Shown: in pieces, positions 1 to 64,000 of the stretch
Layout of the letters: each line of letters begins with the position of its first letter
How positions within the stretch are numbered: the stretch's first letter is position 1
NCBI RefSeq assembly: GCF_900115495.1
Contig: NZ_FOWR01000026.1
Span: 1-64,000, forward strand
DNA length: 64,000 nucleotides
Reading direction: 5' to 3'
DNA from: Enterovibrio norvegicus DSM 15893
GTDB lineage: Bacteria > Pseudomonadota > Gammaproteobacteria > Enterobacterales > Vibrionaceae
The notes under the pieces: generated by a model
Databases searched by the model: none
Told to the model about the DNA's origin: nothing
Seen by the model: the letters and a program-made list of their open reading frames with translations, nothing else
Translations under genes and position numbers: made by a program

Positions 1-243
1 TATCCTGATGATATTCGCAAAGCGATATACACCACCAATGCGATTGAATCGCTCAACAGCGTTATCCGTAGAGCTATCAAAAAGCGAAAAGTATTCCCAA
101 GTGATGATGCGGCAAGGAAGATGGTGTACCTGGCCATCAAGGACGCCAGCAAGAAATGGACGATGCCGATTCGAAACTGGCGTCAGGCGATGAGTCGATT
201 TATTATCGAGTTCGGGGAACGCCTCGAAAAGCATATTAACTAA
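1..243 (+). CDS. IS256-family (Mutator-type) transposase, C-terminal fragment
   Basis: Open from the first base of the window to TAA at 241-243, 80 codons, so the N-terminal part lies outside. The fragment contains TTNAIESLNSVIRR near its start, which is the strongly conserved C-terminal motif of IS256/Mutator transposases and includes the last acidic residue of the DDE catalytic triad (the E of NAIES). It continues with MVYLAIKDASKKW and a typical NWRQAMSRF segment before the stop. These enzymes cut and join DNA by a copy-out, circular-intermediate route. Whether the complete copy is active cannot be judged from the fragment. Confidence 0.9.
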   Translation, partial: YPDDIRKAIYTTNAIESLNSVIRRAIKKRKVFPSDDAARKMVYLAIKDASKKWTMPIRNWRQAMSRFIIEFGERLEKHIN

Positions 244-274
244 ATGGCAGTTACACAGAATCTGTTACAGGCTC
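1..274 (+). mobile_element. IS256-family insertion sequence, right end (cut by window edge)
   Basis: The right-hand end of an insertion sequence. It holds the last 80 codons of a transposase followed, three bases after the stop codon, by a sequence at 246-274 that resembles the terminal inverted repeat of IS256-type elements (starting GGCAGTTACACAGAAT and ending GGCTC). The element must extend leftward out of the window, so length, left end and target duplication cannot be seen. The base after 274 begins sequence that reads as the repeat protein gene on the minus strand, so the element sits inside that gene. The exact outer boundary at 274 is my inference from family resemblance. Confidence 0.75.
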
Positions 275-276
275 TA

Positions 277-2196
277 CTAAAAAAGGTATACCGCCCCTGA
301 ATTTGTCGCGCCATTAACCGTAGCATCACCATTAATATTGAGAGTTGAAGCATCCTCAGCCTGTGCCCCTACCACAATCGAAAGACCATCGGTGCTTATT
401 GAAAGACCGTCACCAAAAGAATCATCACTCTCAGTATTCGTTGCTTTTAGAAAGTGATCATATTCCCAGTTTGAATTGCGATACCGATATACATGTATCG
501 CCCCTGCGTTGTTTTGAGAGCTATCATTCGTCTCACCATTAATGCCAACCGCTCCCGAGTCATCTTCAGAACGAATAGCCAAAGTATTGCCATCACCACT
601 GAGCTCAACATTTGCTAAACGATCAAAGTTCGAAGGTTCATCTAGCTTGATAAACGCCTCTTGAAACCAGTTACCACTATCAAATCGAAAGAAATAGACT
701 GCCCCCGTATTACTTGACAGGTTGTTTGTTTGTGTTCCATTAACACCGACACCGTCTGAATCTTCTAAAGGTGCAGAAACAGCTAAAATATTCCCCGTAT
801 CATCAAGGGCAACATCTGTACCAAATTCGTCTCCATTGCCTGTATTGGATGCCTTTATAAATGACTGCTGAGACCAAACTCCAGAACTATACCGAAATAT
901 ATAGGCGGCACCAGAATTAGAGCGATTGTTGTTCGTCTGGACTGCATCTATGCCGGTACCATCCGAATCTTCATTTTTGGCGCCCACAACGAGGGTGTTG
1001 CCGTCACCACTGATCGCTGCCGATGAACAGAAACGATCGTTACTGCCAGTATTCGACGCTTTGATGTACGCATCCTGCGACCAACTCCCACCACTGAACC
1101 TGAATACATGCATAGATCCAGAATTTGAGCTTCCTGCAATCGTGTCATCTCCATTAATGCCTGTTGCACTTGAGTCATCACCAGTGGAACACACTGCAGC
1201 AACATTTCCATCATTACTGAGCAAAACTCGTCCGCCAAAGAAATAAGAGCTCTTAGGCGTTGCGGGCTTAATATAGGCCTCTTGATACCAAGCACTACCC
1301 TGATACCGAAAAATATACATTGCACCAGAGCGACCAGTACTATTGTTTGATGCATCGCCATTCACCCCGGACGCATTAGACGATTCTTCGGGAGCTGTGA
1401 CTGCCAACGTATTACCATCACTACTAAGTGCAATGGAACGACCAAACAAATCTCCCCCTCCCACTACAGTGGGTTTGATGTACGCTTGCTTAAGCCAAAT
1501 AGTGTTTGTTTTGCGATAAAGGTATACGGCGCCAGCATTAGCCCTAGAGTTGTTAGACTCATCCCCATTAATGCCCGGAGAAATAGAATCCTCTTGCTTT
1601 GCACCAACAGCCAGTGTTTTACCATCGTCACTCAGCGCCACTGTCGCACCATAAATATCACTTGCGCCAGTGTTTGATGCTTTGAAATAGCCAATCAACT
1701 GATTGATTGCCTCGCTTTCAACAGAACGTTCATTCGACGCAAGGTATTCACCACCGGCCTGCGCAAGAACAAAGTAAACATTGTCAGCGGCTTTAAGGGC
1801 ACCACCGACGTCAACATATGCACTGACAGTATTGTCGACGCTTATTAGACTTAAGCAGTCGTTAGGTTGAGATGTATCTTTTTGACATACGGTATAGGTA
1901 ACCGAAACACTGGTGTTCTGTGTCGTACTCTACCATTCGAAAAGAACACGACCGATCTGCGCGTCAGGTGAGGCTGTGTTTCCAGAAGTAATGGATACGA
2001 GGTTAAAAGCGGAGAGAAGATTCTCCTGTGCGCTCCCACTCCCTGCTGATTGCCCATCATCGAATTCCCACAAAACCAACCACTGGCAACCCGCTAATAG
2101 CGCGACAGACAACCATACGCTCAAGCGGCCTATTCCCTTGAAAAAGTTGGAAGAAAACAATAGAAAAAGTGGATTACGTTGAAAAGGACGTACCAT
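277..2196 (-). pseudogene. FG-GAP-repeat lipoprotein gene broken by an in-frame TAG and by IS insertion
   Basis: One reading frame runs from ATG at 2196 to the IS boundary, interrupted only by TAG at 1930-1932 (codon 89). The N-terminal part has a basic start, a hydrophobic stretch and a lipobox LLAGC (Cys37), so an outer-membrane or periplasmic lipoprotein is likely; a TTG at codon 25, preceded by AAGGGA, is an alternative start. After the TAG the frame stays open for 551 codons. It passes through a fibronectin-like stretch (SVTYTVCQKD) and then seven repeats of about 62 residues with the pattern LSxDGNTLAVGA-EDS-GINGD-NNS-GAVYxFR, typical of FG-GAP/beta-propeller surface proteins. The last repeat stops after GAVYLF, where a TAG created at the IS junction ends the frame. 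So the gene is damaged twice. Residual function would need stop-codon readthrough or a restart downstream of the TAG, and the latter would lack the lipoprotein signal. Confidence 0.82.
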
Positions 2197-2334
2197 ATAC
2201 CGCGGTGAAAATACTTAATTTAACTATTTTGAAAGTATAGACTCATAAAAGACCCGAAAATCTCAAGTGATAGACGGGAAGTCATAAACGAGATATTTGT
2301 ACGGAATACTCCCCAATAATATTGGGGTTTACTA

Positions 2335-2361
2335 AGAAAAAAGCCCCCATCTGGGAGCTTT
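2335..2361 (-). terminator. Intrinsic terminator of the TRAP transporter operon
   Basis: Read on the minus strand, AAGCTCCC and GGGGGCTT form an eight-pair stem (one G-T pair) around a short loop, followed directly by a run of six T. It lies 26 bases after the dctM stop. A second AT-rich palindrome at 2311-2327 (CCCCAAT/ATTGGGG) lies just beyond it and has no T run on this strand. Confidence 0.8.
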
Positions 2362-2386
2362 TGATATGTGTGCTGTTCAGTTGATA

Positions 2387-3766
2387 TCAGCCATAGATAG
2401 CATCCGGCAACCAGGTTGCCAGCGTTGGCCAATAGGCAAGTAATGCCAGCATCACTAGCTGAATCAAAATGAAAGGCAGTACACCGCGATAGATATCCAT
2501 GGTGGATATGGAATCCGGAGCCACACCGCGCAAGTAGAATAGCGAAAAGCCAAATGGCGGTGTTAGGAATGACGTTTGAAGGTTCAACGCAATCATGATC
2601 CCAAGCCATACTGGATCCACGCCCATGGTCAGGAGTATCGGCGCAACAATCGGGATGACCACGAAGGTAATTTCAATGAAATCGAGGAAGAAGCCCAGAA
2701 GGAAGAGCACCAGCATCACTAACAACATGGCACCGAACACACCACCCGGTAGGCTCATCAAGAAGTCACGAACAATATCATCACCGCCGAACCCACGGAA
2801 CACCAAGGCGAACAAGGATGCACCAATCAGGATCAGGAAGACCATGGCCGTCACTTCAGTCGTGCTTCTGAGTACTTCACGCAGAATCGACAGACTGAAC
2901 ATACGCTTGCTGGCAGCCAGAACAATTGCGCCAACCGAGCCGACAGATGCTGCTTCCGTCGGTGTTGCAACACCGCCGAGAATCGACCCCAACACCAGCA
3001 CGATCAACAGCACTGGCGGGAACAAGACGGTGAGTACTTGCATCCACAATTCCTTGCTCACTTTTCTTTCTTCAGCAGGAATGGGTGGCACACGATGAGG
3101 CTGTGTAATCGCAACGAAAATCAGATAAACGATGTACATGCCCACCAACATGAAGCCAGGGATTAACGCACCCAAAAAGAGATCACCCACGGTAACGCTT
3201 TCTGGCGAGAAAATGCCTTGGTCTAGCTGAGCTTGTTGATAAGCCGAAGAGATAACATCGCCCAGCAAGACCAACACGATAGATGGAGGGATAATCTGAC
3301 CTAGCGTTCCTGACGCACAAATAATGCCCGTCGAAAGCCTTGGGCAATAGCCACGTTTCATCATTGAAGGCAGCGACAATAAGCCCATCGTGACAACGGT
3401 TGCACCCACAATGCCGGTACTTGCTGCTAACAACATGCCCACAATAGTCACGGAAATGCCTAAGCCGCCCGCAAGCCCGCCAAACACTTGCCCCATGGTA
3501 TCGAGCAAATCTTCTGCGATGCGGGATTTTTCAAGCATGACCCCCATGAAGATAAATAAGGGAATCGCCACCAATAGCTCATTCGACAAAGTGCCTTGAA
3601 TACGGTTTGGAATGGCTTCCAAAAACGCAGGATCAAACGTGCCAGTCACACCGCCAATCAATGCAAACAGAAGTGCAGAACCACCAAGGGTGAACGCGAC
3701 AGGGTAGCCGACCAGCAACACGCCAAAGGTAAACAGGAAAAGGAACAGGGCGAGGAATTCACTCAT
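2387..3766 (-). CDS. dctM: TRAP transporter large membrane subunit, DctM type
   Basis: The transport channel of a tripartite ATP-independent periplasmic (TRAP) system, which imports organic acids using the sodium or proton gradient. The 459-residue protein is hydrophobic throughout, with about a dozen likely membrane segments, and carries the family core ASTGIVGATVVTMGLLSLP (around residues 110-130) and ASGTLGQIIPPSIVLVLLG (around 150-170). It is slightly longer than the usual 425-440 residues. Its ATG overlaps the stop of dctQ by four bases (ATGA), so the two membrane subunits are translationally coupled. The substrate is set by the DctP partner upstream, which resembles 2-oxoacid-binding TakP. 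Family assignment is secure; substrate is inference. Confidence 0.93.
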   Translation of the reverse strand: MSEFLALFLFLFTFGVLLVGYPVAFTLGGSALLFALIGGVTGTFDPAFLEAIPNRIQGTLSNELLVAIPLFIFMGVMLEKSRIAEDLLDTMGQVFGGLAGGLGISVTIVGMLLAASTGIVGATVVTMGLLSLPSMMKRGYCPRLSTGIICASGTLGQIIPPSIVLVLLGDVISSAYQQAQLDQGIFSPESVTVGDLFLGALIPGFMLVGMYIVYLIFVAITQPHRVPPIPAEERKVSKELWMQVLTVLFPPVLLIVLVLGSILGGVATPTEAASVGSVGAIVLAASKRMFSLSILREVLRSTTEVTAMVFLILIGASLFALVFRGFGGDDIVRDFLMSLPGGVFGAMLLVMLVLFLLGFFLDFIEITFVVIPIVAPILLTMGVDPVWLGIMIALNLQTSFLTPPFGFSLFYLRGVAPDSISTMDIYRGVLPFILIQLVMLALLAYWPTLATWLPDAIYG

Positions 3767-4329
3767 AGCGCGTGCTCCTCATCGTGATCTTCAAGTTGCT
3801 TGGCAATGTCTTGGTGACCAGTAATGGTCATTAACGACTTCAATGCTTCGGCAAAGCCTTGAATAATGACAAGGGCTGGCATCAGTAAAATACTGGTTTT
3901 AAAAAGGTACTTTGCTTCAACACCACCCGCTTCTTGTGAGCCTTCCATGATCTGCCAAGACACGGAAACATAATCCCATGCAATGTAAAAAATGAAGCTA
4001 CACGTTGGAAGTAACAAGAAGAGAAAACCGAGCAAATCGACCCAAGCTTTTTTCTTCTCAGACATCGGACGATAAAAAATATCAACGCGAACGTGAGCGC
4101 CTTTCAATAAGGCGTAGGCCGCACCGAGCATGATGACGTAGTTATGGAAATAAAGGACAGATTCTTGCAAAAACACCGATCCGGAATTGAGCACATAGCG
4201 CATTACCACCACCACAAAGGTAATAAGCACAATGGCTAAGACGAACCAGGAAACAATGCGTCCCGTCCAATCACTAAAACGGTTGATGCCCTTAATAAGC
4301 GCGATCAATTGAGGAGAGGCGGTATTCAT
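3763..4329 (-). CDS. dctQ: TRAP transporter small membrane subunit, DctQ type
   Basis: Small four-helix membrane subunit of the TRAP transporter, needed with DctM for solute uptake. The 188-residue sequence has hydrophobic segments near residues 22-45 (VSWFVLAIVLITFVVVVMRY), 55-75, 98-120 and 145-165, and the characteristic MRYVLN motif after the first helix. It lies 74 bases downstream of dctP, with a terminator-like hairpin between them, and overlaps dctM by four bases. The charged C-terminus (EDHDEEH) is cytoplasmic by the positive-inside rule. The assignment rests on position, size and motif. Confidence 0.92.
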   Translation of the reverse strand: MNTASPQLIALIKGINRFSDWTGRIVSWFVLAIVLITFVVVVMRYVLNSGSVFLQESVLYFHNYVIMLGAAYALLKGAHVRVDIFYRPMSEKKKAWVDLLGFLFLLLPTCSFIFYIAWDYVSVSWQIMEGSQEAGGVEAKYLFKTSILLMPALVIIQGFAEALKSLMTITGHQDIAKQLEDHDEEHAL

Positions 4330-4365
4330 AGAACTACTCTAACATCAGCCTATTGGCTAAAATTG

Positions 4366-4398
4366 GAAAGAAAAAGAGGCGATCTAGGATCGCCTCTT
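4366..4398 (-). terminator. Intercistronic terminator or attenuator between dctP and dctQM
   Basis: A perfect 11-base inverted repeat (4374-4384 and 4388-4398, arms AAGAGGCGATC/GATCGCCTCTT, three-base loop) follows the dctP stop by five bases. On the minus strand it is followed by TTTTTCTTT. It is a textbook intrinsic terminator placed inside the operon. Partial termination here would give more binding protein than membrane subunits, as is common for binding-protein transport systems. Confidence 0.85.
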
Positions 4399-4403
4399 AA
4401 AGG

Positions 4404-5513
4404 TTATTGCGGGTTACGTGCGTTCAGCATGGCTTGCTCAGAAATGGCATGCCAATCGATCGCTTGATCACGGAAGCCTTTGTAAGACTCGTAAACTTTC
4501 TTACTGATTTCGTCCACTTGTGCTTGCTCGGCAACCACTTCATCAGACAGTACTTGCAGCTGTGATAACACTTCTTGCGGATATGGACGCAAATCAACTT
4601 TGTGCTCATTTACCAAGCTTTCTAGCGCTGCATTGTTACGCGCAGTAAACTCAGCAATCATGTCAGCATTCGCAACACGCGTTGCCGCGAGAACAATTGA
4701 CTGCAGGTCTTTTGGCAACGCATCGAAGGCTTTTTTGTTGATCAGCGCTTCAAGTGTTGTACCTGGCTCATGCCAACCTGGGTAGTAGTAGTATTTCGAT
4801 GCTTTATGCAGGCCGAAAGCAAGGTCATTGTAAGGACCTACCCACTCAGTCGCATCAATTGCGCCAGATTGCAGTGATGGGAAGATTTCGCCACCCGGTA
4901 ACAGTACAGGGGTACCACCCGCACGTTTCAGCACTTCGCCACCCAGACCTGGGATACGCATTTTCAGACCTTCGAGGTCACTGATGGTGTTGATTTCTTT
5001 GTTAAACCAACCGCCCATTTGCACACCCGTGTTACCTGCAGGCATAGGGATGATACCAAAGGGTTCGTACGCTTCAGCCCAAAGTTCAAGACCGCCACCG
5101 CTGTAAATCCAGCCGTTCATTTCTTGCGCTGTTAGACCAAAAGGCACGGCTGCGAAGAATTGACCTGCTGGCGCTTTACCTTTCCAGTAGTAACCTGCAC
5201 CGTGACCCATTTCCGCAGTACCACGAGACACGGCATCAAACACATCCAGCGCGCCAACGAGTTCACCTGCACCATATACTTTCACGTCCAAACGCCCATC
5301 ACTCATCTCAGTGATTAGCTCAGCAAGGTTGTTTGCACCTGTGCCTAGCCCGGGAAAGTTTTTCGGCCAAGTCGTTACCATTTTCCAACTGATTTTTTCT
5401 TGTGCTGCTGGCTGCGCCTGCGCACTTGCTTCCTGCTTTTCTTCACCACAACCAGATAACAGCACACTCAGTGCGACTGCTGTTGCGGCAAGAAACGAAC
5501 GACGTTTGTACAT
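4404..5513 (-). CDS. dctP: TRAP transporter solute-binding lipoprotein, DctP/TakP-like
   Basis: Extracytoplasmic substrate-binding subunit, 369 residues. The N-terminus has both a twin-arginine-like RRSFLAA motif (residues 4-10) and a lipobox LLSGC (Cys22), suggesting export as a lipoprotein, possibly through the Tat route. The mature part begins near ISWKMVTTWPKNFPG and contains GLKMRIPGLGGEVLKRAGG and SGAIDATEWVGPYND, closely like the 2-oxoacid-binding TakP of Rhodobacter sphaeroides; the arginine in KMRIPG is the carboxylate-binding residue of the family. A 2-oxo acid or related carboxylate is therefore the likely ligand, by resemblance only. It is first in the dctPQM operon and is separated from the rest by a hairpin terminator. 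Confidence 0.92.
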   Translation of the reverse strand: MYKRRSFLAATAVALSVLLSGCGEEKQEASAQAQPAAQEKISWKMVTTWPKNFPGLGTGANNLAELITEMSDGRLDVKVYGAGELVGALDVFDAVSRGTAEMGHGAGYYWKGKAPAGQFFAAVPFGLTAQEMNGWIYSGGGLELWAEAYEPFGIIPMPAGNTGVQMGGWFNKEINTISDLEGLKMRIPGLGGEVLKRAGGTPVLLPGGEIFPSLQSGAIDATEWVGPYNDLAFGLHKASKYYYYPGWHEPGTTLEALINKKAFDALPKDLQSIVLAATRVANADMIAEFTARNNAALESLVNEHKVDLRPYPQEVLSQLQVLSDEVVAEQAQVDEISKKVYESYKGFRDQAIDWHAISEQAMLNARNPQ

Positions 5514-5840
5514 GAGAGTGATCTCCTTGCTTGGGAAAGGCGATAGGTTTAGCAGTACTGAAGGTTTGCATCTAACAAAGGTTTACAGTTAAAAGTAGGT
5601 ACTGCCTAACTAACACGACGCTCATCAATGGCTCTTGATGAGTTAATGGTTTGTTGCAATAACTTTACCCATTATCGTCACCCGCAAATAGCGAAAGGGC
5701 GAGGTTGTTTGAAGTTGGTCAAACAATGATCGCTAGAAATCTAAACATCTGATAGATAACGGCCTCTGTATGCGACCAATCTCGTGCTACTACTCGTCTG
5801 AGGGCTTTCGTCATTTTTGTTTGAATTTTCGAGTGGGAAC
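5514..5840 (-). other. Upstream region of dctP, gene-free
   Basis: About 330 bases between the dctP start and the terminator of the next gene. I see no open reading frame with a convincing start here. It should hold the dctP promoter. Its one strong feature is the inverted repeat at 5705-5726, listed separately. Confidence 0.5.
5705..5726. promoter_or_regulatory. Perfect 8-6-8 inverted repeat upstream of dctP, candidate operator
   Basis: TTGTTTGA and TCAAACAA are exact reverse complements separated by six bases, 192 bases upstream of dctP. There is no T run, so it is not a terminator. The shape fits a dimeric regulator binding site. No regulator gene lies next to the TRAP operon, so the protein that would bind is unknown. 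Confidence 0.4.
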
Positions 5841-5866
5841 AAAAACGCCTCCCGTATGGAAGGCGC
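5841..5866 (-). terminator. Terminator of the PepSY-TM gene
   Basis: On the minus strand GCGCCTTCC and GGGAGGCGT form a nine-pair stem (with G-T pairs) around ATAC, followed by five T. It lies 40 bases after the stop of the gene at 5907. Confidence 0.8.
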
Positions 5867-5906
5867 TTTACCCTATTTCTTTATCCACGCAATAAACCGT
5901 TTCGCG

Positions 5907-7376
5907 TTAACTTAGGGCTTCTTTGAATGTCGTCATATAGCGGCAAATCAACGCATCAATCGTCATCAAAGCCACGATGGTTAACCCTGCCATCGGGAAC
6001 GCGATACACACCAAAACCACGCTGAAAACGCCCACTTTCCAAAGCCCTGAATCCACGGCTTTTGGCGGGGCACCCAGTTTGCGCTGTCCTGCAGGACGAC
6101 GTTGCCACCACATCAAAGCCCCTGTTGCTGCAATCAAAATAAACGCCAAACAGAAAACCACATTGGCGATTTTATTGATGATACTGATATCCCCTTGGTG
6201 CAGCGCAATCCCGGCCGCCATGGCTTTCGCAATCATGTTGTATTCATTCCATGTCACATCAGCGAGTACCTTTCCTGTGTACTGATCAATGTGGGTGGTT
6301 CTGTCCTGCGTAGGATCGGTAATATCCCCGCTCATGGTGTTGGCTGACACCGTAAACACACCTGTTTCTGAGCGCGGAAAATTGAGTTTGTATTGGCCAA
6401 AACCCAACACTTTCGCTTCATTCACAACACGATCGATGCCGATTTGCTCAGGTGTCATTCCTGCTTTTTCAGCACTCCCTGCCGATAAACCCGAGGTAAT
6501 TTCTTCGCCGTGAACATGCACGTTAGATTGAGGTAACGGCGTCAGTTCAAGGTTCCACGGCATCTCTTCCTCTGAGCCATGATTTAGCGCCTTGTGATTA
6601 AGGTCTGACACAGGCACATCGTCCCACTTTTGGGCGGGAAAACTGCCCCAAGGCTGAACGATTTTCGCGCCCCATATGCCCGCCCACGCCAAGCCACTCA
6701 GCACGAAAAAGAGAAGCACAATGGAGAGTACGCCACCGATGTTCGCGTGAAGGTCACGAAGCAAAATCCGCGACCCATTGTCTGTGCGAATTTTCAGAAA
6801 ACCAGCTCGGCGCGCATTGTCGTTGGGTAGCCAAAGATATATCCCCGACACCAACAAAATAACGGTGAGACTGGCAGCAATTTCGATCAAATAATCGCCC
6901 ACATCACCAATCAACAAGGTGCCGTGAATGTCGTTCGCCAATTGATACCAACTGTCGCTGCGATCAATCGTGCCAGTGATATCTGCATTGTAAGGATTCA
7001 CCAGTACAAAATGCGTCGATTCATCCGCCATGGTGACAGAAAAACGGTTAGTGACCTCCGAGGATGTCGCTGGCACAAACTGCGTCACCGTGCCATCAGG
7101 GTAAGCCTGTTGCAGCGCCGCTAACTGCGCAGAGACGGGCAAAGGTTCTTGCGAAGAGTATGCGCTGGAGTTAACCGAAAGCACCTCGCCATATCGCGCA
7201 GATTCAATCTCATCATCAAACAGCATGATGAGGCCGGTAATACTGAGCATCAGCATAAAGGGGATAACAAATAATCCTGCATAGAAGTGCCAGCGCCAAG
7301 TGAGAAAGTAACGGGATTTTTGCTTCGCAAGGATGTCTGGCGGATTGCTATCGGCGTTGAGATTGGGAGTAACCAT
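5907..7376 (-). CDS. PepSY-associated transmembrane protein
   Basis: A 489-residue inner-membrane protein of the PepSY-TM family (PiuB/FoxB-like). The first helix lies in the stretch WRWHFYAGLFVIPFMLML (from about residue 27), the family hallmark. A periplasmic PepSY region follows, then helices near residues 165-190 (LIEIAASLTVILLVSGIYLWL), 210-240, 395-420 and 445-480. Members are often found with siderophore or haem uptake genes, and some act as ferric-siderophore reductases; no receptor gene is visible next to it here. The start has AAGGAATG upstream of the ATG. It lies 131 bases downstream of the DUF2946 gene on the same strand and has its own terminator. Function beyond family is not shown by the sequence. 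Confidence 0.88.
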   Translation of the reverse strand: MVTPNLNADSNPPDILAKQKSRYFLTWRWHFYAGLFVIPFMLMLSITGLIMLFDDEIESARYGEVLSVNSSAYSSQEPLPVSAQLAALQQAYPDGTVTQFVPATSSEVTNRFSVTMADESTHFVLVNPYNADITGTIDRSDSWYQLANDIHGTLLIGDVGDYLIEIAASLTVILLVSGIYLWLPNDNARRAGFLKIRTDNGSRILLRDLHANIGGVLSIVLLFFVLSGLAWAGIWGAKIVQPWGSFPAQKWDDVPVSDLNHKALNHGSEEEMPWNLELTPLPQSNVHVHGEEITSGLSAGSAEKAGMTPEQIGIDRVVNEAKVLGFGQYKLNFPRSETGVFTVSANTMSGDITDPTQDRTTHIDQYTGKVLADVTWNEYNMIAKAMAAGIALHQGDISIINKIANVVFCLAFILIAATGALMWWQRRPAGQRKLGAPPKAVDSGLWKVGVFSVVLVCIAFPMAGLTIVALMTIDALICRYMTTFKEALS

Positions 7377-7507
7377 GAATCATTCCTTTTTTCATGCACA
7401 ACCTCACCGCATTTCTCGCGCATGATTAAAACACACGATAAAAACGCAGCGACATTGCATGTTGACTTTACGTTTGGGCATTTGCCCTTGTTGTTTTTAT
7501 GAGGCTG

Positions 7508-7894
7508 TTAAACAAGGAGGAATGACGGTGGCGCTCGGGTGACAGGCAGCTCAAACCTCACCCTTTTTACGAGGTAGGTATAAGGTTCAAGCACGATATC
7601 CGTGCTGAGTGTATAAACCGGATTGAAAGAAAGTGAGTGATGATGAAAGGAGGAGAAATGACTAAAAGGGCAGGGTTTACTGCTGTGCGTTTTAGACGGT
7701 TCACCCTCGTCAATTTGTACCAATTCAAAGCCGTTAACGGTACAAAGTGTCGCCCACACGCCTGCGCTGCTGCCATGTGCGTTGATCACTGGCATCAAAG
7801 AAACGAGCAACCAACTCAAGGAGCTCGCGCAAAGCATGACATGTTTAAACAACGTATTGCGTGTTAAAGAGGCGGTTAACGTCATATTCACCAT
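7508..7894 (-). CDS. Small exported protein resembling DUF2946
   Basis: A 128-residue protein with a hydrophobic N-terminal segment (about residues 18-38) ending in a signal-peptide-like NAHG. A short region with WATLCTVNGFELV, then KPCPFSHF and a His-rich HHH, follows. This layout (an exported segment, a CTxxG motif and a Cys/His cluster) matches DUF2946 proteins, which are often linked to copper or haem uptake genes; metal binding by the Cys/His residues is inference. A second ATG nine bases into the frame, preceded by GGTGAA, may be the true start. The gene is upstream of, and co-oriented with, the PepSY-TM gene, and may share its transcript. Confidence 0.6.
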   Translation of the reverse strand: MVNMTLTASLTRNTLFKHVMLCASSLSWLLVSLMPVINAHGSSAGVWATLCTVNGFELVQIDEGEPSKTHSSKPCPFSHFSSFHHHSLSFNPVYTLSTDIVLEPYTYLVKRVRFELPVTRAPPSFLLV

Positions 7895-8023
7895 ACGTAC
7901 CCAATTAACCAGATACTTTACTGTAAAAATAACGCTAACGACGTGCTTCAGTGCAAAAACTAAGCAGTCGGTTCATGAATGGCAGAAATATAATTACAAA
8001 CTGCGCGGGTTTGGGTATTGATA

Positions 8024-8111
8024 GGGATACTCCTTACCAATCTACAGATGTGCTCCCTGCAGAGCCTTGCCTACTCAGACTTCCTTCATGATCCCTCATG
8101 AATCGTATCCC
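8024..8111. repeat. 88-base element bounded by GGGATAC/GTATCCC arms
   Basis: GGGATAC at 8024-8030 and its reverse complement GTATCCC at 8105-8111 bound a stretch with further small dyads (CTCCCTGCAGAG, TCATGA repeated either side of TCCC). It lies between the divergent DUF2946 and metN genes and could be a structured leader of either or a small palindromic repeat. I do not recognise it as a known riboswitch. Confidence 0.3.
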
Positions 8112-8147
8112 CAACACAATGCCTAAAACACAACCAAATAACCGTAT

Positions 8148-8179
8148 AGACGTCTAGCCGTCTAGCCGTAAAAATATCT
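8148..8179 (+). promoter_or_regulatory. MetJ operator of metNIQ: four tandem 8-base met boxes
   Basis: Four consecutive 8-base units start at 8148, 8156, 8164 and 8172. The first is the perfect consensus AGACGTCT; the second is AGCCGTCT and the others match less well. MetJ, bound to S-adenosylmethionine, binds such tandem boxes cooperatively and represses methionine genes. The array ends one base before the -35 element of the promoter for metN. Confidence 0.9.
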
Positions 8180-8180
8180 A

Positions 8181-8209
8181 TTGACTTATCGATCGACTAT
8201 AAATAGCAT
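8181..8209 (+). promoter_or_regulatory. Probable sigma-70 promoter of metNIQ
   Basis: TTGACT at 8181-8186 and TAGCAT at 8204-8209 are separated by 17 bases; the MetJ boxes abut the -35 element. The TATAAA just before the -10 is too close to the -35 to be the partner. A leader of roughly 75 bases would precede metN. Confidence 0.55.
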
Positions 8210-8291
8210 CAAATTCTAGAACAAAGAACAAAAGCAACAATTATCACTACATTTTAACGATTATTTAACACGATTTTGTCCAGGATGGCTT

Positions 8292-9326
8292 ATGATCGAA
8301 ATTAGTCAGGTTAATAAAGAATTCAAACAAGGCGTGAAAACGATTCATGCTCTGCGTGATATTGACCTTCACATTCCAAAGGGCAGGATTTTCGGGGTTA
8401 TCGGCGCATCTGGCGCAGGTAAAAGCACCCTGATTCGCATTGTTAACTTGTTGGAGCGCCCAACAAGTGGGAACGTGAACGTCGATGGCGTAGAACTCAC
8501 CACCCTTTCAGCGTCAGAATTGACACGTGAACGTCAGAAGATCGGCATGATCTTCCAGCACTTTAATCTTCTTTCTTCTCGCACTGTGTTTGATAACGTC
8601 GCGTTACCTCTTGAACTCGCTGGTAAAGACCACGCGCATATCCAAGGCAAAGTCACTGAATTGCTGGAATTGGTTGGGCTTGATGACAAGCACACCAGCT
8701 ACCCTGCCAATTTAAGTGGCGGACAAAAGCAACGGGTAGCCATTGCTCGCGCACTCGCCAGTGACCCAAAAGTCCTGCTTTGCGACGAGGCCACCAGCGC
8801 CCTGGATCCTGCGACCACACATTCGATTTTGAATCTGCTGCAAACCATCAATCAGAAGTTGGGATTAACCATCTTGTTGATCACCCATGAAATGGATGTG
8901 GTAAAGCGCATCTGTCATGAAGTGGCCATTATTGGCGACGGAAAGTTGGTGGAGAAGGGCACGGTTGGCGATATTTTCGCCCACCCCAAAACCGAACTGG
9001 CGCGTGACTTCATTCGTGCCACCTTGAACCTGTCGATTCCTCAAGATTACGCGGAGCGTCTTCAAACAGAAAACACGGGCACACTTCCCCCTTTGGTTCG
9101 CCTAGAGTTTACTGGCACCAGTGTGGATGCCCCTCTCGTGAGCCAAGTGTCGCGCAAGTTCAACGTTGATGTGAGCATTTTAAGTGCAGACATGGATTAC
9201 GCCGGTGGCGTGAAGTTCGGCCTCATGCTGGCAGAATTTTTCGGCGACGCCTCAGACGTCACACATGCTCTCGCGTATTTAAAAGAAAACAACGTCAACA
9301 TCGAGGTGCTTGGTTATGTCGCTTAG
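8292..9326 (+). CDS. metN: Methionine ABC transporter ATP-binding protein MetN
   Basis: ATPase subunit of the MetNIQ importer for L- and D-methionine, on the cytoplasmic side of the inner membrane. The 344 residues show Walker [10 protein letters not shown] (38-46), the Q-loop in MIFQHFNLL (about 86-94), ABC signature LSGGQKQR (141-148), and Walker [13 protein letters not shown] (161-172). The C-terminal NIL domain (about 265-344) binds methionine in E. coli and causes trans-inhibition when the cell is replete. It is first in metNIQ behind MetJ boxes. Its last 11 bases overlap the start of metI. Confidence 0.97.
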
Positions 9327-10008
9327 TATTGCTGCCATTTCTGGCTGGTTCGCTGAAAACGAACGCCTTGTCAGTCTGTTGATTGATGCCCTTGGCCAAA
9401 CCCTCACCATGGTGTTTGTTTCTGGCTTTGTTGGCTTTGTGTTTGGTATCCCATTAGGTGTGTTGCTGCATCTTTCCAAACCTCGCGGGTTGCTTGAGAA
9501 CAAGCTACTCAACCGCAGCCTTGGTGCGGTAGTGAACATTGGCCGTTCGATTCCTTTCATCATTTTGCTGGTTGCCATCATTCCGTTCACTCGCCTTGTG
9601 GTGGGCAGTTCGATAGGCACAGCCGCGGCGATTGTGCCTTTGATTGTGGGTGCGATTCCTTTCATTGCTCGCCTTGTTGAAGGTGCGCTGATTGAAGTGC
9701 CATCAGGCTTGGTGGAAGCGGCGCAAGCCATGGGGGCTACCCCGCTGCAAATCATCCTTAAGGTTCTGCTACCAGAAGCCCTACCGGGCATCGTGAATGG
9801 CGCGACCATTACTTTGGTGACGCTGGTGAGCTACTCCGCCATGGCGGGCGCTGTAGGCGGTGGTGGCTTGGGCGATGTCGGTATTCGCTACGGGTACCAG
9901 CGCTTTGATGGCACCGTCATGATGATCACCATTGTCATGCTCGTCATTTTGGTTCAATTGATTCAGTCGGCGGGCGATTACTTCGTTAAACGCGTCGACC
10001 ACAGATAA
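9316..10008 (+). CDS. metI: Methionine ABC transporter permease MetI
   Basis: Inner-membrane channel subunit of MetNIQ, 230 residues with about five membrane helices. The EAA loop that contacts MetN is visible as [20 protein letters not shown] (around residues 136-155). I place the start at ATG 9316 (MSLSIAAIS), giving the family length; a TTG two codons upstream is in frame but less likely. The start lies inside the end of metN, which implies coupled translation. Confidence 0.95.
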
Positions 10009-10116
10009 AACACAGTGACAAAAGAAAAAACGATGACGCAGAAAGGCGAGATATCCCCGCTTTCTGCGCCATAGAAAATAAAAAAATGGAAATTTAAGCT
10101 CATAGGAGATGCGCAA

Positions 10117-10929
10117 ATGACGTTCAATCTTAAAAAAATCGCGACAGTACTCGGTTTGGCTTCCGCTCTGGCATTGACGGGCTGTGGTGAAGAAAAAGCG
10201 GTCGACCTGACCAAAGTAAAAATTGGCGTAATGGCTGGTGCAGAAGAGCAAGTTGCCGAAATCGCAGTAAAAGTGGCGAAAGAGAAATACGGCCTAGACG
10301 TAGAGCTAATCACCTTTACAGATTACGTATCACCCAATGCTGCCTTGGAAGAAGGCTCCATTGATGCCAACGCTTTCCAGCACAAGCCGTACTTGGATCA
10401 GCAAATTTCTGACCGTGGCTACAAGTTCGAAATCGCAGGCAATACCTTGGTTTACCCGATTGCAGGTTACTCAAACACAGTGACCTCTGTTGATCAAATC
10501 GAAGATGGCGCACAAATCGCTGTGCCTAACGATCCAACAAACCTAGGCCGTTCTTTGCTTCTTCTTGAACAGCAAGGTCTTCTTACCCTAAAAGAGGACG
10601 TTGGCCTTCAAGCGACCGTATTGGATATCGTCGGCAACCCGAAGAATTTGGACATTGTTGAGCTAGAAGCGGCGCAACTTCCGCGTTCATTGGACGATGT
10701 AACGCTGGCGATCATTAACAACACTTACGCTGCAACCATTGGTCTTTCACAAGAAAAAGACGGCGTGTTTGTTGAAGACAAGAAATCACCTTATGTGAAC
10801 CTGATTGTTGCGCGTACCGATAACGTGAATGCTGAAAACGTGAAACAGTTTGTCTCTGCTTATCAGTCAGACGCTGTTTACACTGCGGCGGTAGATACCT
10901 TCCAAGGTGGTGTGGTGAAAGGCTGGTAA
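10117..10929 (+). CDS. metQ: Methionine-binding lipoprotein MetQ
   Basis: Periplasmic substrate-binding lipoprotein of the methionine importer, 270 residues. The signal sequence ends in the lipobox LALTGC (Cys23). The mature protein starts with a short polar linker and continues with KIGVMAGAEEQVAE, the N-terminal strand of the NlpA/MetQ family; FTDYVSPNAALEEGSIDANAFQH is the conserved ligand-binding region. AGGAGA lies eight bases before the ATG. It follows metI after a 108-base gap and ends the operon at a strong terminator. Confidence 0.96.
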   Translation: MTFNLKKIATVLGLASALALTGCGEEKAVDLTKVKIGVMAGAEEQVAEIAVKVAKEKYGLDVELITFTDYVSPNAALEEGSIDANAFQHKPYLDQQISDRGYKFEIAGNTLVYPIAGYSNTVTSVDQIEDGAQIAVPNDPTNLGRSLLLLEQQGLLTLKEDVGLQATVLDIVGNPKNLDIVELEAAQLPRSLDDVTLAIINNTYAATIGLSQEKDGVFVEDKKSPYVNLIVARTDNVNAENVKQFVSAYQSDAVYTAAVDTFQGGVVKGW

Positions 10930-10967
10930 TCCACCCATAACCTGGTTCCCCTTTTTTCCCCCCTCCA

Positions 10968-11000
10968 AAAGCCTGTGTAAAACACAGGCTTTTTCTTTTT
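10968..11000 (+). terminator. Terminator of metNIQ
   Basis: A ten-pair stem, AAAGCCTGTG with CACAGGCTTT, and a five-base loop, followed by a T-rich tract (TTTTTCTTTTT). It lies 38 bases after the metQ stop. Confidence 0.93.
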
Positions 11001-11051
11001 GTGCATGTCATCATGCGCGATATTTATTCAAAGGATGATTTTCAGGCGCAT

Positions 11052-11816
11052 ATGGATATTCTCGCCACGTTCGGTCTCTTTGTCGGTTCGCTGATCGCAA
11101 ACACACTGGCGTCACTCGCAGGTGGCGGCGCAGGCTTGCTGCAACTTCCCCTTCTTATTTTTCTCGGCCTCGCCTTTTCAGTCGCCCTCGCGACCCATAA
11201 AGTCGCCTCTGTCGCACTTGGCCTAGGGGCGGCTATTCGACATTGTCGAAGTGGCAACCTTAGTCTCGCATTAACCGTTTACGTCACGCTTGCAGGCGCT
11301 GCGGGTGTCATTGCAGGGGCGAACCTTATTCTGTTCATCCCTGGCCCAACAGCAGAAGGGTTGCTCGGTGTTTTCATCATCTTATTGGGGTTGTATTCCC
11401 GCGCCCGAAAAACGTTAGGGCATGAAGCCGACCCTAAACATCGCGATACCTTAGGCATGGTGATCGGTTGTGTTGGTTTAAGTGTCATCGGCGTACTGAA
11501 TGGCTCGCTCACCGCAGGCACGGGGTTGTTCGTCACCCTCTTTTTGGTTCGATGGTTTGGACTAGATTACAAACAAGCGGTAGCGCTCACACTGGTCAGT
11601 GTTGGTTTGTTTTGGAATGGTTTAGGAGCAATCACCTTAGCGATTGCAGGTGCAGAAATTTATTGGCCATGGATTCCCGCCCTTCTTGCAGGCTCCTTGC
11701 TAGGGGGATATCTCGGTGCCTACATGGCGGACAAATACAGCAACAAACTGATCAAAATCGCCTTCGAACTGCTGACCTTTGCCGTCGGCATTAAATTGCT
11801 CGTAGGCGTACTTTAA
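11052..11816 (+). CDS. TauE/SafE-family membrane exporter
   Basis: An inner-membrane protein of the TauE/SafE (DUF81) family, proposed exporters of sulfite, sulfoacetate and similar anions. It has about eight hydrophobic segments, and the family's N-terminal signature is visible as SLAGGGAGLLQLPLLIFLG (around residues 18-36), with the related second-half motif GSLTAGTGLFVTLFLV. I place the start at ATG 11052 (MDILATFGLF), where the first helix begins; the frame is open back to GTG 11001 and an ATG at 11013 is also possible. It lies just after the metQ terminator. The SelW-like gene follows after nine bases, so the two probably form one unit. Substrate is unknown. Confidence 0.85.
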   Translation: MDILATFGLFVGSLIANTLASLAGGGAGLLQLPLLIFLGLAFSVALATHKVASVALGLGAAIRHCRSGNLSLALTVYVTLAGAAGVIAGANLILFIPGPTAEGLLGVFIILLGLYSRARKTLGHEADPKHRDTLGMVIGCVGLSVIGVLNGSLTAGTGLFVTLFLVRWFGLDYKQAVALTLVSVGLFWNGLGAITLAIAGAEIYWPWIPALLAGSLLGGYLGAYMADKYSNKLIKIAFELLTFAVGIKLLVGVL

Positions 11817-11825
11817 GGAATAACA

Positions 11826-12098
11826 ATGAAAGCAAAAATTGCCATTTACTATTGTCGTCAATGCAACTGGATGTTGCGTTCAACGTGGATGAGCCAAGAA
11901 CTTCTAACGACGTTCAGTGAAGAAATTGAAAGCCTGACTCTGCACCCCGACACTGGTGGGCGTTTTGAGGTGCACTGTAACGATGAAATGATCTGGGAAA
12001 GAAAGCGTGACGGCGGCTTCCCCGATGCGAAACAGCTAAAGCAGCGGGTGCGCGACGTGATCGATCCGACGCGCGATCTCGGTCATGTTGATCGCTAA
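11826..12098 (+). CDS. SelT/SelW/SelH-family (Rdx) CxxC protein
   Basis: A 90-residue thioredoxin-fold-like protein of the Rdx family, bacterial relatives of selenoprotein W. The redox motif is CRQC at residues 10-13 in the context IYYCRQCNW; here both positions are cysteine, with no TGA selenocysteine codon. TGGRFEV and the C-terminal KRDGGFPDAKQLKQRVRD are also typical. It starts nine bases after the TauE/SafE gene (AAGGAATAACAATG) and is probably co-transcribed. A role in thiol redox chemistry is inferred from the family; the target is unknown. Confidence 0.87.
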   Translation: MKAKIAIYYCRQCNWMLRSTWMSQELLTTFSEEIESLTLHPDTGGRFEVHCNDEMIWERKRDGGFPDAKQLKQRVRDVIDPTRDLGHVDR

Positions 12099-12101
12099 CG
12101 G

Positions 12102-12230
12102 CTAGGGTCTGTTGACCTTTGGTGATGATTTTTGCAACAGTTTGTGGCGACCTTGTGCAAGGCAGAGGCTTCGATGTGCAGTTTGTCTACATGAGAAGCG
12201 GATAACACAGAAGGAAGTCGCCACGAACAG
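12102..12230. repeat. Repeat-like intergenic element with long inverted arms
   Basis: The segment begins CTAGGGTCTGTTGACCTTTGG and carries arms TTTGTGGCGAC (12141-12151) and GTCGCCACGAA (12218-12228), which pair at 10 of 11 positions. A diverged copy of its first 20 bases occurs at 30305-30324. It lies between two convergent genes. It reads like a remnant of a small mobile or palindromic repeat; no coding sequence is visible. Confidence 0.4.
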
Positions 12231-12241
12231 ACTGCGCGCAA

Positions 12242-12637
12242 TCAGTCTGCCAACATGCCAAACATAACAATGCTGTTGTAACTCACGATCCCTTTGATCT
12301 CGCCGTTTTCGACCACGGGCGCGCGGCTAATGCCAAACCGCTCAAACAAACGCGCGCAGTATTTTACGTTCATGTCTGGTGACACACCCAGTGCTGGTTT
12401 GGTCATGATTTCATACACATTCACGCGCTCTGGCGATTTATTCTGCGACAGCACTTTCTTGGCGATGTCGTTCATTAGCACCAAACCATACTCGTCATTC
12501 TCATCGCGCTTTTTCACGATCAGGCATTTAATTTCTTTGCTTCTGGCGATGCGAATGGCCTCGGCAACCGTTGTTAAACCATCGATAAGTGCGAAATCGT
12601 TTTTCATCACTTCTCTTACGCATTTGCTCTCTTTCAT
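12242..12637 (-). CDS. CBS-domain protein, last gene of the DUF1538/PII operon
   Basis: A 131-residue protein made almost wholly of a CBS pair (about residues 8-60 and 72-125), with VREVM, SKEIKCLIV, GLVLMNDIAKKVL and YEIMTKP, and a second half ending EIKGIVSYNSIVMFGM. CBS pairs bind adenine nucleotides or SAM and regulate partner proteins. There is no catalytic domain attached. Its start overlaps the stop of the PII-like gene by four bases, so it is the last of four tightly packed genes. A nucleotide-sensing role for the neighbouring membrane proteins is inference. Confidence 0.88.
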   Translation of the reverse strand: MKESKCVREVMKNDFALIDGLTTVAEAIRIARSKEIKCLIVKKRDENDEYGLVLMNDIAKKVLSQNKSPERVNVYEIMTKPALGVSPDMNVKYCARLFERFGISRAPVVENGEIKGIVSYNSIVMFGMLAD

Positions 12638-12984
12638 AGCTCGTCCTCAATCACAGTACTGAGTTCTTGTACTTGGTGTGCCACGCCAACAGCATCTTCC
12701 ACGTCGAGCTGTACCGCGATCCCCTTCCCTGAACTGGCATCAAACTCCCCGACGTCATTGATGGTCTCGAGAATGCTGCGAGCAAGGTGTTCTTCAACCA
12801 AAAACAGGACAACATCGCGTTGAACATCCAGCGTCAGGCCAAAGAAGGTTTTCTTTTTTGTCAGCCCTTCACCGCGCGCATTATTGATGACCGTTGCCCC
12901 GGTTGCCCCCGCTTTCCGTGCCGCATCAAGCACAGCATCTGTTTTTGAATCTTCAATAAAAGCGACGATCAATTTAAACCGCAT
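12634..12984 (-). CDS. PII-like signalling protein
   Basis: A 116-residue protein with the PII ferredoxin-like fold signature: KLIVAFIEDSKTDAVLDAARKAG then GATVINNARGEG, equivalent to the beta1-alpha1-beta2 region and the start of the T-loop. The loop is short (TKKKTFFG) and lacks the tyrosine that is uridylylated in GlnB/GlnK, and the C-terminal RTGE-type segment is replaced, so it is a divergent PII-like sensor and not a standard nitrogen regulator. It shares one base with the stop of the DUF1538 gene before it. A role in ligand-dependent control of those membrane proteins is a reasonable inference from context. Confidence 0.82.
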   Translation of the reverse strand: MRFKLIVAFIEDSKTDAVLDAARKAGATGATVINNARGEGLTKKKTFFGLTLDVQRDVVLFLVEEHLARSILETINDVGEFDASSGKGIAVQLDVEDAVGVAHQVQELSTVIEDEL

Positions 12985-13790
12985 TAGGATTCCCTCGTTT
13001 TGTTACTGACACGTTGACGCCTAGCGACCCATTCCGTGATTTGGGCGTAGCCCATAACGGTGATCATCGGAAAGAGACTGGCAAACGCAATTAACCCAAA
13101 ACCATCAATCATGGGATTTCTCCCAGGTACCGTAGACGCAAGACCAAGACCAAGTGCTGTCACCAAAGGCACCGTTACCGTCGATGTTGTCACCCCGCCG
13201 GAGTCATAGGCCAGTGGCACAATAAACTTCGGCGCATAAAAGGTTTGGATCACCACCAGTACATAACCGGCAATGATGTAGTAATGAATCGGGTCGCCTT
13301 CCACAATGCGATAGCAACCCAATGAAATCCCAATGGATACGCCTAAAGCGACAGAAAAACGCAATCCATTCACGCTGATTGCACCACCTGACACTTGCGC
13401 CGCTTTAATGGCGACCGCAATCAACGACGGTTCCGCCACCGTGGTACTAAAGCCTATAGCAGCCGCGAAGATGTAAACCCAATAGTAATGCTGCCATTGC
13501 ACTCGTGTAGGCATGATGCCGCCTTCCCCAAAAAGGAATTCAGGCGCAGTGAGCTGAATCGCCATGGATTCCCCAAGCGGGAACAACGCCATTTCCAACC
13601 CCATCAAAAAGAGCGTTAAACCAAACAGCACGTACGCAAAACCAAACACGATGCGTTTTAGGTTCGCGATGGGCTGACGTAACACGGCGAATTGGAAACC
13701 AAACAAAATACACACGATGGGAAACACATCGCGCACGGTCGAAAGAAAGGTATCAAAGAAGGTAGGGATGAGGGATTGAAGCAAGGTCAT
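12984..13790 (-). CDS. DUF1538 membrane protein, second paralogue
   Basis: A 268-residue polytopic protein with about seven hydrophobic segments, of unknown function. The C-terminal half holds [20 protein letters not shown] and then [20 protein letters not shown], which are nearly identical in the upstream paralogue; [18 protein letters not shown] is the other conserved block. The glycine-rich and Thr/Ser-rich motifs in membrane segments suggest a transport role, but that is inference. It overlaps the upstream DUF1538 gene by four bases and the PII-like gene by one base. The C-terminus ends in a basic tail ([12 protein letters not shown]). Confidence 0.85.
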
Positions 13791-14521
13791 ATCGCCACCA
13801 TGCCGTAAACCATGACGAAAATCATGGGAGAAAGTGAGGCAAACGCGATCAGGCCAAAGCCATCCACCATGGGGTTTCGCCCTTTGATCACTGTGGCAAG
13901 GCCTACGCCAAGCGCCGTCACTAAAGGCACGGTGATGGTCGATGTGGTCACGCCACCAGAATCATAAGCGATACCTATGATGTAACGCGGCGCGATCATG
14001 GTCATCGCGACAACCAAGAGATAACCACCAATGATGATGCGATGAATCGGCCAGCCTTTCAGGATGCGCAATACACCCAGCATGATGGCAAACCCCACAG
14101 AGAGTGCGACCGTGATCCTAAGCCCATTGGCGTAGCTGTCTTGCGCTTCCATCGCCATAGGGATCATTCCTCCTTCCGCAGCCACTTCAGCCGCTTCCGC
14201 AGCCACAGCCGTGAGCGCAGGTTCGGCGATAGTCGTGCCAAAACCGAGCAGGAACGCAAACACCATCAGCCAAAAGACACTGCCTTTTCGAGCGAGTGCG
14301 TGCGCCATGGATTCGCCAATCGGAAACAGGCCCATTTCGAGGCCAAAGACAAAGAAGGTAAGCCCCATCACCACCAACACGAGTCCAACGAGGATAGACG
14401 CAAGATCAGGCATGGGTTGTTGAAGCACAAACACTTGGAAGAAGCCGATCACCAAAATAATCGGGAGCAAGTCTTTAAAACTTCCCAACATAGCGGATAG
14501 CAATGCAGTGATTCCCTTCAC
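13787..14521 (-). CDS. DUF1538 membrane protein, first paralogue
   Basis: First gene of the four-gene operon; 244 residues from GTG at 14519-14521. I chose this start because GGAG lies just upstream and because it gives an N-terminus that aligns with the downstream paralogue; the frame is open further to an ATG at 14545 and a TTG at 14593. Conserved blocks are [20 protein letters not shown], then [40 protein letters not shown] and [20 protein letters not shown]. The two paralogues probably form a heteromeric membrane complex, since they always appear here as a coupled pair. Substrate and activity are unknown. Confidence 0.83.
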
Positions 14522-14716
14522 ACTCGCTCCATTCCAGCATCGCATAATTGCCCACAAATGTAACCAGATGTAACCAGACTTTCTAGACCACAATGTGAAT
14601 AGGGTGATTGAGTTAGCAAGGTTTTGCTTAAAATAGGAACGAAAGGCACGTCTAGAATGATCATTTAACCATTTGAATGCATACTCAATACAACAGCCCA
14701 GCGCAAAAGGTTAACA

Positions 14717-15613
14717 ATGCACATTCTAATTACTGGTGGGACAGGTCTCATTGGCCGCACTTTGATCAGCAAACTTGGTGACCATGAAATCACCGTGCTT
14801 ACGCGCTCGCCTCAAAAAGCGAAAAATGTTCTGCCTTCAACCGTCACCACCATTGCCGATCTCGATGAGCTCACGGACTTCAACAACATCGATGCAGTAA
14901 TTAATTTGGCAGGTGAACCGATTGTCGATAAGCGTTGGTCAGATCGGCAAAAAGGTATCATTTGCTCAAGCCGATGGGGTATCACGGAAAAAATCGTTAG
15001 CCGCATTTTAACGGCTGACAATCCGCCCAAAACCTTGATAAGCGGTTCCGCGGTTGGTTATTACAGCGACCAAAAAGACGCGATTGTCGATGAATCCCTG
15101 GTGGTGGATGCCACGGATTTCGCCCATGCTGTGTGTGCAAACTGGGAAAGAATCGCCTTGCGCGCAAGACCCGCTAAAACGCGAGTTTGCTTGCTGAGAA
15201 CAGGCATTGTTCTGAGCAAAGAAGGCGGTGCATTGAAGAAAATGTTACTGCCATATCAACTGGGATTAGGTGGCGCTATCGGCGATGGCAATCAGTATTT
15301 CCCTTGGATCCACATCGAAGACATGGCCAATGCCATCGTGCACCTTCTCGAAAAAAGTGAACATGAAGGGGCATTTAACCTGACAGCGCCGAACCCAGTA
15401 ACGAATCGCGAGTTTAGCCAAAGTCTGGCGGCGTCTCTTGACCGTCCACACATTCTTTTCACACCTGCTTTTGCCATTAAATTGATGCTGGGTGAAGCGG
15501 GTCAACTCCTCCTTGAAGGTCAACGGGCGATTCCAAAAGCATTGGAGGAGGACGGCTTCACGTTCACCTACAAAGAAATCCGCCCAGCACTCGACAGTTT
15601 GCTTCGCCAATAA
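14717..15613 (+). CDS. yfcH: TIGR01777-family NAD(P)-binding epimerase-like protein (YfcH)
   Basis: A 298-residue extended short-chain dehydrogenase fold protein. The N-terminal dinucleotide-binding motif is GGTGLIG (residues 7-13), followed by NLAGEPI (about 74-80), which is diagnostic of the SulA-like/YfcH family, and the downstream DUF1731 tail (ALEEDGFTF-Y at the C-terminus). The physiological substrate is unknown. The gene stands alone, transcribed away from the DUF1538 operon, and ends at a bidirectional terminator shared with ybbP. Confidence 0.92.
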   Translation: MHILITGGTGLIGRTLISKLGDHEITVLTRSPQKAKNVLPSTVTTIADLDELTDFNNIDAVINLAGEPIVDKRWSDRQKGIICSSRWGITEKIVSRILTADNPPKTLISGSAVGYYSDQKDAIVDESLVVDATDFAHAVCANWERIALRARPAKTRVCLLRTGIVLSKEGGALKKMLLPYQLGLGGAIGDGNQYFPWIHIEDMANAIVHLLEKSEHEGAFNLTAPNPVTNREFSQSLAASLDRPHILFTPAFAIKLMLGEAGQLLLEGQRAIPKALEEDGFTFTYKEIRPALDSLLRQ

Positions 15614-15655
15614 GCGCCTTCTCTCAATGAGGTGTTAGATCAGCCAATAAAAAAC

Positions 15656-15685
15656 AAAAAGGCACGCTAATACGTGCCTTTTTTA
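15656..15685. terminator. Bidirectional terminator between yfcH and ybbP
   Basis: AAAAAGGCACG and CGTGCCTTTTT form an eleven-pair stem with a six-base loop. Flanking A and T runs let it act on both strands; it lies between two convergent genes. Confidence 0.9.
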
Positions 15686-15706
15686 GTGCCGAATAGGGCC
15701 CAGGAT

Positions 15707-18148
15707 TTAACGTTTCAAGGGTTCAAGCAATCCACGCAGCATCCAAGCGACCGTCATAAAGACAAGGCCCACGGCGATCATAGGCAGACTCAACCACACC
15801 TCAGGGTGCAAACGCACAGGCAGCTCAACACCCCATTTGAGCAATGCGGCCATCGCAAGTTCTGCCCCGCCCACAGCCATGCAACCTGACACCAAGGCCA
15901 TGATGCCGTATTCCGCCCAAAGTGTGGTGTTGATGCGTTTCTTACTCGCGCCTAAGGTGCGATAGAGCATGATTTCACGCTGCCTTTCCGAGAGCGTTAT
16001 CCGCAGGAGCGTGAGCAGCAGCAATAACCCGCTGACCACAGCAAGGCCCGCCAGCACTGACAGCGATAAGCTCACTTGGCGCAACATCACTTGGATGCGC
16101 CCACTCATGGTACGCAAATCCAACAAGGTAATGGTTGGGTAATCACGTCCAAGCTGGTTAACGATGTCGCTCTGCTCGCTTTCAAGGCGGAAGCTCACCA
16201 GCCAGTTTGCAGGTAAACTCTCGACCAGTTTTGGGTCGAAAATGAAGTAAAAATTTGGCTTCATGTTGCGCCATTCCACATCGCGCACTGAGTTAATGGT
16301 GGCAATGAATTCTTGGCTGTTCACACTGAACGTCAGTTCATCGCCCATCCGCAACCCGAGTCGCTCCGCAATGCCACTTTCCACCGACACGCCGCCTTTC
16401 GTTGGCCATGTGCCTTCAAGCAATGCGTTATGTGTAGGCAGTTCATCACGCCATGTGAAATTCAACTCGCGGCGAAGGGCTTCATCACGCTCCTCGCGAT
16501 TCGGTTCCATGTCCGCATAACGATTGCCATTGTTTGCCACCAGGCGCCCTCGAATGATCGGATACGCTTCAGATCGTTCAAGGTTGTTGGCATCCAAACG
16601 CCCAACGTAATCGTCCAGTTCAGATTTCGCGATGTTCAACGCAAACACATTGGGTGCATCCGGCGGTAACGTTTGCTGCCAATCTTCCAGCAAATCGGTA
16701 CGCAGCAACCAGATGATCGACAGCAACATGAACGAAGTGGCCAGCGCACCAAGCTGCGCGCCACTCGACGCGGGGTTACGGGCAATGCGGCTCAATGCCA
16801 ATTTGAACGCAGGTTGGGTGACACGTTTTTGTGCAAAACGCAGCACCATCACACCAATGCCAGCAAGCAAACTGAGCATCACCACCAAAGCAGCCAACAC
16901 TAGCCACAACAGGCGATTGTCATAAGACCACGCCACCAACGCCAAAATAGGCACGGAAGCGAGCAACCAACTCCAAGGGCTCTTTCTTGCTTTCACTGCC
17001 CCTTGCGATTGCAACACACTCAATGCGGGTGCGTCGATCAAGCGAATGAGCGGAATGCCCAGCGCAGGCAAGGCCACCAGCAAGGCCACTAAAGGCCCCA
17101 AGAACCAAGGCAACAAACCATAACTTGGTAGCGGCGATGGCAACACATCGGCCAACGGTAAGCGAAGCAGGTATTCCAACGCAGCACCAAACGACAACCC
17201 CAACACGGTCGCCATCAGCATTAACATGACGAGTTGTCGGCCCAGCCAACGTCTTACCCAGCTTCGTTGTGCCCCTAGGCTTTTCACCATAGCAAGGGTC
17301 TGCGTGCGGCTATCAACATAGTGCTGACACGTCAGCAGCAAGGTCGCGGCTGCCATAATGATCACAAGAACAACCGTGAGCGACAAATACCCGCGACTGC
17401 GATCCAACATGTCACCGGTGCGATCCCCGGTATTTTCATCAATCCAACGTTGCCCTTCAGCCACCGGATACACGGCTTTTACCGCATCAAGTTCGCTGTT
17501 GTCGCCACTGAAAAAATAACGATAGTTAACACGGCTTCCCGGACGTACTACCCCTGCCGCAGCTACATCGCTTTGGTGCATCATGGCGGCAGGCATTTGG
17601 CTAAATGGGTTAAACGAAAGTTCAGGCTCAGAGACGATCAAGCCTGATACTTGCAGGCTGACATCCCCCACGTCCACGCTGTCACCGACTTGCACATCCA
17701 GCAAGGTAAACAAACGCTCCTCTAGCCAAAGTTCGCCAGGTTTCACGCTGTCGTGCATCGTGGTATCGGCTTGCAACTCAAGGTTTCCACGCAGCGGGTA
17801 GTTGCTTTCCACAGCCTTCACGCTAATTAGTTGCATGTTGTCTTGGCTAAATGCCATGGTGCCAAATCGGGTTTGATCTGACACTTCAACGTCAAGGGTT
17901 TCGAAGTTCGCGAGAGTTTGTTCGGTGAGAGGCTGATTACTTCTCAGCACGAGGTCAGCAGCCAGCATCGATCGGCCTTGCTGAGTTAATACAGATTCAA
18001 TGCGCCCCGCCAATGCTGACAAGGCAAACACACACGCGATGATCAGCGCCAACGCCGCAACAACGGGCCAGAGCTGGCCATGAAATAATTCACGCCACGC
18101 CCAGCGCCACACTAAGGTGCCTTTCTTTTTATTCCGAGATTCGCTCAT
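15707..18148 (-). CDS. ybbP: ABC transporter permease YbbP, FtsX-like
   Basis: An 813-residue inner-membrane permease with duplicated FtsX-like halves: an N-terminal helix (about 20-45), a large periplasmic region, a cluster of helices near 255-450, a second periplasmic region and three C-terminal helices (about 685-810). It partners with YbbA, whose stop it overlaps by four bases. The set ybbA-ybbP beside tesA is conserved with E. coli, where an assembly acting on hydrophobic compounds has been proposed; the natural substrate is not known. FtsX-type permeases usually transmit force to the periplasm and do not move a solute across the membrane. Confidence 0.93.
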   Translation of the reverse strand: MSESRNKKKGTLVWRWAWRELFHGQLWPVVAALALIIACVFALSALAGRIESVLTQQGRSMLAADLVLRSNQPLTEQTLANFETLDVEVSDQTRFGTMAFSQDNMQLISVKAVESNYPLRGNLELQADTTMHDSVKPGELWLEERLFTLLDVQVGDSVDVGDVSLQVSGLIVSEPELSFNPFSQMPAAMMHQSDVAAAGVVRPGSRVNYRYFFSGDNSELDAVKAVYPVAEGQRWIDENTGDRTGDMLDRSRGYLSLTVVLVIIMAAATLLLTCQHYVDSRTQTLAMVKSLGAQRSWVRRWLGRQLVMLMLMATVLGLSFGAALEYLLRLPLADVLPSPLPSYGLLPWFLGPLVALLVALPALGIPLIRLIDAPALSVLQSQGAVKARKSPWSWLLASVPILALVAWSYDNRLLWLVLAALVVMLSLLAGIGVMVLRFAQKRVTQPAFKLALSRIARNPASSGAQLGALATSFMLLSIIWLLRTDLLEDWQQTLPPDAPNVFALNIAKSELDDYVGRLDANNLERSEAYPIIRGRLVANNGNRYADMEPNREERDEALRRELNFTWRDELPTHNALLEGTWPTKGGVSVESGIAERLGLRMGDELTFSVNSQEFIATINSVRDVEWRNMKPNFYFIFDPKLVESLPANWLVSFRLESEQSDIVNQLGRDYPTITLLDLRTMSGRIQVMLRQVSLSLSVLAGLAVVSGLLLLLTLLRITLSERQREIMLYRTLGASKKRINTTLWAEYGIMALVSGCMAVGGAELAMAALLKWGVELPVRLHPEVWLSLPMIAVGLVFMTVAWMLRGLLEPLKR

Positions 18149-18822
18149 GCAACCCCCGCCAGCTCACCCGCGTTGATGTGTAATGTGCGCGTGCAGCGAT
18201 CCGCCAATGCAGGATCATGCGTAACAAGAATCAGCGTCGTCCCGTGATCGCGGTTAAGCGAGAAAAGTAAATCGATCACCGTCGCCGCGGTATGTTGGTC
18301 AAGGTTGCCAGTCGGCTCATCCGCAAACAGCACGCGAGGGCGCGTCATGAATGCGCGCGCAATGGCGACACGCTGTTGCTCGCCGCCAGAGAGTTGGGAA
18401 GGAAGGTGCGTTTCACGACCTTTCAATCCCACGGAGGCGAGCAATTCGAGTGCACGGTCTTCGTCTTCGTCATCCCCGCGAATGGTGCAAGGGAGCATGA
18501 CGTTTTCGAGCGCATTCAATGAAGGAACTAGGAGGAAGCTTTGGAAAACAAACCCAATGGATTCGGCGCGAAGTGCGGCTCGCCCATTATCATCCAATTG
18601 GCTAAGCGGCTTACCGAGAAGCTCGATTTCTCCGGTGCTTGGGGTATCTAACCCAGCGAGCAATGTCATTAAGGTGGATTTACCCGCGCCAGAAACCCCA
18701 ACCAAAGCAATACTTTCGCCCTGCTCGACCTGAAGGGAAACATCCTGCAGAATGGTCAGAGTCTGTGCATTCGTTGTCACTGTTTTCGTGACGTTATTCG
18801 CCCTGATCACTGGAGTTGTCAT
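18145..18822 (-). CDS. ybbA: ABC transporter ATP-binding protein YbbA
   Basis: ATPase of the YbbAP transporter, 225 residues from ATG 18822. Walker A is GVSGAGKST, the signature [15 protein letters not shown] and Walker B VLFADEPTGNLD, as in LolD/MacB-type ATPases. I prefer this ATG to one three codons upstream (18831). The chosen start overlaps the start codon of tesA on the other strand within a CATG at 18820-18823, so each gene must take its promoter from inside the other's coding region. The coupling to ybbP is by a four-base overlap. Confidence 0.94.
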   Translation of the reverse strand: MTTPVIRANNVTKTVTTNAQTLTILQDVSLQVEQGESIALVGVSGAGKSTLMTLLAGLDTPSTGEIELLGKPLSQLDDNGRAALRAESIGFVFQSFLLVPSLNALENVMLPCTIRGDDEDEDRALELLASVGLKGRETHLPSQLSGGEQQRVAIARAFMTRPRVLFADEPTGNLDQHTAATVIDLLFSLNRDHGTTLILVTHDPALADRCTRTLHINAGELAGVA

Positions 18823-19417
18823 GATTCGCATCCTTTCTTTTTGTCTTTTGATTATCAGTCAAAGCGCCGTCGGACAGACATTGCTTGTACTTGGAGATAG
18901 CTTGAGTGCTGGCTATCAAATGGCGATTGAAAAAAGTTGGCCTAGCCTTCTAGCGCCTCAATTGGTCGGCCAAGGCACGGTAACCAAAGTGGTCAATGCC
19001 AGTATCTCAGGCGACACCAGTGGCAACAGCCTTGACCGTCTCCCAGCCTTACTCGAACAGCATGCTCCGGCCTGGGTAGTGATTGAACTTGGTGCTAACG
19101 ATGGATTACGCGGGTTTCCGCCAAAGAAAATACGCGAGAACCTGACAAAACTGATCACTTTGAGCCAAGAAAGTGGCGCTAAAGTCATGCTCATGCAAAT
19201 TCAAATCCCACCTAATTATGGTCAACGATACAGCAATGCTTTTGCAGATATCTATCCAGAGTTAAGTAAAGAAATGCAAATCCCACTTATTCCCTTCTTT
19301 ATGGAAAAAGTCGTGATGACGGAAGGATGGATGATGCAAGATGGCCTTCATCCTAAAGCCATTGCTCAACCGTGGATTGCTGATTTCATGCAAGAACACA
19401 TTACGCCAAACCTGTAA
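18821..19417 (+). CDS. tesA: Acyl-CoA thioesterase I / lysophospholipase L1 (TesA), periplasmic
   Basis: SGNH-fold esterase that cleaves acyl thioesters, lysophospholipids and aryl esters in the periplasm. The 198 residues begin with a signal peptide (about 1-18, LLIISQSAVG) and continue to LLVLGDSLSAGYQ, with nucleophile Ser27. Block III is GANDGLRG and block V is DGLHP, supplying the catalytic Asp and His. I place the start at ATG 18821, which gives a normal signal peptide. It is divergent from ybbA with overlapping start codons and is followed after 20 bases by the SDR gene. Confidence 0.95.
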   Translation: MIRILSFCLLIISQSAVGQTLLVLGDSLSAGYQMAIEKSWPSLLAPQLVGQGTVTKVVNASISGDTSGNSLDRLPALLEQHAPAWVVIELGANDGLRGFPPKKIRENLTKLITLSQESGAKVMLMQIQIPPNYGQRYSNAFADIYPELSKEMQIPLIPFFMEKVVMTEGWMMQDGLHPKAIAQPWIADFMQEHITPNL

Positions 19418-19437
19418 AAACAAGGAAATACATAAGA

Positions 19438-20265
19438 ATGAATAACACGGTTCTCATCACAGGATGTTCAACGGGTATTGGCTATGTATGCGCACATGCA
19501 TTGGTAAAAGAAGGCTTTGATGTCATCGCGTCTTGCCGAAAAGACGAAGACGTTACACGTCTCCAACAAGAAGGGTTGCATTGCATCAAACTCGATCTTG
19601 CAGACACGGCCAGCATTCTTTCTGCGGTTGAAACCGTCAAGGCACACACTGGCGGAACACTTTATGGGTTATTCAATAACGGGGCGTATGGTCAGCCCGG
19701 CGCATTGGAGGATCTTCCAACGGATGCCCTGCGCGAGCAATTTGAGGCCAACTTCTTCGGCTGGCACACACTCACGCAAGCGGTGATCCCAATGATGCAT
19801 GCCAATGGAAAAGGGCGGATCATTCAAAACAGCTCCGTGCTTGGCATCATCGCGTTGAAATTTCGCGGCGCATACAACGCCAGCAAATTTGCGATTGAAG
19901 GCTGGACAGACACCATTCGCCTCGAACTCGCTGACACGCCCATTCAAATAAGCTTGATTGAGCCAGGCCCTATCGAAAGTCGCTTTCGCGCCAATGCTCT
20001 CGCAGCATTTCATCGCGCGATAAACATTGATACAAGTCGCTTCACCAACGCCTATCTATCACAAAAAGACCGCCTTGAAAGCGAGCATTCAACCAACAAA
20101 TACACCTTGCCTGCTGAGGCAATCGTGCCTCCACTGCTTCACGCACTGACGGCTGCGACACCTAAAATTCGTTATCGCGTCACCAAACCCACGCAATATA
20201 TGGCGCTCTGTAAAAGGCTACTTCCATCTAGAATGCTCGACAAGATCTTGGCGAAAGGTGGTTGA
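19438..20265 (+). CDS. ybbO: Short-chain dehydrogenase, YbbO-like
   Basis: A 275-residue classical SDR. The cofactor motif GCSTGIG is at 9-15, NNGAYG at about 80, the catalytic Ser in QNSSVLG and the Tyr/Lys in YNASK (around 145-149), followed by SLIEPGPIESRF. E. coli YbbO, in the same position beside tesA, is an NADP-dependent aldehyde reductase, so I use that name by synteny and resemblance. AAGGAA precedes the ATG, 20 bases after tesA; the two are probably co-transcribed. Substrate is not shown by the sequence. Confidence 0.88.
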   Translation: MNNTVLITGCSTGIGYVCAHALVKEGFDVIASCRKDEDVTRLQQEGLHCIKLDLADTASILSAVETVKAHTGGTLYGLFNNGAYGQPGALEDLPTDALREQFEANFFGWHTLTQAVIPMMHANGKGRIIQNSSVLGIIALKFRGAYNASKFAIEGWTDTIRLELADTPIQISLIEPGPIESRFRANALAAFHRAINIDTSRFTNAYLSQKDRLESEHSTNKYTLPAEAIVPPLLHALTAATPKIRYRVTKPTQYMALCKRLLPSRMLDKILAKGG

Positions 20266-20308
20266 TGCTAGTTAGATCGCAAAAATAAATCGGAAGATCA
20301 TGACTTCA

Positions 20309-20342
20309 CCGTCACATTCTTGTCATAAATGCTGGGTAACAT
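20309..20342 (+). promoter_or_regulatory. PhoB box and promoter of a small membrane-peptide gene
   Basis: CCGTCAC (20309-20315) and TTGTCAT (20320-20326) are 7-base direct repeats separated by four AT-rich bases, the layout of a PhoB binding site (consensus CTGTCAT, spacer, CTGTCAT). TAACAT at 20337-20342 stands ten bases after the second repeat, as the -10 does in PhoB-activated promoters that lack a -35. This predicts phosphate-starvation control of the transcript that starts near 20349. Confidence 0.65.
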
Positions 20343-20456
20343 AGCTCCTGTACCGTGAAACACCTGCCCCCTACAACCAAATTAATGTGATGAGTGTCGG
20401 ATCAGGCCGTGAACGGGGACCACAAAAAATTATAAATTCCCCAAAGGAGCCGGGCT

Positions 20457-20522
20457 ATGTCCCTAAGTCAATTGAACTGGCTCTGTTTGAGTGTGACGCT
20501 GGCGGTTTTGCTTGTTTTCTAA
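20457..20522 (+). CDS. 21-residue hydrophobic micro-protein downstream of a PhoB box
   Basis: ATG at 20457 with AAAGGAG eight bases upstream, 21 codons and TAA. The peptide has a short polar start (MSLSQLNW) and then a single hydrophobic stretch (LCLSVTLAVLLVF) long enough for a membrane segment. A leader of about 110 bases precedes it; GGGG at 20415-20418 can pair with CCCC at 20439-20442, just before the ribosome binding site. A strong terminator follows after 31 bases, so this is a self-contained transcription unit of about 230 bases. I do not recognise the peptide. It may be a true micro-protein, a type I toxin-like peptide, or an sRNA that also encodes a peptide. Confidence 0.55.
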   Translation: MSLSQLNWLCLSVTLAVLLVF

Positions 20523-20553
20523 GTCAGCGAACTATTCGACAAGCGCCAAAGAG

Positions 20554-20583
20554 AAGGCCACTGTGATAACGGTGGCCTTTTTC
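20554..20583 (+). terminator. Terminator of the PhoB-linked micro-gene
   Basis: AAGGCCAC and GTGGCCTT form an eight-pair stem with a ten-base loop and a following T run. It separates the small transcription unit from cnoX. Confidence 0.88.
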
Positions 20584-20730
20584 GATCTTGCCTAATGTGC
20601 TGCCAGTATCATCAATTCAGGTGATTCCCTCAAACTTTGTTATCTAGGCATAAATTCACGGGTTAATGCCTTGAATTTTCAGCGCTGCCGCCCCACCTTT
20701 ACAGCATTACTTAAATGATCAGGCCAATCC

Positions 20731-21585
20731 ATGCACCCGAACTACATTGTTGAACTTACCGAGCAGAACTTTCAGCAAGTGTTGGAAGCCTCAGCCTCCG
20801 CACCTGTACTGATCCACTTTTGGGCACAGATGAGCCCAGAAAGCACTGAAATAACGCCTGTTCTCGAAAAACTGGCTCATGAATACGGCGGCGCATTCAC
20901 CCTTGCCCTGCTTGATTGTGAACAGCAACAAATGCTTGCGTCTCAATTTGGCGTGCGCGCATTACCAACCATCGCATTGTTTAGCAACGGGCAACCGGTT
21001 GATGGCCTGGGTGGCCCTCAGACAGAACAAAGCGTTCGCGAGATGCTAACCCGTCACTTGCCTAGCCAAGAAGAAATGACCTTCAAACAAGCACAAGCCT
21101 TGATTGCCAACGAGCAATACACAGAAGCACAGGCCGTGCTAAAGCCACTTGAGACTATTCTCGGTGAAGCTGGCTTGTTCAAGCTAGCCATGGCGGAATG
21201 CTATGTGGAAACACAGCAATATGACGCTGCTGAAGCCTTGCTTGCAACGGTGCTCATGCAAGATCAAGACGCGCAATACAAAGCTTTGATGGCAAAAGTA
21301 GAGCTTCACAAACAAGCCGCGGATACCCCAGAGATCCGTGAGTTGCAGAAAGCCTACGATGCTGACCCAACCAACACATCGTTAGCGTTTGAGCTAGCGA
21401 TCCAATTGAGCCAGGTGAACAAACAAGAAGAAGCACTAGAGCTTTTGATTGGTCTACTGCGTAAAGATTTAAATGCGCAAGATGGCGAAGCGAAGAAAAC
21501 CATGATGGATATTCTCGCGGCACTGGGTCAAGGCAACGAAGTCGCCGCACGCTATCGTCGTCAACTTTATTCTCTGCTTTACTGA
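20731..21585 (+). CDS. cnoX: Thioredoxin-domain/TPR co-chaperone CnoX (YbbN)
   Basis: A 284-residue protein with an N-terminal thioredoxin fold (about 1-110) and C-terminal tetratricopeptide-like repeats (about 115-284). E. coli CnoX is a holdase that protects clients during bleach stress and hands them to GroEL. The usual active-site tetrad is replaced by FWAQMSPESTEI, with no cysteine at either position, so this copy cannot do thiol exchange there; E. coli retains one of the two. A cis-proline region ALPTIALF is intact. It stands alone between two terminators, in the ybbO neighbourhood as in E. coli. Confidence 0.93.
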   Translation: MHPNYIVELTEQNFQQVLEASASAPVLIHFWAQMSPESTEITPVLEKLAHEYGGAFTLALLDCEQQQMLASQFGVRALPTIALFSNGQPVDGLGGPQTEQSVREMLTRHLPSQEEMTFKQAQALIANEQYTEAQAVLKPLETILGEAGLFKLAMAECYVETQQYDAAEALLATVLMQDQDAQYKALMAKVELHKQAADTPEIRELQKAYDADPTNTSLAFELAIQLSQVNKQEEALELLIGLLRKDLNAQDGEAKKTMMDILAALGQGNEVAARYRRQLYSLLY

Positions 21586-21606
21586 TTTCCTTTCTCTGCA
21601 GTACTG

Positions 21607-21633
21607 AAAAAGCGCCTTCTCGGCGCTTTTTTT
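21607..21633 (+). terminator. Terminator after cnoX
   Basis: AAAAGCGCC and GGCGCTTTT pair around TTCTC and are followed by further T. It lies between convergent cnoX and cueR and may serve both. Confidence 0.9.
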
Positions 21634-21668
21634 ATCAATATATTTTGTCGTTGAGCTGTATTCTTCGT

Positions 21669-22061
21669 TTAGTCAGATGAAGACAAAGCTTCAATGATTG
21701 GGCAACACGCGCTGTCATTTCCAGGACACGCACTGGCCAACGTTTTCAAGCTCGTTTTCATGGCTTGAAGTTCTTTGATTTTCTCATCAATTTCGTCAAT
21801 TTTTTCCAATGCCTTTTGCTTTACGTCAGCACTTCTTCGATTTGGATTTCTCGACAAATCGAGCAGTGCTTGGCATTCATCGAGGCTAAATCCCACCAAT
21901 CGAGAACGGCGAATCATTTGCAGTTCATTCACCTGACGCTCGTTGTAATCACGATAGCCATTTTCACTGCGTGACGGCTCGCTGATGACACCCTTTTGCT
22001 CATAAAAACGAATGGTTTTGGCGTTTAAGCCAGTAATCCGTGACACCTCATTAATCTTCAT
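21669..22061 (-). CDS. cueR: Copper efflux regulator CueR, MerR family
   Basis: A 130-residue MerR-type activator that senses cytoplasmic Cu(I) and distorts the copA promoter to start transcription. The helix-turn-helix is at the N-terminus (INEVSRITGLNAKTIRFYE) and a dimerising coiled coil occupies about 75-108. The metal-binding loop has Cys112 and Cys120 in CPGNDSACC, at the positions used by E. coli CueR, and residue 77 is Ser, the marker of monovalent-metal selectivity. It is transcribed away from copA, whose promoter carries a matching dyad. Confidence 0.94.
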   Translation of the reverse strand: MKINEVSRITGLNAKTIRFYEQKGVISEPSRSENGYRDYNERQVNELQMIRRSRLVGFSLDECQALLDLSRNPNRRSADVKQKALEKIDEIDEKIKELQAMKTSLKTLASACPGNDSACCPIIEALSSSD

Positions 22062-22104
22062 CGCTCACTCCTGCTGACTCAATATCACAGCATTAACACC
22101 GCGC

Positions 22105-22135
22105 TTGACCTTACATCTACTGGAAGGTTTATGCT
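22105..22135 (+). promoter_or_regulatory. CueR-controlled promoter of copA
   Basis: TTGACC (22105-22110) and TATGCT (22130-22135) are separated by 19 bases, the long spacing typical of MerR-family promoters. The spacer holds the dyad ACCTTAC/GGAAGGT (22108-22114, 22122-22128), nearly the E. coli copA sequence. CueR with Cu(I) would realign the two elements. Confidence 0.88.
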
Positions 22136-22199
22136 TTGCATTATGAACAAAAGACCCGCTTGATCGCAAGCAAGGCATGCTAAGTAAAAGGTACCGCTC

Positions 22200-24944
22200 A
22201 TGGCTGATTTAGACACTGTTGTCGCATCGACGCCGACATCAGACACATCGGTGATCACGCTTCCCCTTTCAGGATTGAGCTGCATGGGTTGCGCACGAAA
22301 AGTGAAAAGTGCAGCAGAAGCCATTGAAGGCGTAACATTTGTTGATGCAGACACACACTCCCTGACGGTGAATGCGGATGCGCCGCTTGATGCGATTCTA
22401 GAAGCCGTTAATACGCTGGGTTATCAGGCGGGTAACACCATTACTGTTCCGCTTGCAGGGCTGAGCTGTGGCAAGTGCGTTGCAAAACTGACGAGTGCGT
22501 TTGAATCAAACCCGCACGTGTTTTCGCAGGACATCAGCAAAACAGAAGCCAGCATTACCGGGTTGCTTGACAAAGACGCCGTGATTCACCTTGTCGAAGC
22601 CACGGGGTATCACGTGCCTGCAGTCTCAGACGCGGAAAGCACTTCACATGATGAAGCCGTACCTGAGCCTCTCACAGACACCAAAGCTGAACCCGAAGAA
22701 AAGCCACGTACTTCAGCACATACTCAGCAACTGATTCTTTCCGGCATGAGCTGTGCGAGTTGTGTTTCTTCGATAGAAAAAGCGGTCAGGGCTGTTGAGG
22801 GCGTTAATACCGTGAATGTGAATTTAGCGGAGCGCACTGCGCTCGTTTCCGGCGATGTTGATGCGAACTTGTTGATCACTGCGATTGAGCAAGCAGGCTA
22901 CGGCGCTGAACTCAGCGAAGATGAAGCAACGCGTCGAGAACGCCAAGCGGCGCTTCATACCGCGCAATTTGCCGAACATAAACGCAATACATGGCTTGCC
23001 CTAGGCTTAGGCGCACCCTTGATGTTGTGGGGCATGCTCGGCGGCACCATGAGTGTCGAAAGCACCGTCAGCCAAATCGGTTGGGGCATCATTGCAGTCG
23101 TCACCTTGCTGTTGCTGTGCACTGCGGGGAAACACTTCTTCGCGAATGCGTTTAAGGCAGCGCGACATCATCGCGCCAGTATGGACACGCTTGTCGCATT
23201 GGGAACCGGCTCTGCGTGGCTTTACTCCACGGCAGTTGTTCTCGCACCTGCGCTTTTCCCTGAACAGGCTCGCCATGTGTATTTCGAAGCGACAGCCATG
23301 ATTCTCGGCCTCGTGACATTGGGGCATGCGCTAGAAGCCAAAGCGCGCGCATCCACGTCCAAGGCGTTAGATCGCTTGCTCGATCTCCAACCTGCGACCG
23401 CCATCATTGTTGAGAATGGCCAAGAACGCGAAGTGGCCTTGGCCGATGTTCAAGCTGGCATGACGCTACGCGTTAAACCGGGCAGCAAAATTGCGGTTGA
23501 TGGCATCGTTGAAGACGGTGAAACCTTCGTTGATGAATCCATGCTGACGGGCGAACCACTTGCGGTGCGCAAAACGCACGGTGACACCTTGCATGCGGGC
23601 ACCATCAACCAAAATGGCAGTTTGTTGTTTAAAGCGACAGGCATCGGCAGCGATACCATGTTGTCACGCATCATCCAGTTGGTGCGTCAGGCACAAAGCA
23701 GTAAGCCTGCTTTGGCACGAATGGCGGATACCGTGTCTGCCATTTTCGTTCCGACCGTCATGATCATCGCGATATTAACGGCGCTAAGCTGGTACAACTT
23801 TGGGCCAGACCCGAAACTGAGCTTTATGCTTGTCACTGCTACCACGGTACTGATTATTGCCTGCCCTTGCGCATTGGGATTAGCAACACCGATGTCTGTC
23901 ACGACAGGCGTTGGCCGAGCGGCAGAGTTGGGTGTTCTGATCCGTGATGCTGAAGCACTTCAACACGCGTCACGCATCGATACCGTCGTGCTCGACAAAA
24001 CAGGCACGCTCACCGAAGGCAAGCCGCAGGTGACGTCCATCCTTGCTATGCACGGAACGGATGATGGTTTGCTGCGCATTGCAGCCAGCCTTGAACAAGG
24101 CTCTGAGCATCCACTTGCCAAGGCCGTGATTGATGCTGCAAATGACCGTGCCCTCTCTATAGCGGCTGTCAGCCAGTTTGAAGGCATTCCCGGTAAGGGG
24201 CTAAAAGCCGTCATCGATGGTCAAACCTACATACTCGGCAATGCGCGTTTGTTGGAAGAGAACCATATCGATCTCTCAGCACATGCGAACGCGGCCAAAA
24301 ACGTCGCCATGCAAGGTGAAACGGCGGTCTATCTCGCCACGGACGGCCAATTGCTTGGCATCATCGGCATTAGTGACCCACTGCGTCATGATTCCAAAGC
24401 CGCCGTTACTCGCTTAAATGCGCTCGGTTATAAGGTGGTGATGCTGACGGGAGATCATCCCGATACCGCGAACGCCATTGCTGCTTTAGCAGGAATCGAA
24501 GAGGTGGTTGCCGGCGTTCTGCCTGACGGTAAAGCCGATGAAATCACGCGCCTTCAAGCGCAAGGGCGTCGTGTTGCCATGATTGGTGATGGCATCAACG
24601 ATGCACCTGCGTTAGCAAAAGCAGAAGTGGGGATTGCAATAGGTAGCGGCAGCGACGTGGCCATCGAAAGCGCGCAAATGACGCTAATGCGCCACTCCAT
24701 TGATGCGGCAACGGACGGTCTTTTGCTTTCCAAAGCGACGCTCAGAAACATGAAGGAAAACCTGTTTGGCGCATTTGTTTACAATTCACTGGGTATTCCC
24801 ATTGCCGCGGGTGTGCTATATCCCCTCACCGGCACGTTACTGAGCCCGGTTGTTGCGGGCGCAGCCATGGCTTTGTCTTCCATTACGGTTGTGATGAACG
24901 CCAATCGACTGCGTTGGTTTGCACCCAAACGAGGTAACGCATGA
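22200..24944 (+). CDS. copA: Cu(I)-exporting P1B-type ATPase CopA
   Basis: Inner-membrane pump that exports Cu(I) from the cytoplasm. It has 914 residues and three N-terminal metal-binding domains with CMGC (28-31), CGKC (90-93) and CASC (185-188); E. coli CopA has two. The membrane CPC motif is at 555-557 (IIACPCALGLATP), the phosphorylated Asp is D599 in DKTGTLTEG, and the hinge is MIGDGINDAPALAKAEVGIA in the C-terminal third. A linker rich in Glu/Pro (about 141-172) separates the second and third domains. A CueR promoter lies upstream, and a 28-residue membrane-protein gene overlaps the stop codon. Confidence 0.97.
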   Translation: MADLDTVVASTPTSDTSVITLPLSGLSCMGCARKVKSAAEAIEGVTFVDADTHSLTVNADAPLDAILEAVNTLGYQAGNTITVPLAGLSCGKCVAKLTSAFESNPHVFSQDISKTEASITGLLDKDAVIHLVEATGYHVPAVSDAESTSHDEAVPEPLTDTKAEPEEKPRTSAHTQQLILSGMSCASCVSSIEKAVRAVEGVNTVNVNLAERTALVSGDVDANLLITAIEQAGYGAELSEDEATRRERQAALHTAQFAEHKRNTWLALGLGAPLMLWGMLGGTMSVESTVSQIGWGIIAVVTLLLLCTAGKHFFANAFKAARHHRASMDTLVALGTGSAWLYSTAVVLAPALFPEQARHVYFEATAMILGLVTLGHALEAKARASTSKALDRLLDLQPATAIIVENGQEREVALADVQAGMTLRVKPGSKIAVDGIVEDGETFVDESMLTGEPLAVRKTHGDTLHAGTINQNGSLLFKATGIGSDTMLSRIIQLVRQAQSSKPALARMADTVSAIFVPTVMIIAILTALSWYNFGPDPKLSFMLVTATTVLIIACPCALGLATPMSVTTGVGRAAELGVLIRDAEALQHASRIDTVVLDKTGTLTEGKPQVTSILAMHGTDDGLLRIAASLEQGSEHPLAKAVIDAANDRALSIAAVSQFEGIPGKGLKAVIDGQTYILGNARLLEENHIDLSAHANAAKNVAMQGETAVYLATDGQLLGIIGISDPLRHDSKAAVTRLNALGYKVVMLTGDHPDTANAIAALAGIEEVVAGVLPDGKADEITRLQAQGRRVAMIGDGINDAPALAKAEVGIAIGSGSDVAIESAQMTLMRHSIDAATDGLLLSKATLRNMKENLFGAFVYNSLGIPIAAGVLYPLTGTLLSPVVAGAAMALSSITVVMNANRLRWFAPKRGNA

Positions 24945-25027
24945 TCATTAATTTCGTAGGCATTGGCCTGATTGGGCTAATCATCTGGTGGTTTTGGCTA
25001 GCAGACAAAAATGATACCCAAGAGTAA
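24941..25027 (+). CDS. 28-residue membrane protein coupled to copA
   Basis: ATG at 24941 overlaps the copA TGA (ATGA), and GAGGTAA lies upstream within copA, so translation is coupled. The 28-residue product has a hydrophobic stretch (FVGIGLIGLIIWWFWL) and a charged tail (ADKNDTQE), predicting one membrane helix with the tail in the cytoplasm or periplasm. The layout recalls CcoS, the small protein that follows the related copper ATPase CcoI in cytochrome oxidase assembly operons, but the sequences are not obviously the same. I infer a CopA accessory or stabilising role from position only. Confidence 0.65.
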   Translation: MIINFVGIGLIGLIIWWFWLADKNDTQE

Positions 25028-25090
25028 ATAACGCTTTCGTGGTAGCAGTCGTTTCAAATGCGGCTGTGCCACCTAGCGATAAAAACGTGG

Positions 25091-25120
25091 CAGACGGCGA
25101 GCAACACTCGCCGCTCTGCT
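25091..25120 (+). other. Hairpin between the copA unit and copG
   Basis: CGGCGAG (25095-25101) and CTCGCCG (25107-25113) pair around CAACA, with CAG/CTG extending the stem on both sides. No T run follows, so it is more likely an mRNA-processing or protective stem, or a weak attenuator, than a terminator. Confidence 0.45.
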
Positions 25121-25154
25121 GCAATAAAGTCTCGACGCATTGAGGAGAAAACAA

Positions 25155-25589
25155 ATGAAAAACCTGCCGAAGTTCGCCGCATTATCCCTAGTTCTGCTTT
25201 CAACAAGCACACTGGCTGCAACAGGTACAACCTATAAATCCCCATACTGCGGCTGTTGTAAAGAGTGGGTAAAGCACATGGAAGACAATGGCTTCGACAT
25301 GATTTCTGAAGATCACGTCAACATGGACCCAATTAAAGTAAAATTCGGCATTAAGCCTCAATTGGCGTCTTGCCACACAACCGTTATTGATGGGTATGTT
25401 TTCGAAGGCCACATCCCTGCCAGCGACGTAAAAAGCTTCTTAGAGAAGAAACCTAAACTGGCAGGCCTTTCCGTGCCTGGCATGCCTATGGGCTCTCCGG
25501 GTATGGAATATGGCAACCAGAAAGATGCATATAACGTTGTCGCCTTTTCTCATACAGGCATGACCATGGTGTATAACAAGCACAACTAA
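25155..25589 (+). CDS. copG: Periplasmic copper-handling protein CopG, DUF411
   Basis: A 144-residue exported protein of DUF411. A signal peptide (about 1-21, SLVLLSTSTLA) is followed by the metal site PYCGCCKEW (Cys32, Cys34, Cys35), and the conserved LASCHTTVIDGYVFEGHIPA (around 76-95) supplies a fourth Cys and His ligands. The Met-rich PGMPMGSPGME near residue 115 also fits copper binding. Vibrio cholerae CopG, in the same context beside copA, contributes to copper resistance. I start at ATG 25155, with GAGGAG upstream; an in-frame start lies five codons before it. It follows the copA micro-gene by 127 bases. Confidence 0.9.
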   Translation: MKNLPKFAALSLVLLSTSTLAATGTTYKSPYCGCCKEWVKHMEDNGFDMISEDHVNMDPIKVKFGIKPQLASCHTTVIDGYVFEGHIPASDVKSFLEKKPKLAGLSVPGMPMGSPGMEYGNQKDAYNVVAFSHTGMTMVYNKHN

Positions 25590-25644
25590 AGCTGACTTTT
25601 ATACCCTTAGCCTCCATACTGAAAATCACGGTTATGGAGGCTTA

Positions 25645-26511
25645 ATGAAACGTTTTTTCCCCGCATTATTTTCACTTTTCTTCGCGCAAGCAGTGACAGC
25701 TGAACCTTTGGTCTGGCAAGCACAAAAAGGTGACCTCACTTATACCCTCATGGGCTCAGTCCATGTCGGTAAGCCAGAGTTTTACCCACTTCCCGACATT
25801 ATTGAATCTCGCTTTGTGGCAGCTGACGCCTTGATTGTTGAAGTCGATATCATTAACGACACCCAATTAAATATGCCCAAAGGCAAACCATCTGACGATG
25901 TAATAACCTCACAACAACGTAATCAACTCGCTCAAATCGCTCAAGAACTCGGCTACACAGATTCAGTGCTGCTCAAGATGCCGCCTTGGCAAACAGCCAT
26001 GGTCTTGCAGATAGCGCAAACTCAGGCGTTAGATCTTCAACAAATACTGGGCGTCGACCTTCATTTTCTCTCCCGAACCGACAGTTTCAATATTCCCATC
26101 ATCAGTTTAGAAACCATGCAAGAACAAATAGATCTGCTCGCTAACGCACGTGATAATGGTATTGAACTGCTCGACGACACCTTGCTGTACTGGGATCTGT
26201 CGAAGGATTTTATATCTTGTATGATAGAAGCATGGCGCCTCGGTGACGGTGAGAAAATTACCGCCATCGCTGAGGAAATGAGCGATACAAACGATTTAGA
26301 ACGTAAGATTCTTGTTGATAGAAACCTGAACTGGATTGAAATGCTGACCGATTCAGCACAAGTACCGAATGGAGATTATGTGGTGATTGTTGGCGCGCTA
26401 CATTTTCCGGGGGATGAGGGGCTATTGGCCTTATTGGAAAAAAAGGGGTTCACTATCACGCAATTGAATCAAGGCCAAAAAGCGGGCTGCGAACTGCCAG
26501 AATTACCTTAG
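25645..26511 (+). CDS. TraB/GumN-family exported protein
   Basis: A 288-residue protein with a signal peptide (about 1-19, FSLFFAQAVTA) and the TraB/GumN fold, related to the metalloprotease-like Tiki and EreA/ChaN families. The N-terminal motif TLMGSVHVGKPEFYPLP provides the first conserved His, LIVEVDI the acidic residue, and the C-terminal VIVGALHFPGDEGLLALLEKKG the GxxH motif. Catalytic activity has not been generally shown for bacterial members. The gene stands after copG with a 55-base gap and might be part of its transcript; a link to copper is not shown. Confidence 0.85.
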   Translation: MKRFFPALFSLFFAQAVTAEPLVWQAQKGDLTYTLMGSVHVGKPEFYPLPDIIESRFVAADALIVEVDIINDTQLNMPKGKPSDDVITSQQRNQLAQIAQELGYTDSVLLKMPPWQTAMVLQIAQTQALDLQQILGVDLHFLSRTDSFNIPIISLETMQEQIDLLANARDNGIELLDDTLLYWDLSKDFISCMIEAWRLGDGEKITAIAEEMSDTNDLERKILVDRNLNWIEMLTDSAQVPNGDYVVIVGALHFPGDEGLLALLEKKGFTITQLNQGQKAGCELPELP

Positions 26512-26528
26512 CGATAAAAAGGTCGGCC

Positions 26529-26609
26529 TTAGCTGCCGACCACCACTTTGGTCACAATCATTGATACGAAGAAAAGCAAAATAAACCAAATAATGAATGA
26601 CTTGCGCAT
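26529..26609 (-). CDS. 26-residue putative membrane peptide
   Basis: ATG at 26609 and TAA at 26529-26531 on the minus strand. The product starts with basic residues (MRKS), continues with a hydrophobic helix (FIIWFILLFFVSMIV) and ends TKVVVGS. An AGGGCAG about eight bases upstream is a modest ribosome binding site. It lies just beyond the stop of the TraB/GumN gene, convergent with it. Real translation is uncertain; the amphipathic charge pattern and compact size fit a single-span small protein. Confidence 0.4.
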   Translation of the reverse strand: MRKSFIIWFILLFFVSMIVTKVVVGS

Positions 26610-26686
26610 AGTACTGCCCTGTTGATGCTGATTGGATTCTTTGATGGTGGGTATTTTACCGCAATGTGGTGGCTGTGGTAGTGGGA

Positions 26687-26712
26687 TTTCGAGTTTCGAG
26701 TTTCGAGTTTCG
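26687..26712. repeat. Short tandem repeat of TTTCGAG
   Basis: Three full copies and one partial copy of the seven-base unit TTTCGAG. It lies in a gene-free stretch between the small peptide and the tRNA-Pro terminator. It may vary in copy number between strains. Confidence 0.85.
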
Positions 26713-26736
26713 GAAAAATCCTATTCCATTCAAACG

Positions 26737-26767
26737 AAAAAGGCCTCGCATTTCTGCGAGGCCTTTT
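26737..26767 (-). terminator. Terminator of the tRNA-Pro array
   Basis: AAAGGCCTCGCA and TGCGAGGCCTTT form a perfect twelve-pair stem with a four-base loop. On the minus strand a T run follows. It lies just past the last tRNA-Pro. Confidence 0.93.
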
Positions 26768-26772
26768 AAAGG

Positions 26773-26849
<77 letters not shown>

Positions 26850-26960
26850 AGTATTTGGTTCCAAAGCTTATAGCTTTAGTTCCTGATGCTGACTCTATGT
26901 TCAGCTAGTAACAAGATTGCTTCTCGAAACTCGCGTCTCGTCATCTCGCCACTTAAATAG

Positions 26961-27037
<77 letters not shown>

Positions 27038-27068
27038 ATATTCTTTGTGTTTCTTCGGAGTGCTCTCA

Positions 27069-27133
27069 GAGGGTCACCCTCTGGTCCGCTACTCGCAAGA
27101 GCCGGATGCGCCACAAAGCTGCGCTATTCACCG
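27069..27133 (-). pseudogene. Degenerate tRNA-Pro with altered anticodon arm
   Basis: The 5' half matches tRNA-Pro (acceptor strand CGGTGAATAGCGCAGCTT and D-arm, one change), but the anticodon arm is replaced by a longer hairpin with a GCAA-type loop closed by TCCG/CGGA. Most of the T-arm and the 3' acceptor strand are missing. It cannot form a normal cloverleaf. Confidence 0.8.
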
Positions 27134-27244
27134 AGTGTTAGGTTCTAAAGCGTATTGCCCTAGTACCTTATGCTGACTCTATGTTCAGCTAGTAACAAGA
27201 TTGATTGTCGAAACTCACGTTTCGTCGTCTTGCCACTTAAATAG

Positions 27245-27350
27245 TGGTCGGTGAAGAGGGATTCGATGGGACTTGCCGTCAAGCCCCCGACCCTCTGGTC
27301 CGCTTTTCACCAAAAGATGGATGCGCTACCAACCTGCACTATTCACACCG
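27245..27350 (-). pseudogene. Degenerate tRNA-Pro with two inserted hairpins
   Basis: About 106 bases that match tRNA-Pro at both ends and in the stems. The T-loop carries about 17 extra bases that form CTTG/CAAG. The anticodon loop is replaced by a perfect five-pair hairpin CTTTT/AAAAG around CACC, removing TGG. The acceptor end also has two extra bases. It should not act in translation. Confidence 0.8.
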
Positions 27351-27387
27351 CTTACTGAATTAACAGAGGTGGATATCTACCCAAATA

Positions 27388-27464
<77 letters not shown>

Positions 27465-27501
27465 AAAATCACCGCTACGCTGTGCGCTGCGGAGGTGGCT
27501 T

Positions 27502-27529
27502 ATATTACTCATCCTCGCCGCAGACTCAA
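27502..27529 (-). promoter_or_regulatory. Promoter of the tRNA-Pro array
   Basis: On the minus strand TTGAGT and TAATAT are separated by 16 bases, upstream of the first tRNA. The region upstream (to 27720) holds no other feature I recognise apart from the start region of the DUF3149 gene. Confidence 0.65.
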
Positions 27530-27721
27530 GTGTTTTATGAGGATTTTCACTTGTTACGGACCGATCGCTTAAAGGATCACCAAATGCGGACGAATTGCGA
27601 CCACAAACACAGTTAAAAAAGCACGTGCTACTAACCCGAACTTCACTTGATCTGGATCATCGTAGAATGTTTTACCAATTGGCAACCTAGCTTTAACGTT
27701 AACAGACAAAGGAATACAAAG

Positions 27722-27862
27722 ATGGACTTCTGGTTAGACCTACTTTTCGGAAACGCAATTGGCCTCTCCTCTATGATCGTCATTTTTGTCGCGCTCGGCA
27801 TGATCAGTTTCATGGGAGGCTTCTTTGTCTATAAGGCATTCAAAGACCCAGAAACAAACTGA
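27722..27862 (+). CDS. Small membrane protein, DUF3149
   Basis: A 46-residue protein with one hydrophobic segment (IGLSSMIVIFVALGMISFMGGFFVY, about residues 12-36), a start MDFWLDLLFGN and a polar tail KAFKDPETN. The N-terminal pattern FxxDLLFGNxxGLxSM matches DUF3149, a family of unknown function frequent in gammaproteobacteria. AAAGGAAT lies upstream of the ATG. The gene stands alone, and a terminator lies about 100 bases downstream. Confidence 0.78.
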   Translation: MDFWLDLLFGNAIGLSSMIVIFVALGMISFMGGFFVYKAFKDPETN

Positions 27863-27962
27863 ATCCCTTAGGCGATATGTTTACACCAAACGCGAGTATC
27901 GAGCAGCAAAATAGAGCGCCAAACGCTCTGTTCGACTAACGTAATTCGGTTGAGTTGCTTAC

Positions 27963-28000
27963 ACCAGAGTGCTCGCTATATGCGGTACTCTGGTTTTTTT
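27963..28000 (+). terminator. Terminator downstream of the DUF3149 gene
   Basis: ACCAGAGT and ACTCTGGT pair around a 16-base loop and are followed by seven T. A smaller stem, AGAGCG/CGCTCT at 27912-27928, precedes it, so the 3' end of this transcript is structured. No gene is seen in the 120 bases up to smrA. Confidence 0.88.
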
Positions 28001-28122
28001 GTCCTTTGTTTTTGCGAGCGACAGCGAGTGTGGATTGAACGTTTTCTAAGCAGTCGGTTTGCTTCCTACAAGATCTCTGCGTAAATTGTCATTATACTCA
28101 AGCGACGCTTTACCAATCCGTA

Positions 28123-28713
28123 ATGACTATGAACGGCAATAATGAGTCGGATTTATTCCGGGAAATGATGGCAGATGTCGCCCCTATCGCGCACGATACG
28201 GTGGAGAAAGTCAGCCAGCCACACAAGCCTACTGATGCTCAGCTTGCTCGACAAACTGCGGCACAAAAGCTGTCGGACAGTAATCCTGAGTATTTATCTC
28301 TCGATTACGCTGAGATGCTCAAACCTGATGATGTCGTCACCTTTAAGCGTCCAGGCGTGCAAGATGGCGTGTTTAGAAAGCTTCGCTTAGGCAAGTATGA
28401 TATTCACGCACGCCTCGATTTGCACAAATACACCCTTAAAGATGCGCGAGAAGAAATCCTCACCTTTTTGAAACAATGCCAACGCATGGACGTAAGAACC
28501 GTCATCATTGTTCATGGCAAAGGTGAGCGTACTAACCCACCAGCGCGAATGAAAAGCTTTGTTTGCCAGTGGCTTGAACAGATCAGTGACGTTATGTGTG
28601 TGCACTCAGCACAGCGCCATCATGGCGGCACAGGCGCAGTATATGTTCTGTTGAAGAAGAGCCAAGATAAGAAATTAGAAACGCGTGAGCGTCATTTAAA
28701 CCGACGCGCATAG
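28123..28713 (+). CDS. smrA: Smr-domain DNA endonuclease-like protein SmrA
   Basis: A 196-residue protein with a C-terminal Smr domain (about 95-180) of the kind found in MutS2 and in E. coli YdaL (SmrA). The two marks are ARLDLHKYTLKDAREEI (LDxH motif) and TVIIVHGKGERTNP (HGxG motif), with HHGGTGAVYVLLKK at the end. Smr domains nick DNA or act on RNA; the biological role of free-standing SmrA is not settled. The N-terminal part is polar. It stands alone and ends at a strong terminator. Confidence 0.9.
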   Translation: MTMNGNNESDLFREMMADVAPIAHDTVEKVSQPHKPTDAQLARQTAAQKLSDSNPEYLSLDYAEMLKPDDVVTFKRPGVQDGVFRKLRLGKYDIHARLDLHKYTLKDAREEILTFLKQCQRMDVRTVIIVHGKGERTNPPARMKSFVCQWLEQISDVMCVHSAQRHHGGTGAVYVLLKKSQDKKLETRERHLNRRA

Positions 28714-28727
28714 CTGGAAAGAAACGT

Positions 28728-28758
28728 AAAAAGGAGCCGATTTGGCTCCTTTTTTTTG
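28728..28758 (+). terminator. Terminator of smrA
   Basis: AAAAAGGAGCC and GGCTCCTTTTT pair around GATTT, followed by more T. It is convergent with the LysE-type gene and may act both ways. Confidence 0.92.
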
Positions 28759-28776
28759 GGCTTTACTCTTCGCTTT

Positions 28777-29391
28777 TTATAGCGTCACGACAACACGAAT
28801 CGCCAGCCCAATAAGCACGATGCCGCAGAATTTATCAATCCACACCGCGCGACGTTTGAGGGTGTCGAGCATTCGACTGGATGACAACACCAACGCGACA
28901 ATGGTGTACCAAAGTCCATCTATAACCAAAGGTGTCGCCACAATCACTGAGCGACTAAACACATCGGTACCAACCGCCACAAACTGGCTAAATAGTGCCA
29001 AGAAAAACAAAGCCAGTTTAGGATTCAGTATAGAGATCATGGCACCGTCACGCGCCGCTTCCAGCAGAGTCGTTTTCTCGCCAGATTCAAGCTTTGCGGC
29101 AACACCGCCTTTTGATTGTAAAGATTTTATGCCAAGCCACGCTAAGTAGCCCGCGCCCGCATAGGCAATGATCTGAAATGCCATCGGCGATTCTTTCAAT
29201 AGCACCGCCAACCCAAGCAAGGTGATCACTGCATATAAGCCCACGCCCAAAGCGTGTGCCCAAGCCGCGACAATACCGTGCAAACGGCCACCCGCTAAGC
29301 TATGCCTCACCATCACGACCAGGCTTGGGCCAGGAGACATCGCGCCCAGCATGCAGACTAAAACTAGGCTTAGCCATACAGAAACCGTCAT
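28777..29391 (-). CDS. LysE/RhtB-family amino-acid exporter
   Basis: A 204-residue inner-membrane protein with about six helices. The N-terminal GAMSPGPSLVVMVRHSLAGG (around 16-35) is the LysE/RhtB signature, and ISILNPKLALFFLALFSQF (around 118-136) the second conserved block. Members export amino acids such as homoserine, threonine or lysine; the substrate cannot be told here. Its start overlaps the stop of the LprI-like gene by four bases, so the three genes ybaK, LprI-like and this one form a unit. Confidence 0.9.
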   Translation of the reverse strand: MTVSVWLSLVLVCMLGAMSPGPSLVVMVRHSLAGGRLHGIVAAWAHALGVGLYAVITLLGLAVLLKESPMAFQIIAYAGAGYLAWLGIKSLQSKGGVAAKLESGEKTTLLEAARDGAMISILNPKLALFFLALFSQFVAVGTDVFSRSVIVATPLVIDGLWYTIVALVLSSSRMLDTLKRRAVWIDKFCGIVLIGLAIRVVVTL

Positions 29392-29807
29392 TTTTCGTTG
29401 TCCTTGGCCCCCATCAAATGATTGATGCGGTCGATTTGTTCATTCGTGAGTTCAATCTTACAGCTCAAATACCCCAAACCGCTACCAGATCCTGATGCAA
29501 AGCTCGCTTCAACCATCTTGCATTGCTTGTCGCGCCATTCGTTGAAGCTTCCTTGCGTGGCTTTCGCAGACATAACGGCATTTTTCATCGAAGACACAGC
29601 ATCTAACTTGGCAAAATGTTCTGTCAGCGCTTTTTCTTTCGCTATGAGTTTGGATTCTGCAATTTGCCAGTGGTTATCAAGGCATGCGGCCACTTCAACC
29701 TGCGTTTCATGTGCCGTGTAACAATGCATGAGAACAGCGTCGCTGCTTTTACTCGCCATCACAGGGAGACTCATTAGCGACAACATCAGCACACCGATAT
29801 ACTTCAT
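29388..29807 (-). CDS. Exported LprI-like protein, DUF1311
   Basis: A 139-residue protein with a signal peptide (about 1-18, [11 protein letters not shown]). The C-terminal region [39 protein letters not shown] has the Cys and the WRxxQC pattern of DUF1311/LprI proteins; four cysteines in the mature part could form two disulfides. Some LprI proteins inhibit lysozyme; this is not shown here. It overlaps both neighbours by four bases. Confidence 0.85.
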
Positions 29808-30286
29808 TTACCTTCCTTACCTATCTCCGCCATCTTTCCTTGCGTTAATGTCAGCAAATCAGAGGGCGTTAGCTCTATCTCTAATCCTCTTCGACCTGCG
29901 CTGACATATATCGTTTCAAACTGTTCAGCACTTTTATCCAATAACGTGGGTAAACGCTTCTTTTGCCCCAATGGACTGATGCCGCCAACCACATACCCTG
30001 TTGTTTTTTCTGCGATAACTGGGTTGGCCATTTCGGCTTTTTTTGCACCCGCCGCTTTCGCTGCCGCTTTTAAATCAAGTTGCCCTGCGACAGGTACAAT
30101 GGCCACCGCCAGTTTTTTTGGATCGCCGTTCATCGCGAACAACAAGGTTTTAAAAACACGACTGGCATCTTGTCCCAACACACTTGCGGCTTCTAAACCA
30201 AAATGGGTGTTGTTCGGATCATGCTCATAGCTGTGTACATGAAAAGAAATACCGGACTTTTCCGCGAGGGTGATTGCAGGTGTCAT
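29804..30286 (-). CDS. ybaK: Cys-tRNA(Pro) deacylase YbaK
   Basis: A 160-residue editing enzyme that hydrolyses Cys-tRNA(Pro) formed by prolyl-tRNA synthetase. The conserved [22 protein letters not shown] holds the catalytic lysine (FKTL) and [14 protein letters not shown] the GxxSPxG-type motif. It starts a short operon with the LprI-like and LysE-type genes. In E. coli ybaK is near ushA, as here. It lies 3 kb from an array of tRNA-Pro genes, which is probably a coincidence. Confidence 0.95.
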
Positions 30287-30304
30287 AACTCTTGTCTCTC
30301 GTTA

Positions 30305-30324
30305 CTAGGGCCTATTGACCTTGG
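30305..30324. repeat. Diverged partial copy of the 12.1 kb repeat
   Basis: Begins CTAGGGCCTATTGACC and matches the first 20 bases of the element at 12102 with a few changes and one gap. Only the end is present. Confidence 0.3.
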
Positions 30325-30360
30325 ACAAGCCAACGTCAGATCCTATTGATAATGACATAA

Positions 30361-30388
30361 AAAAAGGCACTGATAACAGTGCCTTTTT
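30361..30388 (-). terminator. Terminator downstream of ushA
   Basis: AAAAAGGCACTG and CAGTGCCTTTTT form a perfect twelve-pair stem around ATAA. A T run follows on both strands. It separates the ushA and ybaK units. Confidence 0.92.
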
Positions 30389-30432
30389 AAGACGTCTTAG
30401 AGAGCAATCACTTACTCCCTATTGATACACAA

Positions 30433-30464
30433 TCACCCTGTCGATGTTCTCATATGAACATCGA
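30433..30464 (-). other. 13-pair hairpin in the ushA 3' region
   Basis: CCTGTCGATGTTC and GAACATCGATAGG pair over 13 positions (one G-T) around a six-base loop, 33 bases after the ushA stop and before the terminator. With no T run, it may protect the mRNA end. Confidence 0.5.
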
Positions 30465-30496
30465 TAGGCTGTTTGAATAACTGACGCATCGCAACC

Positions 30497-32173
30497 TTAT
30501 TTGTAAACCATTTCGCCATTTGGCGCATACTTGTTCACATCAATCGGTGTGTTTTTCTCTAGGAAGTCTTTCAACACTTCTGCGTCAACAAAACCTGTGT
30601 TGACGTTACCTGGGTGGTCAGTAATTTTCGGGTAACCATCACCGCCTGCAGCGTTATAGCTAGGTACGGTGAAACGGTATGTTTTGTTTGGATCGAGAGC
30701 TTCACCACCGACCTTTACATCACTCACACTATCACCATCAACCACCATTGAAATGCCATAGAATTGCGCGTATGCACCAGAATCTACAGGCTTAGTTGCC
30801 ACAACGTTCAGGTAATCCAACACTTCTGAACCGCTCATGTCGGTATACGTCAGCATGTTACCAAATGGCTGAACGGTCAGTACGTCTTTGTACGTTACGT
30901 CGCCAGCTTCAATAGAGTCACGCACACCGCCAGAGTTCATGACAGAGAAGTCTGCTTTAGCACGCTCTTTGTGCGCAGCTGCAATCATTCGACCAAGGTT
31001 GGTTTGTTGGAAACGCACCACGTTGCGGTCACCTTCGAGTTTGTCGTTGGTTTCTGCAATCTTCACATTCAACTGATCCTGACCTTTCTCTTGGTAAGGT
31101 TTCAGGAAGTCATAAATGCCTTTGTCTTTTGGAATTTCATTCTGAATGAAGACACGTTTTTTCTCGCCATTCACCTTAATTTTCTTTTTAAGGTTCACAG
31201 GGATCAAATCGTAAGACACCAAGTTAAGCTCGCCATTACGGAATTCGAAATCCGCTTTACCGACGTATTTGCCCCACTCGTGCGCTTGAACGATGTAAGT
31301 ACCATTTTGGTTATCAGGTTTACATTCATCACCCGGTTTGAAGGTTTTGCTCGCGACATTTGGGCCTTCCATACAAACAGGCTCTTGTGAGTGACCACCC
31401 ACAATCATGTCCAGTGAACCTTCATTCAAGTAGCGTGCAAGTGCAACGTCACCCGGCGCGTTGATGCCGCGCTGGCCATCTTCATAGTGACCCATGTGCG
31501 TCGCGGCAATGATGATGTCTGGGTTTTCTGTTTTTTCCAGTTCAGCGATCAGTTTCTTCGCCTCTTCTTTCGGATCGCGGAATTCCAGCTCTCCGATAAA
31601 CTCTGGGTTACCAATTTTTGCTGTGTCTTCTGTTGTCAGACCCATCACAGCAATGCGCAGACCATTCTTCTCGAAGATTTCGTACGCTTGGTATTTACGC
31701 TCGCCAGTGGCTTTGTCATAGATGTTGGCAGAAAGCATTGGGAAGTCGGCCCAGTTCATTTGCTTCTCAAGCACATCTAACGAGTTATCAAACTCATGGT
31801 TACCCAATGCCATTGCGTCATAACCAATCATGGTCATGCCTTTGAAATCAGGTTCTGCATCTTGCAGGTCTGACTCAGGAACACCGGTGTTGATGTCACC
31901 ACCAGAAAGCAGGAGTACCGCTGCACCGTCTGCTTCGGCTTCCGCACGAAGTTTGTCGATCAGTGTCTTACGCGCGGCCATACCATACTCGCCGTGGCGG
32001 TTATGCCAGAAACGACCGTGGTTATCATTGGTGTGGAGAATGGTGACGTTATAGGTGGTATCTGGTTGCCAGCCTGGCACAATTTCCGTTGTTTCAGTCG
32101 TGGCAGAACAGCCTGCTAGAGAAGCAAGCAATGCAGCGCTAATGGCTGCTTTCAGAGAAAGGCGATCCGTCAT
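30497..32173 (-). CDS. ushA: 5'-nucleotidase / UDP-sugar hydrolase lipoprotein (UshA/NutA)
   Basis: Surface or periplasmic enzyme that hydrolyses extracellular nucleotides to nucleosides. Of 558 residues, the first 22 form a lipoprotein signal with lipobox SLAGC (Cys22); E. coli UshA is soluble, while the Vibrio enzyme NutA is a lipoprotein, so this matches the latter. The N-terminal metallophosphatase domain shows ILHTNDNHGRF, SGGDINTG, LGNHEFDN, ATHMGHY and GGHSQE; the C-terminal substrate domain shows NSGGVRDSIEAG and YNAAGGDGYP. Transcribed alone, with a structured 3' end. Confidence 0.93.
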   Translation of the reverse strand: MTDRLSLKAAISAALLASLAGCSATTETTEIVPGWQPDTTYNVTILHTNDNHGRFWHNRHGEYGMAARKTLIDKLRAEAEADGAAVLLLSGGDINTGVPESDLQDAEPDFKGMTMIGYDAMALGNHEFDNSLDVLEKQMNWADFPMLSANIYDKATGERKYQAYEIFEKNGLRIAVMGLTTEDTAKIGNPEFIGELEFRDPKEEAKKLIAELEKTENPDIIIAATHMGHYEDGQRGINAPGDVALARYLNEGSLDMIVGGHSQEPVCMEGPNVASKTFKPGDECKPDNQNGTYIVQAHEWGKYVGKADFEFRNGELNLVSYDLIPVNLKKKIKVNGEKKRVFIQNEIPKDKGIYDFLKPYQEKGQDQLNVKIAETNDKLEGDRNVVRFQQTNLGRMIAAAHKERAKADFSVMNSGGVRDSIEAGDVTYKDVLTVQPFGNMLTYTDMSGSEVLDYLNVVATKPVDSGAYAQFYGISMVVDGDSVSDVKVGGEALDPNKTYRFTVPSYNAAGGDGYPKITDHPGNVNTGFVDAEVLKDFLEKNTPIDVNKYAPNGEMVYK

Positions 32174-32396
32174 GGTGTTACCTATTTGTTTGTTGAAAAC
32201 CTTGCGGTAAGGGCGAACAGCGTCGCACCCAAATGCACTGTGTTAACGTCGACATTTACGTCGTTTTCACGAAGTAGTCTAAATATATAAGTTAACCAAC
32301 ACATTCTTCTCTCAACAAAGTGCCGCCTAGATCACTGAAAAACACACTTACACGCGTGAACGTTCAGGATTTAGACGGCACCAAGGTCATGAGCGA

Positions 32397-33740
32397 TTAT
32401 TTTTTCTGCAGCTTGCCCTTAGAGCGAGCAATGGCAAATGCGGCCGCCAATGCCAACAAGAAACAGTAGTAAGATTGGCTCACCACAGACAACGGTGACA
32501 ACTCGAAAATTGAGCCTAACAATAGAGCCTGCGCGCCATATGGCAACAAACCTTGCACCACGCAAGAGAAGATATCTAACAAGCTCGCGCTACGCTTAGG
32601 TTCAACGCCATGCTGTGTTGCCAGCTCTTTTGCGACACCGCCAGAAACGATGATCGCGACGGTGTTGTTTGCCGTGCACAAGTTACTGATGCTAACCAAA
32701 ATAGCGATACCCGCCTCACTGGCGCGCGAAGAGCCTTTTTCCGCCGCTTTATCAGCGCGAGAAAGAATCAAACGGCTCAGTTTTTCAGTAACAAATGCCA
32801 AGCCACCTTGTTGGCGCATCAGCTCCGCTAAACCACCAATCAATAGGGACAACAAGAAGATCTCTTGCATGTTGCCAAAGCCTGCGTAGATATCCTGACT
32901 CAATGACATCACGCTGTAATCTTCAATGCGTGCAATGCCCACAGCACCCGCAAACACGATGCCTAACGTCAACACCACGAACACATTCACGCCGTAGACA
33001 GCAAGACCTAAGATGGTCAAATACGGCAATACCGCCAGCCAATCAATAGAACCTGAAGCCGGAGCCTGGGTCACTTCATTGGAAAAAAAGAAAATAACGA
33101 GGCTCACCAACGCTGCAGGTACCGCAATTTTCACGTTCTCGCGGAACTTGTCTTTCATGTGACAGCCTTGAGAGCGCGTCGCAGCAATGGTGGTATCAGA
33201 AATAATAGAAAGGTTGTCACCAAACATTGCGCCACTCAGCACCACACCCGCCATTAGCGTGGCATCAATGCCTGTGCTTTGTGCAATGCCCAACGCGACT
33301 GGCGCAACGGCTGCGATGGTCCCCATTGACGTACCCATCGCTGTGGCGATGAATGCTGAAATGAGGAACAGCCCCGGCAGTATCATGCTTGATGGCAAAA
33401 CGGCCAAACCTAGGTTTACCGTCGCATCAACGCCGCCCGTTGCTTTGGCAACCGCAGAAAAAGCACCTGCAAGAAGATAGATCAAACACATCGCCGTGAT
33501 ATCACGGTGAGAGACACCCTCAATAAATTGACCAATGGCACCATTGAGTTTTTCTTTGCTCATCAACACCGCGAGCACTATCGCCGGCAAAACGGCAATA
33601 GGGGCAGGTAATTGGTAAAATGCGAAATCGACATTTTGCGTCGAAAAATAGACGCCAGTACCAATGAACAAACACAAGAACAGCCCAAACGGCAAAAGCG
33701 CTTTGGCTGAAGGAGTGGGGGAAATTTGCTTCTCTGTCAT
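32397..33740 (-). CDS. metT: NhaC-family transporter, probable methionine importer MetT
   Basis: A 447-residue inner-membrane protein with about 11-12 helices of the NhaC antiporter superfamily. Conserved blocks are TAMGTSMGTIAAVAPVALGI, SGAMFGDNLSIISDTTIAAT and NLCTANNTVAIIVSGG. The family name suggests Na+/H+ exchange, but the promoter region holds a perfect MetJ box next to the -35 element. This points to MetT, the NhaC-type methionine transporter of the MetJ regulon in Vibrio and Shewanella. The substrate is therefore inferred from regulation. It stands alone between ushA and the chemoreceptor gene. Confidence 0.85.
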   Translation of the reverse strand: MTEKQISPTPSAKALLPFGLFLCLFIGTGVYFSTQNVDFAFYQLPAPIAVLPAIVLAVLMSKEKLNGAIGQFIEGVSHRDITAMCLIYLLAGAFSAVAKATGGVDATVNLGLAVLPSSMILPGLFLISAFIATAMGTSMGTIAAVAPVALGIAQSTGIDATLMAGVVLSGAMFGDNLSIISDTTIAATRSQGCHMKDKFRENVKIAVPAALVSLVIFFFSNEVTQAPASGSIDWLAVLPYLTILGLAVYGVNVFVVLTLGIVFAGAVGIARIEDYSVMSLSQDIYAGFGNMQEIFLLSLLIGGLAELMRQQGGLAFVTEKLSRLILSRADKAAEKGSSRASEAGIAILVSISNLCTANNTVAIIVSGGVAKELATQHGVEPKRSASLLDIFSCVVQGLLPYGAQALLLGSIFELSPLSVVSQSYYCFLLALAAAFAIARSKGKLQKK

Positions 33741-33773
33741 GTTGTGTTACATCGTTTTTGTGATTTGGAGCGA

Positions 33774-33802
33774 AGAGTAAAATGAAACCATCAATGCGTC
33801 AA
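33774..33802 (-). promoter_or_regulatory. Probable promoter of metT
   Basis: On the minus strand TTGACG (33802-33797) and TACTCT (33779-33774) are separated by 17 bases. The MetJ boxes lie immediately upstream, the same geometry as at metNIQ. Confidence 0.55.
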
Positions 33803-33807
33803 TATAT

Positions 33808-33823
33808 AGACGTCTAAACGTCC
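33808..33823 (-). promoter_or_regulatory. MetJ operator of metT
   Basis: Two adjacent 8-base met boxes: perfect AGACGTCT at 33808-33815 and AAACGTCC (plus strand) at 33816-33823. A weaker third unit may extend towards the promoter. MetJ with SAM would block the transporter when methionine is plentiful. Confidence 0.85.
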
Positions 33824-34139
33824 GAATCATTTCGCTACGATTCATGGCTGCTTTATATACAAGGCATTGATACAAAGCGACCCTGTCAAGGAAAATCATG
33901 ATGCCATCCATAAATATCATTTTAAATCATGATGTTATGATTTATTATTTTATAATATGTGTACGTACGAGCCCACGGCGCTTGTCGGCATCACGAGTAA
34001 ACTAAAATAGTTGCACATTCCCTCTAAAGCCTCCTCATTTTGCGCCGATACAACACTCCGTACTAATAACAAAAAAACGATCTGATCCTGTCTGTTCGGG
34101 ATCTATTTTTATCATGAGTTCGATGCAAGGAAGTTAACA
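33824..34139 (+). other. Gene-free region upstream of the chemoreceptor gene
   Basis: About 315 bases, AT-rich around 33900-33960, with AAATCATGATG occurring at about 33892 and again, in similar form, at about 33924. A weak hairpin near 34085-34110 (GATCC/GGATC) precedes a short T run in the probable chemoreceptor leader. I see no gene. Confidence 0.4.
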
Positions 34140-36014
34140 ATGACGCTGACACTCAAACAGAAGTTGATAGGCACCTGTCTTTTTGCTGTAACGGCAATGG
34201 CGATGGTCCTTTCCATGCTTGCCGCCAATCAACTGTCTACACAAACCCAACGGAATCTTGAGGAACGCGTCACAAGTATGTCTGACGTTGCCAAAGCAGG
34301 TATTTCTGACTGGCTCGTTGCGCATGAAACGGAATTATCTGGTTTTATCAAAACACAGCCTCACAGCAACCCTGAGCAAGCGTTAAAAATGCTCCAGATT
34401 GCGGGCGAGTTTGCCATGACATTCTATGCAAAGACCGATGGTACCTTGTATCTCGCGAATGGCGCGAACGTGGACATCGACCCTCGTCAGCGTCCTTGGT
34501 ATATCGATGCCGTTAGGGAAGGTGACAGTGTAAGCACAGAACCCTACAAAGACGCACTAACGGGTGACACCATGGTAACGGTAGCAACGCCTACGTTCAC
34601 GAATGGAAAATTGAGCGGTGTTATTGGCGGCGACATTAGTCTTCGCAAGATCGTGAATGACTTGGCGCAATTTCGTTTCGGTGAAAATGCCTATGGCATG
34701 CTGCTCACCAACAAAGGCACCTTGATTGCTCACAAAAGCGCAGCACTTCGTGGGAAACAGCTTTCACAGTACAATGCAGCCCTCGATATTTCGACGGTGA
34801 AGGAAGCGGCCTTCAACGGCGACATCCTATCGCTGTCGCTGAACGGCGAAGATAAAGCGTATTACTTTGCGACGTTACCTAACGCGAACTGGATCATTGG
34901 TATTGAGCTCGATATGGCGACCGAATTGGCAAGCCATAACAGTGCCGTCACAACGCTTATCATCACCAGTCTGGCCATTACTTTATTGGTCTTAGCAATG
35001 GCTGCTTGGGTCGTGAGCTTCTTGTTCCGCGATTTGAAGCGCGTCTCTACCGCAATGGCTGAAATTGCCAGTGGCGATGCCGATTTAACTCAACGTCTCA
35101 CGCCACACAGCAAGGATGAAGTGGGTCAGCTTGCGCAAAACTTCAATACCTTCGTAGCAAACATGCACACCATGGTGACACAACTGAAAAACGTGGGTGA
35201 AGCACTGGCTGTTCAGGCCAATACATCGGCCGAGCAAGCCAGTGAGCGCAGCGCACGTATTCGTGGTCAACAAGACGAAATCAATATGGTAGCAACCGCC
35301 ATCCATCAAATGACCGCAGCCACACATGAAATTGCAGGTAGCGCAGAAAACACCGCACAACTGTCAAAAGAAGCTGTGGGTTGCTCGTCTACGGGTGCTT
35401 CTCAGGTAAACCAGAGCCAGGTGTCGATCGGTAACTTATCGACAGAAGTGGAATCTGCGACAGCCGTTATTGCAGAACTGCATGCGCATACTCAGAGCAT
35501 CAATTCCATTCTTTCGACGATTCAAGGCATTGCGGAACAAACCAACTTACTGGCATTAAACGCAGCCATCGAAGCCGCACGTGCCGGTGAACAAGGTCGT
35601 GGGTTTGCGGTGGTTGCTGATGAAGTCCGCGTATTGAGCCAACGTACACACGATTCAACCCGCGAAATTCAGGCGACCATCGAGACGCTTCAAACCACAA
35701 CGCACTCCGCGGTTCAAATCATGGAAGACAGCCGCCATTTGGCGACCACCAGCGTTGATGACGCAAATTCCGCGACGGTGAGCTTATCGCAAATCACCAC
35801 GTCGGTTTCCACCATCAGTGACATGGCGACTCAAATCGCGTCAGCGGCGGAAGAGCAATCCTTGGTGACCTCTGAAATTACTCGAAATACAGAAGCAGTT
35901 CGCACAGCGTCAGATCAATTGGCAGCAGAAGCGAATCAAGCGAGTATTCAAGCCAGCGAGTTATCTGGCTTGTCGCAGCAGCTGAATGCGGAAATTTCAC
36001 GCTTCAGACTGTAA
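34140..36014 (+). CDS. Methyl-accepting chemotaxis protein with dCache sensor
   Basis: A 624-residue transmembrane chemoreceptor that controls the CheA kinase. The first helix lies at about 10-30, followed by a periplasmic double-Cache region (about 35-270) containing [20 protein letters not shown] and [16 protein letters not shown], which are typical of amino-acid or organic-acid binding Cache domains. The second helix is at about 278-302, followed by HAMP (about 303-355) and the signalling domain with the tip [20 protein letters not shown]. There is no C-terminal pentapeptide for CheR/CheB tethering; the protein ends SRFRL. Ligand is unknown. It stands alone with its own terminator. Confidence 0.95.
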
Positions 36015-36056
36015 CTCGACGCCCCCTCGCGGTGAAGGCTGCGAGTTTAAAACGAG

Positions 36057-36082
36057 AAAAGCCGGCATCAGCCGGCTTTTTT
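36057..36082. terminator. Bidirectional terminator between the chemoreceptor gene and kdsA
   Basis: AAAAGCCGGC and GCCGGCTTTT pair around ATCA and carry T runs on both strands. It lies between convergent genes. Confidence 0.92.
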
Positions 36083-36141
36083 ATTCGATGCTTGCCCAAT
36101 CTTTAAAGGTAAGACGGGACAGGCGTTAAGCGAAACAGCAC

Positions 36142-37819
<1,678 letters not shown>

Positions 37820-37821
37820 TC

Positions 37822-38205
37822 TTACCCCAACAACTGCGGCGTTTTGGTGATAGCTAGGTTAGCGGCAGCATATACCCAACCTAAAGCACCAAAGAAGGCG
37901 AACAGTCTGAACAAGGTGCCTTGGCTGTAATTCAGAGCCACGAAGCCCAAAGCAATATACGCAAACACACAGGTCAGTTTTTCGGTCATCCACACCGCAC
38001 CCGGTGTAAACGGCGTGAAGCCAGTAATGACCACGAGAGAAATACCCGTTAGCAACAGTGCAGTGTCGATAACATGAGGAACGACTTTCACCCACTTCTT
38101 CTCGAGCATTTTACTGTCCATCATGCGCCATACGAAACGAATGATGAAAAGAGTCACGCTAAGCGCGATGGTAAAAAGGTGTATATGCTTCAATGCAACG
38201 TACAT
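37822..38205 (-). CDS. sirB2: SirB2 family inner-membrane protein
   Basis: A 127-residue membrane protein with four hydrophobic segments (about 5-25, 42-65, 72-90, 97-120). Its start MYVALKHIHLFTIALSVTLF and RFVWRM are typical for SirB2, originally described near invasion genes but widely conserved in this operon. Function is unknown. It follows prmC after 36 bases and precedes sirB1 by two. Confidence 0.92.
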   Translation of the reverse strand: MYVALKHIHLFTIALSVTLFIIRFVWRMMDSKMLEKKWVKVVPHVIDTALLLTGISLVVITGFTPFTPGAVWMTEKLTCVFAYIALGFVALNYSQGTLFRLFAFFGALGWVYAAANLAITKTPQLLG

Positions 38206-38241
38206 AGTCCGTCTATCTCTTTATTGTTGTTTAGGGTGGAA

Positions 38242-39087
38242 TCAGCGCGAACAGCGCCCCAGCGTAACACGATCTTGTCCTGCGTAATCTTGCACCGTTT
38301 CCACATTGCAAAACCCCGCATCAGAAAAAATGGTACGAACCACATCGCCTTGGTCATAACCGTGTTCGATTAAAAGCCAGCCACCCGTCGCCAAATGCTG
38401 AGGGCTTTGCTGACAAATGTGGCGAATATCCGCCAAACCATGCTCATCAGCAATCAACGCCGTTTTAGGCTCAAACCTCACATCGCCCTGTGAAAGATGC
38501 GGATCTTCAGGGTCAATATATGGCGGGTTACTCACGATCATGGTGAAGGTTTGTCCCGCAAGGTTATCAAACCAGCTGCTTTGCAAAAACTCAGCGTTAT
38601 TAATGGCATTGCATTGCTGATTACTTGCGGCAAGTGCGACAGCTTCCGGACGAAGATCAACGCCCACAACGCGTATATCTTGACGCTCACTTGCTAATGA
38701 CAACGCAATCGCGCCCGTTCCTGTGCCTAAGTCCAACACGCGCCCTTCACCGACAGGTAGTCGTTCCAGCGCGAGTTCAACCAAGCGTTCCGTATCAGGA
38801 CGAGGGATGAGCGTACTTGGCTCCACATTCAATCGCAGCGACCAAAAATCACGATAGCCGATGATGTAGGCCACTGGCTCTCCGTTTACACGGCGAGCGA
38901 GCAACGCATTAAAACCACGCTCCTCTTCCTCAGACAACAGGTTGTCTGACCATGTATAGAGATAGCTGCTTGGCTTGTCTAACACATGACAAAGAAGGAC
39001 TGACGCATCAATCTTGGGTGACGGACTTTGATTTTCACTTAGCAAAAGCGCTGCATCACGCAGCGCATTTTCAATGCTGATGGGCAT
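38242..39087 (-). CDS. prmC: Release-factor glutamine methyltransferase PrmC
   Basis: Methylates the Gln of the GGQ motif of RF1 and RF2, using SAM. The 281 residues have an N-terminal helical domain (1-90, with GEPVAYIIGYRDFW at its end) and a Rossmann methyltransferase domain with VLDLGTGTGAIALSLA and the substrate motif VSNPPYIDPEDPHL. Its start overlaps the prfA stop by one base, so the enzyme is made together with its target. Confidence 0.96.
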   Translation of the reverse strand: MPISIENALRDAALLLSENQSPSPKIDASVLLCHVLDKPSSYLYTWSDNLLSEEEERGFNALLARRVNGEPVAYIIGYRDFWSLRLNVEPSTLIPRPDTERLVELALERLPVGEGRVLDLGTGTGAIALSLASERQDIRVVGVDLRPEAVALAASNQQCNAINNAEFLQSSWFDNLAGQTFTMIVSNPPYIDPEDPHLSQGDVRFEPKTALIADEHGLADIRHICQQSPQHLATGGWLLIEHGYDQGDVVRTIFSDAGFCNVETVQDYAGQDRVTLGRCSR

Positions 39088-40175
39088 TAGTGTTGCTCTG
39101 CCAACGCTGCCAATTGGTCCGCTTGGAATTCTTGCATGATTGGATCAATAAGGCATCTCAGGTCACCTTCCATCACTTCATCTAAACGATAAATCGTCAG
39201 CGTAATGCGGTGATCAGACACACGGCCTTGTGGGTAGTTGTAAGTACGAATACGGTCAGAGCGGTCACCTGAACCTAGCAGGTTACGGCGTGTGCTTGCT
39301 TGTTCAGCCGCGCGTTTTTCTTCTTCCGCTTTAATCAAACGCGCAGCCAGTACTGACATCGCTTTCGCTTTGTTTTTGTGCTGTGAACGCTCGTCCTGAC
39401 ACTCAACCACCGTACCGGTTGGCAAGTGGGTAATACGAATGGCAGAGTCGGTGGTGTTAACGTGCTGACCACCCGCACCTGATGAACGGAACGTATCAAT
39501 TTTCAAATCAGACGGGTTGATGTCTGGAATTTCTGCTTCTGGGATTTCAGGCAAAATCGCAACGGTACACGCTGATGTGTGAACACGGCCTTGAGATTCA
39601 GTTGCAGGAACACGCTGAACGCGGTGACCACCCGATTCGAATTTCAATACACCATAAGCGCCGTCACCAGAGATGCGTGCCACCATCTCTTTATAGCCGC
39701 CTTGCTCAGAGCTATTGGCGTTAATCACTTCAACACGCCAGCCTTTCGATTCGGCGAAACGGCTGTACATGCGGAACAAATCGCCTGCAAAAATACCCGC
39801 TTCATCACCCCCCGCACCGGCGCGAATTTCAATGAAACAGTTACGTTCGTCATTTGGATCTTTTGGCAACAGCAACACTTGCAGCTCGTCAGTCAGACGT
39901 TCGATTTCTTCTTTGGCTGCTTTGACTTCTTCTTGCGCCATTTCACGCATTTCAGGGTCGTCTTCGTTCGCCATTTCTAGCGCAGCTTCGAGATCGCCTT
40001 CTGCTTGCTTGTAAGACGTAAAGCACTGGGTGACTTCTTCAAGCTGGCTGTACTCTTTTGACAACGCACGGAATTTATCCTGATCGCCAATAATGCCGGG
40101 ATCACTCAGAAGGTGTTGCACTTCTTCGTAGCGCTCGCTCAGCGCTTCTAGTTTGGCGAGAATAGATGGTTTCAT
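39087..40175 (-). CDS. prfA: Peptide chain release factor 1
   Basis: Reads UAA and UAG stop codons and triggers peptide release. It has 362 residues. The catalytic motif is in [15 protein letters not shown] (around residue 235), and the stop-codon reading region includes the usual PxT equivalent near the middle. This is the substrate of PrmC, encoded next. It follows hemA by 15 bases, as in E. coli. Confidence 0.97.
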
Positions 40176-40190
40176 AGTGAATTCTTTTTA

Positions 40191-41450
40191 CTACTTTTGA
40201 GGATCCAGACCTAGGCTCTGACGAAGCGTGTCTAATGTGCGTTCGTCACCATTTCTGGCGGCGTCTTGCATGGCCTGAGTGGGCGCATGGATCAGTTTAT
40301 TGGTCAATTTATTGCTTAGCTCTTTGAGCACTTTTTCTGGGTCTGTCCCATTAGCAAGGGCTTGAAGGCTTCGGCTAAGCAATTCATCTTTGAGTGCTTC
40401 AGAATCCGCACGGTACTGCTTGATGCTGTCCACCGCATCACGGGAGCGCATCCAGGTCATAAACCCAACGCTTTCCTCATCGACAATGGACTCCGCTTTA
40501 ACAGCGGCGGCTTTTCGTTGTTCTCGATTTCGCTCAACGATTGATTGCAAATCATCAACCGTATAGAGGTAGGCATCATTCAATTCGCCAACCCCTTCTT
40601 CAATGTCTCGCGGCACCGCAATGTCGATCAGCAGCATTGGCTGATGACGACGTGCTTTTAGTGCTTTTTCAACCATGCCTTTACCGATGATTGGCAAAGG
40701 TGCAGCCGTGGAACTGATGACAATATCAGCACGGTGCATGTGCTCTGGTATTTCTTCCAGAGAAATAATGTCTGCGCCAAACGCATCAGCAAACGGTTTT
40801 GCACGTTCACGGGTTCGGTTTGCCACGATAATCTTACGGCAATTGTGCTCGTAGAGATGCTTGGCAACAAGCTCAATGGTTTCACCTGCGCCAACAAGCA
40901 ATGCGGTCGAAGTTTCCAATGACTCAAAAATTTGACGTGCCAGCGAACACGCAGCAAACGCGACAGAAACAGCGTTGCCACCGATATCGGTTTCAGTGCG
41001 TACACGCTTGGCAACCGTAAATGTTTTGTGGAACAAGCGTTCAAGTGGGCCGTTAATGGCTTCAAGGTCAACCGATTCGGCATACGCTTGCTTCACTTGC
41101 CCCAGGATTTGAGGTTCGCCCAGCACCAAGGAATCAAGGCCACTGGCGACACGCATTAAATGCTGTGCGGCAGCTTGGTCATGATAGGTATATAGGCAAG
41201 ACAACAATGCATCGCTGTCGAGATTGTGGAACTGTTGCAACCAATCAACAACGTTGCCAGGACTCGGATGGTCGGTTTCACAATAAATTTCAGTTCGGTT
41301 ACAGGTAGACACAATGACCCCACTCTGCACGACCTGCTGACTTTTCAGCTGGGATAATGCATCGCGAAGTTGTTGCGGTGAAAAAGCCACTTTTTCACGC
41401 AAGTCGACCGTGGCGGTCTTGTGATTGATTCCGAGAACTAACAAGCTCAT
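40191..41450 (-). CDS. hemA: Glutamyl-tRNA reductase HemA
   Basis: First committed enzyme of C5 haem synthesis: reduces Glu-tRNA to glutamate-1-semialdehyde with NADPH. It has 419 residues; the catalytic Cys50 lies in [10 protein letters not shown], with [13 protein letters not shown] and [18 protein letters not shown] downstream, and an NADPH-binding region [17 protein letters not shown] (around 180-200). A C-terminal dimerisation region with coiled-coil character completes it. First gene of the operon, divergent from lolB. Confidence 0.97.
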
Positions 41451-41881
41451 TAAGCAGGGTTACCGACAGCACCAGATGAAATCCGAGCCGAGGATTTTAC
41501 TTTATGGGCTCTTCGATTAAAAGATAACATTACTTCCTCACCATCGCGAACCTGACTATATCTCTAGCCAAGTGAGAATACTTAGCATTCACGTTTGTTT
41601 TTTGCCGACTTTTTCAGCGGTTATGCTTTTCAAATCCGCGCGTTTTGACCCTAACACTCCCTATAACACAAAGATACTTGGCTTTTTGCTCGCGCGTCAC
41701 CGTTAAGTCTATGAACATTTGGCCTAATTCATGACTAACCCCAAGAAATCTGGAGATGCTCAGGTATTACCCATATCTAAGAATGATTGAGTCATCACTT
41801 CAGCAAGGCTGCTTCAAGTCTGCATCTTGAGATATACTAGGCCAATATTTTCATGATGATAAAGGTACGCGGAGCATAATT
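41451..41881. other. Divergent intergenic region hemA/lolB
   Basis: About 430 bases between divergent genes, expected to hold the promoters of hemA and lolB. TATACT at about 41834 is a plausible -10 for lolB, without a clear -35. I see no gene, repeat or recognisable operator. Confidence 0.4.
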
Positions 41882-42499
41882 ATGACCCGACACGTCAAGC
41901 ATTTCTTCCACGCTTTATTGCTCGTTGCTAGCGTCCTAGGGCTATCTGCATGTGCGACCAAACCCGCGCCGATGACGGAATGGGAAACGCATGAACAAAC
42001 CCTGTTGGACATTACCCAGTTCACCGCCAAGGGAAAAGTCGCCTTTATTAGCCCAGCCCAACGCGTCTCCGCTAACTTTGTGTGGGAGCAAAATGGCGAC
42101 GCCATGTCATTGCGTCTCACCAATTTTTTGGGCTCAACCTTATTGAAATTGGAAGCGACACCAAAGGGTGCAATTCTGGTCGATAATGAAGGGCAACGTT
42201 ATATCGGTAGAGATGCAGCGAGCCTTCTGCAAAAACTCACAGGCATTGCGCTGCCCGTAAATGATATGACGCAGTGGATTAAAGGCCTACCTGCCGAAAC
42301 AAACGATTTCACGCTTGGTGCAGATAACCGTCTCGCCTTCTTATCAGAAAACGATGCCTCAACCAATAAACCGGGTTGGCAGTTAGATTACCAAACCTAT
42401 GACGCGGCAACTGACAGCTTGTTACCCGCAAAAATCAAAATGAACCAGAACGATCAAAAAGTGAATCTGGTGATCTCCAACTGGAAATATGCACAATGA
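41882..42499 (+). CDS. lolB: Outer-membrane lipoprotein insertase LolB
   Basis: Receives lipoproteins from LolA and inserts them in the outer membrane. The 205 residues start with a lipoprotein signal ending LGLSAC (Cys24). The mature part has [22 protein letters not shown] and the hydrophobic-cavity strands [20 protein letters not shown], as in the family. The stop overlaps the ispE start by four bases, the usual gammaproteobacterial arrangement. Confidence 0.95.
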
Positions 42500-43350
42500 G
42501 TCAAACACGTTCGGTATGGCCTTCACCTGCCAAACTCAATCTTTTTCTCTACATTACGGGTCAACGAGAGAACGGTTATCACGATTTGCAAACCCTGTTC
42601 CAATTTCTTGATTACGGCGACACGCTTTCCATCACGCCCAATGAAACAGGCAAAATAACCTTATCGCCAGACATCGAAGGCGTGCCGGTTGAAAGCAACT
42701 TGGTTTATCGTGCAGCCATGGCGTTGAAAAATAACGCATCAGAGACACTCGGCGCACATATTCATATTAACAAAGTACTGCCAATGGGCGGTGGGTTAGG
42801 TGGCGGTTCATCGAACGCTGCAACCACACTTGTGGCACTCAATCACCTTTGGAATACGTGTTACTCAACCGACGAACTGGCTGAGATGGGCTTGGCGCTT
42901 GGCGCTGATGTGCCTGTGTTCGTTCGTGGCGTGACTGCTTTCGCAGAAGGGGTTGGAGAGTTACTTCAACCTGCCTATGCTGAAGAGAAATGGTATATAG
43001 TTGCTAAACCGGACGTAAGCATCGAAACGGCAAAAATTTTTGGACATTCTCACCTTACTCGCAACACGCCAAAACGCTCACTAAACGCGCTATTGGCAGG
43101 AAATTACGAAAACGATTGCGAAAAGATAGTAAGAGAGTTGTTTCCAGAGGTTGATAAGGCTATTTCGTGGCTGCTAGAATACGCGCCGTCAAGACTGACC
43201 GGAACGGGCGCCTGCGTCTTCGCGGAATTCGAAAATGAAGCAGCGGCTCGTTCAACATTAAACAAATTGCCCGACTGGCTTTCTGGATTCGTCGCTAGAG
43301 GTGTGAATACATCACCGCTTGTAACCACACTGAACGCACAAACCCAGTGA
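42496..43350 (+). CDS. ispE: 4-diphosphocytidyl-2-C-methyl-D-erythritol kinase IspE
   Basis: ATP-dependent kinase of the MEP isoprenoid pathway. It has 284 residues and the GHMP fold: [13 protein letters not shown] at the start, the ATP loop [16 protein letters not shown] (around 95-110) and the C-terminal [12 protein letters not shown]. Coupled to lolB and followed after 42 bases by prs. Confidence 0.97.
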
Positions 43351-43392
43351 GACAGACAAAAATCAATGGATACAACCCCGAGGTTTTCCACC

Positions 43393-44337
43393 GTGCCTGA
43401 TATGAAGCTGTTTGCTGGTAATGCAACGCCTGTACTCGCCCAACGCATCGCGAATCGCCTATATATGTCACTAGGTGACGCAACCGTTAGCCGTTTTTCT
43501 GACGGAGAAGTGTGTGTACAAATCAATGAAAACGTACGGGGTAGCGACGTATTCGTTATCCAGTCGACTTGTGCGCCAACCAATGACAACCTAATGGAAT
43601 TGGTTGTGATGATCGACGCACTGCGTCGCGCATCAGCTGGCCGAATCACTGCTGTTATTCCTTACTTTGGTTATGCTCGCCAGGACCGCCGTGTTCGTTC
43701 TGCGCGTGTGCCAATCACTGCAAAAGTTATCGCAGACTTCCTGTCAAACGTAGGTGTTGACCGCGTACTGACTGTTGACCTGCACGCAGAGCAAATCCAA
43801 GGCTTCTTCGACGTACCCGTAGACAACATCTTCGGTACGCCTGTTTTGTTGGAAGACATGCTGGCGAAGAAACTGGAAGATCCTGTTGTTGTTTCTCCAG
43901 ACATCGGTGGTGTTGTACGTGCGCGTGCAACGGCAAAACTTCTGGATGACACGGACATCGCAATCATCGACAAACGTCGCCCACGTGCGAACGTTTCGCA
44001 GGTTATGCACCTTATCGGTGACGTTGAAGGCCGTGATTGCATCATCGTTGATGACATGATCGACACCGGTGGCACACTGTGTAAAGCAGCAGAAGCACTG
44101 AAAAACCGTGGCGCTAAGCGTGTATTCGCATACGCAACCCACGCCGTGTTCTCTGGCAACGCGCCACAAAACATCAAAGAATCAGTGATTGATGAAGTTA
44201 TCGTGACTGACTCAATTCCATTGAGTGCTGAAATGCAAGCAACGGGTAAAGTGTCTCAACTAACACTTTCAGGCATGCTGGCTGAAGCCATTCGTCGCAT
44301 CAGCAACGAAGAATCAATTTCAGCAATGTTCGATTAA
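43393..44337 (+). CDS. prs: Ribose-phosphate pyrophosphokinase Prs
   Basis: Makes PRPP from ribose 5-phosphate and ATP for nucleotide, His, Trp and NAD synthesis. I place the start at GTG 43393 ([13 protein letters not shown]), giving 314 residues and an N-terminus like that of E. coli, although the frame is open to an ATG at 43366. Marks are the [16 protein letters not shown] loop, YARQDRR, the metal site [13 protein letters not shown] and the PRPP loop [10 protein letters not shown]. It is followed by a strong terminator. Confidence 0.97.
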
Positions 44338-44355
44338 TAGAATACATGCGAGAAG

Positions 44356-44384
44356 AAACGCCCTGCTCATGCAGGGCGTTTTTG
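44356..44384 (+). terminator. Terminator of lolB-ispE-prs
   Basis: AAACGCCCTGC and GCAGGGCGTTT form an eleven-pair stem around TCAT, followed by T. Confidence 0.93.
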
Positions 44385-44538
44385 TTTCTGGCGATATCCA
44401 CTGCCCCTCTCACATTGCCCAGCATCTTCAAGTTGCTTGGGTATAGTGGTAGGATATGCCGCCTTTAGCGCTGACGAATGTGCCTCTTGGGTCTTCCTCG
44501 CGCCTGACGCGTTACACAATAACAACGAGAATCTCATC

Positions 44539-45129
44539 GTGAGCGACCAAATTCGCCTTTTAGTGGGGCTGGCCAATCCAGGGCCGGAGTATGCCAAAAC
44601 CCGCCACAATGCGGGCGCTTGGGTAGTAGAAGAGTTAGCCCGTATTCATAACGTGCAACTCAAAGAAGACAAAAAGTATTTCGGGCTGACGGCCAGAATC
44701 AGCATCGGTGGTGAAGATCTCCGCTTGTTGATCCCGACAACCTTTATGAACCTATCGGGTAAAGCAGTGGCTCCACTGGCGAAATTCTTCCAGATTAAGC
44801 CAGAAGAAATCATGGTTGCCCATGACGAGCTAGACTTGCCTCCAGGTGTCGCTAAATTCAAAAAAGGCGGTGGCCATGGCGGTCACAACGGCCTTCGCGA
44901 CATCATCAGTAAAATGGGCAACAACAAAGAATTCTACCGTCTTCGAATTGGGATCGGGCATCCCGGTCACAAAGACAAAGTTGCAGGGTTTGTATTAACC
45001 AAAGCGCCTGCAAACGAACAAAGCCAGATCGAACAAGCAGTTGACGAAGCGGTACGCTGTATCGACATTTTGCTCAAAGACGATTTGGCCAAGGCGCAAA
45101 ACCGCCTTCATACATTTAAAGCGCAATAG
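44539..45129 (+). CDS. pth: Peptidyl-tRNA hydrolase Pth
   Basis: Frees tRNA from peptidyl-tRNA dropped by the ribosome. I start at GTG 44539 ([18 protein letters not shown]), giving 196 residues, since the sequence upstream has no family resemblance. The catalytic His23 is in KTRHNAGAW, with [12 protein letters not shown] and [13 protein letters not shown] downstream. It precedes ychF by 26 bases, as in many gammaproteobacteria. Confidence 0.96.
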
Positions 45130-45155
45130 CGCCATAAACGAAAGGTTACCATCTC

Positions 45156-46247
45156 ATGGGTTTTAAATGCGGTATCGTTGGTCTACCAAACGTAGGTAAA
45201 TCAACTCTGTTCAACGCTCTGACGAAAGCCGGTATCGAAGCGGCAAACTTCCCGTTCTGTACCATTGAACCAAACACTGGTGTGGTACCAGTGCCGGATC
45301 TTCGCTTGGATGCACTGGCAAAAATCGTGAACCCTCAACGCGTTCTGCCAACGACGATGGAATTCGTAGACATCGCAGGTCTGGTTGCAGGCGCGTCAAA
45401 AGGTGAAGGTCTAGGTAACAAATTCCTAGCAAACATTCGTGAAACCGATGCGATTGGTCACGTTGTTCGTTGTTTTGAAAACGACAACATTATCCACGTA
45501 GCGGGTAAAGTTGATCCAGCAGATGACATCGAAGTGATCAACACTGAGCTAGCTTTGGCTGACCTTGAAGCGTGTGAGCGTGCAATACAACGCCAAGCGA
45601 AGAAAGCGAAAGGCGGCGATCGTGACGCTAAAATTGAAATTGCAGTGCTTGAAAAGCTACTTCCAGTGCTGGAAGAAGGCAACATGCTACGTTCAGTTGA
45701 GCTGACCAAAGAAGAAAAAGCAGCGATTGATTACCTGAACTTCTTGACCATGAAGCCAACCATGTACATCGCGAACGTGAACGATGATGGTTTCGAAAAC
45801 AACCCTTACCTAGATAAAGTACGCGAAATCGCTGCAACAGAGAACGCAACGGTTGTTGCTGTTTGTGCAGAGATCGAGGGTGAGCTTTCTGAGCTAGATG
45901 CAGACGAAGCAGCTGTATTCCTAGAAGAAATGGGTCTAAGTGAGCCAGGTCTTAACCGTGTTATTCGTTCAGGTTATGAACTACTGACTCTGCAAACTTA
46001 CTTCACCGCTGGCGTGAAAGAAGTACGTGCATGGACTGTGCCTGTAGGTGCAACTGCGCCACAAGCTGCGGGTAAGATCCACACCGACTTCGAAAAAGGC
46101 TTTATCCGTGCTGAAATCATCGGTTACAACGATTTCATCGACAACAACGGTGAAGCTGGCGCGAAAGTTGCTGGTAAATGGCGTTTAGAAGGTAAAGAGT
46201 ACATTGTTAAAGATGGCGATGTTATCCACTTCCGCTTTAACGTTTAA
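45156..46247 (+). CDS. ychF: Redox-regulated ribosome-associated ATPase YchF
   Basis: A 363-residue Obg-family P-loop protein. Walker A is GLPNVGKST (near residue 8), and the G4 position has an altered NVND in place of NKxD, as expected for YchF, which prefers ATP. The TGS domain is at the C-terminus (about 278-360). In E. coli it is implicated in translation start at non-canonical mRNAs and in oxidative stress. Its codon use is strongly biased, as in highly expressed genes. Confidence 0.97.
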
Positions 46248-46269
46248 TTCCAATCGTTAACTCGATGAT

Positions 46270-46296
46270 AAAAGCTGGCTTTTGCCAGCTTTTTTC
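46270..46296 (+). terminator. Terminator of pth-ychF
   Basis: AAAAGCTGGC and GCCAGCTTTT pair around TTTT, followed by T. Confidence 0.93.
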
Positions 46297-46410
46297 GTTT
46301 TAGATCTCCCTAGTTTCGCCATTTACAGCTCAAATGAATAAGAAAACACCTCCCCCTGCTCAAAATCACAGCGAAGTCACCAATATGATAAAAAAAGCAT
46401 GGAAAAAAGG

Positions 46411-46439
46411 TTGACGACACCCTAGGTTCTTCGCATAAT
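46411..46439 (+). promoter_or_regulatory. Promoter of the Met-Leu-Gln-Met-Leu-Leu tRNA operon
   Basis: TTGACG (46411-46416) and CATAAT (46434-46439) with a 17-base spacer. The following GCGCCCCGC is a GC-rich discriminator, typical of stable-RNA promoters under stringent control. Confidence 0.85.
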
Positions 46440-46477
46440 GCGCCCCGCACTCAGGGCATGTCCCTGAACGAAAAGAT

Positions 46478-46554
46478 GGCTACGTAGCTCAGTTGGTTAG
46501 AGCACATCACTCATAATGATGGGGTCACAGGTTCGAATCCCGTCGTAGCCACCA
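46478..46554 (+). tRNA. tRNA-Met(CAT), elongator, copy 1
   Basis: 77 bases with encoded CCA, anticodon CAT in ACTCATAAT. The sequence appears the same as E. coli metT elongator tRNA-Met. First in the operon. Confidence 0.97.
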
Positions 46555-46597
46555 TTCTTTTCAGTGCATCGCTTTCTTTGTGAAAGCCGTAACAAAT

Positions 46598-46682
46598 GCG
46601 GAAGTGGCGAAATTGGTAGACGCACCAGATTTAGGTTCTGGCGCCGCAAGGTGTGAGAGTTCAAGTCTCTCCTTCCGCACCA
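46598..46682 (+). tRNA. tRNA-Leu(TAG), copy 1
   Basis: 85 bases with a long variable arm and encoded CCA, anticodon TAG in ATTTAGGT. Very like E. coli leuW. Confidence 0.97.
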
Positions 46683-46716
46683 TATTAAAGGATCATGCGA
46701 TAAGCGTGGTTGCTGT

Positions 46717-46791
46717 TGGGATATCGCCAAGCGGTAAGGCAGCGGCTTTTGATGCCGCCATTCCCTGGTTCGAATCCAGGTATCCCAGCCA
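46717..46791 (+). tRNA. tRNA-Gln(TTG)
   Basis: 75 bases, anticodon TTG in CTTTTGAT, acceptor TGGGATA/TATCCCA with GCCA end. Like E. coli glnU. Confidence 0.97.
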
Positions 46792-46802
46792 TATTTTGGC
46801 AT

Positions 46803-46879
46803 GGCTACGTAGCTCAGTTGGTTAGAGCACATCACTCATAATGATGGGGTCACAGGTTCGAATCCCGTCGTAGCCACCA
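46803..46879 (+). tRNA. tRNA-Met(CAT), elongator, copy 2
   Basis: Identical to the copy at 46478; 77 bases with CCA. Only 11 bases separate it from tRNA-Gln. Confidence 0.97.
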
Positions 46880-46962
46880 TTAATTCGAAAGCGTTGGCTT
46901 TCAAACAGACTGACGCACTACCAAGTGTCTAGAGTGACAAACTCAAAGTCTGAGCAAAACAT

Positions 46963-47049
46963 GCGGTGGTGGCGGAATTGGTAGACGCGCTAGCTTCAGG
47001 TGCTAGTGTCCTAACGGATGTGAGGGTTCAAGTCCCTCCCTCCGCACCA
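46963..47049 (+). tRNA. tRNA-Leu(CAG)
   Basis: 87 bases with a long variable arm and CCA, anticodon CAG in CTTCAGGT. The acceptor stem has one T-T mismatch at position five, near a mismatch also found in the E. coli counterpart. Confidence 0.96.
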
Positions 47050-47088
47050 GATTTACTGTCCCTTTAAGGGATAGGCAAAAAGAAACAC

Positions 47089-47173
47089 GCGGAAGTGGCG
47101 AAATTGGTAGACGCACCAGATTTAGGTTCTGGCGCCGCAAGGTGTGAGAGTTCAAGTCTCTCCTTCCGCACCA
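47089..47173 (+). tRNA. tRNA-Leu(TAG), copy 2
   Basis: Identical to the copy at 46598; 85 bases with CCA. Last in the operon, directly followed by the terminator. Confidence 0.97.
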
Positions 47174-47176
47174 TAT

Positions 47177-47209
47177 AAAAAAAGCAGGCTTATTAGCCTG
47201 CTTTTTTTT
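47177..47209 (+). terminator. Terminator of the tRNA operon
   Basis: AGCAGGCT and AGCCTGCT, extended by A and T runs, pair around TATT; eight T follow. It starts four bases after the last tRNA. Confidence 0.94.
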
Positions 47210-47319
47210 CGTCCAAATTTTATCCTCAGTGTTCCATCTCCCTCGTTGTGACAGTCCCTTGTATAATGTCTTTCTTCACGCTTTAACAAAATTGCTGTGA
47301 GTTTTCTCGCATTTGATTC

Positions 47320-47347
47320 TTGATCTTTAGGTTAAAGTGAATATTAT
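47320..47347 (+). promoter_or_regulatory. Probable promoter of the DeoR-type gene and glmS
   Basis: TTGATC (47320-47325) and TATTAT (47342-47347) with a 16-base spacer, 28 bases before the start codon. Confidence 0.6.
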
Positions 47348-47362
47348 CTTTCGAAACGAAAG
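47348..47362. promoter_or_regulatory. CTTTCG-AAA-CGAAAG operator
   Basis: A perfect 6-3-6 inverted repeat that touches the -10 element. TTTCG-type half sites are typical of DeoR-family operators, so the regulator encoded next probably represses itself and perhaps glmS. Confidence 0.65.
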
Positions 47363-47374
47363 TTTGGTGGTTAC

Positions 47375-48139
47375 ATGTCGAAACGTAATACTCAACAACG
47401 GCGTCACGCCATCGTGGCAATGTTGAGTGAGAAAGGAAAAGTCAGTGTAGATGAGCTCTCAGGCTTATTTGAAACATCCGAAGTTACCATCCGTAAAGAC
47501 CTTGCTGAGCTTGAGAAAAACGGAATTCTACTTCGTCGTTACGGTGGTGCCGTGCCGGTTCCGCACGAAATGGTTTCGGAAAATGCCGTAAAAGTTTCGG
47601 AACAAAAGTTATCGATAGCGAAAATGGCAGCAAGCCGTATTCGGGACCATAATCGTATTGTGGTAGATAGCGGTTCAACAACCGCAGCGCTAATTCCTCT
47701 TCTGAATCAAAAACGTGGATTGGTTGTCATGACAAACTCTTTAAGTGTTGCGCAAGCAATCAAAGAGTTAGAAAACGAACCCACCCTATTGATGACAGGA
47801 GGCACATGGGATCCGCACTCTGAAGCTTTTCAGGGACAAATGGCGGAACAAGCACTGCGTGCGTATGACTTTGACCAATTATTTATCGGTGCTGACGGTT
47901 TAGATGTCATTCGAGGTACCACGACGTTTAATGAACTCGTTGGACTCAGCCAAGTCATGGCAGAGGTTTCCAGAGAAATTGTCGTGATGATTGAATCGGA
48001 AAAGATAGGACGAAAAATCCCTAATCTAGAATTGCCTTGGCAGGTAATTACGACCGTTATTACAGATAACAATATCGACAGTACCACAAGACTGGCCATT
48101 GAAAAGACGGGCACAGAAGTTATCTGCGCCCCAGATTGA
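47375..48139 (+). CDS. DeoR/GlpR-family transcriptional regulator next to glmS
   Basis: A 254-residue repressor. The winged helix is at 5-58 (VSVDELSGLFETSEVTIRKD, then LLRRYGGA), and the sugar-phosphate-sensing domain follows (VVDSGSTTAALIPLL, LLMTGGTWD, LFIGADGLD). DeoR proteins respond to phosphosugars. The position 15 bases upstream of glmS suggests an amino-sugar phosphate such as glucosamine 6-phosphate as effector; that is inference. A palindromic operator lies in its own promoter. Confidence 0.92.
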   Translation: MSKRNTQQRRHAIVAMLSEKGKVSVDELSGLFETSEVTIRKDLAELEKNGILLRRYGGAVPVPHEMVSENAVKVSEQKLSIAKMAASRIRDHNRIVVDSGSTTAALIPLLNQKRGLVVMTNSLSVAQAIKELENEPTLLMTGGTWDPHSEAFQGQMAEQALRAYDFDQLFIGADGLDVIRGTTTFNELVGLSQVMAEVSREIVVMIESEKIGRKIPNLELPWQVITTVITDNNIDSTTRLAIEKTGTEVICAPD

Positions 48140-48154
48140 TAACGGGGATTTTCT

Positions 48155-49990
48155 ATGTGTGGAATTGTTGGCGCGGTGGCGCAAAGGGATGTGGCGGAAA
48201 TTCTAGTCGAAGGGTTACGCCGATTGGAATATCGCGGATATGACTCCGCGGGTTTGGCGGTGATCGATGCAGACTCGAATCTGAGCCGCTTGCGCCGATT
48301 AGGCAAAGTGAAAATGTTGTCTGATGCACTCGACGACCAACTTATTACTGGTGGTACAGGGATCGCACACACCCGTTGGGCTACACATGGTGAACCCAGT
48401 GAAGCAAATGCGCACCCACACATGTCCGGTGAAAACATTGCTGTGGTTCATAACGGCATTATCGAAAACCACGAGCCGCTGAGAGAGCGACTCGTTGGCC
48501 GAGGTTATACCTTCGCGTCGCAAACAGATACCGAAGTTATCGCGCACCTTGTACATTGGGAGCTCGAGCAAGGCGGTTCGCTGCTTGAAGCATTTCAGCG
48601 CACAGTCGCGCAATTAGAAGGCGCTTATGGCACCGTTGTAATGGATCGTCGTGATCCGGACAGATTGATCGCTGCGCGTTCTGGTAGCCCACTGGTGATC
48701 GGCTTAGGGATCGGTGAAAACTTCCTGGCGTCTGATCAGTTGGCGCTATTAAACGTGACCCGTCGTTTCATGTTCCTGGAAGAAGGTGATATTGCGGAAA
48801 TTACACGCCGTAACGTGGACATTTTTGATGTTGATGGCAATGCAGTCGCGCGCACGGTTCACGAATCAACGGCAGAGCATGATGCGGCAGATAAAGGGAA
48901 ATACCGCCACTACATGCAAAAAGAAACCTTCGAACAGCCTTCTGCCATTATCAATACCCTTGAGGGGCGTATCGATTCTGAATCCGTGCTGGTGGATGCA
49001 TTGGGCCATGGTGCGAAGGACATTTTGCAAAAAGCAGAGCATATCCAGATCATCGCCTGTGGCACGTCATACAACGCAGGTATGGTTGCTCGCTATTGGT
49101 TTGAATCGATTGCTGGTGTGGGTTGTGATGTAGAGATTGCCTCTGAATTTCGTTATCGCAACTTTGTGACGCGTCCAAACAGTGTTCTCATTACACTGTC
49201 GCAATCGGGCGAAACGGCAGATACGCTGGCGGCGTTGCGTTTGGCAAAAGAGCGCGGCTTTATGGCTGCCATGACGGTGTGTAATGTGGCTGGTTCGTCG
49301 TTGGTTCGCGAATCCGATATTGCCATCATGACGCGTGCAGGCACCGAAATAGGTGTGGCATCCACCAAAGCCTTTACGACGCAATTAACGGCTCTTTTGA
49401 TGATGGTGACAGCGCTTGGTAAACAAAAAGGTATGGTGAGCGCGGAGAAAGAAGCCGAGATCGTAAAAGCCTTGCACCGTTTGCCTATGGACATAGAACA
49501 AGCATTGAAATTTGATAAGCAAATTGAAGCGCTTGCAGAAGGTTTTGCTGATAAGCATCACGCCTTGTTCCTTGGCCGTGGTGAGTTTTACCCTATCGCC
49601 ATGGAAGCGTCGCTAAAGCTCAAAGAGATTTCTTACATTCACGCTGAAGCGTATGCTGCTGGTGAGCTCAAACATGGCCCTCTGGCGCTTATTGATGCGG
49701 ACATGCCAGTGATTGTGATAGCGCCAAACAATGAACTGCTTGAGAAGCTCAAATCGAACATCGAAGAAGTGCGTGCTCGTGGTGGTCAGTTGTATGTGTT
49801 TGCGGATGAATCGGCGGGATTCCAAGAAAGCGAAGGGATGACGATCATCGCTATGCCACATGTTGATGAAATCACTGCGCCGATCTTTTACACCGTGCCA
49901 ATGCAGCTTTTGTCATATCACGTCGCTCTTATTAAAGGTACGGATGTGGATCAGCCGCGTAACCTAGCGAAAGCTGTAACGGTAGAATGA
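48155..49990 (+). CDS. glmS: Glucosamine-6-phosphate synthase GlmS
   Basis: Makes glucosamine 6-phosphate from fructose 6-phosphate and glutamine, the entry to peptidoglycan and LPS amino sugars. It has 611 residues. Processing exposes the catalytic Cys2 ([11 protein letters not shown]). The glutaminase half (1-240) has [17 protein letters not shown], and the isomerase half has two SIS domains ([35 protein letters not shown]). The C-terminus ends LAKAVTVE, as in the family. Downstream of the DeoR-type gene, ending at a terminator. Confidence 0.97.
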
Positions 49991-50040
49991 TTTATATTTC
50001 AATCAAATAGCGATCTATCTCTTGCTCGCAAAAATCACGT

Positions 50041-50064
50041 AAAGGCGCTTATTGCGCCTTTTTT
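50041..50064 (+). terminator. Terminator of glmS
   Basis: AAAGGCGC and GCGCCTTT pair around TTATT, followed by T. Confidence 0.92.
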
Positions 50065-50126
50065 GTATCGTAAATAAGACATTAAATTTGCTCTTTGCTA
50101 TTTGCAACTTCGAAATATTGGCTGAT

Positions 50127-50143
50127 ATTTGCATTTTGCAAAT
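50127..50143. promoter_or_regulatory. ATTTGCA-TTT-TGCAAAT inverted repeat, candidate operator
   Basis: A perfect 7-3-7 palindrome, 185 bases upstream of the first XRE gene, in an AT-rich region of about 260 bases with no gene. Related TTTGC and TTGCAA words occur just before it. It could be an autoregulatory site of the XRE proteins; a link is inference. Confidence 0.4.
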
Positions 50144-50327
50144 CATTTCGCAGTGATAACAAGACATCCCGCCTAGAAAGATAAACATAACACCATTCTG
50201 TATATGTAACTCTATGATTTTTATTGATTTAAACCTTGTCTAAATAGTTGGCGCGTATTGTGCATATTGTCGATAAAGCAGCAATAATCAAAAACGAGCT
50301 GTACGTCGTAGGGAGTGAAGGTGAAGT

Positions 50328-50699
50328 ATGATTGACTCAAAATCACAAGTAGCGAAACGCATCAAAGAAGCACGTGAGTGGAAAGGTATCACTCAGGTAA
50401 AAATGGCAAAACTACTGGAAGTAGCGCGCCAAACATATTTAGACATCGAAACCGGTAAAACAGAGCCTCGCGTTCGAATGCTGTCTGAGATTGCAGAAAT
50501 CACAGAACGCCCATTGGTTTGGTTTGTTTACGGTGATGCAGATGTAGAACTGCATGATGTTCAATATAAGCAAGATGTAAATCGTCTGCTTGAACACTTC
50601 TCAAAACTGCCTCATGAGGCACGTACTGCCATACTAAACCAAAGTGTAAACATGGCATCATTTTTAGTAAATTACTCTAAATCAGCCCAAAGAGGTTGA
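50328..50699 (+). CDS. XRE-family transcriptional regulator, first paralogue
   Basis: A 123-residue DNA-binding protein with an HTH of the XRE/Cro type at about 7-62 (VAKRIKEAREWKGITQVKMA, LEVARQTYLDIETGKTEPRV). The C-terminal part (about 75-115) is helical, with LLEHFSKLPHEARTAILNQSV. About half its residues recur in the gene at 50930. AGGGAGTG lies upstream of the ATG. Targets are unknown. Confidence 0.88.
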   Translation: MIDSKSQVAKRIKEAREWKGITQVKMAKLLEVARQTYLDIETGKTEPRVRMLSEIAEITERPLVWFVYGDADVELHDVQYKQDVNRLLEHFSKLPHEARTAILNQSVNMASFLVNYSKSAQRG

Positions 50700-50929
50700 G
50701 CACTTACTTACGCGGCAGGCTAGGTCAGACCTTGCCTGCCAAAATAGGTATTGCACTATTTGCTTGTCATCTGGCTTAGGCAACAACGGCCTAGATTCAC
50801 AATTCAATGACGCTTTACATGTGAAGCCAACGCCGCTGTGCATAATGCAGGATCTAGCTGTTAAGCGCTTTACGGTGGTGTGGCAATTTCGCTACAACGC
50901 TTTAGTGTCGAGTTGTGGGGCAAGAAGTG

Positions 50930-51301
50930 ATGTTGATTGTCAAAGCTCACGTTGCGCAGCGCATTCGAGAAGCGCGCGAATATCGCGAAATTACGCAAGT
51001 AGAAATGGCGCAACATCTTGATGTTGCACGCCAGACGTATTTGGATATCGAGTCGGGAAAGACTGAACCAAAAATTTCGTCGCTTGCGGTAATTGCTGAC
51101 GTTACTGGCCGACCATTAAACTGGTTGTTATACGGTGAAAGTACACGCAGTGATATCGCGTTTACGCACAGAGATGAGTTGAACACATTATTAATGTTGT
51201 TTAATAAATTACCTCTGTCCGCGCGTCACCTTGTGATGGAGCAAGCTTTATTGTTGGCGGCGTATATGGTTGATATTGGCTCGTCACCAAACAATGAATA
51301 A
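50930..51301 (+). CDS. XRE-family transcriptional regulator, second paralogue
   Basis: A 123-residue paralogue of the gene before it, with the same layout: VAQRIREAREYREITQVEMA, LDVARQTYLDIESGKTEPKI and the C-terminal LLMLFNKLPLSARHLVMEQA. I start at ATG 50930 because this gives the same length and N-terminus as the paralogue; GTG codons up to 50915 are in frame. The 230-base gap between the two holds no visible gene or terminator. They look like an old tandem duplication. Confidence 0.86.
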   Translation: MLIVKAHVAQRIREAREYREITQVEMAQHLDVARQTYLDIESGKTEPKISSLAVIADVTGRPLNWLLYGESTRSDIAFTHRDELNTLLMLFNKLPLSARHLVMEQALLLAAYMVDIGSSPNNE

Positions 51302-51305
51302 CGTG

Positions 51306-51334
51306 AAAAAAAACCGGCTGACGCCGGTTTTTTT
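51306..51334. terminator. Bidirectional terminator between the XRE gene and ilvA
   Basis: AAACCGGC and GCCGGTTT pair around TGAC with A and T runs on both sides. It ends the ilv operon on the minus strand. Confidence 0.92.
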
Positions 51335-51350
51335 ATCTCTATTTTTTACA

Positions 51351-52910
51351 TTATTGCTTCGCAAGAAAGAAACGATAAGACGGGTTTTCCGTTTCATCTT
51401 TCCACGAATACCCAAGCTCACGGAGATGGGTGGTAAACGAAAGCAGATCCGCCTCTTCAAGCTCGAAACCGCACAGTACACGCCCATAGTCAGCACCATG
51501 GTTACGATAGTTAAAGATGCTGATGTTCCAATGCGTGCCCAGCGTGTTGAGAAAGCGCAGCAATGCACCAGGGTATTCTGGAAATTCGAAGCTGTATAAA
51601 CGTTCCTTCATGACTTTGGTTGGTCGCCCGCCAATCATGTAGCGTACGTGAACCTTGGCCATTTCATCGTCTGATAAATCTTCGACTGCATACCCGCCTT
51701 TACGCAAATCTGCAGTGATGCTATCAAGCTCTTCTTGGCCATTAAGCAAACGGACACCGACAAAGATGTTTGCTTCTGCGTCATCGCTGTGGCGATAGTT
51801 AAACTCGGTCACCGCGCGTCCGCCTAGCACTTTGCAGAAATCCAAAAACGCACCGGTACGTTCAGGGATGGTAACCGCAAGTAACCCTTCACGTTTCTCA
51901 CCCAGTTCAGCGCGTTCAGACACGTAACGAAGGCTGTGGAAGTTTGTGTTTGCACCCGAAAGAATAGTGGCAAGGTTCTTATCTTTGAGCTGGTGCTGCT
52001 CGACATAACGCTTCAGGCCGGCGAGGGATAATGCCCCTGACGGCTCGGAAATGGCGCGAGTGTCCTCAAAAATGTCTTTCACCGCTGCACAGATTTCATC
52101 ACTAGATACCGTAATGATGTCATCAATATGTTCTTGGCACAGACGGAAGGACTCATCGCCAATGCGCTTAACAGCAACACCATCAGCAAAGGTACCCACG
52201 TTATCAAGGGTTACTGGCTCTCCGGCATCGAGTGCTGCTTTCAAGCACGCTGAGTCTTCCGCTTCCACCGCGATTACCTTGATATGCGGCATCAGCTGTT
52301 TAACGATGACTGCAACGCCGGCTGCGATGCCACCTCCGCCTACGGGCAGGAAAATGTAATCTAGGTGGCCATTTTGCTGCAGCATTTCCAGACCGATGGT
52401 GCCTTGTCCTGCAATGATGGATGGATGGTCGAATGGTGGAACGAAGGTGTAGCCGTGCGCTTGTGAGAGTTCAATGGCTTTTGCTTTGGCTTCATCAAAG
52501 TTATTGCCATGTAAAATCACGTTACCACCAAAGCTGCGTACCCCTGATACCTTGATATCTGGGGTCGTTCTTGGCATCACGATCGTGGCTTTCACGCCCA
52601 ACTTGCTGCCAGACATAGCAACACCTTGAGCGTGATTACCTGCAGAGGCGGCGATCACGCCAGCCTTTCTCTGCGCCTCAGTCAGTTGAGACATCATGTT
52701 GTAAGCGCCACGCAACTTAAACGAATGCACCGGTTGGCGGTCTTCACGCTTCAATTGAATAGTGTTGCCTAATCGCTGGGAAATTCGTGGCATGTCCTGT
52801 AAAGGACTGATAATCGCCACTTCATACACAGGCGCGCGCAAAATGTCGCGCATGTAATCGGCATCACTAAGCGGTGCAATGTCTTTCGTCTGTTGGTGGG
52901 CCTGCGTCAT
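51351..52910 (-). CDS. ilvA: Biosynthetic threonine dehydratase IlvA
   Basis: PLP enzyme that converts threonine to 2-oxobutyrate, the first step to isoleucine. It has 519 residues. The PLP lysine is in VHSFKLRGAYNMM (near residue 62), the phosphate loop is PVGGGGIAAGVAV, and two ACT-like regulatory domains (about 335-519) give isoleucine feedback control. Last in ilvGMEDA, two bases after ilvD. Confidence 0.97.
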   Translation of the reverse strand: MTQAHQQTKDIAPLSDADYMRDILRAPVYEVAIISPLQDMPRISQRLGNTIQLKREDRQPVHSFKLRGAYNMMSQLTEAQRKAGVIAASAGNHAQGVAMSGSKLGVKATIVMPRTTPDIKVSGVRSFGGNVILHGNNFDEAKAKAIELSQAHGYTFVPPFDHPSIIAGQGTIGLEMLQQNGHLDYIFLPVGGGGIAAGVAVIVKQLMPHIKVIAVEAEDSACLKAALDAGEPVTLDNVGTFADGVAVKRIGDESFRLCQEHIDDIITVSSDEICAAVKDIFEDTRAISEPSGALSLAGLKRYVEQHQLKDKNLATILSGANTNFHSLRYVSERAELGEKREGLLAVTIPERTGAFLDFCKVLGGRAVTEFNYRHSDDAEANIFVGVRLLNGQEELDSITADLRKGGYAVEDLSDDEMAKVHVRYMIGGRPTKVMKERLYSFEFPEYPGALLRFLNTLGTHWNISIFNYRNHGADYGRVLCGFELEEADLLSFTTHLRELGYSWKDETENPSYRFFLAKQ

Positions 52911-52912
52911 GA

Positions 52913-54754
52913 TTACCCCTCCAGTTTGCTTTTATCGCGAACAGCACCTTTGTCTGCACTGGTCGCAAGGCTTGCATAGGCTTTTAGTGCTAAGGAAACA
53001 ACGCGTTCACGTGAAACGGGTTTCCAACCACGCGCATCCGTTTCTGCACGACGGGTAGCCAGTTCTGCGTCATCAACTTCTAACACAATGGAACGGTTAG
53101 GAATATCGATAGCTATGATGTCGCCTTGCTTCACCAAACCGATTGTGCCGCCGCTTGCCGCTTCTGGTGAAACGTGACCGATAGATAAACCGCTGGTTCC
53201 GCCAGAGAAGCGGCCATCGGTGATCAACGCACACGCTTTACCTAAGCCCATGGATTTCAGATAGGTGGTTGGGTAAAGCATTTCTTGCATACCCGGGCCG
53301 CCTTTCGGGCCTTCGTAACGAATAACAACCACTTCGCCCGCTTTCACCGCACCAGACAAAATGCCGCTAACCGCATCTTCTTGTGCTTCAAAGACATGAG
53401 CAGGACCTCGGAAGACGAGATTCTCTTCGTCTACGCCCGCCGTTTTAACGATACAACCGTTTTCGGCAAGGTTACCGCCAAGTACAGCAAGGCCGCCTTC
53501 TTGGCTGAATGCATTTTCACGGGTACGGATACAGCCGCCAACACGGTCATCATCAACGGTGTCCCAACGACAGTCTTGTGAGAAGGCTTTGGTGGTACGA
53601 ATACCTGCAGGGCCCGCACGGAAGAAGGTTTTCACGTCTTCATCTTCGGTCACCATGATGTCGTATTGCGCAATGTTTTCAGCCATGGTTTGGCCTAGTA
53701 CGGTCGGTACATCGGTATTGAGCAAATCTGCACGCGCCAGCTCGCCCAAAATCGCGATAACGCCACCAGCACGGTGGACATCTTCCATGTGGTATTGCTG
53801 AGTAGATGGCGCCACTTTACAAAGGTGAGGGACACGACGAGACATGCGGTCGATATCATCCATGTCGAAGTCAATCTCACCTTCTTGTGCAGCAGCGATA
53901 AGGTGAAGCACCGTGTTACTCGAACCACCCATGGCGATATCGAGCGCGGTGGCGTTCTCAAAGGCTGCGCGGCTTGCGATGTTACGCGGAAGCACAGATT
54001 CGTCGTCTTGTTGGTAGTAACGCTTGGTTAAATCAACGATGCGGTGACCGGCTTTCAGGAACAATTGCTCGCGATCGGCGTGCGTTGCCAGCATTGAACC
54101 GTTCCCTGGCTGACTAAGGCCCAGCGCTTCGGTGAGACAGTTCATTGAGTTTGCAGTGAACATGCCAGAACATGAACCACAGGTTGGGCACGCAGAACGT
54201 TCGATTTGCTCGCTTTGCTCGTCTGACACTTTTGGATCAGCACCTTGGATCATGGCATCCACCAGATCCAGTTTTAAGATCTGATCAGAAAGCTTGGTTT
54301 TACCCGCTTCCATTGGGCCACCTGAAACAAAGATCACCGGGATGTTGATGCGCATGGCAGCCATCAGCATTCCTGGGGTGATTTTGTCACAGTTCGAAAT
54401 ACACACCATGGCATCTGCACAGTGTGCATTCACCATATATTCCACGGAGTCTGCAATTAGCTCACGTGATGGCAGGCTGTAAAGCATGCCGCCGTGGCCC
54501 ATGGCGATACCGTCATCCACAGCGATGGTGTTAAATTCTTTGGCGATACCGCCTGCTTTTTCAATCTCGCGTGCAACGAGTTGGCCCATGTCTTTTAGGT
54601 GAACGTGTCCCGGTACGAACTGGGTAAAAGAGTTCACGACGGCTATGATGGGCTTTCCGAAATCTTCATCTTTCACGCCAGTGGCACGCCAAAGGGCACG
54701 TGCGCCGGCCATGTTACGGCCGTGAGTGGTGGTGGCTGAACGATACTTAGGCAT
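52913..54754 (-). CDS. ilvD: Dihydroxy-acid dehydratase IlvD
   Basis: Iron-sulfur enzyme of isoleucine and valine synthesis. It has 613 residues. The cluster and metal ligands lie in [13 protein letters not shown] and [17 protein letters not shown], and the active-site region is [20 protein letters not shown]. It lies between ilvE (21 bases) and ilvA (two bases). Confidence 0.97.
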
Positions 54755-54775
54755 TTCCTTGTCCTCTTTTACTGC

Positions 54776-55711
54776 TTATTTGGCTTCCGGAGAGACCGGA
54801 TCGAGCCATCCCCACTTGTCTTCGGTTTGGCCGTTGAACAGGCCAAAGAATGCTGATTGCACTTTTTCTGTGATTGGGCCGCGCGCGCCTTCACCCACGG
54901 TGATTTGGTCAACGCTGCGAACCGGCACGATTTCAGCGGCGGTACCTGTCATGAAGACTTCATCAGCCAGATACAACGCTTCACGTGCGATGTTTTCCTC
55001 GCGCACTTCATAACCCATGTCACGAGCAAGGATCATGATTGAGTCACGGGTAATGCCCGGCAAAATTGCGCTGGTGGCAGGTGGCGTAGAAATCACCCCA
55101 TTTCTGACCACAAACAAATTCTCGCCAGCGCCTTCTGATAAATAACCATCCACGCTCAGTGCAATACCTTCAGCATAGCCATGACGGCGTGCTTCACCAC
55201 CGACGAGCAAGCTCGACAGGTAGTTACCACCCGCTTTAGCTGCTGTTGGAATGGTGTTTGGTGCAGCGCGGTTCCAGCTTGAAATCATCGCATCCACGCC
55301 GTTTGCTAGCGCTTCTTCACCGAGGTATGAACCCCAGCCGAAAGCGGCAATGATGAGGTCCATTTTGGTTTCTGGTGGTGGGCAAACGCCCAAACCGACG
55401 TTACCGACAAAACCCAACGGGCGAATGTAAGCCGAGTTCAGTTTGTTGGCGCGAAGGGTTTCACGACAGGCTTCCATCAGCTCATCGACGCTGTATGGGA
55501 TCGGGAAACGGTAGATTTTTGCACTGTCTTTCAGACGTTGCATGTGCTCACGATGGCGGAAAACGATAGGGCCATTAGGTGTGTCGTAGCAACGAATGCC
55601 TTCGAACACCGATGTACCATAATGCATCGCGTGAGTCAGAACGTGAACCGTGGCATCTTGCCAAGGAATGAGTTCACCGTTAGACCAAATATAATCCGCT
55701 GTGTTTGCCAT
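54776..55711 (-). CDS. ilvE: Branched-chain amino-acid aminotransferase IlvE
   Basis: Final transaminase for valine, isoleucine and leucine, PLP class IV. It has 311 residues with the motifs YGTSVFEGIRCY, the PLP lysine in PTAAKAGGNYLSSLL, and MTGTAAEIVPVRSVD. Between ilvM (30 bases) and ilvD. Confidence 0.97.
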   Translation of the reverse strand: MANTADYIWSNGELIPWQDATVHVLTHAMHYGTSVFEGIRCYDTPNGPIVFRHREHMQRLKDSAKIYRFPIPYSVDELMEACRETLRANKLNSAYIRPLGFVGNVGLGVCPPPETKMDLIIAAFGWGSYLGEEALANGVDAMISSWNRAAPNTIPTAAKAGGNYLSSLLVGGEARRHGYAEGIALSVDGYLSEGAGENLFVVRNGVISTPPATSAILPGITRDSIMILARDMGYEVREENIAREALYLADEVFMTGTAAEIVPVRSVDQITVGEGARGPITEKVQSAFFGLFNGQTEDKWGWLDPVSPEAK

Positions 55712-55741
55712 GTATTCATCCTTTTTAGTAACGCACTACTA

Positions 55742-55984
55742 TTATTCTTGCGGGAGCAGACGTACGTGTGAGACATCCCATAATTTGTCTAATTGGCTGT
55801 GAAGGTTGGCAACAGGGCGAGTGCTCTCCACCTTCAAGGTAATTTCAACCACATCATTACTGTCAGTATGATGCATGTCTAAGCGGGTGAGGCGAAAGCC
55901 ACGGTGACGCACGATGCGAAGCAATCGCTCCAGCAATTCAGGCTTATCGTCCGCTTCAATAAGTAGGGTATGTGATTGGCTCAT
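55742..55984 (-). CDS. ilvM: Acetolactate synthase II small subunit IlvM
   Basis: Regulatory subunit of acetohydroxyacid synthase II, an 80-residue ACT-domain protein. I start at ATG 55984 ([16 protein letters not shown]), which overlaps the ilvG stop by four bases; the open frame extends further upstream inside ilvG. The sequence [20 protein letters not shown] is typical of IlvM. Confidence 0.94.
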
Positions 55985-57627
55985 GTTCTCTCCAACATAT
56001 CCTGGTTGGCAGCGCCGGGTGGAACCAGCGGCCATACGTTCTCTTCCTCTGAGATAGCCACATGCAGCAGGTAGGCTGTGTCACTGGCCATCATCTCTTG
56101 CAGGGCAGGGATGACCTCTTCTTTACAGGTAATGGTTTTGCCGGGAATGTTAAACGCGCTAGCGAGCGTCACAAAATCCGGGTTGTCAGACAAATTGGTT
56201 TCGCTGAAGCGTTTGTCGAAAAACAGCTCCTGCCACTGTCGAACCATCCCTAAGCGCTGATTATCCAATAGCACCATTTTGACGGGTATATTACGTCGTT
56301 TTAAAGTTCCTAGCTCCTGAACGTTCATCATAAATGAACCATCTCCCGAAACTAATACAACCTCATCTTCAGGCCTTGCCATTTTCGCGCCCATGGCGGC
56401 GGGTAAGCCAAATCCCATGGTGCCTAGCCCCGCTGATGTCAGCAGGTTTTCAGGGCGTCGAGGACACACGTGTTGTGCCACCCACATTTGGTGTTGACCC
56501 ACATCGGTCGCGACCACGGTTGAATCTGGCATCATGTCAGAAAGTTGCTTTAACAACAAAGGCGCATAGATAGCCTCGCCCGGATGATCATAACGCCAGC
56601 CAAAATCCGTCATCATTGAACGAATATTGCCCTGCCACTCTGAAATATCAGACGGCTCACCGAGCTGTGGTAATACGGTATTGAGTTCGCCACGAAGCGG
56701 TACGTTAGCACGACGCAATTTGTTAAATTCCGCAGCATCGATGTCGATATGCACCACGGTCGCATTCGGGGCAAAGGTATCAAGCTTGCCTGTCACCCGA
56801 TCATCAAAGCGCGCACCAATCGCAATCAGCAGATCGGATTGCTGAACTGCAAGGTTCGCTGCTTTGGTGCCATGCATGCCTAGCATACCCAAGTAGTACG
56901 GATAATCGCGATGGACCGATCCTAGGCCTTTCAAGGTACAGGTCGCGGGGATTTGGCTGTGATTCAAGAACTGACGCAGGGTGTCTGTTGCGTGTGCCAA
57001 TTGAACGCCGCCACCGATATACACAATAGGCTGTTTACTTGCCGCAATGAGCGTGTTGGCTTCTTGCAGTGACGTGATGGACACGTTTGGTGCAGCAGGC
57101 GTGGATATATTAGGTGCAGTTGTGTCGTCGATTTGCCCGAGTTGGACGTCTTTCGCGATGTCCACCAGCACAGGACCGGGACGGCCTTCTTCCGCCACGA
57201 CGAAAGCTTCTGCAAGGGTTTTGGCTAACTCACGTTGGTCGGTCACCAGAAAGCTGTGTTTGGTACACGCAAGGGAAAGGCCGAGCACGTCGACTTCTTG
57301 AAACGCATCGGTACCGATAAGGGGGCTGGCAACTTGGCCTGTGATGGCGACGATAGGCACGGAGTCCATCATGGCATCTGCAAGGCCTGTGATCAGGTTT
57401 GTCGCACCCGGACCGGAGGTGGCAAGGCAAACACCCACACCGCCCGTTGAACGTGCATACCCGATGGCAGCCATTGCGGCACCTTGTTCATGTCGACAAA
57501 GGACATGATCGACACCACCATCATAGAGGGCGTCATAGACGGGCATGATCGCCCCGCCTGGGTATCCGAAGATGGTTTCTACGCCTTGCTCGCGCAATGC
57601 GCTTACCACTAATTGTGCACCTGTCAT
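55981..57627 (-). CDS. ilvG: Acetolactate synthase II large subunit IlvG
   Basis: Catalytic, thiamine-diphosphate-dependent subunit that forms acetolactate and acetohydroxybutyrate. It has 548 residues from ATG 57627 ([11 protein letters not shown]), chosen because GGAGG precedes it. Conserved regions are [15 protein letters not shown], the catalytic Glu in [16 protein letters not shown], and the ThDP motif [13 protein letters not shown]. The frame is intact, unlike the frameshifted gene of E. coli K-12. First structural gene after the attenuator. Confidence 0.97.
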
Positions 57628-57732
57628 CTTTGCATCCTCCCTGTCGGCATTGGAGAGAAAAGCTGCTGCTCTGCTTCCTGTGGTGTTTCCATACCGCGTT
57701 TTCCTTCTGCGTTTACAACCGGACATCCAATG

Positions 57733-57768
57733 TTAAAAAGCCCCCGAACCTTTCGATGCGGGGGCTGG
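57733..57768 (-). terminator. ilv attenuator
   Basis: On the minus strand AGCCCCCG and CGGGGGCT form an eight-pair GC-rich stem with a T run. It lies 15 bases after the leader-peptide stop and about 105 bases before ilvG. Stalling of ribosomes on Ile, Val or Leu codons of the leader should favour an alternative fold that lets transcription pass. Confidence 0.88.
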
Positions 57769-57782
57769 TTGCGATGTTGTTG

Positions 57783-57869
57783 TTACTTTCTAAACGTCGC
57801 TGCCCCTCGCGGTAGTACCACCACGATAATTGAAATAATAATGACGAGGGCGCGAGTCGATAAATTCAT
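57783..57869 (-). CDS. ilvL: ilv operon leader peptide IlvL
   Basis: A 28-codon leader. After MNLSTRA come LVIIISIIVVVL and PRGAATFRK: fifteen codons contain five Ile, four Val and two Leu nearly in a row. The PRGAA segment resembles the PCGAA of E. coli IlvL. AAGAGA lies upstream of the ATG. Together with the following stem and T run it is a classical translation-coupled attenuation region. Confidence 0.9.
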   Translation of the reverse strand: MNLSTRALVIIISIIVVVLPRGAATFRK

Positions 57870-58084
57870 TTTGTCTCTTACGTTAACCACCAAATGTTAG
57901 GTGGTGATCGTTTATGTCAACGTTTGTTTGCATACTTGTTGTCTGCCCTTAGTGGTATCACAGACGTTCGTCGCATGACAAGTAAAAAGTGAGCGGTTTT
58001 CAGGATTTTCGCGTCGTAATGCAGCAATACTATTGTTTTATGCATTTAACTTTATGATAAATAACTAATTAAGCATTTACCCTT

Positions 58085-59611
58085 ATGAGTCTTGCGATTA
58101 TTCAAAGCCGAGCGTGTGTCGGCGTCAGTGCACCACTTGTTACCGTTGAAGTACATATTAGTAACGGACTACCCGGATTCAACCTTGTTGGCCTTGCAGA
58201 AACCACCGTAAAAGAAGCCCGCGATCGTGTGCGTAGCGCTATTGTGAATTCCGGTTTCGAATTCCCCGCGAGACGCATTACCGTCAATCTAGCCCCCGCG
58301 GATTTGCCCAAAGAAGGGGGGCGTTTCGATTTACCTATTGCGCTTGGCATTCTTGCGGCGTCCTCTCAAATTCCGATGACAAAATTGAATGGCCATGAGT
58401 TTGTGGGTGAATTGGCATTGTCAGGGCAGCTTCGCTCAGTGAAGGGTGCGTTACCTGCGGCTGTCGCCAGCATTGATGCAAACAGAAGCCTCGTCGTGCC
58501 CGATGACAATGGCGGACAGGTGGCGCTGGTGGGGCGAGACATCCATGTTTCAGCGCCGGATCTGATGTCAGTGTGTCGTCACTTGAGCGGGCAAGGTGCA
58601 TTGATGCTTAAAGAGCCAAAAAACGCCGATGTTGAGCACGTCACTAACCCTCGCTGTATGCAAGACATTATCGGTCAGCAGCAAGGAAAACGGGCGTTGG
58701 AAATTGCCGCTGCAGGATCGCACAATTTACTGTTTCTTGGGCCTCCAGGCACGGGCAAAACCATGTTGGCATCGCGCATGGCGGATTTGCTGCCGCCCAT
58801 GAGCGATGCTGAAGCATTAGAAACCGCGGCGATCACCTCGCTGACGGAACGACCATTGCACGAAGGGAATTGGAAAAAGCGCCCCTTTCGAACACCGCAT
58901 CATTCGAGTTCGATGCCCGCCCTGGTTGGCGGTGGTACAACCCCAAAACCAGGCGAAATATCACTCGCGCACAACGGCCTTTTGTTTTTAGACGAGATGC
59001 CCGAGTTTGAACGCAAAGTGCTCGATTCTCTTCGAGAGCCGTTGGAGTCGGGGGAGATTGTCATTTCCCGTGCGAACAGTAAAACCTGCTTTCCTGCCCG
59101 TTTTCAGTTGATTGGCGCGCTCAACCCTAGCCCTACCGGGCATTATGAAGGCAAGCTGTCTCGATCCAATCCACAGGCAACCTTGAAGTATTTGAATCGA
59201 CTCTCTGGACCGTTTTTAGATCGTTTTGATCTGTCGATTGAAATCCCTGCCTTGCCAAGAGGCACGTTAGCCGAAGGGGGCGATCGTGGTGAGACGACTG
59301 ACATCGTTAAAGCGCGCGTGGAAAAGGCACGAGCTGTGATGTTAGCGAGAGCGGGAAAGCCCAATTGCCTGCTTTCAAGTCGAGAGATTGAAACCTATTG
59401 TCCGTTAGCAAAAGAGGATGCGGATTTTCTCGAAACGGCACTACACCGCTTAGGGTTGTCGATTCGTGCGTATCACCGCATTATCAAAGTCGCGCGAACC
59501 ATTGCGGATTTAGCGGGAGAGCCACATATAAAACGCGGGCATCTTGCTGAGGCCTTGGGTTATCGTTCGATGGATAGGTTGTTGAAACAACTCACCGCCA
59601 TGGCGAGTTAG
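58085..59611 (+). CDS. yifB: Mg-chelatase-like AAA+ helicase YifB (ComM)
   Basis: A 508-residue AAA+ protein; in Vibrio cholerae ComM is a hexameric helicase that promotes branch migration during natural transformation. An N-terminal Lon-like region (1-165, GLPGFNLVGLAETTVKEARD) is followed by Walker A GPPGTGKTM, Walker B LLFLDEMPEF and the C-terminal region with YHRIIKVARTIADLAG. The position divergent from ilvL is also found in E. coli. Confidence 0.95.
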   Translation: MSLAIIQSRACVGVSAPLVTVEVHISNGLPGFNLVGLAETTVKEARDRVRSAIVNSGFEFPARRITVNLAPADLPKEGGRFDLPIALGILAASSQIPMTKLNGHEFVGELALSGQLRSVKGALPAAVASIDANRSLVVPDDNGGQVALVGRDIHVSAPDLMSVCRHLSGQGALMLKEPKNADVEHVTNPRCMQDIIGQQQGKRALEIAAAGSHNLLFLGPPGTGKTMLASRMADLLPPMSDAEALETAAITSLTERPLHEGNWKKRPFRTPHHSSSMPALVGGGTTPKPGEISLAHNGLLFLDEMPEFERKVLDSLREPLESGEIVISRANSKTCFPARFQLIGALNPSPTGHYEGKLSRSNPQATLKYLNRLSGPFLDRFDLSIEIPALPRGTLAEGGDRGETTDIVKARVEKARAVMLARAGKPNCLLSSREIETYCPLAKEDADFLETALHRLGLSIRAYHRIIKVARTIADLAGEPHIKRGHLAEALGYRSMDRLLKQLTAMAS

Positions 59612-59711
59612 CCGTGAAATGGGTGCTTAGGCACTCATTTGACCACTTTCTACTGAATGGTGTTTTTTATTCGGTCGACGTATTATGACGCCTGATAAAT
59701 ATCCCTAATCT

Positions 59712-60629
59712 GTGCGTGGATACGTCGCCTTGATACTTTTCTTCAACGTTATTTTTGTGTGTTTAAACACCGCGGTGGCATCTGTTCTTATCTGCTGCCT
59801 TGCGTTGTTAAAAATGCTGCTCCCTGTGCCTGCATTGCAGCGCGCCATTACGCGTGCCTGTAACGGCATTATGTGGGTATGGGCAACGCTCAATCATAGG
59901 TTGGTTAACCTAACGTCAAACGTGGAATGGGACATACAAGGCGGTGAGTCGCTCAGTAAAGAGCAATGGTATTTGTTGATCGCCAACCACATGAGTTGGG
60001 CGGACATCGTTGTTGTCTTTTCTGTGTTTAGACATCGCATTCCCATGGCGAAGTTCTTCCTCAAACAGCAATTGCTGTATGTGCCTTTCTTGGGGCTCGC
60101 GTGTTGGGCCGTGGATATGCCCTTTATGAAGCGCTATGCCCACCAGTATTTGCTCAAGCACCCTGAAAAACGAGGTTGCGATCTTAAGACCACGAGAAAA
60201 TCCTGCGAGCGTTTCCGCCACACTCCCACCACCGTGGTTAACTTTGTGGAGGGCACGCGATTCACAGAAGAAAAAAGGCATGCCACCCATTCCCCTTTTC
60301 GTCATTTACTGTCACCTAAGACGGGCGGTATTGCATACACGCTTGGGGCAATGGGGGAGCAATTTGATGCCATTATTAACGTCACCTTGGCTTACCCAGA
60401 AAACCGAGATCTTCCCTTTAAAGACTTGCTATCAGGCAAGATGAAAAAGATCGTTGTTCGCATTCATACTTTGCCGCTCGATAGCGCGGTAAAAGGGGAT
60501 TATTTCAATGACAAAACGTTCAAACGCCAATTTCAACAATGGCTTCATCAGCGTTGGGAAGAAAAAGATGATGAGCTGTCTGCAATTTATGGAGAGGTGC
60601 CAATACACAAGCGTGTAGAAAGACGATAA
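59712..60629 (+). CDS. yihG: Acyltransferase YihG, PlsC family
   Basis: Inner-membrane lysophosphatidic-acid acyltransferase-like enzyme, 305 residues. An N-terminal membrane segment (about 3-38) precedes the PlsC domain with the catalytic NHMSWAD (HxxxxD) and NFVEGTRF motifs. E. coli YihG acylates lysophosphatidic acid and affects motility. The GTG start at 59712 is the furthest one that gives a normal first helix. In E. coli yihG also lies near dsbA and srkA (yihE), here convergent with them. Confidence 0.92.
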   Translation: MRGYVALILFFNVIFVCLNTAVASVLICCLALLKMLLPVPALQRAITRACNGIMWVWATLNHRLVNLTSNVEWDIQGGESLSKEQWYLLIANHMSWADIVVVFSVFRHRIPMAKFFLKQQLLYVPFLGLACWAVDMPFMKRYAHQYLLKHPEKRGCDLKTTRKSCERFRHTPTTVVNFVEGTRFTEEKRHATHSPFRHLLSPKTGGIAYTLGAMGEQFDAIINVTLAYPENRDLPFKDLLSGKMKKIVVRIHTLPLDSAVKGDYFNDKTFKRQFQQWLHQRWEEKDDELSAIYGEVPIHKRVERR

Positions 60630-60666
60630 GCAGATACCGTGGTGTGAAACGCATGTAATGGAAATG

Positions 60667-60693
60667 AAAAAGGGGCTCAAGGCCCCTTTTTTT
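60667..60693. terminator. Bidirectional terminator between yihG and dsbA
   Basis: AAAAAGGGGC and GCCCCTTTTT pair around TCAAG with T runs on both strands. Confidence 0.92.
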
Positions 60694-60715
60694 GCATTTG
60701 GATACTTGCTGCGAC

Positions 60716-61318
60716 TTATTGTGTTAGCAGGAAATTAACCAGTGCGAAATAGTCATCTGTTGATTTGATGGTTTTTGGCGTCACGTGGTATTTACCGTTA
60801 ACAATCACAGCGGGCACACCGCGCAGGCCTGAATCGTTGAAGCCTTTATCAAAACGGTTTGCCATCGCGTTAACCGCAAAGCTGTTGTAAGTGCCGTCGA
60901 ATTTCTTCGCATCCACACCTTCGTCGATGAACATCTGACGCACTTCTGCTTCATCACGCGGTGGCTTTTGAAGTAGGTGAATGCGGTTGAAAATGACCGG
61001 AACCATGGCGTCTTCTACATCAAGCATCACTGCAGTCGCGTACGCTTTGCTCAGTGCCTTACCCATGTTGCCACCCATGAAAGAAACATGACTCTTTTGG
61101 AAAGTCGCATTCTCAGGGATTTTCTTTTTTAACTCTTCCATTAAGCCTTCACTTTTGTAGCAATGTGGGCAGTAGAAAGAGAAAAATTCGGTCACCGTTG
61201 GTGATTGTGTTTTCGGCAGATCAAGAACTTGATAGTCCTCACCCGCATTAAAACGCGCAGCGTGCGCAGAGAAGGCCAGCATGGCAACAGCGGCCATCGC
61301 AAACAATTTTTTCAACAT
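60716..61318 (-). CDS. dsbA: Periplasmic disulfide oxidase DsbA
   Basis: Introduces disulfide bonds into exported proteins. It has 200 residues with a signal peptide (1-20, ending AFSAHA). The active site is CPHC at 50-53 in [10 protein letters not shown], and the cis-proline loop is [12 protein letters not shown]. It follows srkA by 33 bases, as in E. coli. Confidence 0.97.
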
Positions 61319-61351
61319 AAATGTCTTTCTCCCTGATAGTTATAATGCTGC

Positions 61352-62338
61352 TTACCACTGCGGCGACAGCGACAGAGGCGTTTCCTCAAGAGCAGCTAAT
61401 TGTTCTTTAAAGGCGAGCACCTGATTTTCCCAGTATTTTGCCTCAGCAAACCAAGGAAATGCACGAGGAAAAGCCGGATCTTGCCAACGTTTTGCCAGCC
61501 ATGCCATATAGTGAACCATTCTGAGACCACGTAAAGGCTCGATTAGTTGCAATTGATGATGAGGAAAATCGTGAAACTCCTCATAGGCCTCAGCAATGGT
61601 GTCCAGTTGTGCCAAGCGGTCATGGCGGTCGCCGTTGAGCATCATCCAAATATCTTGGATGGCAGGACCATTGCGAGAATCGTCTAAGTCGACAAACATC
61701 GGGCCATCACGCCATAGAATGTTGCTTGGGTGACAATCACCGTGCAGGCGAATTGGCTGCCAGTCTGTTGTCCAGCGGCTTTCCAGTACATTGATAAGAC
61801 GATCGAGATCGGAAAAGAACGCGTTCTCAAGGTGCATGGGAATGAATTCGCTGTTTTCCAATACTTTCCGTGGCTGGTAGAGGTACTCGTCAAGGCCAAT
61901 GGTTGGGCGATCAGTGAATGACGCGCGTGAACCCACTTGATGAATGCGGCCCATGAAACGGCCAACCATTTCGAGTTGATCCCAGTTATCGACTTCAAAA
62001 GTGCGCCCGCCGACACTTGGAAATAGCGCAAACCGATAACCTGCATGTTCGAACAGTGTTGTTCCATCGATTTCAATAGGCACAGCAACGGGGATTTCAG
62101 ACTCTTCAAGTTCTTTGGTGAACTGGTGCTCTTCTAAAATTTGTGCGTTGCTCCAGCGTTGTGGGCGGTAGAACTTGGTGACGAAGCGTTTACGATCTTC
62201 ATCTTGAAATTGGTATACGCGGTTTTCGTAGCTGTTAAGCGCTAAAAGCCCAGATTCAGGGCGAACACCGACGGATTCTAATGCATCAATCAAGGTGTCA
62301 GGGGTGAGGTGCTCGAAGCTAAATTGCGCGTCGCTCAT
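61352..62338 (-). CDS. srkA: Stress-response kinase SrkA (YihE/RdoA)
   Basis: A 328-residue Ser/Thr kinase of the choline-kinase-like fold, which protects against stress-induced death in E. coli and is under Cpx control there. The catalytic loop is RLHGDCHPSNILW (around residues 195-207) and the metal-binding Asp is in FVDLDDSRNG. It is upstream of dsbA in the same operon. I did not find a clear CpxR site upstream. Confidence 0.95.
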   Translation of the reverse strand: MSDAQFSFEHLTPDTLIDALESVGVRPESGLLALNSYENRVYQFQDEDRKRFVTKFYRPQRWSNAQILEEHQFTKELEESEIPVAVPIEIDGTTLFEHAGYRFALFPSVGGRTFEVDNWDQLEMVGRFMGRIHQVGSRASFTDRPTIGLDEYLYQPRKVLENSEFIPMHLENAFFSDLDRLINVLESRWTTDWQPIRLHGDCHPSNILWRDGPMFVDLDDSRNGPAIQDIWMMLNGDRHDRLAQLDTIAEAYEEFHDFPHHQLQLIEPLRGLRMVHYMAWLAKRWQDPAFPRAFPWFAEAKYWENQVLAFKEQLAALEETPLSLSPQW

Positions 62339-62406
62339 AGGGTCACTTGCTTTGTGATAAGAGAGAGTTTGATGGTATCAGAGATTGGCATCACTGTATG
62401 GGTATA

Positions 62407-62442
62407 CAAAATAAAAGGGCGCGAGGTGCGCCCTTTGTGTTT
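62407..62442 (-). terminator. Terminator of ccoG
   Basis: On the minus strand AAAGGGCGC and GCGCCCTTT pair around ACCTC, followed by TATTTT. Confidence 0.88.
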
Positions 62443-62460
62443 TAGATGTGCGTGCAATGC

Positions 62461-63888
62461 TTAGAGCTTGCTGATAAAGCGGCTTTCAGTAGACAGCGTT
62501 TTTTTGTCATCCCCTGATTGGCGTTCAAGCATAAACATAATGTTGGCGATGGGTTTTTCGAGCTCATAAGGGTCCACCGCAAGGCTGACTGGCAAGGTGT
62601 AGATTTCGCCTGCGCTCAGCGTCACTTGCTGTTTGCCGTACCACTCAATGCCCTCAAGGCCTGTTACCGAGATATTGTAGGTTTCTGATTGCTGCGTCTT
62701 ATTCAGAATCTTCAAGGTGTAGGTGTTTTCAATCAGCCCATCAGTGTTGGTTTTAAACAGCTGTGTTCTATCACGAATAACATCCAATCCCATCGGCTGA
62801 ACCGCATTGAGGAAGTAGAAGAACATGACGAACATGGCCACCATGACGATGCCATAGCCAATCAATTTGGGGCGCATCACATCCACAGAATGGCCGGCGA
62901 GCTTATGTTCCGTGGTATAGCTGATGAGACCGTGAGAATAGTTCATGCGATCCATGGTGTCGTCACAGGCATCAATACACGCGCCGCAGTTGATGCATTC
63001 GTATTGAAGACCATCGCGAATGTCGATACCCGTCGGGCACACCTGCACACAGAGGTTACAGTCAACGCAATCACCTAAGCCCAAGTCTTTAGGGTCTTTC
63101 TTACGAGGCCTTGGACCACGTGCTTCACCGCGGACTTTGTCATAACCCACGATAAAGGTGTCTTTGTCGAACATGGCTGACTGGAATCGTGCATAGGGGC
63201 AGATGTGGATACACATGATAGAGCGCATCCAGCCAGCATTGCCGTAGGTACAAACACTGAAGAAAAGTACCCAGAACACTATCCAGAAACTGCTTGATAA
63301 AGTGAAAAACTCCGCGAACAGCGTTTTGACTGGGACGAAGTAGCCAACGAAGGTAAGGCCGGTTAGCAAGGCAACGGCAAACCAACAAATATGCTTCAGC
63401 GTTTTTCTGGCCAACAAATCCCGGGTCATGGGCTTTTTATCTTGTGAGCGGCGTTTATTTGCGGGCCCTTCGAGCTTTTCCTCAAACCAAATGTAGATGA
63501 AGGTCCACACCGTTTGAGGACAGAGGTATCCGCACCAGACTCGCCCAAGGAAGGTGGTGATAAAAAAGAGGCCAAAGGCGGCCACCATCAGCACCACAGC
63601 AAGCAATGTCAAATCTTGTGGCCAAAGGGTTGTGCCGAAAAAATTGAACTGCTGTTTGCCAATGTCGATCAGAATGGCTTGTCGGTCACCGTAGGAAATC
63701 CATGGGGTGAGCAAGAAGAGCAGCATGAAAAACCACCCCATTTTTTGGCGCAGCTTCTGGAAGACTCCTTTCGCCGCACGAACATAAATGCGGTTGCTGG
63801 GGTTAAAACGATCACCGCTACCTTTATGGGTTTTGGGATTAAATTCTTTGGGCGTGACATCTTTGATGTCGATTTTTTCCTTGCTCAT
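62461..63888 (-). CDS. ccoG: Cytochrome c oxidase accessory protein CcoG (RdxA/FixG family)
   Basis: Membrane iron-sulfur protein that helps deliver copper to the cbb3 oxidase; in Rhodobacter it reduces Cu(II). It has 475 residues from ATG 63888 (MSKEKIDIKD), chosen over an in-frame upstream ATG because the extra sequence is unlike the family. Several helices (about 50-70, 95-120, 165-185, 195-225, 345-370) surround two cluster motifs, CVDCNLCVQVCP and CINCGACIDACD, in the middle. The C-terminal periplasmic domain has an immunoglobulin-like fold. The 112 bases upstream, to the window end, hold no other gene I can see. Confidence 0.95.
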   Translation of the reverse strand: MSKEKIDIKDVTPKEFNPKTHKGSGDRFNPSNRIYVRAAKGVFQKLRQKMGWFFMLLFLLTPWISYGDRQAILIDIGKQQFNFFGTTLWPQDLTLLAVVLMVAAFGLFFITTFLGRVWCGYLCPQTVWTFIYIWFEEKLEGPANKRRSQDKKPMTRDLLARKTLKHICWFAVALLTGLTFVGYFVPVKTLFAEFFTLSSSFWIVFWVLFFSVCTYGNAGWMRSIMCIHICPYARFQSAMFDKDTFIVGYDKVRGEARGPRPRKKDPKDLGLGDCVDCNLCVQVCPTGIDIRDGLQYECINCGACIDACDDTMDRMNYSHGLISYTTEHKLAGHSVDVMRPKLIGYGIVMVAMFVMFFYFLNAVQPMGLDVIRDRTQLFKTNTDGLIENTYTLKILNKTQQSETYNISVTGLEGIEWYGKQQVTLSAGEIYTLPVSLAVDPYELEKPIANIMFMLERQSGDDKKTLSTESRFISKL

Positions 63889-64000
63889 GACACCTGCTTT
63901 CCTTGGGTAAAACGGGCAATCCCGACAATGCGACACACCGATACGTTGTCGGTGTTCTTTAATCATAGACCGAAGATTATACCGTAGCAGATTGCCGACA

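What the first reader, a model, noticed from the sequence alone, without database searches (positions are those of the whole stretch)
12242..14521. Four-gene operon: two DUF1538 membrane proteins, a divergent PII-like protein and a CBS-domain protein
All four genes overlap by one or four bases, which implies a fixed stoichiometric unit. The two membrane proteins are paralogues sharing nearly identical motifs ([10 protein letters not shown], [16 protein letters not shown], GLEMxLFPxGESMA), so a heteromeric channel or transporter is plausible. The PII-like protein lacks the uridylylation tyrosine, and the CBS protein has no partner domain, so together they may form a nucleotide-sensing gate, by analogy with PII control of AmtB. 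I know of no assigned function; it is the best candidate here for an undescribed system.
Basis: partly seen in the sequence, partly recalled or inferred. Interest (0 to 1): 0.75.

Follow-up and report, generated by a model that had tools for sequence, protein, structure and literature searches.

The report
Cation antiporter operon with PII-like partner
Four overlapping genes encode a two-part membrane protein related to a known sodium/potassium-for-proton exchanger plus two small soluble proteins; one of these, a changed member of the PII nitrogen-signalling family, travels with this kind of transporter in distantly related bacteria and probably controls it.

Summary
In detail: four minus-strand genes overlapping by 4, 1 and 4 bases encode two DUF1538 membrane proteins, a divergent PII-like protein and a two-repeat CBS protein. 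The membrane pair is not of unknown function: the DUF1538 pair UmpAB of Halomonas zhaodongensis was reported in 2017 as a heterodimeric Na+(Li+,K+)/H+ antiporter (PMC5484666), in a paper without the words P-II, PII or CBS. What looks new is the link to PII. Of 170 non-redundant DUF1538 units, 164 have a PII-like gene directly downstream; so do all 9 plasmid records found with the window's UmpA, six of them from Clostridia. PII-first searches mostly lead back to DUF1538, though at least 16 of 120 strong places do not. The PII partner comes as one, two or three domains per chain; CBS is optional (140 of 170). The PII-like protein has the PII fold but lacks Tyr51, Lys58, Lys90 and Arg101 in 61 of 61 relatives, so ATP/2-oxoglutarate sensing is doubtful. 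Best reading: a PII-gated cation/proton antiporter with CBS as likely nucleotide sensor. Contact, ligand and direction of control are inferred.

The parts
13787..14521 (-). UmpA-like DUF1538 membrane subunit (GTG start proposed; frame open to TTG 14593, ATG at 14491)
   Evidence: ORF; Pfam DUF1538 235 bits; best NCBIfam model UmpA 371.2 bits, below its cut-off of 490
12984..13790 (-). UmpB-like DUF1538 membrane subunit
   Evidence: ORF; Pfam DUF1538 225.5 bits; best NCBIfam model UmpB 339.1 bits, below its cut-off of 500; all-helical model, mean pLDDT 89.4, pTM 0.81
12634..12984 (-). divergent PII-like protein, 116 aa
   Evidence: Pfam P-II 42.8 bits over cut-off 25; PII fold, Z 12.8; canonical ligand residues lost
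12814..12879 (-). T-loop region of the PII-like protein (residues 36-57), by a modest margin the most conserved of five regions; no Tyr51 equivalent
12242..12637 (-). stand-alone protein of two CBS repeats, 131 aa
   Evidence: Pfam CBS 67.9 bits, two stretches; nearest solved structure by sequence is the CBS part of CBS-CP12, 5nmu, E 3.9e-24
13431..13433 (-). codon of Glu120 of the UmpB-like subunit, invariant acidic residue at the break between two helices of the model (99-118 and 121-133)
   Evidence: 345 of 345 DUF1538 domain copies (whose printed number is one too low); secondary structure
13203..13205 (-). codon of Asp196 of the UmpB-like subunit, in [10 protein letters not shown], invariant acidic residue in the helix (191-200) just before the second break (201-205)
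   Evidence: 345 of 345 DUF1538 domain copies (printed number one too low); secondary structure

Best explanation
A cation/proton antiporter with a dedicated PII-type gate. UmpA-like and UmpB-like subunits form a heterodimer that exchanges Na+ (or K+) for H+ (reported for the Halomonas relative, inferred here); Glu120 and Asp196, at and beside two broken helices, are the likely ion/proton sites (inferred). The PII-like protein, probably a trimer, docks by its conserved T-loop on the cytoplasmic side and throttles or blocks the antiporter (inferred, by analogy with GlnK on AmtB). It does not read ATP/2-oxoglutarate in the usual way. Where present, the CBS protein, translated in overlap with it, is the likelier sensor of an adenine nucleotide and passes the signal through the PII-like protein (inferred). 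The antiporter core works without these partners in E. coli, as the 2017 co-expression of two genes showed for the relative, so they are more likely regulators than parts needed for transport.
For: Membrane pair: Pfam DUF1538, UmpA and UmpB as best-scoring models in the right order, published heterodimeric antiport by UmpAB. Link to PII: 164 of 170 non-redundant DUF1538 units have it directly downstream; in 398 genomes, 100 of the 105 with a strong PII-like match also have DUF1538, Fisher p 3e-62; 19 of 20 weaker PII-like places fetched sit next to a long DUF1538 gene, the 20th at a contig end; in 72,556 plasmid records the window's UmpA finds 9 records and its PII finds 8, all among the 9, and the ninth has an annotated P-II gene next door. 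The number of PII domains per chain varies from one to three while the partner stays DUF1538. PII and CBS stay together in two genomes where both lie away from the antiporter genes (L255, L256). Fold of PII; T-loop the most conserved of five regions, modestly. CBS nearest to CBS-CP12.
Against: No test of contact, ligand or transport was possible. The window's proteins fall below NCBIfam's cut-offs for UmpA and UmpB. The characterised Halomonas clone is described as ending with umpB, so whether that antiporter has PII next door was not seen. Of 120 strong PII-like places, 19 that looked unlinked were fetched: 16 have no DUF1538 beside them, two more (L261, L264) end within about 100 bases on the side where it would lie, one is beside a DUF1538 fragment; three further unlinked places were not fetched. 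So the PII family is not used only with this antiporter. Five genomes have a strong PII-like match and no DUF1538 match. In the window's CBS protein the second repeat lacks the usual aspartate (motif recalled), so nucleotide binding by it is uncertain. The UmpB model has no significant match among solved folds.
Confidence: 0.6

Rival explanations
1. The PII-like protein is a permanent structural subunit or assembly factor of the DUF1538 complex and senses nothing; regulation, if any, comes from CBS or from pH alone.
For: Ligand residues lost; near-universal presence next to DUF1538; double and triple PII chains suit a fixed subunit.
Against: UmpA plus UmpB alone gave antiport in E. coli (PMC5484666); the glycines around the old ligand pocket are mostly kept (G87 54 of 61, G89 60 of 61).
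Confidence: 0.25
2. DUF1538 mainly moves something other than Na+/K+ (for example ammonium, bicarbonate or an organic ion), and PII is there for nitrogen or carbon control; the salt phenotype in E. coli is a side effect.
For: PII proteins are best known for control of ammonium transport, and SbtB for bicarbonate transport (established knowledge, recalled). Some unlinked copies of this PII family sit beside genes that read like ntrBC.
Against: Na+, Li+ and K+/H+ antiport by UmpAB was measured in everted membrane vesicles (PMC5484666, abstract, discussion and passages); canonical nitrogen/carbon signal residues are lost in this PII.
Confidence: 0.1
3. The genes are merely co-transcribed and the soluble proteins act elsewhere.
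For: Copies of the PII-like gene exist beside unrelated genes.
Against: Linkage survives in Pseudomonadota, in a second phylum sample and in Clostridia, with gene fusions and changes of architecture on both sides.
Confidence: 0.05

Closest known systems
UmpAB Na+(Li+,K+)/H+ antiporter, Halomonas zhaodongensis (PMC5484666)
   Same: Two overlapping DUF1538 genes, seven predicted spans per subunit, same family; the paper's own clade includes Vibrio ezurae and V. xiamenensis
   Different: The published clone is described with four ORFs, none PII or CBS, and the paper does not use those words; the window's pair is under NCBIfam's equivalog cut-offs
GlnK-AmtB (PII-gated ammonium channel)
   Same: PII-fold protein encoded next to a membrane partner; works-like model
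   Different: Different transporter family; a five-residue gap after the T-loop and no Tyr51; ATP/2-oxoglutarate residues lost
SbtB-SbtA (PII-like gate of a bicarbonate transporter; recalled)
   Same: PII-like protein dedicated to one transporter
   Different: SbtB is hardly detected by the profile (E about 0.95); different transporter; no CBS partner known to me
CBS-CP12 of cyanobacteria (5nmu)
   Same: Two-repeat CBS module aligned over 117 residues without gaps
   Different: No CP12 tail; linked to PII and an antiporter instead
CBS-regulated ion transporters such as MgtE and CLC (recalled)
   Same: CBS repeats linked to ion flux
   Different: CBS is a separate protein here; the MgtE membrane-domain match of the UmpB model is weak (Z 4.3-5.2) and only a lead

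Membership tests
DUF1538 (Pfam PF07556) | score over gathering cut-off | tested here: met
   235 and 225.5 bits, cut-off 22.6
UmpA / UmpB antiporter subunits (NCBIfam NF041627, NF041628) | score over curated equivalog cut-off | tested here: not met
   371.2 of 490 and 339.1 of 500; for the UmpA model, 0 of 369 class genomes and 0 of 293 order genomes have a match over 490 either
UmpAB antiporter | adjacent, overlapping pair of unlike DUF1538 genes, each closest to its own subunit model | tested here: met
   4-base overlap; UmpA-like 371 vs 190, UmpB-like 339 vs 218 bits
UmpAB antiporter | Na+(Li+,K+)/H+ exchange, heterodimer | not testable with these tools
   needs a vesicle assay
PII superfamily (Pfam P-II) | profile score and fold | tested here: met
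   42.8 bits over 25; Z 12.8, 97 residues aligned, rmsd 5.3 to 2v5h_J
Canonical GlnB/GlnK | uridylylation Tyr51 in the T-loop | tested here: not met
   0 of 61 PII-like rows have Tyr at that column; 4 rows, partners of fused DUF1538, have a Tyr elsewhere in the loop; present in the same genome's GlnB and GlnK
Canonical GlnB/GlnK | ATP/2-oxoglutarate residues Gln39, Lys58, Lys90, Arg101, Arg103 (role as ligand contacts recalled) | tested here: not met
   Kept in 1, 0, 0, 0 and 2 of 61 PII-like rows respectively; all kept in the same genome's GlnB and GlnK
PII superfamily | homotrimer | not testable with these tools
   Indirect only: relatives with three PII domains in one chain
CBS-domain proteins | paired CBS repeats over cut-off | tested here: met
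   67.9 bits over 24, two stretches
PII-gated transporter (GlnK-AmtB type) | PII gene constantly linked to the transporter gene | tested here: met
   164 of 170 units; 9 of 9 plasmid records
PII-gated transporter (GlnK-AmtB type) | direct, effector-controlled binding | not testable with these tools
   no complex prediction or assay available

The most novel reading that the evidence does not exclude
DUF1538 antiporters as a whole are a PII-gated transporter class spread over several phyla: a PII protein stripped of ATP/2-oxoglutarate sensing has become the dedicated gate of a monovalent cation/proton antiporter, in some lineages as a single chain of two or three PII domains, so that one lopsided PII pseudo-trimer meets one lopsided pair of membrane halves, and in others with a CBS protein added as new sensor.
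Probability: 0.5. Interest if true: 0.8.

Novelty: new variant of a known kind. Interest (0 to 1): 0.62.

Why it matters
PII proteins are a leading model of how a soluble signal protein opens or shuts a membrane transporter, but the transporter targets I know of concern nitrogen and carbon. A PII-gated salt/pH antiporter would carry that logic into ion and pH balance. It gives the UmpAB antiporter, for which I saw no control described beyond its pH dependence, two ready candidate regulators, and the double- and triple-PII chains offer a natural way to break the three-fold symmetry of PII and ask which face binds the transporter. If the reading is right, UmpAB expressed alone is the ungated core.

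Tried and rejected
Fold of the membrane part: Foldseek found no PDB match at E <= 0.001 for the UmpB model (best E 1.0); VIA-align's best was Z 6.7 over 64 residues of a receptor. The MgtE membrane domain (Z 4.3-5.2, 109-117 residues, rmsd 3.9-4.3) is noted as a lead only; such Z values are common for helical bundles. No claim of a new fold is made.

Solved relatives of DUF1538 by sequence: none at E <= 10.

Riboswitch or leader upstream: over 8000-20000 Rfam gave only two matches, both below gathering score. Promoter and terminator scans found no more than shuffles give.

Finding the original Halomonas UmpAB: no genome in the class sample (369) or the order sample (293) passed the NCBIfam cut-off, so its downstream genes were not seen.

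Coevolution of PII with UmpAB was considered and not run: too few non-redundant sequences for the number of columns.

Literature: 5 papers in the held library contain DUF1538 and 9 contain umpAB. Of PMC5484666 I read the abstract, sections 5, 10 and 13, and passages: the words P-II, PII, GlnB, GlnK, nitrogen regulatory and CBS do not occur. The other four DUF1538 papers (PMC13255231, PMC5996927, PMC6055358, PMC7221264) and two cable-bacteria papers (PMC10030654, PMC12093952) were seen as passages and searched for PII, P-II and nitrogen regulatory: the only hit is 'PII' inside a sequence motif in PMC7221264. The remaining umpAB papers (PMC6440370 and two on unrelated subjects) were seen in the listing only. 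Searches on PII with antiporter, gene neighbourhood, CBS, PF07556 and tandem PII (listings only) showed no title or abstract start linking PII to DUF1538. Most subscription papers and preprints are not held, so the link may be in print elsewhere.

Rows dropped: alignments were thinned to cut redundancy or odd starts (A2 has the window and 66 of 79 PII proteins; A3 the window and 60 of 79 UmpB proteins; A4 20 chosen rows). Three duplicate units of 173 were dropped. The 168 loci were not a random sample: they came from best matches, about one per genus, and picks; the listings were themselves cut.

Full report
What is there. On the minus strand, 14521 to 12242, four genes overlap by 4, 1 and 4 bases. 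They encode two DUF1538 membrane proteins, a 116-residue PII-like protein and a 131-residue protein of two CBS repeats. The first gene's start is not certain: GTG 14521 fits the length of relatives, TTG 14593 and ATG 14491 are in the same frame. By the nearest named relatives (L106, Enterovibrio norvegicus, 88% identity for UmpB) the window probably comes from Enterovibrio or close to it. The genome has only this DUF1538 pair and three PII proteins: this one and two with the canonical motifs, which I call GlnB and GlnK (names mine).

The membrane pair has a known relative. NCBIfam's best models are UmpA for the first and UmpB for the second protein, both below the curated cut-offs (371.2 of 490, 339.1 of 500). 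UmpAB of Halomonas zhaodongensis was reported in 2017 as a heterodimer in the membrane with pH-dependent Na+, Li+ and K+/H+ exchange measured in everted vesicles, and co-expression of the two genes was enough in E. coli (PMC5484666; abstract, sections 5, 10 and 13 and passages seen). That paper places Vibrio homologues in the UmpAB clade. Its clone is described as four ORFs ending with umpB, and the words P-II, PII, nitrogen regulatory and CBS do not occur in it. So the transport function is assigned by relation, not new; the strict NCBIfam label is not met.

The link to PII is the finding. In 60 loci from phylum and relatives plus the window, 58 of 61 hold a PII-like gene and 46 of 61 a CBS protein of this kind. 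In 80 loci of named genomes chosen by UmpB similarity, 79 have UmpB-PII-CBS in order; the exception, L169, is a short contig. Pooled and de-duplicated, 164 of 170 DUF1538 units have PII directly downstream on the same strand and 140 of 170 have CBS within reach. The six without: L072 has PII upstream in the same gene run; L242 has it next door on the other strand; L083 and L087 have a PII-CBS pair, and L085 a PII gene, elsewhere in the same genome; L169 has 666 bases left on its contig, with no PII found. The pool is a choice of good matches, not a random sample, and the PII profile was grown from such loci.

The reverse test, starting from PII. In 398 genomes of the phylum, 120 places score at least 100 bits with the PII-like profile, in 105 genomes; 100 of these genomes also have DUF1538, 5 do not, and 26 more have DUF1538 but no PII match that strong. 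Of those 26, 12 were looked at through a weaker PII match: in 11 it lies next to a DUF1538 gene, in one (L279) at a contig end. I fetched 19 strong places that looked unlinked: 16 are away from DUF1538; L261 and L264 end 102 and 4 bases before the PII gene, on the side where DUF1538 would lie; L268 is beside a DUF1538 fragment. Three more on contigs without a listed DUF1538 match were not fetched. The unlinked copies sit, by eye, beside genes such as dus and ntrBC, argB or mutS. Of the 20 weaker places fetched (about 52-62 bits), 19 are next to a long DUF1538 gene and one at a contig end; a further one (72 bits, L269) lies next to DUF1538 frames as well. In 72,556 plasmid records the window's UmpA finds 9 and its PII finds 8, all among those 9. 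I opened seven of the nine: five have DUF1538 and P-II annotated side by side, among them the ninth record, which the PII query missed; two Clostridia records carry no annotation there and show both genes by my own scan. For the other two, closeness rests on the two sets of match coordinates. Six of the nine records are Clostridia, three Alphaproteobacteria. In a second phylum sample, that of the genome behind L177 (record titled Desulfuromonadales), 8 of 198 genomes have DUF1538; of 7 fetched, 6 show a PII gene and the seventh, L296, a 64-residue piece at its contig end.

Architectures. The pair may be separate (as here) or one chain of about 500 or about 565-715 residues. The PII partner may be one domain; two (222-234 residues, L292, L302, L303, L306); or three (369-420 residues, L237, L238, L239, L244, L297, L298). 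In the triple chains the middle domain is clear and the outer two weaker: with the profile the third domain has i-E 7e-9 in L237, 9e-8 in L239, 4e-6 in L238, and is not significant in L244; first-domain matches range from 2e-8 to 0.4 by protein and profile. Of five of these chains scanned, Pfam's own P-II model passes its cut-off only in L237 and L238, so the three-domain reading rests on the family profiles and on length.

What the PII protein has lost. The model has the PII fold (mean pLDDT 73, T-loop below 50; Z 12.8 to a PII structure). Mapped on the same genome's GlnB, of 61 PII-like rows Tyr51 is kept in 0, Lys58 in 0 (a five-residue gap), Lys90 in 0 (I/V/L/M/F instead), Arg101 in 0 (Gly in 60), Gln39 in 1 and Arg103 in 2; the glycines G37, G87 and G89 are kept in 58, 54 and 60 (PDB profile alignments agree). 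Four rows, all partners of fused DUF1538, have a tyrosine elsewhere in the loop. That these are the ATP and 2-oxoglutarate contacts is established knowledge, recalled. The T-loop region is the most conserved of five regions, by a modest margin (0.588 against 0.504-0.533 for the core regions).

The CBS protein aligns without gaps to the CBS part of CBS-CP12 (E 3.9e-24). The ribose-type aspartate of the first repeat is kept (40 of 46 at that column); the second repeat lacks it in the window (the motif is recalled). AMP binding is therefore plausible but open.

The membrane fold. The UmpB model is confident (pLDDT 89.4, pTM 0.81). I read its helices as seven spans, two of them broken, around TTVAEP and [10 protein letters not shown]. 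Across 345 DUF1538 domain copies in the loci, Glu120 at the first break and Asp196 just before the second are the only charged residues of the window's UmpB kept in all (numbers there are one too low). Broken helices with acidic residues are usual in cation/proton antiporters (recalled). No solved structure matches significantly, which shows neither a new nor an old fold.

How it most likely works. Shown: operon, families, linkage, residue losses. Reported for a relative: heterodimer and exchange, active without partners in E. coli. Inferred: PII docks on UmpAB and restrains it; CBS, where present, reads an adenine nucleotide and works through PII; Glu120/Asp196 carry the ions. Lineages without CBS must use another signal, or the altered PII pocket. 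The triple-PII chains suggest that a PII trimer is the working form and that its three domains can play unlike parts against an unlike pair of membrane halves.

Novelty. A PII-gated transporter is a known kind; a DUF1538 antiporter is known; their general union, the double and triple PII chains and the CBS addition were not found in print in the held library (for seven papers), which lacks most subscription papers and preprints. I therefore call it a new variant of a known kind.

Noticed in passing
L237:2831-4057, L238:2899-4161, L239:2693-3946, L244:888-2027, L297:3824-4933, L298:3888-5033: Single-chain proteins that read as three PII domains, each encoded directly after a long fused DUF1538 gene; two-domain chains in L292, L302, L303 and L306.
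   Followed up: partly
L259-L264: Copies of the PII-like gene away from DUF1538 (L261 and L264 at contig ends), several followed by genes that read like dus, ntrB and ntrC; a possible separate use in nitrogen control (names from reading the sequence, not scanned).
   Followed up: no
L255:161-1001, L256:141-955: PII-CBS pair standing apart from the DUF1538 pair of the same genomes (L083, L087).
   Followed up: yes
L072, L228, L230: Two DUF1538 systems in tandem, one of separate subunits and one fused, with PII genes for both.
   Followed up: partly
L135 (genome G798, Aliamphritea spongicola): The UmpA frame is interrupted by stops, so the system looks decayed there.
   Followed up: no
L304 (Methylocystis rosea plasmid): DUF1538-DUF1538-PII set lying between IS66 and other transposase genes, hinting at mobility.
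   Followed up: no
window 8292-10929 and 15707-18831: Neighbouring operons read like a methionine-type ABC importer and an ABC exporter pair; ordinary and not linked to the finding (read from the ORFs, not scanned).
   Followed up: no
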